From: Candidatus Magasanikiibacteriota bacterium
Lineage (GTDB): Bacteria; Patescibacteriota; Patescibacteriia; Magasanikbacterales; UBA922
Reading direction: 5' to 3'
NCBI GenBank assembly: GCA_002716765.1
Contig: PBBY01000006.1
Coordinates: forward strand, 1-44,712
DNA length: 44,712 nucleotides
The position numbers were made by a program, and so were the translations under genes. The notes under the pieces were generated by a model. That model had not been told where the DNA came from. It worked only from the letters and a program-made list of their open reading frames with translations, and ran no database searches. Below, piece after piece: positions 1 to 44,712 of this stretch (position 1 is the first letter of the stretch; the number at the start of each line of letters is the position of its first letter).

Positions 1-195
1 AGAAAGTGAGATATCTCTTGTTCCGGCAATTTCTGGGACAAAAGATATCTGTTGCCAAATTTCTCCAGTGTCAGTTGATATATACATGCCAGCAGGCCCG
101 GTTGTTTCTGCCCCACCACCAAAAGAAACACACCCTTGTCCTAAAAGGATGATAGCAGAAAAAAGAACTACCGTATGGACGAAATATTTCTTCAT
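1..195 (-). CDS. Putative lipoprotein with Asp-box (BNR-like) motif, partial at left window edge
   Basis: Reverse-strand translation from ATG at 195: MKKYFVHTVVLFSAIILLGQGCVSFGGGAETTGPAGMYISTDTGEIWQQISFVPEIAGTRDISLS. It has a signal peptide with lipobox LGQGC and an SxDxGxxW Asp-box (STDTGEIW), and is open to the edge. Confidence 0.7.
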   Translation of the reverse strand, partial: MKKYFVHTVVLFSAIILLGQGCVSFGGGAETTGPAGMYISTDTGEIWQQISFVPEIAGTRDISLS

Positions 196-209
196 AAGAG
201 TAAATAGAG

Positions 210-1157
210 TTAAGGAATATGTATAAGAATTTTTTCTATAAGTAACCGTGGGTGAATATTTTTTTGTAATAATTGCTGTGACTCTTGTATATAAGAATAA
301 AGCGTAATACCAATTTCTGGAGTAAGTTGGGAAGGTAAAGTAAGTCGTACTCCTTCGTAACTAATACCTGGCATTTTTCTATGAAGGGCATCATGAATAA
401 CAAGTTTCCAAATATCGAGCACGGCTACAAGATTTTTTCTTGCCAAAATAGTATCTTTTTTGTCACCAAAAAGCTCTTCGACACCTTCTCTTTTATCGTG
501 GAACGATTTTCCAAATATATTTACAAAACGATACATTTCTTTTTTATACGCCTCATATTCTTCGGGGTTTTCTTGCCAACACATAATGCGGCCTGGCAAA
601 CCTCTGGAAAGAAATAACATTTCTTTTTTTTCATTTTCTGGCACATCTTTTTTTATACATGCTTCAAGCTCACTTTGTGCAACCGGATGAAAAAATATAC
701 CTTGACACCGTGACCAAATTGTTGGAAGAAGCTTCTTTTCATCAGTGGTAAGTAAAAAAAACAGTGTTTTTCCTCGCGGTTCTTCTAGTGATTTTAATAA
801 GGCATTACTGGCGCTGATATTCATTTTTTCTGCACCATCTATTATTACCACGGTATACCCACCTAAAAAAGACTTTCTGAGTAATCGATCATGCACATGT
901 AACAGCTGTGCAATGTCTATATCTTTTTTTGTCTTTCCTGTTTTACTGTTTTTTTCCTGTGCAATATATAGAACATCTGGATGATGATACAAATCATCGC
1001 GATTACACCCAAGTAGTTGGGTACTTATTTCTTCTGCCACGCGACGTTTTCCTACGTGATTTGGACCAACAAAACAATACGCATGAGAAAATTTATCGTG
1101 TTTTTTCACTGCCGAAAAATACGTAAGTATTTTTTTGTGTCCTATCACTTCTGTCAT
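210..1157 (-). CDS. holB: DNA polymerase III delta' subunit
   Basis: ORF 315 aa; SHAYCFVGPNHVGKRRVAEEI (Walker A-like), VVIIDGAEKMNISASNALLKSLEEP and FFLLTTDEKKLLPTIWSRCQ, typical of clamp-loader delta'. Confidence 0.9.
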   Translation of the reverse strand: MTEVIGHKKILTYFSAVKKHDKFSHAYCFVGPNHVGKRRVAEEISTQLLGCNRDDLYHHPDVLYIAQEKNSKTGKTKKDIDIAQLLHVHDRLLRKSFLGGYTVVIIDGAEKMNISASNALLKSLEEPRGKTLFFLLTTDEKKLLPTIWSRCQGIFFHPVAQSELEACIKKDVPENEKKEMLFLSRGLPGRIMCWQENPEEYEAYKKEMYRFVNIFGKSFHDKREGVEELFGDKKDTILARKNLVAVLDIWKLVIHDALHRKMPGISYEGVRLTLPSQLTPEIGITLYSYIQESQQLLQKNIHPRLLIEKILIHIP

Positions 1158-1197
1158 ATATATCTGTATATTACCATAATATAATGGAAATCACAAA

Positions 1198-2325
1198 CTA
1201 TGCACACAATATATCTGCAGTCTTTTTTCCGCAAATACTCCATGAATAATTACGTAATACTGTATTACCTTTTGTGACATAGGCTTGTGTTAACTTGTCT
1301 GAATATATGAGTGTGTATATTGCGTTGGCAATCTCTGTAGTTTTTAATGGATCTACGTACAATGCTGCATCTTTTCCCACCTCTTCTAAACAGTTTCCTT
1401 TTGCCGCAACAACCGCTGTTTGTGCCGCAAATGCTTCAAGTACCGGCATACCAAATCCTTCGTAGAGACTCGGAAAAACAAATACCCTTGCAGATTGCAT
1501 AAACGCATACAATTCATGTTGTGACATCCAACCAAGTATGTGAATATCTTTTTTGTGTGCAGATTGTGCTATTGCATTCATTACTCCATCATAACCAAAT
1601 CCTGGTTTACCGATTAACACCAACTGAAGATCGTGTATATCTGATTGATCTTTATATTGTTTTTTAAGATAAGAAAATGCTTGCACGGTTTGTATAGTAT
1701 TTTTTTTTGTTTCTATTCTTCCTACAGAAAGAATGAATGGTTTAGTAACACCATGATTTTGTAATATGTGATTTGCTCTTGACTCTTCTACCGGTTTGTT
1801 ATACCCCTCATCGTATCCATGAGGAATGCTATGCACAATACCACAATCTTCTTTTTTGGTAAATGCACACAACTCTTTTTTGGTAAAAGCACTTGGTACA
1901 ATAATACGCCACATATGTTTTACCGCATAAGTTGCACTCCACAAAGAATACCATTTTTCAAACCAATTATAACTTTTTGGAAAACGCATTGCCGCAACAT
2001 CGTGAATTGTTGTTACAGTTTTTTTCGGATGAATAAGTGGTGGCACATGCGAAGGAACGAACAATACGTCTGGTTTGTCTTGTATTATTTGCCAACTTAA
2101 TCGAATATGTGTCCAAAGCCGTTTTGGCGGCCAAGTTAAAACAGACGACTGCCAATGTGAAGGGAGTTTGGCCAATGTGCCAGAAAGCGGTGTTTGACTA
2201 TAGAGTATTACCGAAATATGGGCTGGGATATGTTTCTTTAATTCTTCAATAATATAAAATGCATACCATTCAACACCGGTTTTTTTTGTATAATTTGCTC
2301 TGGATGCATCTATAGCGATAATCAT
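1198..2325 (-). CDS. Glycosyltransferase family 4 (group 1)
   Basis: 375 aa; MIIAIDASRA..TGVEWYA, ILSVGRIETKKNTIQTVQAF, VFVFPSLYEGFGMPVLEAFA; GT-B/GT4 motifs. Confidence 0.9.
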   Translation of the reverse strand: MIIAIDASRANYTKKTGVEWYAFYIIEELKKHIPAHISVILYSQTPLSGTLAKLPSHWQSSVLTWPPKRLWTHIRLSWQIIQDKPDVLFVPSHVPPLIHPKKTVTTIHDVAAMRFPKSYNWFEKWYSLWSATYAVKHMWRIIVPSAFTKKELCAFTKKEDCGIVHSIPHGYDEGYNKPVEESRANHILQNHGVTKPFILSVGRIETKKNTIQTVQAFSYLKKQYKDQSDIHDLQLVLIGKPGFGYDGVMNAIAQSAHKKDIHILGWMSQHELYAFMQSARVFVFPSLYEGFGMPVLEAFAAQTAVVAAKGNCLEEVGKDAALYVDPLKTTEIANAIYTLIYSDKLTQAYVTKGNTVLRNYSWSICGKKTADILCA

Positions 2326-2350
2326 AAAACAATTTTGTTGCTACAAATGC

Positions 2351-3358
2351 TTACTTTGTGGATAATACGGTTCTTTTGTAGGTATCGAGATTTTCCAAGG
2401 CTATTCCTGTACCTTTTGCCACACAAAGCAATGGCTCATCTGCCAAATAACATGCCACTCCAGTAGATTGCGCAATAAGTTCGGTAAGGTTGCGTAATTG
2501 ACTCGATCCGCCAGACATAATTATTCCTTTATTCATAACGTCAGCAGACAATTCTGGTGGTGTTTTGTGTAACACCTCTTTTACTGCTTCGATTAATCCT
2601 TCTAAATCATGCTGCAACGCTTCTGTGGTGTCGTCTGAGGTAACCGTAATGGTTCGCGGAAGTCCGCTAATAATATCCCTTCCTTTTACCTCCATAAAGA
2701 GTGGTTTGTCCATAAACATGGCAGAACCAACACGAATTTTTACCTCTTCAGAAGACCTATCCCCAATCGCAAGACCATATTTTCTCCTAATATGCTCTGA
2801 AATAGATGCATCAAAACGAGTTCCACCAATCCGAACCGAACCACAAGACACAATACCACCCAAAGAAATAACAGCAATCTCACTAGTACCACCACCGATA
2901 TCTATAATCATATGACCAGATGGACTTCCAATTGGAATATCGGCACCAATTGCCGCAACAATAGGTTCTTTTATAATATAGGCTGCACGTGCACCAGCAG
3001 TCATAGAGGCATCTATCACCGCACGTCTTTCGGTTGATGTAATTCCTGCAGGAACCGCAACCATTACTTCTGGACGAAATAATCGAACACCGCCAAGCGC
3101 TTTGTTAATAAAATAGCGCAACATAGCCTCTGTTGTGTGATAGTTTGCAATAACACCATCTTTTAATGGTCTTTCTGCGATAATGCTATCCGGTGTTCTT
3201 CCTATCATTTCTTTTGCTTCTATTCCCACAGCAAGAACTCGTTTTTCGTCTTTTGATATTGCCACAACCGATGGCTCATTTATTAAGATACCTCTTTTTG
3301 GGATATGTACCAAGACATTTGTTGTTCCCAAGTCTATCGCGACTTTTTTTATTAACAT
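2351..3358 (-). CDS. mreB: Rod shape-determining protein MreB
   Basis: 335 aa; KKVAIDLGTTNVLVHIPKRGILINEPSVVA, MIIDIGGGTSEIAVISLGGIV, IIMSGGSSQLRNL. Confidence 0.95.
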   Translation of the reverse strand: MLIKKVAIDLGTTNVLVHIPKRGILINEPSVVAISKDEKRVLAVGIEAKEMIGRTPDSIIAERPLKDGVIANYHTTEAMLRYFINKALGGVRLFRPEVMVAVPAGITSTERRAVIDASMTAGARAAYIIKEPIVAAIGADIPIGSPSGHMIIDIGGGTSEIAVISLGGIVSCGSVRIGGTRFDASISEHIRRKYGLAIGDRSSEEVKIRVGSAMFMDKPLFMEVKGRDIISGLPRTITVTSDDTTEALQHDLEGLIEAVKEVLHKTPPELSADVMNKGIIMSGGSSQLRNLTELIAQSTGVACYLADEPLLCVAKGTGIALENLDTYKRTVLSTK

Positions 3359-3378
3359 AAAGCGTATAATTCAATAAA

Positions 3379-4857
3379 TTACTCTAACTCTATACGAAAC
3401 ACACGGTCTGTACGTAAATCTGTTTCCATAACATATTCTGCGTTTCCCCACTCCACTTTTTCTTCGGGTGGGTTTGCTCCTACTATAGTTTTACCAAAAT
3501 CTAATAAAAGGGTCAAACCGTGCGCAATTGTTCCTAATTGTTTCTGTATAATCAGAGAATAAGATCCCGAAATAATCTGCTCCTGAATAGTTTCTGGCAA
3601 TTTATATGACAACGACACGGTTTTTTGTGTCTGAGGTTCAATTGATATAAACAAACCAAACCATGTTTTGTCTAAAAACTCACCAGAATCTATAGATGAC
3701 AATGGAATATTTTTTCTATTACCATTATGCACAATTTCTGCCGAAGTAAGTATTGCACCTTTTGGCACATACACTTTTGCAAATGTTCTATACCGTGATG
3801 TGCGCCAATCAAAGTTACCGGTATGATTGTAATTCATGCGCACTTGTGATGTAAATACGCCATTACTATCTTTTTTTATTACATAGTCCAAAACCCTTTC
3901 CATTGCGTGATCAGTTTTAAGTGCAGCAAGATTGGTGTCTACCCACAACAAAAAATCTCCATCTGTTTTTTGTATTAGCCCATCTGCACCATATGCAGCG
4001 ACCACTGATCGCTCTGGATTATTTGGGGCATATACCAAAATATGCTTTTCTTGTATCATGTCTTGCGCAAGGCTCAGGTAATCAGAAAGGTGAAACAACA
4101 CAGAACGTTTTACTGCACGTATAATATGTGTAAAAAATGGCTGAATAATACGCTTTCTTTCTTCAAAAGGAATATTTCTCTTTTTATAATCATACTCCAC
4201 TTCATATTCTAACACCTCGGTTACATTACTTGCTGTAAACTCTATATTATCTATTGTTACCGGACCAATGATAGCGAGAATACGTTCTAAAACTGTTGGC
4301 GTAACACCAATAACCATATCTATGTCATTTGCGGCAACCCCTCCTTCTAAACGATAAAACTCAAGTGCTTTTTGTGCACTTTTTTCAAAATCCGGAAACC
4401 AGTTGCTATCACGAAAAAACCAGGTATTAATACCTAAGTATTCTTGAATCTGTTTTGGCGGTTTTGGCTGAAATGATGCTGGTGCTCGCGCATCTAATCG
4501 CCCACTCCCTTCTACCGTTACCACATTAACACTTCCATTTTCCACACGAACAACAGCATAGGTCCCGATAAATCCACCACCGGGACGTAATTCCGTATTG
4601 TTTTGAAATAACACAAGATAGGTTTTTGGACCTTGGAAGCCGCCAAATAGTTGTGCTGTTTCTATAATACTTATTTTTTCTTCTTTCTTACTTTCTTGCG
4701 CATCATACGATGGTATTTGAGTAAATACCGCTTCCACTAAAGGAGCTTGTTTCTTATAAAAAAGAATACCCGCAATAACAAACAATACTAGTATTGCGAC
4801 AATACCAAGTATCCAAAAAACTATGTAATTCTTTTTCTTTTTTGGTAAAAAGCTCAT
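3379..4857 (-). CDS. DUF4012 family membrane-anchored protein
   Basis: 492 aa; N-terminal TM segment, LVLFQNNTELRPGGGFIGTYAVVRVENG characteristic of DUF4012. Confidence 0.85.
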   Translation of the reverse strand: MSFLPKKKKNYIVFWILGIVAILVLFVIAGILFYKKQAPLVEAVFTQIPSYDAQESKKEEKISIIETAQLFGGFQGPKTYLVLFQNNTELRPGGGFIGTYAVVRVENGSVNVVTVEGSGRLDARAPASFQPKPPKQIQEYLGINTWFFRDSNWFPDFEKSAQKALEFYRLEGGVAANDIDMVIGVTPTVLERILAIIGPVTIDNIEFTASNVTEVLEYEVEYDYKKRNIPFEERKRIIQPFFTHIIRAVKRSVLFHLSDYLSLAQDMIQEKHILVYAPNNPERSVVAAYGADGLIQKTDGDFLLWVDTNLAALKTDHAMERVLDYVIKKDSNGVFTSQVRMNYNHTGNFDWRTSRYRTFAKVYVPKGAILTSAEIVHNGNRKNIPLSSIDSGEFLDKTWFGLFISIEPQTQKTVSLSYKLPETIQEQIISGSYSLIIQKQLGTIAHGLTLLLDFGKTIVGANPPEEKVEWGNAEYVMETDLRTDRVFRIELE

Positions 4858-4871
4858 ACTTTTATTGTATC

Positions 4872-6359
4872 TTATTTTCTCTTTTTTTGCGAAACATTAA
4901 ACCCTAAATATTTTCCAAATAATAAATGGGTTACGGCATCAATTGCAGGAATTGCACTCACCACTATCATGGTAAACGGCATTAATGCCCACTGAAATAA
5001 CATAAAAACATACGTGTACTTTCCTTTATTTTCTGGTTTTTTTGGTAATAAGAATATACTAAAAAATGCTGAGAGGAACAACCCTAATAGTGCTGCGGTC
5101 ATTAACGTAGAAAGCACATGTGGCGTATTTAGAAAAAGTGCACTTTGTCGCACCTCTTCTGAAGCAGTGTACATTGGCAACCACCCCAAAATAGTAATAA
5201 GTATCGCCACACAACACCACGACACCTTTCCTTCTAGCTCAATAAAAATCCATTTCAGTTTTTTATACAGCGGCATAGCCTTTCCTTTTTTTCTAAACTC
5301 CCAAATAAGATATGGTACATGTTCCACACCCCACGCCCACCGTCTTTGTTGTTTATATAAATTTTTTATACTCTTCCACCATTTATCATCTCGAACCGTG
5401 TCCATTGAAACTGCTAAGTACATTGGAGTAACCGTATATTCCCCATTGTATTGCAACAAACATTGATAAAATATTCGAGAGTCTTCACTTACTATTCTTT
5501 TGTCGTGAAACCCAGCATCAACCAACGCCTTCCAACTCATAGAATGTGAAGAAAACGTTACTAATACATCTTGCCGCGCAGCACCCATTAAGATCCAAAA
5601 CGTGGTCCCAAAAGACATAATACGTAAAATGGCCGGTGATTCCCAAATATTATTATTAAATAATGCAATTGGCTGAAAGGAAGTGCGGGTTGGGTTTGGA
5701 CTAGAACAATACAAAAAAGTAAGATAGCTAAAATAGTTTTGATCACAAATAGTATCAATGTCAAAAATAGTAGTAATAACTTCTGCGTAATCCCACTGTT
5801 TTGCATCTATGTATTCTTTCATGTACTGCTCTGCATAATGCAAATTAGACCCTTTCCCTGGTATTTCATCAACCAAATCAGGGGGATGAATCACAGAAAC
5901 AATATCGGCAAACACATCGGCATAGTTTTTTTGTATTTTTTCTGTAATAGCAACAACATGTTCCTTTACTCTCCCTTCTCCAGCAATAACTAATATAAAC
6001 TGCTCTTTTGCATATACAGCCTTTGCGATACTAGCAATAGCTGTTTGTACCACCTCCCACTCTTCTTTATATAATGTAAGAAATATGACATGTTTTTTAG
6101 CTTGCCACGCAAATGAACTATTCTCCAACTCTCTTTTCCAATCAATCTTTTTTACTTTTTGAAACCGTAACCACGACAAAATTAAATAAAAAGAAAAGTT
6201 AATCACACGTAATACCCAATAAATATCAAAAAGTATAATGAGATAAATAGCCCACAGTGGCTTAAAAAAGGTTAATAGTACCGAACCAATAAGTATGGTC
6301 CACACTATAATACCTGGCAACATTTCATACGCTCTGTACGTGTAGTAGTTATTTAACAT
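4872..6359 (-). CDS. Membrane glycosyltransferase family 2 (cellulose synthase-like)
   Basis: 495 aa; several TM segments, IFDID (DxD-like) and QQRRWAWG (QxxRW) motifs. Confidence 0.8.
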   Translation of the reverse strand: MLNNYYTYRAYEMLPGIIVWTILIGSVLLTFFKPLWAIYLIILFDIYWVLRVINFSFYLILSWLRFQKVKKIDWKRELENSSFAWQAKKHVIFLTLYKEEWEVVQTAIASIAKAVYAKEQFILVIAGEGRVKEHVVAITEKIQKNYADVFADIVSVIHPPDLVDEIPGKGSNLHYAEQYMKEYIDAKQWDYAEVITTIFDIDTICDQNYFSYLTFLYCSSPNPTRTSFQPIALFNNNIWESPAILRIMSFGTTFWILMGAARQDVLVTFSSHSMSWKALVDAGFHDKRIVSEDSRIFYQCLLQYNGEYTVTPMYLAVSMDTVRDDKWWKSIKNLYKQQRRWAWGVEHVPYLIWEFRKKGKAMPLYKKLKWIFIELEGKVSWCCVAILITILGWLPMYTASEEVRQSALFLNTPHVLSTLMTAALLGLFLSAFFSIFLLPKKPENKGKYTYVFMLFQWALMPFTMIVVSAIPAIDAVTHLLFGKYLGFNVSQKKRK

Positions 6360-6365
6360 AATGCC

Positions 6366-7043
6366 TTATTTTTTTCCTTCACAAACCACCACAAACTCTC
6401 CTTTTTCTGGTATGTTCATGTCGAGCAGCTCTTTTGCGGTGCCTCTGTAAGTTTGCTCAAACTTTTTTGTTATTTCGCGACAAACACACAGCTTTCGTGT
6501 ATTACTAGTAATTTCTGCCAAGGCCGTGAGTGCTTTTGTTATTCTATACGGTGATTCATAAAAAACAGTCGTATACGATGCGTCTTCTACTTTTTCAAAA
6601 AATTGTTTCCGTTTCTTTTTATGAGGAGGAAATCCCAAAAATAAAAAACTATCGGTAGCAAATCCACAAACACTAAGCGCGCTAATAACGGCGGAAGGTC
6701 CTGGGATTGGTTCTATAACAATAGTGTTATCATGTGCCACAATTCGTTCCACCAACACGTTTCCTGGATCACTAATTCCTGGTGTTCCTGCATCGGTGAC
6801 CAATACAATATGCTTTCCTTCATCAAGTAATGTGAGGATTTCTAGTATTTTTTTCTCGGAAGAGTGTTGGTGATAGCTTTTTGTTGGTGTTTCTACCTCA
6901 AAGTGATGTAATAATTTCTTTGTTACTCGCGTATCTTCGCAGAGGATTACATCAGCAAGCTTAAGCGTTTCAACCGCACGAATCGAAATATCACCAAGAT
7001 TCCCGATTGGTGTTGCGACAAATGATATTTTTTTAGTCTCCAT
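6366..7043 (-). CDS. rsmI: 16S rRNA (cytidine-2'-O)-methyltransferase RsmI
   Basis: ISFVATPIGNLGDISIRAVETLKLADVILCEDTRVTKKLL, LVTDAGTPGISDPG, IEPIPGPSAVISAL. Internal Met at 7043 (METKKISF) is a more likely start than the ORF start at 7073. Confidence 0.95.
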   Translation of the reverse strand: METKKISFVATPIGNLGDISIRAVETLKLADVILCEDTRVTKKLLHHFEVETPTKSYHQHSSEKKILEILTLLDEGKHIVLVTDAGTPGISDPGNVLVERIVAHDNTIVIEPIPGPSAVISALSVCGFATDSFLFLGFPPHKKKRKQFFEKVEDASYTTVFYESPYRITKALTALAEITSNTRKLCVCREITKKFEQTYRGTAKELLDMNIPEKGEFVVVCEGKK

Positions 7044-7113
7044 ATAGCCAAATTTTACCAAGAAACTACCCAAAACACAAGCCCTATTATGCAGACAAAA
7101 TTATTCTCTGTTC

Positions 7114-7141
7114 TTGAAAGTCTTACTTCATATGATATACT
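7114..7141 (+). promoter_or_regulatory. Sigma70-like promoter for the DD-peptidase gene
   Basis: TTGAAA (7114-7119), 16 bp spacer, TATACT (7136-7141); 23 bp upstream of ATG 7165. Confidence 0.6.
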
Positions 7142-7164
7142 TACCTATACATTATTTACCCCTT

Positions 7165-9420
7165 ATGAAGAACAGCATAGTATTTTTCTGTGTCATCCTG
7201 TGTTTTTTTCTAACACAGCCTGTTTTTGGTAGACAAGCAATACCATTTACACCAAACAATATTATCTCTGACAAGTCTATTCAAGATGCAAATAGCATGA
7301 ATCGTGCAGATATTCGTGGATTTTTGCGGCAACACAATGGGTTTCTCTCTTCTTTTATCGCAACAGACAAAGATGGAAAAAGACGTCATATTGCCGATAT
7401 TATTTATAATGCAAGTAAAAAACACCAAATTAACCCAAAATACTTATTAGTAAAACTCGAAAAAGAGCAGAGTTTGATTACCATGAAAAACCCAGAGCAA
7501 AAACGACTTGACTGGGCAACAGGTTATGGTATTTGTGATGCATGTAGTAAAAGTGATCCAGCACTACAAAAACACAAAGGTATTGCTACACAAATAGATA
7601 GTGCGGCTGCGATTATTCGTTGGTATTATGATAACATGCATAAAAAAGCATGGATAAAAAAAGCAGGAAAAACCTATACTATTGATAATACTACAGTAAT
7701 TCCTGCAACAAATGCGACCGCTTTTTTATACACCTATACACCACATATTCAAGGAAATAAAAACTTTTGGAAACTGTGGAATAAATGGTTTGATCAGGTC
7801 TACCCAAACGGCTCACTCTTGCGTGCAGAAAATGATGGTACCATTTATCTTATTAAAGACACAGTAAAACATCCGTTTGAAAATACAACTGCTTTTACCA
7901 CGCGTTTTGATAAAAAAGATATTATTTCTGTACCAAAAACAGAACTGTCAATATATGAAACCGGATCATCCATTTCACTACCAAATTATGCTATTTTACA
8001 ACAAGGTGCTGCCTTTTATCTTTTAGATAATGACATACTACGTCCATTTGCAAACAGAGAAACTGTGCGTCTTTTTGGTTTTAATCCGCTTGAATTTATT
8101 CAGGTAACAAAAGAAGATATTGCTCCATATGCTTTAGGAAAAAAAATTACCACAGCAACAAAACATATTTCCGGAGAACTTATTCGACTTACAGACGATA
8201 ACGGATTATATTATAGTAAAGATGCGACTCTTTATCCGATTATAGATTCTGCCATAGCAACGGCCAACTTCCCAAAACATAATGAAAAACCCGCTTCACT
8301 TTCTTCGCTCGGAGAAGTGGTTATTGGCACACAAGTACTCTTTAAAGATGGGGTGTTAGTAAAAGACAAAAGAGATCACAAAGTATATGTCATTGAACAT
8401 GGAAAAAAAAGACATATTGCATCGGAGAAAGACTTTACCACCTTAGGTTATGATTGGGAAAATATTGTAATAGTCGAGTCATTTACTCTTATGCAACACC
8501 AAACCGGGCAACCATTGTACGCAAGAAAAGCGCCGGCACCTCAACAGGTAAATAAACAAACCGTTGTAGCAAAATTATTAGACACAAAAAAAGAACATAC
8601 CACGTTGGCAGAAAAAATGTATCGTACACCAAAAGAAAATACGCAATATATTGGTGATGTTTTTGACACAGAAGTAGATGCATATTTGGTTCAAGATAAA
8701 AAAACAGGAGATATTTTAATGGGAAAGAATATAAATACTGTTCGACCGATGGCCTCTTTTGCAAAAGTAACAACCGCCCACACACTCCTAAAAAAAGGAT
8801 TAAATCTCACCAAACCATCGGTCTTTGACCCAAAAAAACACACCGCGCTTTATCATAAATTCCGCATTGCTGCAGGAGAAAAGGTTTTTAATAAAGACTT
8901 ACTCGACGCACTACTTGTATCTTCTCTAAATACTCCAGCCTATATGTTGGCACAAAATGTGTCACAAATCCCAACAGACATTATCCCCTCTCTTAATACT
9001 GAAGCAAAAAAACTTGGCCTTACAAACACACAATTTACTAGTATTACAGGAGAAGAAGTAGATACCGTTTCCACCGCAAAAGAATATGCAACTCTTTTTA
9101 CCACTGCCATTAAAAACAAAACAATAAAAGCAGTGTTGCAAAAAAAGGGGTACACCTACACAGAATTTACCGACCTAGATCGTAAACCAAACCACTATGA
9201 CTACAACACTAATCCGCTAGTGAACAAAAACCACCCGAACTTTACTGTTTCAGCAAGTAAAACAGGTTTTTTATATGAATCTGGCTCTAATCTTGCTATG
9301 GTTGTTACCAGAAAGTCAGACGGAAAAGAATTTGTTATAATAACAATGGGAAACCCAGATTATCCCAACAGGTTTGTTGAACCAAAACGCCTTATTGGAT
9401 ACGTTTTGTCTCATTTTTAA
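7165..9420 (+). CDS. Secreted D-Ala-D-Ala carboxypeptidase (peptidase S11) with N-terminal lytic/glucosaminidase-like domain
   Basis: Signal peptide MKNSIVFFCVILCFFLTQPVFG; N-terminal NPKYLLVKLEKEQSLI..LDWATGYGICDAC; repeated YLI/..KKRHIA segments; C-terminal S11 motifs SFAK (SxxK), SSLN (SxN) and SKTG. Track start 7114 lies inside the promoter, so 7165 is preferred. Confidence 0.85.
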   Translation: MKNSIVFFCVILCFFLTQPVFGRQAIPFTPNNIISDKSIQDANSMNRADIRGFLRQHNGFLSSFIATDKDGKRRHIADIIYNASKKHQINPKYLLVKLEKEQSLITMKNPEQKRLDWATGYGICDACSKSDPALQKHKGIATQIDSAAAIIRWYYDNMHKKAWIKKAGKTYTIDNTTVIPATNATAFLYTYTPHIQGNKNFWKLWNKWFDQVYPNGSLLRAENDGTIYLIKDTVKHPFENTTAFTTRFDKKDIISVPKTELSIYETGSSISLPNYAILQQGAAFYLLDNDILRPFANRETVRLFGFNPLEFIQVTKEDIAPYALGKKITTATKHISGELIRLTDDNGLYYSKDATLYPIIDSAIATANFPKHNEKPASLSSLGEVVIGTQVLFKDGVLVKDKRDHKVYVIEHGKKRHIASEKDFTTLGYDWENIVIVESFTLMQHQTGQPLYARKAPAPQQVNKQTVVAKLLDTKKEHTTLAEKMYRTPKENTQYIGDVFDTEVDAYLVQDKKTGDILMGKNINTVRPMASFAKVTTAHTLLKKGLNLTKPSVFDPKKHTALYHKFRIAAGEKVFNKDLLDALLVSSLNTPAYMLAQNVSQIPTDIIPSLNTEAKKLGLTNTQFTSITGEEVDTVSTAKEYATLFTTAIKNKTIKAVLQKKGYTYTEFTDLDRKPNHYDYNTNPLVNKNHPNFTVSASKTGFLYESGSNLAMVVTRKSDGKEFVIITMGNPDYPNRFVEPKRLIGYVLSHF

Positions 9421-9437
9421 CTCATTAAATTAATTTT

Positions 9438-10235
9438 ATGTCACTTGTTTTTGCTGCAATTACTCCACACTCTCCATTACTTATTCCAGGAATCGGAAAA
9501 GAGCAAACAGAAGAACCACTACAAAAAACCAGAGAGGCATTAAAAACGCTAGAGCAAGAAATGTATACAACAAAACCAGATACCATTGTTATTATTTCTC
9601 CACACGAGGGATTGTTTGACGATACGTTTATTATCAATGCACACACACACTTTTCTTCTTCTTATGAAACATTTGCGGATTTTAACACACAAGAATCCTG
9701 GAAAGGTGATCCAGATTTGGCAGCAAAGATTAGCCATGTGTCAAATAAATCAGAAGACATCCCGGTACGCCTTATTAGTGAAGAAAAGTTAAGCCACGGC
9801 TCTTCTGTGCCACTTCATTTCCTTACGGCACATAACAAAGACGTACGAATTTTACCCATTGGTTTTAGTAATCTTTCTCCAGAAAAACATATTGCACTTG
9901 GTGTAATGTTAAAAGATATTATAATGAATCACGAGAAAAAAATTGCGGTTATTGCTTCTGGTGACTTATCCCATACACTTAGCGATGTATCACCATCTGG
10001 TTTTAATGCGCAAGGTGCCACATTTGATGAAACTCTTATCAGGCTACTTGAAGAAAATAATATAGAAAAAATTATAGCAATGGACCCAGAAACCATTACG
10101 CTAGCAAAAGAATGTGGGTATCGTTCCCTGCTTATCCTTTTAGGGATTATTAAAAACATGAAACACACCTTTACAAAACATGCGTACGAACATCCGTTTG
10201 GTATAGGATACCTTACCAGCAATTTTGTTCTTTAA
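9438..10235 (+). CDS. MEMO / class III extradiol dioxygenase (LigB)-like protein
   Basis: 265 aa; FAAITPHSPLLIPGIGKE, TIVIISPHEG, LSHGSSVPLHFL, VIASGDLSHTLS; MEMO/LigB superfamily layout. Confidence 0.8.
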   Translation: MSLVFAAITPHSPLLIPGIGKEQTEEPLQKTREALKTLEQEMYTTKPDTIVIISPHEGLFDDTFIINAHTHFSSSYETFADFNTQESWKGDPDLAAKISHVSNKSEDIPVRLISEEKLSHGSSVPLHFLTAHNKDVRILPIGFSNLSPEKHIALGVMLKDIIMNHEKKIAVIASGDLSHTLSDVSPSGFNAQGATFDETLIRLLEENNIEKIIAMDPETITLAKECGYRSLLILLGIIKNMKHTFTKHAYEHPFGIGYLTSNFVL

Positions 10236-10246
10236 GTTTTTTACGC

Positions 10247-12094
10247 ATGATTGCTCACATTATTCCAATTAAGCGTGTTCAAAAACATATTACGTTTTTT
10301 GATTATCTTGTTCCAGAAGCATTGACACAAGATATTCGTATTGGTCAACTGGTGTCTATTCCACTAAGAAATACCGTTATCTTTGGTATTGTTTTTTCCC
10401 TTTCAAAAAAACCAGAAAAACAAGAATATGAAGTAAAAGAAATAGCTGCAATAATACACAGTATACCACTAGTGTCTCGGCAATATCTTCATATTATTCG
10501 TATTTTATCAGCGTGGTACGGTCTTGCAATGGGTACATTTTTATTACTTGCATTACTACCAATGCAAAAGAGAAAGTTACAGTCCATTACTCTTAAAAAT
10601 ATTCCGCCATATAAAAAGAAAGAGAAACCATTCGGTAAACTGCTGGATCATTTTTCTTATGAAAACAAAAAAGAACACGGGGAAAAACTCCAAAAATTAT
10701 GCAAAAAACAAACACTCATTTTGGTGCCAAAAAAGTCTCTTATGCCCGAAGTGTTTGCATCACTTACCAAAGAACAACAAAAATACACTGCTTTTTGGCA
10801 CAGCGACCTAACTAAAAAAGAACAGTTTTCTACATGGCTCAAAATCCGTAATGGCGAAGTAGATAATATTATTGGGACACGCAGTGCAATATTGTTACCC
10901 TTTTTTTCGCTCAAACACATTGTTATTGATTATGAGTATGACGAGCAACACAAACACTGGGATCAAACACCGCGGTTTTATACAAAAGATATTGCGTTAC
11001 TGATACAGCAAATATATAATACACCTATTACCTATTCTGGATATTCTGTGAGTCTTGCAGAATTTGCGCGTGGCACAATTCCTCAAAAAACAAAAGAGAC
11101 GCCAACAATAATTGACATGCGCAGCCAAAGAAGTAATCATAATTATTCTGTATTTTCAACGACAGTGGAAGAGGCTATTACCACCACAGAAGATGATGTG
11201 TTTTTATTTCTTAACAGACGAGGTTACGCCACATCTTATGGGTGCAGAGATTGTGGTTTTACGTTTTCTTGCACATCTTGTAACCTACCATTTATCTATC
11301 ATGAAAAAAGTAATACATTACAATGTCATTATTGTAAAACAAGCGCATCAATTGTATTTACTTGTCCAAAATGTGCATCTTCTGTAGTAAAACTCAAAGG
11401 TGCGGGAACCGAATTAGTAGAAACACAAGTCCGCAACAGTTTGCCGGAAAAACATAACCATGCTATTGTTCGTATTGATGCCGATGTCAATGACACAACA
11501 TATACAGACGAAAAAAAACCACGTATTCTTATTGGTACAGAAAAAGCTCTCCCGTTTATTCGGTGGAACAAAACACAACATATTGTTTTTATACATATTG
11601 ACCAACAGCTCGTAATCCCAGAATTTTCTGCACAAACACATATGTGGCACATGATTCAAGATGTCTTATACAGGAAAAAACCCACTAGCTCATTTTATAT
11701 ACAAACCATGAATCCTGAACATATTTTATTCCAAAGTCTGGCAGATCCAATACGCTTTTATACTCATGAAAACACACTTAGAAAACGCTTTAACTATCCA
11801 CCGCACACATATATTACTCGGTATTTTTATGGACATCAAAACGCACAAAAAGCAAAAGATGAAGCCGAGAAAGTATATCACATTCTGAATCAGACCTTGA
11901 CAAAAGCACAAAAAGATATTATACTTGAACGTCCATATGACATGCACCCAAAGTACTATAGAGGAAAATACTGGTTCTGTATCATAGCAAGAATGAATAA
12001 TACTACGTGGAAAAATGATCTTATTTGGCTCAATCGCTATATTCCACGACTTTGGCGCATAGACCCACATCCTATCTCACTCCTATCTCCATAA
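10247..12094 (+). CDS. priA: Primosomal protein N' (PriA) homolog, helicase motifs degenerate
   Basis: 615 aa; N-terminal DNA-binding-like domain FDYLVPEAL..IGQLVSIPLR; four zinc Cys pairs CRDC, CTSC, CHYC, CPKC; followed by def and fmt. Canonical Walker A and DEEH not recognisable. Confidence 0.8.
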   Translation: MIAHIIPIKRVQKHITFFDYLVPEALTQDIRIGQLVSIPLRNTVIFGIVFSLSKKPEKQEYEVKEIAAIIHSIPLVSRQYLHIIRILSAWYGLAMGTFLLLALLPMQKRKLQSITLKNIPPYKKKEKPFGKLLDHFSYENKKEHGEKLQKLCKKQTLILVPKKSLMPEVFASLTKEQQKYTAFWHSDLTKKEQFSTWLKIRNGEVDNIIGTRSAILLPFFSLKHIVIDYEYDEQHKHWDQTPRFYTKDIALLIQQIYNTPITYSGYSVSLAEFARGTIPQKTKETPTIIDMRSQRSNHNYSVFSTTVEEAITTTEDDVFLFLNRRGYATSYGCRDCGFTFSCTSCNLPFIYHEKSNTLQCHYCKTSASIVFTCPKCASSVVKLKGAGTELVETQVRNSLPEKHNHAIVRIDADVNDTTYTDEKKPRILIGTEKALPFIRWNKTQHIVFIHIDQQLVIPEFSAQTHMWHMIQDVLYRKKPTSSFYIQTMNPEHILFQSLADPIRFYTHENTLRKRFNYPPHTYITRYFYGHQNAQKAKDEAEKVYHILNQTLTKAQKDIILERPYDMHPKYYRGKYWFCIIARMNNTTWKNDLIWLNRYIPRLWRIDPHPISLLSP

Positions 12095-12099
12095 TATAT

Positions 12100-12609
12100 A
12101 TGCCACTTTCAATAGTTACCCACCCAAATCCAATCCTTAACACTCCCTCAAAAAACATTGCAGCAGACGTTGTGGTACAAAAAGATATGCAAACATTTAT
12201 TACTGACCTTACCGAAGCAATGTACAAATTTGATGGTGTTGGCTTGGCTGCACCACAGGTAGGAAAAAATATTCGGATGTTTGTGGTAGACTCCGATGCA
12301 TTAAAACATACAAAAATACTAAAAGGTACAGTTAACAAAGATAAACCATTTGTCGCGATCAATCCACAATGGACATTGTTAAGCAAAAAAACAAATTGGG
12401 ACTTAGAAGGTTGTTTATCGATACCAAATGTATACGGTAAAGTAAAACGATTCAGTGCTATTATTCTTGACTGCTTAGACAAAGATGGTAATACCGTTTC
12501 ACTTCAGGCAAAAGGTATGTCAGCAAGAGTAATCCAACACGAGACCGATCATGTTGATGGCGTACTTTTTATAGAAAAAGCAAAGAATTTACGTGAAATT
12601 ACCCATTAA
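12100..12609 (+). CDS. def: Peptide deformylase
   Basis: GVGLAAPQVG, EGCLSIPNVYG, QHETDHVDGVLF (HExxH). Start at MPLSIVTHPNPIL (12100) is preferred over ORF start 12025. Confidence 0.95.
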   Translation: MPLSIVTHPNPILNTPSKNIAADVVVQKDMQTFITDLTEAMYKFDGVGLAAPQVGKNIRMFVVDSDALKHTKILKGTVNKDKPFVAINPQWTLLSKKTNWDLEGCLSIPNVYGKVKRFSAIILDCLDKDGNTVSLQAKGMSARVIQHETDHVDGVLFIEKAKNLREITH

Positions 12610-12621
12610 TCAGTAAACTAT

Positions 12622-13545
12622 ATGAACCCCATTACGCTTTCATTTTTTGGTAGCCATGTTTTTGCGGTATCCATATTAGACGCTCTTATTGCCGCACCAA
12701 ATATAAAAGTAGCGTACATTATTACACAACCAGACAAGCCAGCTGGAAGAAAAAAAGAATTACAATCACCGCCAGTTAAAGTATTTGCACAAGCACATCC
12801 CAACATCCCCCTTTTTCAGCCAGAAACACTCAAAAACTATAACCTGCCCGACACACCAATTGATCTGTGTGTTGTTGCACAATATGGCAATATTATACCA
12901 GAGCGTATTATTACATCCCCAAAACATAACACACTCAACGTTCACACTTCCCTTTTACCACAATATCGTGGGGCTTCTCCTATTCAATCAGCATTAATAG
13001 ATGGACAAACCACAACCGGAGCTACTATAATGTGCATGGATAAAGGACTGGACACTGGACCGACACTTGCGCAAAAAGCGATAACCATAGATCCTGATGA
13101 CACGTATATAACGCTCAGCGAAAAACTTGCGACACTTAGTGCCAAACTCCTTATTACCACTATTCCAAAATACGTCACTGGCACAATTCTTCCACAAAAA
13201 CAAGATGAAAAAAAAGCAACACATTGCAAGCAAATAAAAAAAGAGGAAGGGCAAATAGATTGGGGAAAAACAGCTCAAGAAATATATAATAGATACAGAG
13301 GTTTATATTTTTGGCCAGGAATTTGGACCACATGGAATGGAAAGCGATTAAAACTCTTATCAATTGAACCCGCAACAGAGCAAGTGGCAATTGGCACTGC
13401 CAAAGTTATTCATGATATACTATATATTGGCTGCGCCAGTGGATCCATTCGTGTACACAAATTACACCTAGAGAATAAAAAAGCGATGGATACCACTGTC
13501 TTTCTAAAAGGAAATAGCACAATACACGGCGCGCAACTTGGATAA
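12622..13545 (+). CDS. fmt: Methionyl-tRNA formyltransferase
   Basis: 307 aa; LSFFGSHVFAVSILDAL, TQPDKPAGRKKELQSPPVK, NVHTSLLPQYRGASPIQSALIDG, DKGLDTGP. Confidence 0.95.
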   Translation: MNPITLSFFGSHVFAVSILDALIAAPNIKVAYIITQPDKPAGRKKELQSPPVKVFAQAHPNIPLFQPETLKNYNLPDTPIDLCVVAQYGNIIPERIITSPKHNTLNVHTSLLPQYRGASPIQSALIDGQTTTGATIMCMDKGLDTGPTLAQKAITIDPDDTYITLSEKLATLSAKLLITTIPKYVTGTILPQKQDEKKATHCKQIKKEEGQIDWGKTAQEIYNRYRGLYFWPGIWTTWNGKRLKLLSIEPATEQVAIGTAKVIHDILYIGCASGSIRVHKLHLENKKAMDTTVFLKGNSTIHGAQLG

Positions 13546-13566
13546 TGTATTCAATTTACCACCATT

Positions 13567-15060
13567 ATGCTGTATAGCACTTACCTCACCACCAAATCAA
13601 TTTGTAAGGATTGGTATACCTTGTATTTACTTCTTGGATTTCTGGGCATTCGCATTCTTTCATTCCTTCTTGCGGGTCACGCTATTATTCAAGGCATACT
13701 TGTGTTTGCTATAATAATGTTATTTAGTGTACTGTATTTTAAAAAACCCTACTATGCCTTTGGTCTGCTATTAGGAGAATTATTTCTTGGTGGTGCAGGG
13801 CATTTTTTAGAGCTTGGTGGACTTTCTTTACGTCTTCTATTATTGGGAACATTTGCTTTTTTGTGGATTATACACGGTCTTACAGAAAAGCACCTTAGAA
13901 AACGGCTCTACATTCCACATAAAATTTTTTACCTTCTTATCCCGCTATTACTCTCTGTTTTTCTTGCAATCATAATTGGTTTATCTCGACAAAATAATAT
14001 TACGGCAATTATACAAGACCTTATTCCGTTTGCCTTTTTACTTATTATTTTACCGGCATACCACATAATGCGTAAAGAACACCATCACCATCTTTTTATT
14101 AGACTGTTTATTGTATTTATTATTGGCTCTTTCCTTTTTGCTCTTGCAAACGAACTCCTCTTTTCTCTTGGAGTGGTCCACATTCATGGAGAATACTATA
14201 ATTGGTTCAGAGATGTTGCTGCAGGAAAAATAACATACATGAGTCTGGGATTTTTTCGAATTGTAGCACCGGAACACCTTTTTATCCCAATATTTACACT
14301 CATTATTGCATCACTACTTATGCGTGAGGAAAAACATCATGCATATTGGTATGTATTATTATTTTGTACCATTACCATTTTAGTCCTTAACTTTTCTCGT
14401 GCATATATTCTTGGTACGCTCGTAGGATTATGTATACTAAAATATTCTCATTCGTGGAAAAGATGGGTAGAAGTATGTGTCATGAGCATTGGATTATTTT
14501 TTATTTCGTTTATTGCAATAAATATATTTGTTAGCAGCGGTCTTTCTTCTGGTTCCGACATGCTAAAACAACGAGCAAAAAGTTTTACTTCACCAGAAAC
14601 CGAAATTAGTACCAGTACCAGAACTGCACTTCTTTCTCCTATTATAGAAAAAATTAAACAACAACCCTTTTTTGGCTCTGGACTTGGTAGTACGGTTCGA
14701 TTCTACGACCCAAATAAACAAAAATTTGTTACCACCACACAAATGGACTGGGGTTATTTAGAGCTTATTGTAGAAATTGGCATACTTGGTCTTATTTTCT
14801 ACTTAACTCTTATAGGTTTTATTCTCTATGAATTACACCATCACATTACCCACATCCATGATCACCAACATTTTTATGTAGGTGTTTTGGCAAGTGTTTT
14901 TGCAATTCTTGCAATTCATATGTTTACTCCGGCCTTATTCCATGTACTTGGTGTTGTGTATCTGGCTCTTGTTATTGCATTTATTACCCAATCACGAGAT
15001 ATTATTCACCACATAACCAGTCTTCTTTACCGAATCTTTCGTAAAATACGCCACCAATAA
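13567..15060 (+). CDS. O-antigen ligase / Wzy-like polysaccharide polymerase, multi-pass membrane protein
   Basis: 497 aa; many TM segments; PFFGSGLGSTVRFYDPNKQ..MDWGYLELIVEIGILGLI, typical Wzy_C (O-antigen ligase) region. Confidence 0.8.
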   Translation: MLYSTYLTTKSICKDWYTLYLLLGFLGIRILSFLLAGHAIIQGILVFAIIMLFSVLYFKKPYYAFGLLLGELFLGGAGHFLELGGLSLRLLLLGTFAFLWIIHGLTEKHLRKRLYIPHKIFYLLIPLLLSVFLAIIIGLSRQNNITAIIQDLIPFAFLLIILPAYHIMRKEHHHHLFIRLFIVFIIGSFLFALANELLFSLGVVHIHGEYYNWFRDVAAGKITYMSLGFFRIVAPEHLFIPIFTLIIASLLMREEKHHAYWYVLLFCTITILVLNFSRAYILGTLVGLCILKYSHSWKRWVEVCVMSIGLFFISFIAINIFVSSGLSSGSDMLKQRAKSFTSPETEISTSTRTALLSPIIEKIKQQPFFGSGLGSTVRFYDPNKQKFVTTTQMDWGYLELIVEIGILGLIFYLTLIGFILYELHHHITHIHDHQHFYVGVLASVFAILAIHMFTPALFHVLGVVYLALVIAFITQSRDIIHHITSLLYRIFRKIRHQ

Positions 15061-15064
15061 ATGA

Positions 15065-15829
15065 TTAATCTAATTGATGTTTTTTACATATTTCAGCTTT
15101 TGCTGTTTCAAATTGCCTTACTCGCTTTTTTATACCGGGAAGATATTTCCATGGCACAGCATAAGCACATCGCGGAAGCCAACTGCTTATGCCATATTTA
15201 TGAGGAATGGCACGAAACAAATACATGTTTACCCAGACACCTTTTTTTCCTTTTTTTGCCAAAGTAAGCCACAGATCCCAATCCTGAAACCTATGTAAAC
15301 CTGAATCAAAACCAGGAAAATCACTATGCCGGATTAATGACATGGTAGAAATATAATTTCTTTGTTGTAACACCTTATAATTAAATGCCTGAGATGGCAT
15401 TTTTTTCTTACCAAAATAAAAATTACAATAGGCAAAAGCACATTCTGGCTGCTGCTTTAGTGCTACATATAGGCGCTCTACCATATATGGTCGACCAATA
15501 ACGTCAGCATCCCAAAAAATCACAAACTCTCCTGAAGCATAAGAAAATCCTTTATTGCGTGCCGCTGCTGCTCCCGCGTTTTCTTGTCTGTGCACCTGCA
15601 GTGGAATATTACCTCCCTTTTTTTGTTGATTATCCTCCTGATACGCAAAACCTAGTGCAGTTATTTGTGCTTTTTCTTGCTCAATCGGTATTTTTGATCC
15701 ATCGTCTATGATAATTACCTCAATATTATTATGGGTTTGTGCAGCAATAGAAGATAATGCGCGATGTAATACTTTTTGTTGATTATATACCGGAATAATA
15801 ATACTAATGCGTGGAAGTGTTTCTACCAT
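15065..15829 (-). CDS. Glycosyltransferase family 2
   Basis: 254 aa; ISIIIPVYNQQKVLHRALSSIAAQTHNNIEVIIIDDGS; FVIFWDADVI. Confidence 0.9.
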   Translation of the reverse strand: MVETLPRISIIIPVYNQQKVLHRALSSIAAQTHNNIEVIIIDDGSKIPIEQEKAQITALGFAYQEDNQQKKGGNIPLQVHRQENAGAAAARNKGFSYASGEFVIFWDADVIGRPYMVERLYVALKQQPECAFAYCNFYFGKKKMPSQAFNYKVLQQRNYISTMSLIRHSDFPGFDSGLHRFQDWDLWLTLAKKGKKGVWVNMYLFRAIPHKYGISSWLPRCAYAVPWKYLPGIKKRVRQFETAKAEICKKHQLD

Positions 15830-15831
15830 AT

Positions 15832-16968
15832 TTACAATAAGTCAGAAATACGAGCTATTTGTTTTTCCCACTGAAATTCTTCTGCCATGCGTCTTTTTCC
15901 TGCAGCACCCAATGTTTGTGCTGCATCTGGATCAGCCAAAAGCGAAATAATGCTTTTTTTAATCTGGTCATGCTGTTGATACACATCTATAACCATACCT
16001 GTTTTTTGATCTATTACCGCTTCTTCCACTCCCCCACTTTTTCCAGCAATTACGGGCAAGCCCGTTGCAGCTGCTTCTAAAAATACTAAACCAAGCCCTT
16101 CTTCTTTTCCGCGATACGGATGAGTGAGCAATACAAAAAGATCGGCCAAATAATAAAATTTCTTTACTTCATTGTGTGGAACTTCTCCTACAAAACGCAC
16201 ATTATTTTGTAAATTGTGTTGTATAATACTAGCAAAGACTTCTTTTTTCTTTGGACCATCACCAATAATAAACCACACAACATGCGGCACATCTTGTACA
16301 ATTTCTGCCATTGAGCGGACAAGATGTGAATAGCCTTTTCCATAATCAAGACGAGAGGCTGACAAAATAACCTTTTTTCCTTCAAGTGCATACACATGCC
16401 GCAACCGCTCTATTTCTTCTTTTGGCGGTGGCGTAAAAAAGTCTTTATCTGGACATGGATAGACCACACGTACTTTTTTAGATAAATGCGGTAATACCGT
16501 TAATAAACGCAATGAAAGGTTTTTACTGTTTACAATAATAGATTCTGCTTGCAAGGACACAGTTAATGCCAAAAAGCGTTTTCTTTTTTTTGCCCCGGCC
16601 GCCGCAATATCGGTCCCGTGAGAAAATATAATATATGGAATATGTAGTAACTTTTTTATGATCCAAGCAATATAACCGACTGGTAAAATATGGTGAACAT
16701 GAATCACTTCAATATGCTCTTTTTTTACAATGCGCCAAACCTGAAAAAAAAGACGTATCCATCTTGGCCATAAAAATGGTGGGAAGTAGAGATTTTTTCG
16801 TATAACTTTATATAACTTTTTTTTGTCGAAATCTTTTGCATTGTTATGTTTTGGCGCAAGCACCACAACACGCTCTGGAGAAAGCGATGAAGCGACCTGA
16901 TCAACATATGTTGCAATTCCTCCCACAATTGGTGGAAATTCCAATGTAATAATAAGCGTTCTTTTCAT
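15832..16968 (-). CDS. Glycosyltransferase family 4
   Basis: MKRTLIITLEFPPIVGGIATYVDQV, VILSASRLDYGKGYSHLV, EGLGLVFLEAAATGLPVIAGKSGGVEEAV. Start at internal Met 16968 preferred over 17010. Confidence 0.9.
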   Translation of the reverse strand: MKRTLIITLEFPPIVGGIATYVDQVASSLSPERVVVLAPKHNNAKDFDKKKLYKVIRKNLYFPPFLWPRWIRLFFQVWRIVKKEHIEVIHVHHILPVGYIAWIIKKLLHIPYIIFSHGTDIAAAGAKKRKRFLALTVSLQAESIIVNSKNLSLRLLTVLPHLSKKVRVVYPCPDKDFFTPPPKEEIERLRHVYALEGKKVILSASRLDYGKGYSHLVRSMAEIVQDVPHVVWFIIGDGPKKKEVFASIIQHNLQNNVRFVGEVPHNEVKKFYYLADLFVLLTHPYRGKEEGLGLVFLEAAATGLPVIAGKSGGVEEAVIDQKTGMVIDVYQQHDQIKKSIISLLADPDAAQTLGAAGKRRMAEEFQWEKQIARISDLL

Positions 16969-16972
16969 AAAA

Positions 16973-18403
16973 TTATTGCTTAAATACTTGGCGAATAGTC
17001 GTATATTCACGTGGTTTAATTACGTGTGTACTATAAATCATTATAGGATAAATCACAATACCTATCAGAATCGCAAAAAGGAAGTGTGCCACAGTGTTTA
17101 TATACCAAACAACACCTCCCATAACTGCGGCTGATAATGTAATCTTGCTAAAAGTTGTTAGTAAATACGAATAGTTTAACGATGTAATACGAGCAACAAA
17201 CACAAAACCAATACTGCTGAGCAATACATTCCCAATAAGGGCAGAAATAGCCGCACCAGTCACACCAATTTTTGGAATAAGTATAATATTGAATACAATA
17301 TTTATGAGTAATACACTTCCGACTATTTTAGTTTGTGTGGTCTGCCTATTACACGCATTAAGTAATGCACCAATCGGAAAACTAATAAAGGAAAAAATAA
17401 TGCTCGATATTAATACCTGCAACGGCACAACTGCACCTGCGTACTCACTAGTATACAACAAAAGAATTATATCAGATGACAGAATACCAATACCAACCGC
17501 AATCGGAAACGCAATAAGGAGTAAATATGTTATAGTATACTCAAATGTACGCGCGAGCTTTTTATTATCTTGTACAAAATAAGCACTAAATCGTGGATAT
17601 ACTGTCGCAATAAGCGCAATAGGAATAAACTGAAACGCAAAGGCTATTTTATATGGGATAGCGTATAAACCAACCGCAATATCTCCGAGTATCCGTGATA
17701 ACAGCATTGAGTCAATGTACGAATATACGCGCGCAAAAATTCCTGCCAAAGCAAATGGAACAGCAATACGAAACAAGTAGACAAAAATTTTCTTATTCCA
17801 TTGTGGCACAAACCGTATATAATATTTTTTGTATAATATCCAACAAACAAAACAAGCATTCAGTACACTTGGTATAGTAAATGCCAAAATAAGATATATA
17901 AGCGGCAATTTAAATAACAAAAAGCTTATTCCCATAATTAAGGTGAGTATTTGACTACACACAATACCAACTGCTTCAAAACGTAAATCACCTAAAGCAC
18001 GTAATATGCCGTACATGGTAATATGAAAAGAGTCAAAAATCATGGTAATTCCGGCCAAATACACTAACTGCCTTGTTTGATCTGGATATCCAAGTCCTTT
18101 TATGGTTATCACCACAGCAATATATACAAGCGTGGCTAAAACCAGTTTAGTAGAAACAATAGTAGAAAAGTACGCTTGAATTTTTTCTCGCATTTTTGCC
18201 CCTTCTCTGATTAATACATTTGTAACACCTAAATCTATAAAAATAACAAAAATAGCAACAAAAGACAGGGAAAAGAAGTATTTCCCCAAATCTTCTGCAC
18301 CAACCATTCGTGCAATAAGCGTAAAATAGAAAAAAGCCACCACCTTTTGCCCGATTGATGCAAGAGTCATAATACTGGTATTTTTTGCAATGGATTGAGT
18401 CAT
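16973..18403 (-). CDS. Polysaccharide flippase (Wzx/MATE-like)
   Basis: 476 aa; about 12 TM-like segments; KNTSIMTLASIGQKVVAFFYFTLIARMVGAEDLGKYFFSLSFV. Confidence 0.85.
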   Translation of the reverse strand: MTQSIAKNTSIMTLASIGQKVVAFFYFTLIARMVGAEDLGKYFFSLSFVAIFVIFIDLGVTNVLIREGAKMREKIQAYFSTIVSTKLVLATLVYIAVVITIKGLGYPDQTRQLVYLAGITMIFDSFHITMYGILRALGDLRFEAVGIVCSQILTLIMGISFLLFKLPLIYLILAFTIPSVLNACFVCWILYKKYYIRFVPQWNKKIFVYLFRIAVPFALAGIFARVYSYIDSMLLSRILGDIAVGLYAIPYKIAFAFQFIPIALIATVYPRFSAYFVQDNKKLARTFEYTITYLLLIAFPIAVGIGILSSDIILLLYTSEYAGAVVPLQVLISSIIFSFISFPIGALLNACNRQTTQTKIVGSVLLINIVFNIILIPKIGVTGAAISALIGNVLLSSIGFVFVARITSLNYSYLLTTFSKITLSAAVMGGVVWYINTVAHFLFAILIGIVIYPIMIYSTHVIKPREYTTIRQVFKQ

Positions 18404-18475
18404 ATATACCTAATGATACGCAAAATATGAATATATTTCAATGGAAGTATACCACAAAATGACTCATATTTTATA

Positions 18476-18504
18476 TTGACAAACAGCATACCGCATGGTA
18501 TACT
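18476..18504 (+). promoter_or_regulatory. Sigma70-like promoter for rny
   Basis: TTGACA (18476-18481), 17 bp spacer, TATACT (18499-18504). Confidence 0.75.
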
Positions 18505-18732
18505 CTAAATAGATAACTTTATTCACAACATAGGATTTTTAACCAGAGAAGACACGAACAAACTATTACCCGTAATATTTTATGCCGTATTATTTAAATA
18601 CTTATTCTACACAGTATTCCTATAACAAAAATACTACTATTTTTTTGTTTTTATAATACTTTTTTTATTATTCGAGTAATTTTCAGATCATAAGGTTAAT
18701 CATTCCTATACGTTTTATTATAGGATTTTTTT

Positions 18733-20247
18733 ATGGAAATATTATTACCCATTCTTGCGGCAGCAATTGGTATTTATGTGGGGTACATATGGAGAAAACA
18801 AACCGCACAAGCAAAAGCAAACTCAATAGAGGCGCTTGCGGAAAAAAGACTCATTGAGGTAAAAAACAAAGAGCAAAATATTATACTAAAAGCAAAAGAA
18901 CAAGCAATACAAACCATCGATGAAGCAAAAAAAGAAGAAGAAGCCAGAAGAAAAGACATAGAAAATACACGAAAACGGCTCGAAAACCGCGAAAGTTTAT
19001 TTGATAAAAAAATAATTGACTTTGATAACAGAAAGGTAAAACTGGAAGAAAAAGCAAAGCAAATTCAAGATATTAAGGTAAAAATAGATGAGGCACATAA
19101 TGCGGCAATAAAAAAACTTGAAGAGGTGGCGAATTATTCGAAAGACGAAGCAAAAGCTGTATTATTAGAAAAGGTAGAAGAAGAGTCAAAAGACGATCTA
19201 CTTAATTTTAAAATGAAGCTGGACCAACGTACTCGTGAAGAAATTGAGGAAAAAGCAAAGAGTGTTATTGTTGGTTGTATGCAAAGAACGGCTTGTAACC
19301 ACGCGGCAGAAACAACCGGAACTATGTTTACCTTACCAAGCGAAGAAATGAAAGGAAGGATTATTGGTAAAGAAGGGCGAAATATTAAAACTATCGAAAA
19401 AATGACTGGGTGTGAACTTATTATAGACGAAACACCAGAAATGTTAGTCATTTCAAGTTTTTCCCCAATCCGCAGAAAAGTGTGTCAACTTGCACTAGAG
19501 AAACTCATCACCGATGGCCGAATCCAGCCAGCAAAAATAGAAGAATACATAGACGCAGCAAAAAAAGATTTAGCCGTTGATTTACGAAAGAGTGGTGAAG
19601 CAGCATTGCAAAAAATGGGTATTATAGGTATGGACCCTAAACTAGTTTCTATTGTTGGTCGCCTAAAATACCGCACCAGTTACGGACAAAACGTCTTAAA
19701 CCACAGTATTGAAGTAGGGTATTTGGCCGGACTTATGGCAGAAGAAGTTGGTATGGACCCAGCAAAAGCAAGAAAAGGTGGTTTTTTCCACGACATTGGA
19801 AAAGCGATAGACCACGAAACCCAAGGATCTCACACAGAAATTGGTCATACCATTTTAAAGAAATTTAATGTAGACAATGACACAGCCGAAGTAGCACTTA
19901 CCCATCACGACACCAACCCACCGCTTCTTCTTACAAAACTGTGTATGGCTGCTGACGCTATTTCCGCTTCTCGAGTTGGTGCTAGACGAGACACTTTCGA
20001 ACAATATGTTGCCCGCTTAGAAGAATTAGAAGGAACAGCAAAAGATTTTCCTGGTGTAGACAAGGTTTACGCTATTCAGGCTGGAAGAGAGATTAGAATT
20101 TTCGTTAATCCAAAAGATATCGATGACTACCAATCATATACATTGGCCAAAGATATTGCTAGAAAAATAGAAAGTGAATTGCAATATCCAGGAGAAATCA
20201 AAGTAAATGTCATAAGAGAATCACGAACCATAGAATACGCAAGATAA
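18733..20247 (+). CDS. rny: Ribonuclease Y
   Basis: 504 aa; N-terminal TM plus coiled coil, KH domain GRIIGKEGRNIKTIEKMTGCELIIDETPE, HD domain GGFFHDIGKAIDHE. Confidence 0.95.
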   Translation: MEILLPILAAAIGIYVGYIWRKQTAQAKANSIEALAEKRLIEVKNKEQNIILKAKEQAIQTIDEAKKEEEARRKDIENTRKRLENRESLFDKKIIDFDNRKVKLEEKAKQIQDIKVKIDEAHNAAIKKLEEVANYSKDEAKAVLLEKVEEESKDDLLNFKMKLDQRTREEIEEKAKSVIVGCMQRTACNHAAETTGTMFTLPSEEMKGRIIGKEGRNIKTIEKMTGCELIIDETPEMLVISSFSPIRRKVCQLALEKLITDGRIQPAKIEEYIDAAKKDLAVDLRKSGEAALQKMGIIGMDPKLVSIVGRLKYRTSYGQNVLNHSIEVGYLAGLMAEEVGMDPAKARKGGFFHDIGKAIDHETQGSHTEIGHTILKKFNVDNDTAEVALTHHDTNPPLLLTKLCMAADAISASRVGARRDTFEQYVARLEELEGTAKDFPGVDKVYAIQAGREIRIFVNPKDIDDYQSYTLAKDIARKIESELQYPGEIKVNVIRESRTIEYAR

Positions 20248-20248
20248 C

Positions 20249-20281
20249 AAAAAAACCTCCACATTTATTGGGAGGTTTTTT
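20249..20281 (+). terminator. Intrinsic terminator after rny
   Basis: AAAAAACCTCC-loop-GGAGGTTTTTT hairpin directly after the rny stop. Confidence 0.8.
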
Positions 20282-20310
20282 ATTCATCAACAACTTAAAA
20301 AATAGCTTTG

Positions 20311-20339
20311 TTGACACTAGTTTATAAATATCGTACAAT
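20311..20339 (+). promoter_or_regulatory. Sigma70-like promoter for the HU gene
   Basis: TTGACA (20311-20316), 17 bp spacer, TACAAT (20334-20339). Confidence 0.7.
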
Positions 20340-20370
20340 AGAAATACTATTATATACATAATACACTTCT

Positions 20371-20706
20371 ATGAACAAAGCAGCACTTGCACAAGCCATA
20401 GCAGATCGCATTAACATCTCAAAAAAAGATGCAGAAGATATGGTAGGTGCATTCGTTGACATCACTATAACAGAATTACAAAATGGCGGTAGCGTAAACA
20501 TAGCCGGTTTTGGCCAGTTTAGTGCCAAAACACGCGCAGGAAGAATTGGTGTAAACCCACAAAACCCATCAGAAAAAATCACCATACCTCCAGTAGTCGT
20601 ACCAAAATTTAAAGCAGGAAAGGCGCTCAAAGATTCTCTTAAAGGAAAACGAGATGCACCACCAGCTTTTCCTTCTCCTTCACAATCTCCTTGGCACACA
20701 TTGTAA
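20371..20706 (+). CDS. HU-family DNA-binding protein
   Basis: 111 aa; MNKAALAQAIADRINISKKDAEDMVGAFVDIITEL-like, GSVNIAGFGQFSAKTRAGRIGVNPQNPSEKITIP. Confidence 0.93.
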   Translation: MNKAALAQAIADRINISKKDAEDMVGAFVDITITELQNGGSVNIAGFGQFSAKTRAGRIGVNPQNPSEKITIPPVVVPKFKAGKALKDSLKGKRDAPPAFPSPSQSPWHTL

Positions 20707-20713
20707 AACACAT

Positions 20714-20742
20714 AAAAACCAGCAATAAATGTTGGTTTTTTT
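20714..20742 (+). terminator. Intrinsic terminator after the HU gene
   Basis: AAAAACCAGC-AATAAAT-GTTGGTTTTTTT hairpin plus T-run. Confidence 0.7.
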
Positions 20743-20743
20743 A

Positions 20744-20772
20744 TTGACAAGGACCCTTGTTTTATATATACT
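20744..20772 (+). promoter_or_regulatory. Sigma70-like promoter for the tRNA pair
   Basis: TTGACA (20744-20749), 17 bp spacer, TATACT (20767-20772); 15 bp before the tRNA start. Confidence 0.75.
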
Positions 20773-20787
20773 ATTACCACTAGAAAT

Positions 20788-20859
20788 GTCGCCTTCGTCT
20801 AGTGGTTAGGACACCGGGTTCTCATCCCGGCAACAGGGGTTCGATTCCCCTAGGCGATA
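20788..20859 (+). tRNA. tRNA-Glu (anticodon CTC)
   Basis: Cloverleaf: acceptor GTCGCCT/AGGCGAT, anticodon stem CCGGG-TTCTCAT-CCCGG, T-arm GGGGTTCGATTCCCC; D-arm like canonical tRNA-Glu. Confidence 0.93.
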
Positions 20860-20864
20860 CACAT

Positions 20865-20938
20865 GTCAAGGTAGCTCAGATGGTTAGAGCGTCGGATTCA
20901 TAACCCGGAGGTCGGGAGTTCAATTCTCCCCCTTGACA
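20865..20938 (+). tRNA. tRNA-Met (anticodon CAT; elongator type, or Ile2 if the C is lysidine-modified)
   Basis: Acceptor GTCAAGG/CCTTGAC, anticodon loop TTCATAA, T-arm GGGAGTTCAATTCTCCC. Lacks initiator features (acceptor base 1 mismatch, GGG/CCC anticodon stem). Confidence 0.88.
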
Positions 20939-20942
20939 CAAC

Positions 20943-20970
20943 AAAAAACACCATAACATTGGTGTTTTTT
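20943..20970 (+). terminator. Intrinsic terminator after the tRNA pair
   Basis: AAAAAACACCA-loop-TGGTGTTTTTT; A-run on the other arm could also serve the converging minus-strand PBP gene. Confidence 0.75.
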
Positions 20971-20982
20971 ATATACTCATAA

Positions 20983-22764
20983 TTACCGCAATGGTGCCAC
21001 GCCATAATAATCTAAAATAAACCTTGCCACTTTTCCAAATGTTGGCGCAGCAGTAGACGAAGAAAACCGCCTCTTTGGGTTTTCAAATTTCACTACCATA
21101 ACAAAAGCAGGGTTATCTACCGGCGCAAATCCAATAAATGAATGATTATATTTATCGCTATACCCCCCTCTTTCGGCAATTTGTGCTGTTCCAGTTTTTC
21201 CCGCAACATAATAACCAGGGACTCGTGCACCAGCAGCATGACCGCTATCCACCACACTCACCATCATGCCAGCTGTAAGAGACGCTGCCCTTTGCGATAA
21301 CACCCGACGTAATTCTTTACTTTTTGTTCGGTCAATCTTTCCGTTTATATGTCGTATTTCTTGTATAACATATGGTTTCATAAGTAGACCACCATTTGCA
21401 ATAGCACTAAAGGCACTTGCCATTTGTAATGGTGTTGCCGTGATTCCTTGCCCAAAAGACGCGGTCGCGGCATAACAATCTATTGCGTCTCCTTTATTCT
21501 TATACAAACTATCTATAACCCCAGACACTTCGCTGTCGAGTGCAATACCGGCTTTTATCCCAAAGCCAAATTGTTCCACATAATCACGAAATAATTCTTT
21601 TCGTAATTGCTGCGCAACATAGACCATACCTGTATTAATAGACTTTTCTAACACCCCTGTTATAGTTTGATCTTTATACACCTTATGATCTGCATTTCTT
21701 ATTCGGGTTTCACACACATCATCAACAAATCCTTTGTCATAAAACACCGAGTTTGGTGAAATAAGCTCTTCATTAATAGCTGCAGCCATAGTGATTGGTT
21801 TAAAAATTGACCCCGGTTCGTATGGCGTAAAAATAGTTGCATTATTATAGGTTTGAATTGTTTCTACCTTTCCATAACTATTTGGATCAAAATCAGGCAG
21901 GCTACACATGGCGCGTATTGCACCACTTTTTGGATCCATTATAAGTAGTGACGCACTTTCTGCCTCATACTCTTTCATTGATTCTTGTAATATCTGACAT
22001 GCTTTATATTGTATGGTCCTGTCTATGGTTAATAATATGTCGGCACCATCTTCTGCTGACTCAAATACTTTTCCTGCCGAAAGCACTACCCCGCCTTTTC
22101 CACCACGCAACCCCTCCAAAAAACCAGCAGTTCCTGCAAGCTCTTTATTCCAATACCCTTCTGCACCATATCTTCCTATATTTTGCCCATCGGTGTCTTT
22201 TCCTAGAAACCCAACTGTTTGGGCTGCTAATGTTTTTTCTGGATAAAATCGTTTTGCACTTCGCACAAAATGAATACCAGTTAATTCTTTTTCTTCTATT
22301 TGTAGCTTTACCTCTTCTGGTAAATCTTTTTCAATTGGCTCATACGGATCATCGCGTTTATTTAGCTTATAATATAGCGCCAACTTTTCCTCATCGGTAT
22401 ACCCAAAAATTTCTGCCAACCCTATGGCTGATTTTTCTGCGGTATTATCATCTTGAATTTCTTTTGTGTTTGCATATACCAGAAACACATCTCTATTCAT
22501 CGCAATCGGTAATTCCTCGCCATTTCGTGAGTCTTGTACGTAAATTGCCCCTCGTTTTGGGTTGAGTTGTGCAAATAATTCGTGAGACCCCGATGCTAAT
22601 TGCGCATAAAATCCATGATATATAACCATAAGAAAAAAGAGTCGCACCATTATAATAGCAGCAACAACAAGAATGCCCCAATATACTCCGCGAATACGAA
22701 AATCGATACTATCCCCTTCTTTCTCTACAGAGCATATTTGTTTCTTTTTTCTTGCATGAATCAT
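20983..22764 (-). CDS. Penicillin-binding protein 2 / FtsI-type transpeptidase
   Basis: EPGSIFKPITMAAAIN (SxxK), KSINTGM (SxN), VAGKTGTAQ (KTG), N-terminal TM. Start at MIHARKKKQ (22764) preferred over 22806. Confidence 0.92.
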   Translation of the reverse strand: MIHARKKKQICSVEKEGDSIDFRIRGVYWGILVVAAIIMVRLFFLMVIYHGFYAQLASGSHELFAQLNPKRGAIYVQDSRNGEELPIAMNRDVFLVYANTKEIQDDNTAEKSAIGLAEIFGYTDEEKLALYYKLNKRDDPYEPIEKDLPEEVKLQIEEKELTGIHFVRSAKRFYPEKTLAAQTVGFLGKDTDGQNIGRYGAEGYWNKELAGTAGFLEGLRGGKGGVVLSAGKVFESAEDGADILLTIDRTIQYKACQILQESMKEYEAESASLLIMDPKSGAIRAMCSLPDFDPNSYGKVETIQTYNNATIFTPYEPGSIFKPITMAAAINEELISPNSVFYDKGFVDDVCETRIRNADHKVYKDQTITGVLEKSINTGMVYVAQQLRKELFRDYVEQFGFGIKAGIALDSEVSGVIDSLYKNKGDAIDCYAATASFGQGITATPLQMASAFSAIANGGLLMKPYVIQEIRHINGKIDRTKSKELRRVLSQRAASLTAGMMVSVVDSGHAAGARVPGYYVAGKTGTAQIAERGGYSDKYNHSFIGFAPVDNPAFVMVVKFENPKRRFSSSTAAPTFGKVARFILDYYGVAPLR

Positions 22765-22777
22765 AAATATAAGAAGG

Positions 22778-23800
22778 CTAGCCAAGTAAGGATTTGTCTG
22801 AAACACTTTCTTTATCTACGACCCCCTCTTTCACTAATTTTTCTACCGCTTTTTTCATAGGCACCATTCCTTCTTCTGACCCAGTTTGCATAACACTATG
22901 TAATTGCGCAATAGCATTTTGCCGAATAATATTTGCTGCAGCCGGTGTGTTTATTAATATCTCTCTTGCTGCCACACGTTTACCATCGACAGATGGAAGC
23001 AGGTGTTGTGCAACCACACCACGAAGAACTGATGCAAGCTGAATAAGTATTTGTTTTTGTTTTGGCCCATCAAATACATCTACTATTCTTTCTACTGCTT
23101 CTGGCGCACTTGCGGTATGTAATGTAGAAAACACCAAATGCCCTGTTTCTGCGGCAGTAAGCGCCGTTGCTATGGTTTCCGGATCTCGCATTTCTCCTAT
23201 AAGGATAATATCCGGATCTTGTCGAAGTACATGCTTTAATGCTAAATCAAAAGAATGTGTGTCGGTTCCGATTTCTCTTTGCTCTATCAGACTCTGTTTA
23301 CTTTCAAATACAAACTCAATAGGATCTTCTATAGTTATTATATGCGATTTTCTTGTCCTATTAATTTGATCAATAAGACATGCCAACGTTGTAGATTTTC
23401 CATGTCCGGTTGGCCCAACAACCAATACCAATCCCTGCTCTAGTGTAATAAAATCATGTAATTGCGTTTCAAGCGTAATATCTTCTGGGCTTGGGATATT
23501 TTTTGGAATCAATCTTGCAGATAATCCAAACCCGCCCTCTTGTTTGTGTACATTCACACGAAATCGTACACCATTATGCGCGTAACCAAAATCTAATTCA
23601 AAATGCTTTAGGAATGTTGCATATTGTTGTTCTGAAACAATAGACTGTATTTCTTTTTCTACATACGCTGCATCTAAAACATCTTCTGTGACTGGCGTCA
23701 GCACACCATGAATACGAATCATAGGTTTTTCTCCAGAAACCACATGCAAATCCGAAGCTTTTTTTGTAATTGCTTCATTAAAATAATCAGTAATTGTCAT
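22778..23800 (-). CDS. pilT: Type IV pilus twitching motility ATPase PilT
   Basis: 340 aa; KKASDLHVVSGEKPMIRIHG, VVGPTGHGKSTTLA, IITIEDPIEFVF, LRQDPDIILIGEMRDPETIATALTAAETGHLVFSTLHT. Confidence 0.95.
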   Translation of the reverse strand: MTITDYFNEAITKKASDLHVVSGEKPMIRIHGVLTPVTEDVLDAAYVEKEIQSIVSEQQYATFLKHFELDFGYAHNGVRFRVNVHKQEGGFGLSARLIPKNIPSPEDITLETQLHDFITLEQGLVLVVGPTGHGKSTTLACLIDQINRTRKSHIITIEDPIEFVFESKQSLIEQREIGTDTHSFDLALKHVLRQDPDIILIGEMRDPETIATALTAAETGHLVFSTLHTASAPEAVERIVDVFDGPKQKQILIQLASVLRGVVAQHLLPSVDGKRVAAREILINTPAAANIIRQNAIAQLHSVMQTGSEEGMVPMKKAVEKLVKEGVVDKESVSDKSLLG

Positions 23801-23912
23801 ACATATATTGTTAGTACTTCTATTGTAACACAGGCAATACGCACAAACAATATTGCATTACTCGCTATTTTTGCTATTATAAGGATATATAACCTACAAT
23901 AATGAGTTTTTT

Positions 23913-24752
23913 ATGCCAAAACTATTTGGAAAACCAATCGCAGAGTCTATTTTAGCAACAACCGCACAAGATGTAGCATTATGCAAAAAAGATGGGATAA
24001 CACCAACCATGGCCGTCATTTTGGTTGGTGAAGATAAACCATCTCATACATATGTGCGAAAAAAGAAAGAAGCTGCAGAGAAAGTTGGTATTGATTGCAC
24101 GATTTACGAACTTCCAGAACATATTACACAAGACGAGCTTCTTACTAAATTACAAGAAATTCAATCAAATCAAACCCTTCATGGTCTTATTGTGCAACTC
24201 CCTCTTCCAAAACACTTAGACACAAACACCGTACTTAATGCTATTGATCCAGAAAAAGATATAGACTGCTTAACGAATGTAAATTTGGGGAAACTTGTTA
24301 TGAAAGATGCATTAATTATTCCACCAACTCCTGGTGCAGTTATGTCTGTGCTTGAATCAATTGATATTGAAATTGCTGGAAAAAATGTCACGATAATTGG
24401 TGTTGGTGCACTAGTTGGCAAACCACTTGCGATAATACTTATCAACAAGCGAGCAAGTGTTACCACATGTAATAGCGCGACACGCGATACAAAAGAAAAA
24501 TGTTTGGCCGCAGATATTATTGTGACTGGCGTGGGGAAAAAAGACACACTTCGAGGTGATATGGTAAAAAAAGATGCCATTGTTATTGACACTGGCGTTG
24601 ATTTTGAAAATGGTAAAATGTATGGTGACGTAAACGTATTAGAAATTGATGAAAAAGGTGCTCGCGTAACACCAACTCCTGGTGGTATTGGTCCAATTAC
24701 TGTAGCAAGATTGTTATATAATACCGTGGTTTGTGCAAAGAATGCTCAATAA
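23913..24752 (+). CDS. folD: Bifunctional methylenetetrahydrofolate dehydrogenase / methenyltetrahydrofolate cyclohydrolase
   Basis: 279 aa; ILVGEDKPSHTYVRKKKEAAEKVGI, GLIVQLPLPKHLD, PTPGAVMSVLE, VTPTPGGIGPITVARLL. Confidence 0.95.
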   Translation: MPKLFGKPIAESILATTAQDVALCKKDGITPTMAVILVGEDKPSHTYVRKKKEAAEKVGIDCTIYELPEHITQDELLTKLQEIQSNQTLHGLIVQLPLPKHLDTNTVLNAIDPEKDIDCLTNVNLGKLVMKDALIIPPTPGAVMSVLESIDIEIAGKNVTIIGVGALVGKPLAIILINKRASVTTCNSATRDTKEKCLAADIIVTGVGKKDTLRGDMVKKDAIVIDTGVDFENGKMYGDVNVLEIDEKGARVTPTPGGIGPITVARLLYNTVVCAKNAQ

Positions 24753-24753
24753 T

Positions 24754-24783
24754 AAAAAAACAGCACCAAAGTGCTGTTTTTTT
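24754..24783. terminator. Bidirectional intrinsic terminator between convergent folD and the epimerase gene
   Basis: AAAAAAACAGCAC-CAAA-GTGCTGTTTTTTT, symmetric A/T tails. Confidence 0.8.
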
Positions 24784-24793
24784 ATTTCTATAA

Positions 24794-25702
24794 TTAGACC
24801 AAGTTAAAGTATTCTTTCATTTGCCGTATTCCTTCTTCTATTTCTATAGTTGGACTCCAACCAAGCAATTCTTTTGCTTTTGTGTTATCGGCACAAGCAT
24901 AGCGTGGATCTCCTGGCCGCTCGGCAACGTTTACTGATTCTCCACCAATAATTTCTACCAACCGATTTACCGAAACGGGATTATTATTTCCTATGTTAAT
25001 CATTTCTCCTTTTCCTACCGTATCTTTTGTCATGGCTAAAATATTTGCTTCTACCGCGTCATGTACATGTGTGTAATCTCTAAAAAGTTCTCCATCCCCA
25101 CAAATGGTCATTGGTTTACCATCTTTTACTTGTTGTAAAAACTTTCCAATCACAAGCGCGTATGCGCCGTTTGGATCTAAATATGGACCATAAATATTAT
25201 AATAACAAAGCGCTACTGTTTCCAGACCATATAACTCGGCAAAAAGTCTGCAATATTCCTGACCCATAAGTTTATGTAGTGCATATGGACTTTTTGGTCG
25301 TTTCGGCATATCTTCTCTTAAATCAATTTTCTCATCACACCCAAAAACAGAAGAAGACGTGGCAAAGACCACTCGTTTTACTCCCCTGTCTTTTGCCGCT
25401 ACAAGTACATTGAGTGTTCCGTTTACATTATTATCGTGGGTTTCTACGGGATGCTCTACCGAATATGTTACACGCGGTACGGCAGCTTGATGAAACACAC
25501 CGTCAACTCCTTCCATTGTGCGGATCAAGATATCTAAATCACGAATATCTCCTTCTACATATTCAACACCATCCTGAATATGGTCTTCTTTTTTTCCAGC
25601 GCAGTAATTGTCTAGCACTACCACATCATGCCCATCTTTTTTTAACCGAATCACAATATTGGTTCCTATAAATCCGGCACCACCGGTAACAAGATATTTC
25701 AT
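24794..25702 (-). CDS. NAD-dependent nucleotide-sugar epimerase/dehydratase (extended SDR, UDP-hexose 4-epimerase-like)
   Basis: 302 aa; MKYLVTGGAGFIGTNIV, FATSSSVFG, YALHKLMGQEYCRL (YxxxK). Confidence 0.88.
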   Translation of the reverse strand: MKYLVTGGAGFIGTNIVIRLKKDGHDVVVLDNYCAGKKEDHIQDGVEYVEGDIRDLDILIRTMEGVDGVFHQAAVPRVTYSVEHPVETHDNNVNGTLNVLVAAKDRGVKRVVFATSSSVFGCDEKIDLREDMPKRPKSPYALHKLMGQEYCRLFAELYGLETVALCYYNIYGPYLDPNGAYALVIGKFLQQVKDGKPMTICGDGELFRDYTHVHDAVEANILAMTKDTVGKGEMINIGNNNPVSVNRLVEIIGGESVNVAERPGDPRYACADNTKAKELLGWSPTIEIEEGIRQMKEYFNLV

Positions 25703-25741
25703 ATAAAATAATTTAATTGCTTTATAGAGTTAAGTATACAA

Positions 25742-27043
25742 TTACATTCCCCAGTAATGCAAGCCAGCATCCTCTATTTCTTTTTTGTTACACATGCGTT
25801 TTATGTCTGCAACTAATCCACCACTTTTTACGGTACGTAGTATATCTTTTGTAGAATATGCAACAAACTCTGTATGTGGAACGGCAAAAATAACGGCATC
25901 AGCTTTTGGCAGGCCATCTTTTTTTGCCAATGTAATACCGTATTCATGCATCATGTCTTCTGGATTTGCTATTGGGTCATAAACAACCAACGAAATACCA
26001 AAAGATTCCAATTCTTTATATAACTCCACCACTTTTGAATTACGAATATCTGGTACATTTTCTTTAAACGTTATACCACACAACACCACTGTTGCATTGC
26101 AAATATCTATACCACTCGCAATCATCTTTTTTATAATTTCGTGCGCAATAAATTTGTGCATGGAGTCATTAATTCTTCTTCCGGACAAAATAACTTCTGG
26201 ATAATGTCCAACCGCATTTGCTTTGTGGGTTAAATAATATGGGTCAACACCAATACAATGCCCACCAACAAGTCCGGGAGAAAATGGAAGGAAATTCCAT
26301 TTTGTTTTTGCTGCGCTTAATACATCGTGAACACTAATACCCATTTTGGTAAATAACATGGCAAGCTCATTCATAAACGCAATATTAACATCTCTTTGTG
26401 CATTTTCTATTGCTTTTGCCGCTTCTGCCACGCGAATTGATGTTGCTTCAAATGTGTCTGTAATGGTGCCATATACCTTTGATACCACCTCAAGAGACGC
26501 TTCATCTATTGCCGAAACAACTTTTGTGATATTGTCTATGGTGTGCTCTTTATCTCCTGGATTTACTCGCTCTGGAGAATACCCAACCCAAAAATCTTTT
26601 TGACAGACTAAACCAGAAATGTCTTCTATAATTGGTACACAAATATCTTCGGTAACCCCTGGATAAACGGTTGATTCATATACAACGATACTCCCTTTTT
26701 GCAAATGCTGTGCCACAGTTTTTGTAGCACTTTTTAAGATACGCAAATCTGGTTGACTACATTCATCAATTGGTGTTGGTACCGAAATAATAATATATTT
26801 TGCGTTTTTTATTGCTTCTGGATTTGCAGTGTATGTAATATGTACTTTTTCTAAATCAGCCCGCGATACTTCTCCGGTTTTGTCTTCTCCGGCAACAAGT
26901 TGTGCAATTTTTTTTGCATCAACATCGTATCCAATAACAGAAAAATGTTTTGCCAAAAGCACGGCCAGCGGTAATCCAACATACCCCAAACCAACAAGCG
27001 CAATCTGTTCTTCCTTTTTCTCTAATTGATCAAAAGTAATCAT
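25742..27043 (-). CDS. Nucleotide sugar dehydrogenase (TviB/WbpA-like, UDP-HexNAc 6-dehydrogenase type)
   Basis: 433 aa; IALVGLGYVGLPLAVLLAKHF, ESTVYPGVTED, GYSPERVNPGDKEH, GLVGGHCIGVDPYYL, ITFKENVPDIRNSKV. Confidence 0.88.
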   Translation of the reverse strand: MITFDQLEKKEEQIALVGLGYVGLPLAVLLAKHFSVIGYDVDAKKIAQLVAGEDKTGEVSRADLEKVHITYTANPEAIKNAKYIIISVPTPIDECSQPDLRILKSATKTVAQHLQKGSIVVYESTVYPGVTEDICVPIIEDISGLVCQKDFWVGYSPERVNPGDKEHTIDNITKVVSAIDEASLEVVSKVYGTITDTFEATSIRVAEAAKAIENAQRDVNIAFMNELAMLFTKMGISVHDVLSAAKTKWNFLPFSPGLVGGHCIGVDPYYLTHKANAVGHYPEVILSGRRINDSMHKFIAHEIIKKMIASGIDICNATVVLCGITFKENVPDIRNSKVVELYKELESFGISLVVYDPIANPEDMMHEYGITLAKKDGLPKADAVIFAVPHTEFVAYSTKDILRTVKSGGLVADIKRMCNKKEIEDAGLHYWGM

Positions 27044-27052
27044 ACTACACTC

Positions 27053-28429
27053 TTATGAAAAATATGGACTTCCAACAGCAATAATATTACACCCCGATGC
27101 CTGTAAATCACTATATCTGTGTTGCAACATGCGTCGTCCATCCATAATAAGTGGCGTTGAACCATTCTCCAAAATCATATCGGCAAGCCCACGAAATTGT
27201 GGCCAATCAGTGGCAACAATAACCACATCGGCGTCTTTGACTGCTTCGTATTCATGATCAACATATACAATAGTTTTTGCATCAGGAAAATGTTGTGCAA
27301 AATTATCTTTTGCTACCGGATCATAGGCTAATATATTTTTAACCCCCTCTTCTTTTAAGGTGTGAACAATATCTATACTCGGGCTATTTCTTACGTCATT
27401 CGTGTCCCGTTTAAACGACAGTCCAATAAGTGCGACCGTCTTTCCTTCCCAAGAAATATCTGCCTCCGTTTTTGCACGACTTAAAAATAATGTCAGCTGT
27501 CGTTTGTTTGCTAAATAGGACTCTTCTACAATACAGGCGGCTTTTCCTGCTTTTTGTAATTGATGCGCCAAAGAACGCGTGTCTTTTATAAAACAACTTC
27601 CTCCAGCATACATGCTATTATAAAATCCCCAACCACCAATTCTTTTGTCACCAATTAATATTTTTCGCAATTGCTCAAACTGCAAATCATCAAAGGCTTC
27701 GCATGTTCTTCCTATTACATCAAAACAAACCGCAAGCTTGTTAAACAAATAGAAATTTGCAAGGAGTTTTCCAGCAGCCGCTTCTTTTGGGTTTACTTCT
27801 ATGTATTTTGCATCTGGTGAATCAAAAAATCGTTGATACATTTGTCGCATAACAGAAAAATCTTTTTCTGTGCTTGCACCAACCACGACGCGGTCTGGTT
27901 TTAATGAATCTTGAACTGCTTTTCCTTCTACTAAAAATTCTGGATTCGACACGACACCGTAATTCTTTACACCTGCAGAATCCATAATATGCGCCGTTTT
28001 GTCTACCATATCTATTGGAACGGTACTTTTGTTTGCAATAACAATATACTTTTCTTGTGTACCGGCGTTTCTTTTACATAAAGATTCCGCTAACTTTTCT
28101 GCTGCAGCATTATAATAAGAAATATCACTTTCTCCTGTTTCACCTATTTCTGGTGTCGGCAAACACATAAACACCACATCGCATTTCTCTAAAAAAGTAT
28201 CAACCTGGGCATAGTCGCTAGTAAACACAATACGTTCTGTATTTTTCACAAGTAAATCCCCAAGTCCTTTTTCAAAAAGGCAGGATTCAATAGTATCTCT
28301 ATCGTTGGAGCTTAGTATCTCCATTTTCTTGGTATCTATATCAAAAACAAGGGTATTATGCCCACTAGCCGCCGAAACGGCTGCAGAACATGCCCCCACA
28401 AAACCTCCACCAATATATAAGATATTCAT
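27053..28429 (-). CDS. UDP-glucose/GDP-mannose dehydrogenase family protein (UDP-glucose 6-dehydrogenase-like)
   Basis: 458 aa; NILYIGGGFVGACSAAVSA, SNPEFLVEGKAVQD, YAGGSCFIKDTRSL, IGLSFKRDTNDVRNSPSIDI. Confidence 0.87.
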   Translation of the reverse strand: MNILYIGGGFVGACSAAVSAASGHNTLVFDIDTKKMEILSSNDRDTIESCLFEKGLGDLLVKNTERIVFTSDYAQVDTFLEKCDVVFMCLPTPEIGETGESDISYYNAAAEKLAESLCKRNAGTQEKYIVIANKSTVPIDMVDKTAHIMDSAGVKNYGVVSNPEFLVEGKAVQDSLKPDRVVVGASTEKDFSVMRQMYQRFFDSPDAKYIEVNPKEAAAGKLLANFYLFNKLAVCFDVIGRTCEAFDDLQFEQLRKILIGDKRIGGWGFYNSMYAGGSCFIKDTRSLAHQLQKAGKAACIVEESYLANKRQLTLFLSRAKTEADISWEGKTVALIGLSFKRDTNDVRNSPSIDIVHTLKEEGVKNILAYDPVAKDNFAQHFPDAKTIVYVDHEYEAVKDADVVIVATDWPQFRGLADMILENGSTPLIMDGRRMLQHRYSDLQASGCNIIAVGSPYFS

Positions 28430-28460
28430 AAAAATCCATTATAGTGCAATAATATAGGGT

Positions 28461-28489
28461 ATTATAGAGAGAATATATGAGAATGTCAA
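28461..28489 (-). promoter_or_regulatory. Consensus sigma70-like promoter for the nucleotide-sugar dehydrogenase/epimerase genes
   Basis: On minus strand: TTGACA (28489-28484), 17 bp, TATAAT (28466-28461). Confidence 0.8.
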
Positions 28490-28566
28490 TACAAAAATGG
28501 CATAAACAGCGCTAAACTACGCACTTTTCCTTTTAAAAAAAATACTCCTAAATGTAGTCAAAAAGC

Positions 28567-28595
28567 TTGACAAAAACCCAAATACATGGTAAAAA
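28567..28595 (+). promoter_or_regulatory. Sigma70-like promoter for the MopE-like lipoprotein
   Basis: TTGACA (28567-28572), 17 bp spacer, TAAAAA (28590-28595). Confidence 0.6.
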
Positions 28596-28651
28596 TAGTA
28601 CATGCCAAACGAGCATTTTGCTCATTACAACCTAAAGAGGAGAAAAAACCA

Positions 28652-31600
28652 ATGAAAACCTTTTTTGCTTTAATTATCATAACTCTTGTGTCAGGCTGTA
28701 AACCTGATATCAATTTCATTGATACAACCCTAAGTATCAAGACATCCTGTCTTGAACAAGTCCACAAATGTGGAAAAGTGGAAACAAACACCCCGCTCTG
28801 CATAACATTTGCAGCAGCAGAAAAAGAAATTGCCTTAACCGGACAACTGAAATGTGAGAACGAAAAATGTGAGGCAAGTATCCTAGAAGAAACACACCTC
28901 GACGTAGAGGTGGCAGGCAAAGACCTGGAACTAAACATTTTTCTCATGCGCGAACCAATGGTGGATTGCAAAGGCTTCCTAAAAGATCCAACATGCACAG
29001 GATTGTGCTTTGGGAAACTACATGATCTAGGGAAAGAACTTGACCTACGAAATGGTGAAGGCAGGTGCAACATTGAGATGGTCGAAACCGAAGATGAAGT
29101 CTGCTCAGATAATATCGACAACAATTGTGATGGCAGAATCGATGAAAACTGTGTAGAAACGGGAACGGTTTGCCCAGAACTACATGCCACCGTTTTAACC
29201 GACGAAGCGTGTGGGCAAAACGGACTACGCTCACTTGTCTGTGAAAGTGGTCTTTGGAGGGAAGATATCTGCATTGAGCAAGAATCACCCATGTTAGAGT
29301 GTATACCCAATGAAACTGAGAATGGTATGTGTGGCACAACCAACACCGGAACCAGAAACAGAATCTGTGAAGATAATGGTTTTTGGGGAGAATGGAGTGA
29401 ATGCAGTTTTAATGGCGAATGCCAAAATGAAGGCGATATTCGTCCTGTAGCCTGCACCCAAACCCATGGCCCTAACAGCACCAAGCAAGAGATATGCTTG
29501 GAGGGGGTTTGGCACACACAAGAAGAGTGCGTCTGTACTGAAAATTTTATAACAACCTTCACTTGTACAAACCTTGGCATGGCAACACAAGTCTGTAACG
29601 AAGACGGGACACTGGGAAATATTGTCTGCCCAGATGAATGTTTTAACGGCAATAGTATGGACTGCTACTCTGGTCAGGAAAACACATTAAACGTAGGGCT
29701 GTGCTTAGCAGGAACAAAAACCTGTACAAACGGCCACTACGGCAACTGTGTGGGGGAAGAACTCCCACAACCAGAGATCTGTGATGGATTAGACAATGAC
29801 TGCGACGGCAATATTGACGAACAGGCAATAAACATTCCGAATATCCAATGCTTTGAAGGCATTGGGGCCTGTCGCAACGCAGGCTCATACGTTTGCCAAG
29901 ATGGAAACGTTATTTGTAACGCCGTTGCTAGCATGGCCCAACAAGAAATCTGTGACGACGATTTTTCAGACGAAGACTGTGACGGTCTGCAAAACGAGGA
30001 CTGCCAGTGCAATCCAGACGGCTTCCCAAGACCAGGGCAAAATTGTGGCATTGGTGCATGCCAAGCACAAGGAGTAATCACCTGTGAAGGTGGAATGATT
30101 ATGAACTCCTGCGTCGAAAATGAGTCATCAGAAGAAGATAATAATTGTGATCTCATCGACAACGATTGTGACGGGGTGCTTGATGAAGATTTTGAACCTA
30201 CTGTGACAGCTTGTGGTATTGGCGAATGCCGAAGAGAAGGAAATACCAGATGCATCAACGGAGAGGAAGAAGATGTGTGTGTCCCCCACTTACCACAACG
30301 AGAAATCTGTGATGGATTAGACAATGACTGTGACAACCAGGTCGATGAGGATCTTGGTTTAGGGGACGTCTGTTCCGTTGGTGTGGGCGAGTGCGGAAAC
30401 ACAGGCACGTTTGTTTGTGGAAATAATGGGGACGTAGTATGTAATGCGTCACCAAGAGAACCACAAGTTGAAGTCTGCGATGGGTTAGATAACGACTGTG
30501 ACCGATTTGTCGACGAAGACTCAACCGATATGATTATTGGCACTGCCTGCGACATGTCTGAAGAGCATGTCTTGGGCGAATGTGCACGGAACCGAGGTAC
30601 GTACATGTGCACAGTTGGTGGCGAAATCACCTGTATCGGAGGTAATACTCCACGTGCTGAACAGTGTAACCGGCTGGACGATGACTGTGACGGTAATGTA
30701 GATGAAGATTTCCCAGGACTTGGTGATGAATGTTTTGCTGGATTAGGCCTCTGCGAAAGAAGTGGTTCCATCGAATGTAGTCAGGACGGATTGACTGCAA
30801 GCTGTACAGCAACACCAAGAAACCCTCTTTCAATTGAGCAGTGCGGTAATAATCAAGATGACGACTGCAACGGACTCGTCGACGAAGGTGAGGAGTGTGT
30901 TTGTATGGATGGACAAGAGGTGGAATGTGGCTCAAATATTGGGTCATGCCTTCTAGGAACCCAAACCTGTCAGTTTGGTCAATATGGTGAATGTCTCGGT
31001 GGAGTCCAGCCCGTAGATGAAACCTGTAACGGAGAAGACGATGACTGTGATGAAGCCGTAGACGAAGGTTTTAATGTTGGGAATGGCTGTAATATTGGTC
31101 AAGGAGTTTGTTTCTCTGAGGGTGTAGTAACTTGCGAAGGTTGTAACGCACACATTATTGAACCGAACGATGAGATCTGTAATGGGTTAGATGACGACTG
31201 TGATGGAACGGTAGATGAGAATCCAACCGACCCAACCATCGGAGAAGACTGTGGCCCAGAACTCGGCGTCTGTGGGTCAGATCGAGGAAGTCTGGTTTGC
31301 TCCAACGCAGAAATCATCTGCGAAGGAGGTGTACAGCCAGAAGATGAGGTCTGTAATGGGCTCGACGATGACTGTGACGGAGATACCGATGAACTCTTTG
31401 TATTGCTTGGCACACCCTGTTCTGCAGGTGTTGGCCAGTGTCAGAGAAACGGGGTCTACGTCTGCAGTGAAGACGGAAACGATACGCGCTGCAATGCAGT
31501 AGCAGGCCAACCTCAGAATGAAACCTGTAACAGACTGGATGACAACTGCGATGGAAACGTCGACGAAATTCAGTGTAACTGTTCAAACGGTGACACACAG

Positions 31601-32815
31601 CCCTGTGGTAGCAATGTTGGGGCATGTCAGCAGGGTGTTGAAACTTGCACCAACGGCCAGTGGGGGGAATGTGTCAACGAAGTTAGTCCTGTCGAAGAAG
31701 CTTGTAATGCGCTAGACGACGACTGTGATGGGCTTACCGATGAGGATTTTACTCTTGGTGAGGTTTGCACGGTCGGACTTGGTATCTGCATTAATTCTGG
31801 TGTAACCCAATGTCGCCAAGATGAGACTGATAGCGAATGCTCTGTCCAACCACTTCCACCACAAAACGAGATCTGTGATGACCTCGATAATGATTGTGAT
31901 GGCATTGTGGATAACAATGTGGTGCCAGAGTGTGAGTGTGATAACGGTAACACACGGCCCTGTGGTAGCAATGTTGGGGCATGTCAGCAGGGTGTTGAGA
32001 CTTGCATCAACGGCCAGTGGGACGGTGAATGTGACGGGGAGATCGTTCCTGTTATTGAAACCTGTAATGGGCTAGACGATAACTGTGATGGGAATACCGA
32101 TGAGAGCTTCAACCTTGGCAACCCCTGTTCTGTTGGACTTGGTATCTGCCAAAGGTCAAGCAACCTCGTTTGCAGTCCTGACCAAAGCGCTTCTGAGTGT
32201 GATATTGAGCCAGGCAACCCGGTTGATGAAGTCTGTGACGATGAACTCGACAATGACTGCGATGGTTTTACTGATGGCGATGATGATGATTGCGGCTGTG
32301 TTCCACAAGCCGAAGTGTGTGATGGGGTTGACAATGACTGCGATGGCATCATAGATAACTTCACCACAACAATCAACGACCACACTATTTGGTGGTGCAG
32401 TGATGAGGTTGAAGTTGGTGGGTTGTTTTATGAAAGAGGTTATGCTGAGATCATGCATAATTTTGCACAAGCGCAAACTTACTGTGCAGAACAAGGAAAA
32501 AGGTTGCCTACAATTAATGAACTCCGTATGATTATCCGCGGTTGCCCACAGACAGAAACGGGAGGGTCATGCCCGGTCACCGACCAAAACCCGAATGGGA
32601 ACCTGAACGAGTGTGGAGGTTGTGCACGAAGAAATGGTGATGCAAATTTTGGACTTTATTTTCAAGCCAACACTTGGGAGCACACTATATATAGAAGTAA
32701 AGCTTTCTCATCTACAGTCACAAATAACGGTAACGTACTAGTGTTAGACATGGCTAGGGGTAGTATAGGGGCCTTAAGAGCAACTGAACGCGAAGTTCAG
32801 ATCTGCGTCCGATAG
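28652..32815 (+). CDS. Cys-rich repeat lipoprotein with MopE-like putative metal-binding motifs and C-terminal DUF1566-like domain
   Basis: Start MKTFFALIIITLVSGC (lipobox) at 28652, preceded by an AGAGGAG ribosome-binding site; 17 copies of the C-[DN]-x-LD-[ND]-[DN]-CDG-x-x-DE type motif; C-terminal AQTYCAEQGKRLPTINELRMIIRGCPQTETGGSCPVTD...VQICVR. Confidence 0.88.
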   Translation: MKTFFALIIITLVSGCKPDINFIDTTLSIKTSCLEQVHKCGKVETNTPLCITFAAAEKEIALTGQLKCENEKCEASILEETHLDVEVAGKDLELNIFLMREPMVDCKGFLKDPTCTGLCFGKLHDLGKELDLRNGEGRCNIEMVETEDEVCSDNIDNNCDGRIDENCVETGTVCPELHATVLTDEACGQNGLRSLVCESGLWREDICIEQESPMLECIPNETENGMCGTTNTGTRNRICEDNGFWGEWSECSFNGECQNEGDIRPVACTQTHGPNSTKQEICLEGVWHTQEECVCTENFITTFTCTNLGMATQVCNEDGTLGNIVCPDECFNGNSMDCYSGQENTLNVGLCLAGTKTCTNGHYGNCVGEELPQPEICDGLDNDCDGNIDEQAINIPNIQCFEGIGACRNAGSYVCQDGNVICNAVASMAQQEICDDDFSDEDCDGLQNEDCQCNPDGFPRPGQNCGIGACQAQGVITCEGGMIMNSCVENESSEEDNNCDLIDNDCDGVLDEDFEPTVTACGIGECRREGNTRCINGEEEDVCVPHLPQREICDGLDNDCDNQVDEDLGLGDVCSVGVGECGNTGTFVCGNNGDVVCNASPREPQVEVCDGLDNDCDRFVDEDSTDMIIGTACDMSEEHVLGECARNRGTYMCTVGGEITCIGGNTPRAEQCNRLDDDCDGNVDEDFPGLGDECFAGLGLCERSGSIECSQDGLTASCTATPRNPLSIEQCGNNQDDDCNGLVDEGEECVCMDGQEVECGSNIGSCLLGTQTCQFGQYGECLGGVQPVDETCNGEDDDCDEAVDEGFNVGNGCNIGQGVCFSEGVVTCEGCNAHIIEPNDEICNGLDDDCDGTVDENPTDPTIGEDCGPELGVCGSDRGSLVCSNAEIICEGGVQPEDEVCNGLDDDCDGDTDELFVLLGTPCSAGVGQCQRNGVYVCSEDGNDTRCNAVAGQPQNETCNRLDDNCDGNVDEIQCNCSNGDTQPCGSNVGACQQGVETCTNGQWGECVNEVSPVEEACNALDDDCDGLTDEDFTLGEVCTVGLGICINSGVTQCRQDETDSECSVQPLPPQNEICDDLDNDCDGIVDNNVVPECECDNGNTRPCGSNVGACQQGVETCINGQWDGECDGEIVPVIETCNGLDDNCDGNTDESFNLGNPCSVGLGICQRSSNLVCSPDQSASECDIEPGNPVDEVCDDELDNDCDGFTDGDDDDCGCVPQAEVCDGVDNDCDGIIDNFTTTINDHTIWWCSDEVEVGGLFYERGYAEIMHNFAQAQTYCAEQGKRLPTINELRMIIRGCPQTETGGSCPVTDQNPNGNLNECGGCARRNGDANFGLYFQANTWEHTIYRSKAFSSTVTNNGNVLVLDMARGSIGALRATEREVQICVR
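31601..31664 (+). repeat. Near-identical internal direct repeat, copy 1
   Basis: CCCTGTGGTAGCAATGTTGGGGCATGTCAGCAGGGTGTTGAAACTTGCACCAACGGCCAGTGGG; 2 mismatches to 31958-32021. Confidence 0.9.
31958..32021 (+). repeat. Near-identical internal direct repeat, copy 2 (357 bp downstream, in frame)
   Basis: CCCTGTGGTAGCAATGTTGGGGCATGTCAGCAGGGTGTTGAGACTTGCATCAACGGCCAGTGGG. Confidence 0.9.
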
Positions 32816-32849
32816 TATCACATTTTACAGCTCTTTAGATTAGGAGGAT

Positions 32850-32882
32850 ACCGTCTTGTAAAATTATGCAAGACGGTTTTTT
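32850..32882 (+). terminator. Intrinsic terminator after the MopE-like gene
   Basis: ACCGTCTTG-loop-CAAGACGGTTTTTT. Confidence 0.85.
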
Positions 32883-32900
32883 AATACAAGAGATATATTT

Positions 32901-34739
32901 TTATTTTTTTAAGAGATTAGTAAAAGACAGGACATTGGCTACACACTCTTCTATAATTGTGTTTTCTGTCTCAAGTAATATATCTGGATTATCTGGTTCC
33001 TCGTATATACTTGTAACTCCGGTAAAATTTTCTAACTCACCAGACCTTGCCTTTTTATAGCGTCCTTTTGGGTCTCGTTTTTCACACACCTCTACCGGCG
33101 TGTTTACATAGATTTCTGTAAAATTATCTATATTTTTTTTCATTTCCTCTCTTTGTTCTTTTATTGGAGAAATAAAACTTGCAACCACAATAACTCCATG
33201 TTTTGCAAGTAATTTAGCAGCATGTCCAGCAATATCTATATTTTTTATTCTATCTTCTTTTGAAAAACCTAAGTGGGCTGTTATGCCGGAACGCAACACA
33301 TCACCATCCAACCTTTCGACTTTGTAACCACACTCTTGCAATCTAGTACATACCGCATTTGCAATAGTACTTTTTCCTGATCCAGAAAGTCCCGTAAACC
33401 ACAAAACACCTCCTTTGTGAGGTTTTGTAATACCAGATTCAATAATATCTTTTTTGCTATTGCAACTATCTGTAAGAGGATTTGTAATTATAGCAGCACC
33501 CACCGTATTGTGTGTTTCTTCATCAATAATAATAGCAGAGCCGGTATGTCTATTTTTTGTATAGTTGTCAAAAAAGACTACGTCTAGAGCTCGCACATGC
33601 ACTCGCCCCATCTCGTTAAAGGGTAATGTATTAGTTTCTTCCCTATGAGCAGTGTCTACATTTATTTTATGCACTATTTCTGTAATAAAACACGGTGTTG
33701 TTTTTGTGCTATGTTTTAATATATACCGTTTATGTTTTTCTAAAGGGATGTTTGCAAACCAGAACATATGCGCTTCAAATGTATTACCCATATGCGGTAT
33801 ATTCTTTTCTCGCACAACCATATCCCCTCTACTTATATCAATGTCCTCAGAAAGTTCCAAAACTACAGATTGAGGATTAAACGCGGATGCAACTTGTTTT
33901 TCACCAATATGTATTGTTTTTATTTTTGTAGTCTTTTTTGAGGGTAAAATCATTACCGACTCCCCTTCTCTAATAGCACCACCTTCAATTTTTCCTGCAT
34001 ATCCTCTAAAATCTTGATTTGGGCGTATAATATATTGCACAGGAAAACGAAAATCTATAAGATTTCTATCTGTCGCAACCTGTACATTTTCCAAATAATC
34101 CACCACTGTTCTTCCTTGATACCAGTCTAATTTTTTTCCACGATCTACAATCATATCTCCTTTTAACGACGATATGGGAATAAATTGCAAATCTTTTATA
34201 TGTAATTTTGCGCAAAAAGACGCACATTCTTCTTTTATTATATTAAATTGCTCCTCGCTGTATCCAATAACATCCATTTTGTTTATAACAACCACCATAT
34301 GAGGAATACCAAGTCTTGATGCAATAAATAAATGACGTTTTGTTTGTGTAAGCAATCCTTTGCGTGCATCAATTAACACCATGGCAATTTGTGCATTTGA
34401 GGCGCCTGTTACCATATTTCTAGTATATTCTTCGTGCCCTGGAACGTCAGCAATAATAAAACGACGGCTCTTTGTAGAAAAATACCTATACGCCACATCT
34501 ATCGTTATTTTTTGCTCTCGCTCTGCATCAAGCCCATCAGTAATAAGCGAAAAGTCTATTTCTCCATCAATACGCTCTTGTTTTTTTAGTGCCTCAACCT
34601 GATCTGTGTACACCTCACCCAAATCATAAAGTAATCTGCCAATAAGTGTAGACTTTCCATCATCAACACTTCCTGCAGTAACCAGTCTTACGAGTTCTTT
34701 TTTATGGAGTGATTCAATAATGTCTTTCATATATGTCAC
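32901..34739 (-). CDS. cysNC: Bifunctional sulfate adenylyltransferase subunit 1 / adenylylsulfate kinase (CysN-CysC fusion)
   Basis: 612 aa; CysN GTPase TAGSVDDGKSTLIGRLLYD, DVPGHEEYTRNMVTGAS, NKMDVIGY; CysC LWFTGLSGSGKSTIANAV, LDGDVLRSGITAHLGFSKEDR, EIYVNTPVEVCEKRDPKGRYKKAR. Confidence 0.93.
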   Translation of the reverse strand: MTYMKDIIESLHKKELVRLVTAGSVDDGKSTLIGRLLYDLGEVYTDQVEALKKQERIDGEIDFSLITDGLDAEREQKITIDVAYRYFSTKSRRFIIADVPGHEEYTRNMVTGASNAQIAMVLIDARKGLLTQTKRHLFIASRLGIPHMVVVINKMDVIGYSEEQFNIIKEECASFCAKLHIKDLQFIPISSLKGDMIVDRGKKLDWYQGRTVVDYLENVQVATDRNLIDFRFPVQYIIRPNQDFRGYAGKIEGGAIREGESVMILPSKKTTKIKTIHIGEKQVASAFNPQSVVLELSEDIDISRGDMVVREKNIPHMGNTFEAHMFWFANIPLEKHKRYILKHSTKTTPCFITEIVHKINVDTAHREETNTLPFNEMGRVHVRALDVVFFDNYTKNRHTGSAIIIDEETHNTVGAAIITNPLTDSCNSKKDIIESGITKPHKGGVLWFTGLSGSGKSTIANAVCTRLQECGYKVERLDGDVLRSGITAHLGFSKEDRIKNIDIAGHAAKLLAKHGVIVVASFISPIKEQREEMKKNIDNFTEIYVNTPVEVCEKRDPKGRYKKARSGELENFTGVTSIYEEPDNPDILLETENTIIEECVANVLSFTNLLKK

Positions 34740-34741
34740 AA

Positions 34742-35650
34742 TTAAAAATACCCTTCTTTTTTCTTTTTTTCCATAGAGGACTCACCTTCATAGTCAATCG
34801 CACGATTTACGCGCTCGGATTGTGCGGCTTCAAACACCTCTTTTACAATATCTTCTACCGTTGTTGCACGAGACTCAACCACACCGGTAGATGGTGCACA
34901 ACCCAATGTTCTATACCTACACCATATGTTTTTTACCTCTTCACCTTCTTTTGGTTGTGTAAATTCATCTACGCGAACTGTTATACCATTTCTATTTACA
35001 ACCTCACGTTCACAAGCAAAATATAATGGGACAATATCTATATTTTCTTTTAAGATGTATAACCAAATATCTAACTCTGTCCAATTTGACAATGGAAATA
35101 TTCTCATTGATTGCTCTTTTTTCATGAATGTATTGTACAAATGCCATAATTCTGGTCTTTGGTTTTTTGGGTTCCACGTATTCCCTTTATCACGCAAGGA
35201 AAATACCCGCTCTTTTGCCCGAGACTTTTCTTCGTCTCTTCTTGCCCCACCAAAAGCTGCCGTAAAACCACCCTCTTCTAGCCCATCAAGCAGTGGTTTT
35301 GTTTTTTTGTGATAAATATAATACTCTGTATGCGCATCTTTTGCGCCAAGTTTTTTTGCTTCTACTGATTCATTTTTTTCTACTATCAGTTTGGTACCGA
35401 GTGTTTTTGCTGTATTGTCTCGAAATGTAATCATTTCCGGGAACTTAAATCCCGTATCTACATGTAATAAAGGAAAAGGAATTTTTCCTGGAAGAAAAGC
35501 TTTTTTTGCCAAATGCAATAAAACAGAGGAATCTTTTCCTATTGAATATAACATAACAGGGTTACTACACGTAGCAACCGCTTCTCGAAATATATGTATA
35601 CTTTCTGCCTCTAGTTGTTCTAGGCATTGTACTGTGTAATCTATTTTCAT
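34742..35650 (-). CDS. cysD: Sulfate adenylyltransferase subunit 2
   Basis: 302 aa; [76 protein letters not shown]. Confidence 0.94.
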
Positions 35651-35656
35651 ATATAC

Positions 35657-36325
35657 CTAACTAAAATGTAAACCACACTCTTTTCTCTGACTATTAGAGT
35701 CAGAAAACCTACCCGATCTTTCTCCAAGAGTACCGTCTACACCTTTTTTTGTACATGGCTCGCACCCAAGTGACGGATACCCTTCTTTGTAAAGAGGGTG
35801 ATAACTTAGGTTGTTTGTATTAATATACTCCCAAATATCATCCACCGTCCAGAATGCTAGTGGGTGAATTTTAACAATACTCTCACTTTTTTCAATCACA
35901 GGTATGTCTTTGCGTGTTTCACTCTCATCTCGACGTAAACCCGTAATCCATGCGTCATGTTTGTTAATAACAGGGGTAATCGCCGGCTTTTTCATTGCAC
36001 AACACTTATATTGTCCATTTTTTATAAACTCAGAACCAAAAACAGTATTCACCTTTTCTATATCCACTTCTGTTGGCCTAAGCCAAGAAAAATTCATACC
36101 AGTCTCTACCAATAACCCTTCAGAGAACTTAAGAGTTTCAGAAAATTCATATGTTGTGTCGATTCCGTAAAAAGATACTTCTGGATTAACCTGCATAACC
36201 AAATCAACCAATACTCGTGAATCTTTACCAAACGAGCACGTAGCAAAAATATTTGGATATTTTAATAGGGCGAACTCTATAATGAGTTTTGTTAGTTCAG
36301 TTTTTTCTTTTATAGTCATAGCCAT
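35657..36325 (-). CDS. cysH: Sulfonucleotide reductase (CysH family, APS reductase type with 4Fe-4S cysteine pattern)
   Basis: 222 aa; SFGKDSRVLVDLVMQ, YKCCAMKKPAITPVINKHDAWITGLRRDES, LGCEPCT, C-terminal KECGLH. Confidence 0.9.
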   Translation of the reverse strand: MAMTIKEKTELTKLIIEFALLKYPNIFATCSFGKDSRVLVDLVMQVNPEVSFYGIDTTYEFSETLKFSEGLLVETGMNFSWLRPTEVDIEKVNTVFGSEFIKNGQYKCCAMKKPAITPVINKHDAWITGLRRDESETRKDIPVIEKSESIVKIHPLAFWTVDDIWEYINTNNLSYHPLYKEGYPSLGCEPCTKKGVDGTLGERSGRFSDSNSQRKECGLHFS

Positions 36326-36336
36326 CTATCAAAAAA

Positions 36337-37098
36337 TTAATCGTGATATACCTTATCATCTCTTACTGAATCCACATACCCCTCATTCCTCTCAAACTTA
36401 CTATTGATTAATAACATATCATTGTCATTCTTTAAGATATCTACAACTGTAGCCATATTGTAGCGCAAAATACTGGTTTTGTCTATGTACTCCAAAATGG
36501 TTTTTATTAGGAGTAAATCTTCTTTTGTGTCTAGTGTAATCCTGTATTGTGACAAATCCTCATCATTTTCAACATTTTTCATACGAAAAATATGTGGATT
36601 TTTCCAGATATACGGGGTGACATGCTCTCTTTCTGAGGCAAGTTTTGCCTCCTGCCACGCTTTTTCTAAGGATGAAAAGGAGAAAACCTCAACATCTAAT
36701 CCATCTGGGAATGTGGGGGGGTGTATATTTGAGACATAATCAGATTCAGATGTAAATTCAGAAATTACCCTGTCTATAGTCTCCGGATCATGCAATGGAC
36801 AATCTCCTGTAATTCTTACGATGGTATCGGTATTGGCTTTTTTTGCCGCCCTGTAATACCGATCCAAAACATCTTTTTCGCTTCCACGATAACAATTAAC
36901 ACTATTATCTTTTGCCCAATTATACAAAACATCGTCCAAATCATTTTCTGTTGTAGCAATCCAAATATTATCGACGTTTTTACACAAACGGACTCTATCT
37001 ACGACATGTGCAATAACAGGTTTTCCCAACAAATCCTTCATCATTTTTCCAGGTAACCGTGTCGCGCCCATTCTTGCTTGTATTATTACTGTAACCAT
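36337..37098 (-). CDS. SpsF-like cytidylyltransferase (CMP-sugar synthetase family)
   Basis: 253 aa; VTVIIQARMGATRLPGKMMKDLLGKPVIAHVVDRV, RGSEKDVLDRYYRAAK, IVRITGDCPLHDPETID. Confidence 0.9.
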   Translation of the reverse strand: MVTVIIQARMGATRLPGKMMKDLLGKPVIAHVVDRVRLCKNVDNIWIATTENDLDDVLYNWAKDNSVNCYRGSEKDVLDRYYRAAKKANTDTIVRITGDCPLHDPETIDRVISEFTSESDYVSNIHPPTFPDGLDVEVFSFSSLEKAWQEAKLASEREHVTPYIWKNPHIFRMKNVENDEDLSQYRITLDTKEDLLLIKTILEYIDKTSILRYNMATVVDILKNDNDMLLINSKFERNEGYVDSVRDDKVYHD

Positions 37099-37104
37099 AT
37101 ATAG

Positions 37105-38424
37105 TTATGTTAATCGCTTAAACCCGGTATGGGCAACAGGTCCATCTAGCAAATCTAACACGGTATTAGTTTCAATCGCCTTTTTTATAATCTTAAACAC
37201 TTCATCGACTGTTTCAAGATATTTCTTCACATGCTCTTCTTTGTGGGCAAAAGAAACATACACAGCAGAAGAAGCTAAAATTCCTCTTTTTAACATTTCT
37301 TGCGTAAATAATGTTCGTATTTCTTGTGCATTATCGTAATTAAAACTAAACATAACCAATTCTGGCGGTCCTTTAACTGTAATAGCAATTCCATGCTTGT
37401 TTGCAAGGTTTTCCCAGCCTTCCCAAATATGTTTTCCCATTTTTTCTAAATGCTCCGGAACATTATTTTCTTGCATCTTCTTAATTGTCGCTAAAGCGGC
37501 AACCGGACCAATTCGTTCGGTCCAATACGTACTACTTATAAAAGAAGACTGAGACGCGTCTTTCAAGTTTTCTCTTCCAATAATTGCTGCCATAGGAAAA
37601 CCATTACTTATTCCTTTGGCAAAAACGGCAATATCTGGATTAACATTATATATTTTGTGAATTCCACCAATACATTTACGAAAGCCTGAAGTTACTTCAT
37701 CAAAAACAAGTATTGCGCCAATTCTGTCTGCAATCTCTCTTACTTTTTGTAAAAAATTATCTTCTGGTTCATTATGCCGAACAACTTCCATAACAATAAC
37801 ACCAACGTCATTATTTTGGGTTATTTTTTCTAGTTGTTCTATCTTATTATATTCAAAAGGCAATGCTGATTCATGCAGGCCACGAGCCACACCTTTTGGT
37901 TCTAAACCAGGAATTAGGTGACCGTCTAAATTACTATTTTCTGCTAGATTACTCGCCAAATACCAGTCATGCCATCCATGATACCCACAAAAAGCTACTT
38001 TTTCTTTTCCTGAGGCGGCTCTGGCTATTCTAATGGCCACAGTCAATGCTTCGCCCCCGGTTCTAGCATAACGAACCATTCCTGCCCAAGGATGAAGGTC
38101 TAATAATACATGAGCTAGCTCAACCTCCTCTGGACAATTTAGTGTTGTCATAGAACCTCTATCAACCGCATCTTTTACCGCGTTGTTTACATCTTCATCC
38201 GCATAGCCTAAAATACATGAGCCAATTCCCATATATGACATATCCAAATACGTATTTCCATCCAAATCTGTAACTTCTGCACCTTTTGCATCGGTATAAT
38301 ATGCTGGCCATTGATCTGGGAGAAACATTTCTGCGCGTTTCGTTAGTAACTGAGAGCCTCCTGGCAAAATCTTTTTTGCTTTTTTCCAAAGCGCTAATGT
38401 TTTTTCTGGTTTTTCGTAGTTCAT
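37105..38424 (-). CDS. Class III PLP aminotransferase (glutamate-1-semialdehyde aminomutase-like)
   Basis: 439 aa; ILPGGSQLLTKRAE, ARTGGEALTVAIRIARAASGKEKVAFCGYHGWHD, VFDEVTSGFRK, IAVFAKGISNGFPMAAIIG (PLP Lys). Confidence 0.88.
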   Translation of the reverse strand: MNYEKPEKTLALWKKAKKILPGGSQLLTKRAEMFLPDQWPAYYTDAKGAEVTDLDGNTYLDMSYMGIGSCILGYADEDVNNAVKDAVDRGSMTTLNCPEEVELAHVLLDLHPWAGMVRYARTGGEALTVAIRIARAASGKEKVAFCGYHGWHDWYLASNLAENSNLDGHLIPGLEPKGVARGLHESALPFEYNKIEQLEKITQNNDVGVIVMEVVRHNEPEDNFLQKVREIADRIGAILVFDEVTSGFRKCIGGIHKIYNVNPDIAVFAKGISNGFPMAAIIGRENLKDASQSSFISSTYWTERIGPVAALATIKKMQENNVPEHLEKMGKHIWEGWENLANKHGIAITVKGPPELVMFSFNYDNAQEIRTLFTQEMLKRGILASSAVYVSFAHKEEHVKKYLETVDEVFKIIKKAIETNTVLDLLDGPVAHTGFKRLT

Positions 38425-38429
38425 AGCAT

Positions 38430-39437
38430 TTAATCAAATAAAATAAACTTATGCTCTTTTGATGACTCTTTTGCTGCACAAATTAATTGTAGCACTTTTG
38501 CACCTGACTCAACCGAACTTATGGTGTTGTTTCGATTTTTAACACTTTCTAAAAAATGTACTGTTTGTTCTACATACATAGTGTTTATATCATAATTTTC
38601 GTCGAGTAAAAATTCTTGCTCTTCTTTATCTTTTTCTAAAAGGACAACTTTTTTTTCATTGGCGCTCCATAAAATGGAACCATTTTCACCAAAGAACTCA
38701 AAATTTCTTCTATAAAATCTTTGTAGATAATCAAGGTGTATTTCCCCAATCGCTCCATTTTTAAATTGCAAAATAATCTCAGCCACATCTTCTGTATCTA
38801 TTTCCAAGTCACTCACTTGACCCGCAAAACATGCTAATTTATTTACTCCTCCTAAAAACCATGTTAAATAATCAAACTCATGCGAGTCAAGTAAAATACC
38901 ACCACCTAATTTTTTGTTCGCACTATACCCTTTGCGATAATCTTCCCACGGATGCCAATCTGGTAAATATTGACCAAACTGGCAACGAGCTGATAATATT
39001 TTTCCGATTGAACCACCATCTATTAACTCTTTCATCTTTTGAAAAGAAGGGTAAAACTTCCAATTACTCCCCACCATTGTAATAAGATTTTTTTCTTGCG
39101 TTATTTGTAACAATGTATCAATATTATCCAAACTATGAGATACTGGTTTTTCAATAAATAAATCACACCCCTTCTGCGCACAAAACAAGGCTTGTTCAAT
39201 ATGAAAAATTGATGGACTACAAATAAAAGCTATAGTGAACTCTTTTTCTGCAAACGCTTCTTCCAAAGACCTAAACGTGTTAATATTATACTCTTGCTCA
39301 ATCTCTTTTTGAGCTCTTTCTTTGTTTGGTTCAACAACAAACACATTCTTTTCTCCAAGAGATAAAAGATTTCGTAAATGTCTTTTGCCAATCGACCCTC
39401 CACCAACTACTAAAATTGTGTGTTGATTATTTTTCAT
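38430..39437 (-). CDS. Gfo/Idh/MocA family oxidoreductase
   Basis: 335 aa; TILVVGGGSIGKRHLRNL, AFICSPSIFHIEQALFCAQKGCDLFIEKPVSHSL, GGGILLDSHEFDYLTW. Confidence 0.9.
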   Translation of the reverse strand: MKNNQHTILVVGGGSIGKRHLRNLLSLGEKNVFVVEPNKERAQKEIEQEYNINTFRSLEEAFAEKEFTIAFICSPSIFHIEQALFCAQKGCDLFIEKPVSHSLDNIDTLLQITQEKNLITMVGSNWKFYPSFQKMKELIDGGSIGKILSARCQFGQYLPDWHPWEDYRKGYSANKKLGGGILLDSHEFDYLTWFLGGVNKLACFAGQVSDLEIDTEDVAEIILQFKNGAIGEIHLDYLQRFYRRNFEFFGENGSILWSANEKKVVLLEKDKEEQEFLLDENYDINTMYVEQTVHFLESVKNRNNTISSVESGAKVLQLICAAKESSKEHKFILFD

Positions 39438-40071
39438 TTGATTTTTCTATTTTTACTATATATCTATAACCCTTATGGTCAAAAAATGCTGGATACTTCT
39501 CATTATCTACAACTCGTAATAAATTAAATTGCTCTTTGATTGATTTTTCAATATCAAGCTCACTATCTTTTGGTCTACGCCGATCATAAAAAGTTTCTTC
39601 TCCCTGTTGCGAAGTTGCAGTGATTGACTCATACTGATCAATAAACTGTTTTACCAACTTCACAGTTTCTTTTCCTTGCATATCCTTCAGTTCATCATTT
39701 AATTCATGCCCTTCAAATTTCATTTCTGATTGTAAATAAATATCTCCACTATCAACCCCGACTTCTGCTTCAAACAAAGTTATAGGAATAATACTCTTTC
39801 CTCCTAAAATTTGCCAAGTAAGTGGTGACCACCCCTTTCCTTGTGGTAGCGCGCTTTCATGTATCACAAGATTGTGTTTATTTCTTTTTAACACAGACTC
39901 TTTTACTAATTGTATGCATCCCAAAAAAAATGCACAATCCCCCTCTCTTATATCGTTTGTTCTACGCACAAAATGGATGGTGTGTTCACCGTCTGCTTTA
40001 AGTTCTTCTATCAATGTGTCCACATAGGGAAGAATCCAGCTATTATTATCCACTAGGAATGTAATAATCAT
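39427..40071 (-). CDS. Formyltransferase-family protein (sugar N-formyltransferase-like)
   Basis: 214 aa; NLVIHESALPQGKGWSPLTWQILGGKSIIPITLFEAEVGVDSGDIYLQ; H..LP..G..P and D-x-GD formyltransferase pattern. Confidence 0.75.
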   Translation of the reverse strand: MIITFLVDNNSWILPYVDTLIEELKADGEHTIHFVRRTNDIREGDCAFFLGCIQLVKESVLKRNKHNLVIHESALPQGKGWSPLTWQILGGKSIIPITLFEAEVGVDSGDIYLQSEMKFEGHELNDELKDMQGKETVKLVKQFIDQYESITATSQQGEETFYDRRRPKDSELDIEKSIKEQFNLLRVVDNEKYPAFFDHKGYRYIVKIEKSNEK

Positions 40072-40669
40072 ACGGGTACATTTGAATAAGTGTAAGTGCT
40101 TTGCAAGGAGACATCACGTGTTCCTTGTACAAAGAAATCTTTTCTACTTCATCTTGAAATACTTCTTTTGAGGTTTTATTTCTTCCACTTGGAATATCCG
40201 TTGGCAAAATATCATCTGTTAGATTAAAAATTATACCATTCCAGTTGAGTTCTGTTGCGGCTTGCAAAAATGTCAGAAATGGCCTGAGTTGATGATGAGT
40301 TGAACCAGAAACAGCAACCCTCTTCCATCCTTTATCTTTTACGAGTGTAAGAGTGTGCATAGCTTGGTCTCTGGTATGCATTGCAGAATCAAGTGTAATA
40401 ACATCTTGTTCTTTTACCCCTGACTCCACAAGCCAATCATTCATTTCTTGTAAAGAAATATTGGTTTCACCAATGCGGGTCCCTGTTCCAACAAGGATAT
40501 CATTCCCTACCAATAGAACTGTTTGCACAAATTGTTCCTGATAAAGCTCAAGTACTTTTTTTCCTCTATCATACTGATCACCTTGCAGCCAGATTACCGT
40601 ATCTACCTTTTGAAAAGGTTGGGTTGTTACATACTCTTGCAAGATACGAATACACTCATCATGTTCCAT
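40046..40669 (-). CDS. DUF218 / YdcF-like protein
   Basis: 207 aa; DTVIWLQGDQYDRGKKVLELYQ, MHTRDQAMHTLTLVKDKGWKRVAVSGSTHHQLRPFLTF. Confidence 0.65.
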   Translation of the reverse strand: MEHDECIRILQEYVTTQPFQKVDTVIWLQGDQYDRGKKVLELYQEQFVQTVLLVGNDILVGTGTRIGETNISLQEMNDWLVESGVKEQDVITLDSAMHTRDQAMHTLTLVKDKGWKRVAVSGSTHHQLRPFLTFLQAATELNWNGIIFNLTDDILPTDIPSGRNKTSKEVFQDEVEKISLYKEHVMSPCKALTLIQMYPYDYYIPSG

Positions 40670-40670
40670 A

Positions 40671-41339
40671 CTAAGTAAGTTTTCTTACCAAACAGAGTGC
40701 TTCTGCTGCATACATTCCAGCCTCAATTCCACGAAATTTCGCAAGCACGCGGATTCCTTCACTTGAGCGTGAATGTGGAAAGTCTCGAATCTCTGATGCA
40801 TAAGCTTCCATAGCCTTCACCTTTTGTTCCAGCACATCTTTTATATCTACATACACATTTGGAGAAAATTGTTTATGATCTTTATGTTGCCATTCAGTAG
40901 AAGAAAGCGTTTCAAATGTATAGAGCTCCTTTGGACAATTATCATTGCACGGTCTACACGCAGTAATTACTGCATGATATATTTTTTGATGATCAATATT
41001 CACATCATATCCATGATGCGTATAGACCACCTCTGGTTTAATGTCTGCAACATACTTTTCAACTTCTTTTGCAATATCAAGAAGTGCAACACTATCAAAT
41101 CTGTTATCTGGAAAATCTGAGAAGAATACCTCTTTAAACCCAATAATATCCCCTGCACGTTTTGCTTCTTGACGAAGCTCTGAAAAAGCATCATTTGCAT
41201 ACTCATCTCGGGAAGCCACACCTTCTCCCAAAATGAGTGCATAGACTAAGTCCCCTGCTTGCGCGTGTTTGATTGCTACACCACCACACCCTAAGAGTTC
41301 ATCATCAGGGTGTGCGGCAATAACTAATACGTTACTCAT
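40671..41339 (-). CDS. PIG-L family (LmbE-like) deacetylase
   Basis: 222 aa; VLVIAAHPDDELLGCGGVAIKHAQAGD, VYTHHGYDVNIDHQKIYHAV. Confidence 0.92.
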   Translation of the reverse strand: MSNVLVIAAHPDDELLGCGGVAIKHAQAGDLVYALILGEGVASRDEYANDAFSELRQEAKRAGDIIGFKEVFFSDFPDNRFDSVALLDIAKEVEKYVADIKPEVVYTHHGYDVNIDHQKIYHAVITACRPCNDNCPKELYTFETLSSTEWQHKDHKQFSPNVYVDIKDVLEQKVKAMEAYASEIRDFPHSRSSEGIRVLAKFRGIEAGMYAAEALCLVRKLT

Positions 41340-42025
41340 ACCTTTTTTTGTTTAATAATTACTGTTGCCGTGACTTTTCCACTTTCTTGCAACTTTGCAT
41401 TTTTGAATTCAATCTTTACTGACTCATTTTCAATAAATGCTGGTGGATATCCCTCAGCATCAAGCATGCGGATGTAGTCATATACCTTGGTAACACCAAC
41501 AAGCCCCGCAATGTTTCCGTCTTTTGCTTTTCTTCTTGCAAAAGCGACAACTTCTCCTGTTTGTGCAACGGGTTGCAAGTCTTCCTCTAAAAATCGTGGA
41601 ATCATTTTAGTAAACACCACGTCAGAAAATCGATTAAAAATTTCTGTTGCAGATCCTGCAAGTGAAAGTTCCTCTTTCATGAAAACGTCTCCCGTATCAA
41701 TTCCGTCAGCCACTTGAATCGCACTGATCTTAGTTTTCATTTTCCCACGAACAATTAAATTTTGCAGCGGACTCCCACCTCTTCCGTACGGAAGATCGGT
41801 CATATGAAACACAATACAGGTAAACATACCAAAGACACTACTAGGAATAATCCAAGACCAGTGCGGTAAGAACACATATTTGGGATTAATTTTCTCAAGA
41901 TTTTCTTTTGTGAGCTCTTCTTTTTCTGTAACCAAAACCCAATCATGCTCAGGGTGCCCCTCAATAAAATGTTTTGCATTCCCTATATTCCAACTTTTAA
42001 TTGTGGCAATAACATAAGTGGCCAT
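41336..42025 (-). CDS. Formyltransferase-family protein (sugar N-formyltransferase-like)
   Basis: 229 aa; VFHMTDLPYGRGGSPLQNLIVRGKMKTKISAIQVADGIDTGDVFMKEEL. Confidence 0.8.
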   Translation of the reverse strand: MATYVIATIKSWNIGNAKHFIEGHPEHDWVLVTEKEELTKENLEKINPKYVFLPHWSWIIPSSVFGMFTCIVFHMTDLPYGRGGSPLQNLIVRGKMKTKISAIQVADGIDTGDVFMKEELSLAGSATEIFNRFSDVVFTKMIPRFLEEDLQPVAQTGEVVAFARRKAKDGNIAGLVGVTKVYDYIRMLDAEGYPPAFIENESVKIEFKNAKLQESGKVTATVIIKQKKV

Positions 42026-42035
42026 ACAACTCTGC

Positions 42036-43106
42036 TTAACTAATTAAATCCCAGCTTATACGTACACCTCTTTCAACATCTTTTGTTGCCGTTTTTCCAA
42101 GCACATTCGGAAGTTCTTTTGGCTCAAGCCCATGCCCTGGACGAATACAGCGTACATTTTCTCTGGTAAATTCATCTCCCGCTTTCATATCTTTAATTAC
42201 ATATAGCGATCTTCTAAATACTAAATTTTCTGATTCTTTTTTACCAGTTATATAATTTGGCTTTCCAATTGCTTGTTCAGCTTCTCTTACTGATTGTACA
42301 AGTTGTTTTAATTCTTCTGGTTCTAAAGAAAACGCTGCGTCTGGCCCACCATCTGCACGACGCAAGGTAAAGTGTTTTTCAATAATAGAGGCCCCAAGAG
42401 CTACTCCCATAAGTGGTACCACAATTCCTAAACTATCCATACTGTGGTCTGAAAGCCCAGAAACAACATTAAACCGCGTGCGGATATCTTCAATAGTTGC
42501 AAGATTCATTTGATCAGCCGTAGCAGGGTATGAGCTTACACAGTGAAGTGCCGCAACTTCTGGCGCGCCTGATTCTTTCAATGTGTTAATTGCAAGCTCT
42601 AAATCTTCTACAGAAGTCATTCCACGAGAAATAATAACGGGCTTTTTTGTACTTCCAATTTTTTGCAAAAGCTCAATGTCTCCTGATTCAAAAGATGCAA
42701 CCTTGTAAAGCGGTACACCTAGCCCTTCCAGAAAATCCACGGCGCTAGTATCAAACGGTGTTGAGAAGAAAAGCAACCTCTTAGATTCAGAATACTCTTT
42801 TAATTCTTTTTGCCATTCCCACGGAGTGTGTGCCCATTCATACAATTCATAAAGTGTTTTCCCTTTCCAAACATCGTTCACGCCAACCAAAAAATCTGAT
42901 TTATCACAATTTATTGTCATAGTGTCTGGTGTGTAGGTTTGCAATTTTACGGCATCAACACCAGCTTCAACAGCAGCATCAATCATTTTTTTTGCACGCT
43001 CAAAATCATGATTATGATTTCCAGACATTTCCGCAATAATAAAACACGGCTCCCCTGGACCAATTTTTCTTTCTCCTTTTGGTGTTTGAATTATTATATT
43101 TTTCAT
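42036..43106 (-). CDS. pseI: Pseudaminic acid synthase-like (NeuB/PseI family, SAF domain)
   Basis: 356 aa; CFIIAEMSGNHNHDFERAKKMIDAAVEAGVDAVKLQTYTPDTMTINCDKSDF, GLSDHSMDSLGIVVPLMGVALGASIIEKHFTL, FRRSLYVIKDMKAGDEFTRENVRCIRPGHGL. Confidence 0.9.
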   Translation of the reverse strand: MKNIIIQTPKGERKIGPGEPCFIIAEMSGNHNHDFERAKKMIDAAVEAGVDAVKLQTYTPDTMTINCDKSDFLVGVNDVWKGKTLYELYEWAHTPWEWQKELKEYSESKRLLFFSTPFDTSAVDFLEGLGVPLYKVASFESGDIELLQKIGSTKKPVIISRGMTSVEDLELAINTLKESGAPEVAALHCVSSYPATADQMNLATIEDIRTRFNVVSGLSDHSMDSLGIVVPLMGVALGASIIEKHFTLRRADGGPDAAFSLEPEELKQLVQSVREAEQAIGKPNYITGKKESENLVFRRSLYVIKDMKAGDEFTRENVRCIRPGHGLEPKELPNVLGKTATKDVERGVRISWDLIS

Positions 43107-43143
43107 ATATTAGTTTAATCTTACAAACTATTGATTATAGTTT

Positions 43144-44277
43144 CTACATTTGTACCAAGAATTTTAATGTCTCAACAACAACATCTTGATCCTCATCACT
43201 CAAGAAAGGGTAAAGAGGAATTGAGATAATACTATCATACCAAGACTCAGCAACAGGGCATAAGCCCGACACATACCCCTTTTTTTTGTAATACGGGTGA
43301 TAATGCACAGGAATATAATGCACCTGTACCCAAATTCCCTTAGCTCTTAACGCTTCAAAAAGTTTTAATCGTTTTTTTGAACCCCCCTTTCTGAGTCTTA
43401 TGACATACAAATGCCATGCAGACAAAGAAAGGTCTGTGTCATTGGGTGGGAGTATTATTTCTGAAACATCGCCCAACAACTCCTCATATCTACTCGCCAG
43501 AGTAGCTCTTTTTTCTATAAACGAGTCTATTTTTTTTAATTGACTCAAACCAAGAGCAGCATGAATATCGCTCAACCGATAGTTTAAACCAAGGGTATTC
43601 ATCTGATAATACCAACTCCCATGTATTGTACCATCTTCTACTTTTTTATCAATACCATGGGAAGAAAAATGTTTCATTTTTCTATAAAAATTATAGTTAT
43701 TTGTTAGTACGGCACCGCCTTCCCCTGTGGTTATTCCTTTAACAGGGTGGAAACTACATGTTGTGAGGTCGGCCAAAGACCCGATCTTTTTTCCTTTATA
43801 TGAGGCCCCGAAAGAATGGGCAGCATCTGAAATAAAATTCAAGTTATGACGATATGCTATATTACGAATTACATCATACTCAACAGGTCTTCCGGCATAG
43901 TCAACAGAAACAATAGCCTTGGTTTTTTTTGTGATTGCTGATTCTACCAATGTCTCATCAATATTACCAGAATCTTTCTTTATATCAACAAACACCGGTC
44001 TTGCCCCCTGCCAAACAGCAGCATTACTTGTGGCAACAAATGTCATAGGTGTTGTGATAATCTCATCACCTGGAGACAAATTAATTGCATTATACGCCGT
44101 GTGTAGTGCCGCAGTACCATTTGCCACAGCCACAGCATATTTTACGCCGCAATAATTTGCCAAGGCTTGTTCAAACGCTTCAACTTTTGGCCCTTGTGTC
44201 AGGTAATCAGAAGTAAGTGTTTCTAGAACTGCATCTATATCATCCTGTTCAATTGTTTGTCGACTGTAAGGAATCAT
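43144..44277 (-). CDS. pseC: UDP-4-keto-6-deoxy-HexNAc aminotransferase (PseC-like, DegT/DnrJ/EryC1 family)
   Basis: 377 aa; MIPYSRQTIEQDDIDAVLETLTSDYLTQGPKVEAFE, AIVSVDYAGRPVEYD, CSFHPVKGITTGEGGAVLTN. Confidence 0.9.
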   Translation of the reverse strand: MIPYSRQTIEQDDIDAVLETLTSDYLTQGPKVEAFEQALANYCGVKYAVAVANGTAALHTAYNAINLSPGDEIITTPMTFVATSNAAVWQGARPVFVDIKKDSGNIDETLVESAITKKTKAIVSVDYAGRPVEYDVIRNIAYRHNLNFISDAAHSFGASYKGKKIGSLADLTTCSFHPVKGITTGEGGAVLTNNYNFYRKMKHFSSHGIDKKVEDGTIHGSWYYQMNTLGLNYRLSDIHAALGLSQLKKIDSFIEKRATLASRYEELLGDVSEIILPPNDTDLSLSAWHLYVIRLRKGGSKKRLKLFEALRAKGIWVQVHYIPVHYHPYYKKKGYVSGLCPVAESWYDSIISIPLYPFLSDEDQDVVVETLKFLVQM

Positions 44278-44712
44278 ATTGTATTTAACAACTCTTTTAA
44301 ACTATCTTCACTTAGCCAATCTTTGTTATTATTACTTGCATAAAAAAAGTTTTCTTTTGTTTTTTTAAGATGTTTATATTTATCAACCAACTTTTCATCG
44401 GCTGATGCTGGTAATATAATGTAATTAGCTTCATCTTCATATGTATTTCTAGACTCTTCACAGGTAACCAATGACTCATGTAATTTTTCTCCTGGTCTTA
44501 TTCCAACTGTTTTTATACCACAACCTGGAGCAACAAAACCAATAAAATCCTTTACGTTCATGCTTGGAATTTTAGGTATAAATATCTCTCCACCATAACT
44601 ATGTTCCAACGCATGGCAAACAAGTGCAACGCCTTGATCCAAAGTAATCCAAAACCGTGTCATATCTTCATGAGTAAGGGTAATTTCCCCAGTACTTTTT
44701 TGTTTTTCAATA
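44274..44712 (-). CDS. pseB: UDP-GlcNAc 4,6-dehydratase (inverting), C-terminal part; gene runs off right edge
   Basis: Frame stays open upstream of the track Met: ..IEKQKSTGEITLTHEDMTRFWITLDQGVALVCHALEHSYGGEIFIPKIPSMNVKDFIG..GIRPGEKLHESLVT, characteristic PseB/FlaA1 C-terminus. Confidence 0.88.
   Translation of the reverse strand, partial: IEKQKSTGEITLTHEDMTRFWITLDQGVALVCHALEHSYGGEIFIPKIPSMNVKDFIGFVAPGCGIKTVGIRPGEKLHESLVTCEESRNTYEDEANYIILPASADEKLVDKYKHLKKTKENFFYASNNNKDWLSEDSLKELLNTI

Follow-up and report, generated by a model that had tools for sequence, protein, structure and literature searches.

A PriA ortholog with eroded motor motifs in Candidatus Magasanikbacteria, and the small genes in the priA slot of its relatives

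The priA locus and its product

We analysed a window, that is, a whole stretch of 44,712 nucleotides from one contig of Candidatus Magasanikbacteria, an organism whose class we take to be GTDB ABY1. A forward-strand open reading frame at 10247-12094 runs uninterrupted from ATG to stop over 615 amino acids (table 1), as an earlier sequence-only reading had described it, and is a real PriA ortholog: its product matches TIGR00595 (priA) over model positions 25-479 of 509 with E 1.3e-72 and 245 bits, above the curated cut-off of 230.35, and solved PriA structures in the PDB with E 4e-40. Its nearest named relatives, almost all from Candidatus Magasanikbacteria, are at most 44% identical. The gene stands in the priA-def-fmt order recognized earlier, the downstream pair being identified by PF01327 and PF00551/PF02911, and is preceded by a gene of the LigB/Memo family (PF02900, E 6e-40), which holds the same place in all 19 named loci of the Magasanikbacteria type. 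Elsewhere in the window, a 1409-aa forward-strand frame (28586-32815) carries three MopE-type metal-binding stretches (PF11617, E 1e-42). The search for a second, intact PriA proposed in that reading found none in the 886-kb genome (22 contigs, about 90% complete); the other PriA-like matches were UvrB (717 aa, contig C16) and weak ones on contig C22. DnaB, DciA, and an SSB ending in EDIPF are encoded in the genome.

At the N terminus, where the earlier reading saw the domain kept, PF17764 recovers the 3'-DNA-binding domain (residues 16-103, E 1e-14, 54.5 bits), with F-D-Y (residues 18-20) aligned to E. coli PriA 16-18. All four cysteine pairs are likewise in place: CRDC, CTSC, CHYC, and CPKC align with the zinc cysteines 436/439, 445/448, 463/466, and 476/479 of E. 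coli PriA, so that the eight cysteines of both zinc sites are accounted for in a region that scores 25.1 against PF18319 (cut-off 26). The C-terminal domain is present by predicted structure (521-607) and fold match, despite the lack of a Pfam PriA_C match to the protein. The winged-helix domain (about 110-200 in E. coli) is missing, 7 residues being aligned at its place; since most intact patescibacterial PriAs also lack it, with about 20 residues there, the winged helix is not a defining feature of PriA in the phylum, and the idea that it went missing because the motor did is rejected.

Table 1. Features of the priA locus in the window (residue numbers refer to the 615-aa product)
Feature	Coordinates	Strand	Basis
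LigB/Memo-family gene, locus marker	9438..10235	+	PF02900
priA ortholog, eroded motor, 615 aa	10247..12094	+	TIGR00595, PDB PriA, AF2 model best match 8fak_H
3'-DNA-binding domain, residues 1-105	10247..10561	+	PF17764
Short linker at place of E. coli winged helix, residues 106-133	10562..10645	+	Alignment
Walker A place, residues 138-145 YENKKEHG, P-loop gone	10658..10681	+	Alignment, model
Lobe-1 motif GTRS kept, residues 210-213	10874..10885	+	G210 89%, T211 83% in eroded PriAs
Walker B (DEEH) place, residues 228-231 DYEY	10928..10939	+	Alignment
Loop after Walker B kept, residues 235-248 HKHWDQTPRFYTKD	10949..10990	+	K236, P242 invariant in 48 proteins
Motif III (GSATP) place, residues 264-268 SGYSV	11036..11050	+	Alignment
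Motif IV FLNRRGYA kept, residues 321-328	11207..11230	+	Alignment, conservation
Cysteine-rich region, eight Cys, two zinc sites, residues 333-376	11243..11374	+	Aligned to E. coli C436-C479
Motif V ILIGT kept, residues 427-431	11525..11539	+	T431 98%, G430 72% in eroded PriAs
Motif VI (QVAGRAGR) place, residues 472-478 DVLYRKK	11660..11680	+	Alignment
C-terminal domain, residues 521-615, ends IDPHPISLLSP	11807..12091	+	High pLDDT; D606 invariant, P609 >90%
def, peptide deformylase	12046..12609	+	PF01327 E 5e-46
fmt, methionyl-tRNA formyltransferase	12622..13545	+	PF00551/PF02911

Motor motifs and predicted structure

An alignment of E. coli PriA (from NC_000913) with 139 other PriAs splits into two clean groups: 40 intact (E. 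coli and 39 Patescibacteria) and 100 eroded, the window protein among them. The intact proteins keep the P-loop, DExH/Q, a GSATP-type motif III, and QVxGRxGR, each motor-motif pattern being present in 38-40 of the 40. Throughout the eroded group motifs III and VI are absent (100 of 100) and the P-loop is missing from its place, while the Walker B pattern fits five. The window protein does not match motifs I, II, III, and VI of an active SF2 ATPase; YENKKEHG, SGYSV, and DVLYRKK occupy the expected positions, in line with the erosion first noticed in the sequence. Walker B is degenerate rather than absent, with DYEY at DEEH and the first D and second E kept. Scored at positions conserved or nearly fixed in intact PriAs (E. 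coli numbers), retention among eroded PriAs falls to 0% for G229, 3% for T231, and 2% each for Q580 and G583, all at the ATP site, with most of E321, A357, Q540, G545, and motif VI also lost; it reaches 90% for P253, 89% for G302, 91% for G429, 98% for T539, 99% for R625, and 100% for P632. Also kept are the N and G of motif IV, the GT of the lobe-1 motif, the GT of motif V, Y18 of the 3'-binding domain, P631, and the C-terminal D726 and P729. In SF2 helicases, the motifs kept here touch DNA and those lost here touch ATP. At the level of sequence, the loss is selective: it has taken residues of the ATP site and spared the motifs that contact DNA, along with the outer zinc site, the C-terminal signature, and the 3'-binding domain. 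The outer zinc site is complete in 98 of 100 eroded PriAs and the inner in 82. Where the inner site is lost, all four cysteines usually go together and the outer site stays (L021, L022, L023, L036, L131, L133, and others). In one family (f6, L044-L048), PriA measures about 510 aa, with only the outer zinc cysteines and no C-terminal domain, def still being adjacent.

The AlphaFold2 model of the window protein (48 own-class sequences) is confident (pLDDT 91.9, pTM 0.91) and shows no usable P-loop: a strand (134-137) is followed by a helix (141-151) at the Walker A place, with 3 residues (138-140) between them, versus 5 (157-161) in a control model of an intact patescibacterial PriA. Among solved structures the window model comes closest to E. 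coli PriA bound to a fork (8fak, TM 0.81; other PriA structures 0.58-0.67). Given that the intact relative is modelled in the same closed shape (8fak 0.84; others 0.63-0.72, with 4nl4 at 0.72), this shape is not specific to eroded PriA, and a "locked" fork-bound shape is rejected as a special feature of it. Could the protein still be an ATPase with a rebuilt, noncanonical nucleotide site? The helicase core fold is retained, and so is the Walker B aspartate in about 59% of eroded PriAs; yet the P-loop is shortened, the motif VI arginines are gone, and a pattern search for [AG]xxxxGK[ST] across the whole window protein found none, and so no sign of the relocated P-loop that had been named as a possible refutation, with one chance-like match elsewhere among the 100 eroded proteins. 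We thus regard a rebuilt ATPase as quite improbable, although sequence alone leaves room for a weak or unconventional nucleotide site.

Distribution, selection, and the priA slot

The eroded state is class-wide and not a local pseudogene. All 72 aligned PriAs of the window's class lack the P-loop, as do 28 from other classes, whereas 39 patescibacterial PriAs in the aligned set retain it; across 144 class genomes, every above-cut-off PriA match begins beyond the end of the model that carries Walker A. A quick tree that left out the motif columns places the class's eroded PriAs, together with most of the other eroded ones, in a single group nested within the intact patescibacterial PriAs (support 93, not starred), and it requires three or more changes overall. 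With branches this long, a single origin of the main group counts as likely but falls short of being shown. The eroded L131 pairs with an intact PriA of its own family with full support, and on this tree its erosion is an independent loss. Pairwise dN/dS (Nei-Gojobori; rough values, most dS >1) is about 0.08-0.18 between eroded genes and about 0.1 in two intact pairs with usable dS; it was taken on eroded relatives, the nearest relative of the window gene being too distant. PriA orthology, lost motor motifs, and purifying selection, the last measured on eroded relatives, place the gene by its sequence features with the D. radiodurans-type pseudohelicases. The view that the gene has a retained, ATPase-independent role and is not a pseudogene is thus supported by class-wide erosion, open frames, dN/dS, and conserved gene order, as well as by the confident model without a usable P-loop and the failure to find a second PriA in the genome.

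Not every relative has the gene. A profile built from the class itself, which is more sensitive, finds no PriA match at E 1e-8 in 38 of the 144 class genomes; the absence of priA from about a quarter of the class implies that its role is dispensable or replaceable there. Over the phylum, 147 of 286 genomes (about half) have no TIGR00595 match at the strict threshold of E 1e-20, which is at odds with the statement that all bacteria have PriA. We found the Memo gene in 25 of 29 genomes without recognizable PriA, and in 22 of these 25 def follows on the same contig 282-578 bases on; this adjacency means that the absence of priA is not a mere assembly gap. The Memo-def gap (L175-L199) holds a small frame of 84-105 aa, belonging to family A in 16 genomes or to family B in 7. 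Family A members (NKNIHSExHYWADVIS...MYLGxIKRIG) are all on the operon strand, share 38-71% identity with the first member and have 15 invariant residues, and family B frames (KPPAYxWQDLAL...WKYFFK) lie in the gap on either strand. One priA-less genome (G016, L175) carries neither before def, having instead a distinct, charged 127-aa frame. In a whole-genome search of 80 class genomes, 14 carry A and 8 carry B (one weak), never both; A or B is present in 22 of the 26 PriA-less genomes, always at the priA position in those whose slot was read, and in none of the 54 with priA. The exclusion is strong (Fisher p 6e-16), a value that ignores kinship and how the families were found, its independent part being the 0 of 54 priA-bearing genomes. 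Neither family matches Pfam, NCBIfam, or the PDB, or PHROG at a useful level; A has no plasmid match and B no viral match. Profile comparison gives no support for deriving A and B from fragments of PriA or for uniting them in one family, nor do PDB profile searches support the DnaD/DnaT-like fold considered from their sequence pattern. A distant 74-aa relative of family A occurs in two viral contigs (L223, L224, 2992-3216) among small unannotated genes.

A quick tree of Memo and Def, which is not a species tree because both genes are linked to the slot, has the slot switching between priA and no priA at least 13 times, about four of them forced by well-supported branches. The exclusive small genes point to repeated replacement of priA, and the exchange at the slot suggests that A and B do PriA's job; alternatively, some other incompatibility with PriA could keep them apart from it, or the small proteins could require that PriA be absent. 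The fuller proposal, in which a motorless PriA scaffold serves the class and its slot has repeatedly been taken by unrelated A or B proteins doing the same job, DnaB reloading at broken forks, without a helicase fold, is a tentative one that we hold to be possible and rather doubtful. Were A and B to replace PriA, PriA would not be universal in bacteria. A decaying gene offers another account of the same slot, with PriA on its way out, little function left, and A or B merely sitting at the deletion site: PriA sequences are very divergent, the gene is missing from 26 of the 80 class genomes tested, and the 510-aa versions of family f6 have shed the inner zinc site and the C-terminal domain. Against this stand full-length open frames in nearly all relatives, the low dN/dS, near-invariant residues across the class, and a well-predicted fold, and we see only a small chance that decay is the explanation.

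Proposed role and known counterparts

Very probably, the gene product is a PriA pseudohelicase, conserved as a scaffold for fork recognition, that would neither bind nor hydrolyze ATP; the inner zinc site, incomplete in 18% of eroded PriAs, speaks against it. The window PriA would lack ATPase activity, bind forks, and recruit DnaB, and its part in replication restart is presumed on the strength of homology and of the D. radiodurans protein (PMC4504706). In the proposed mechanism, the 3'-binding domain would hold the 3' end of the nascent leading strand; the two lobes, the C-terminal domain, and the zinc-bound region would grip the fork, and these four parts would together form a closed pore around the single-stranded DNA of the lagging strand. 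The PriA-fork complex would then recruit DnaB, with DciA as helicase partner and SSB as anchor, the lagging-strand duplex being cleared by another helicase. Precedents exist: ATPase mutants of E. coli PriA remain able to assemble primosomes (PMC4504706), and PriA-K230A has been used in DnaB reloading assays (PMC10175261). The lost motor and a locus shared with def and fmt, not replication genes, might instead hint at a new job outside replication restart, such as a DNA-binding factor of another pathway. Yet def is the gene directly downstream of priA at 12 of 30 intact loci too, compared with 60 of the 82 eroded loci whose sequence extends far enough, and the parts kept (3'-binding domain, outer zinc site, C-terminal domain) are those that bind the fork in E. 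coli (PMC10175261), so a new job seems to us scarcely credible. With the scaffold as the preferred reading, a whole class without the motor, many of its members without PriA, amounts to a natural experiment on the purpose of the ATPase, and the exclusive slot proteins are concrete candidates for minimal PriA replacements.

A motorless PriA is already known from D. radiodurans, whose protein neither hydrolyzes ATP nor unwinds DNA but still binds forks, and for which there is evidence of DnaB binding (PMC4504706). Like it, the window PriA has degenerate Walker A and B motifs and keeps the zinc region and fork-binding parts; ATPase loss is shown for the former (PMC4504706) and predicted for the latter. 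In Deinococcus-Thermus, the P-loop is still recognizable, with the GKT lysine changed to arginine, whereas the window's class has lost Walker A, III, and VI altogether; unlike in Deinococcus, the winged helix is absent here, and the state spans the class and other Patescibacteria classes. Actinobacterial-type PriAs (NCBIfam PRK14873 models) are not known to carry recognizable helicase motifs, and likewise form a lineage-wide group. The window PriA matches PRK14873 much more weakly (best 102 bits, cut-off 812) than the helicase-type PRK05580 (292 bits); hence its motor loss appears independent of the actinobacterial type. A literature search in an incomplete library found no paper on patescibacterial PriA erosion. 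In fold, domain order, zinc ligands, and 3'-binding and C-terminal domains, the window protein resembles E. coli and Klebsiella PriA (8fak, 6dcr, 4nl4); it departs from them in its missing ATPase motifs and winged helix and in its length (615 vs 732 aa). What differs from the D. radiodurans case is the degree of erosion, affecting all ATPase motifs, its breadth over a whole class, and the exclusive small genes.
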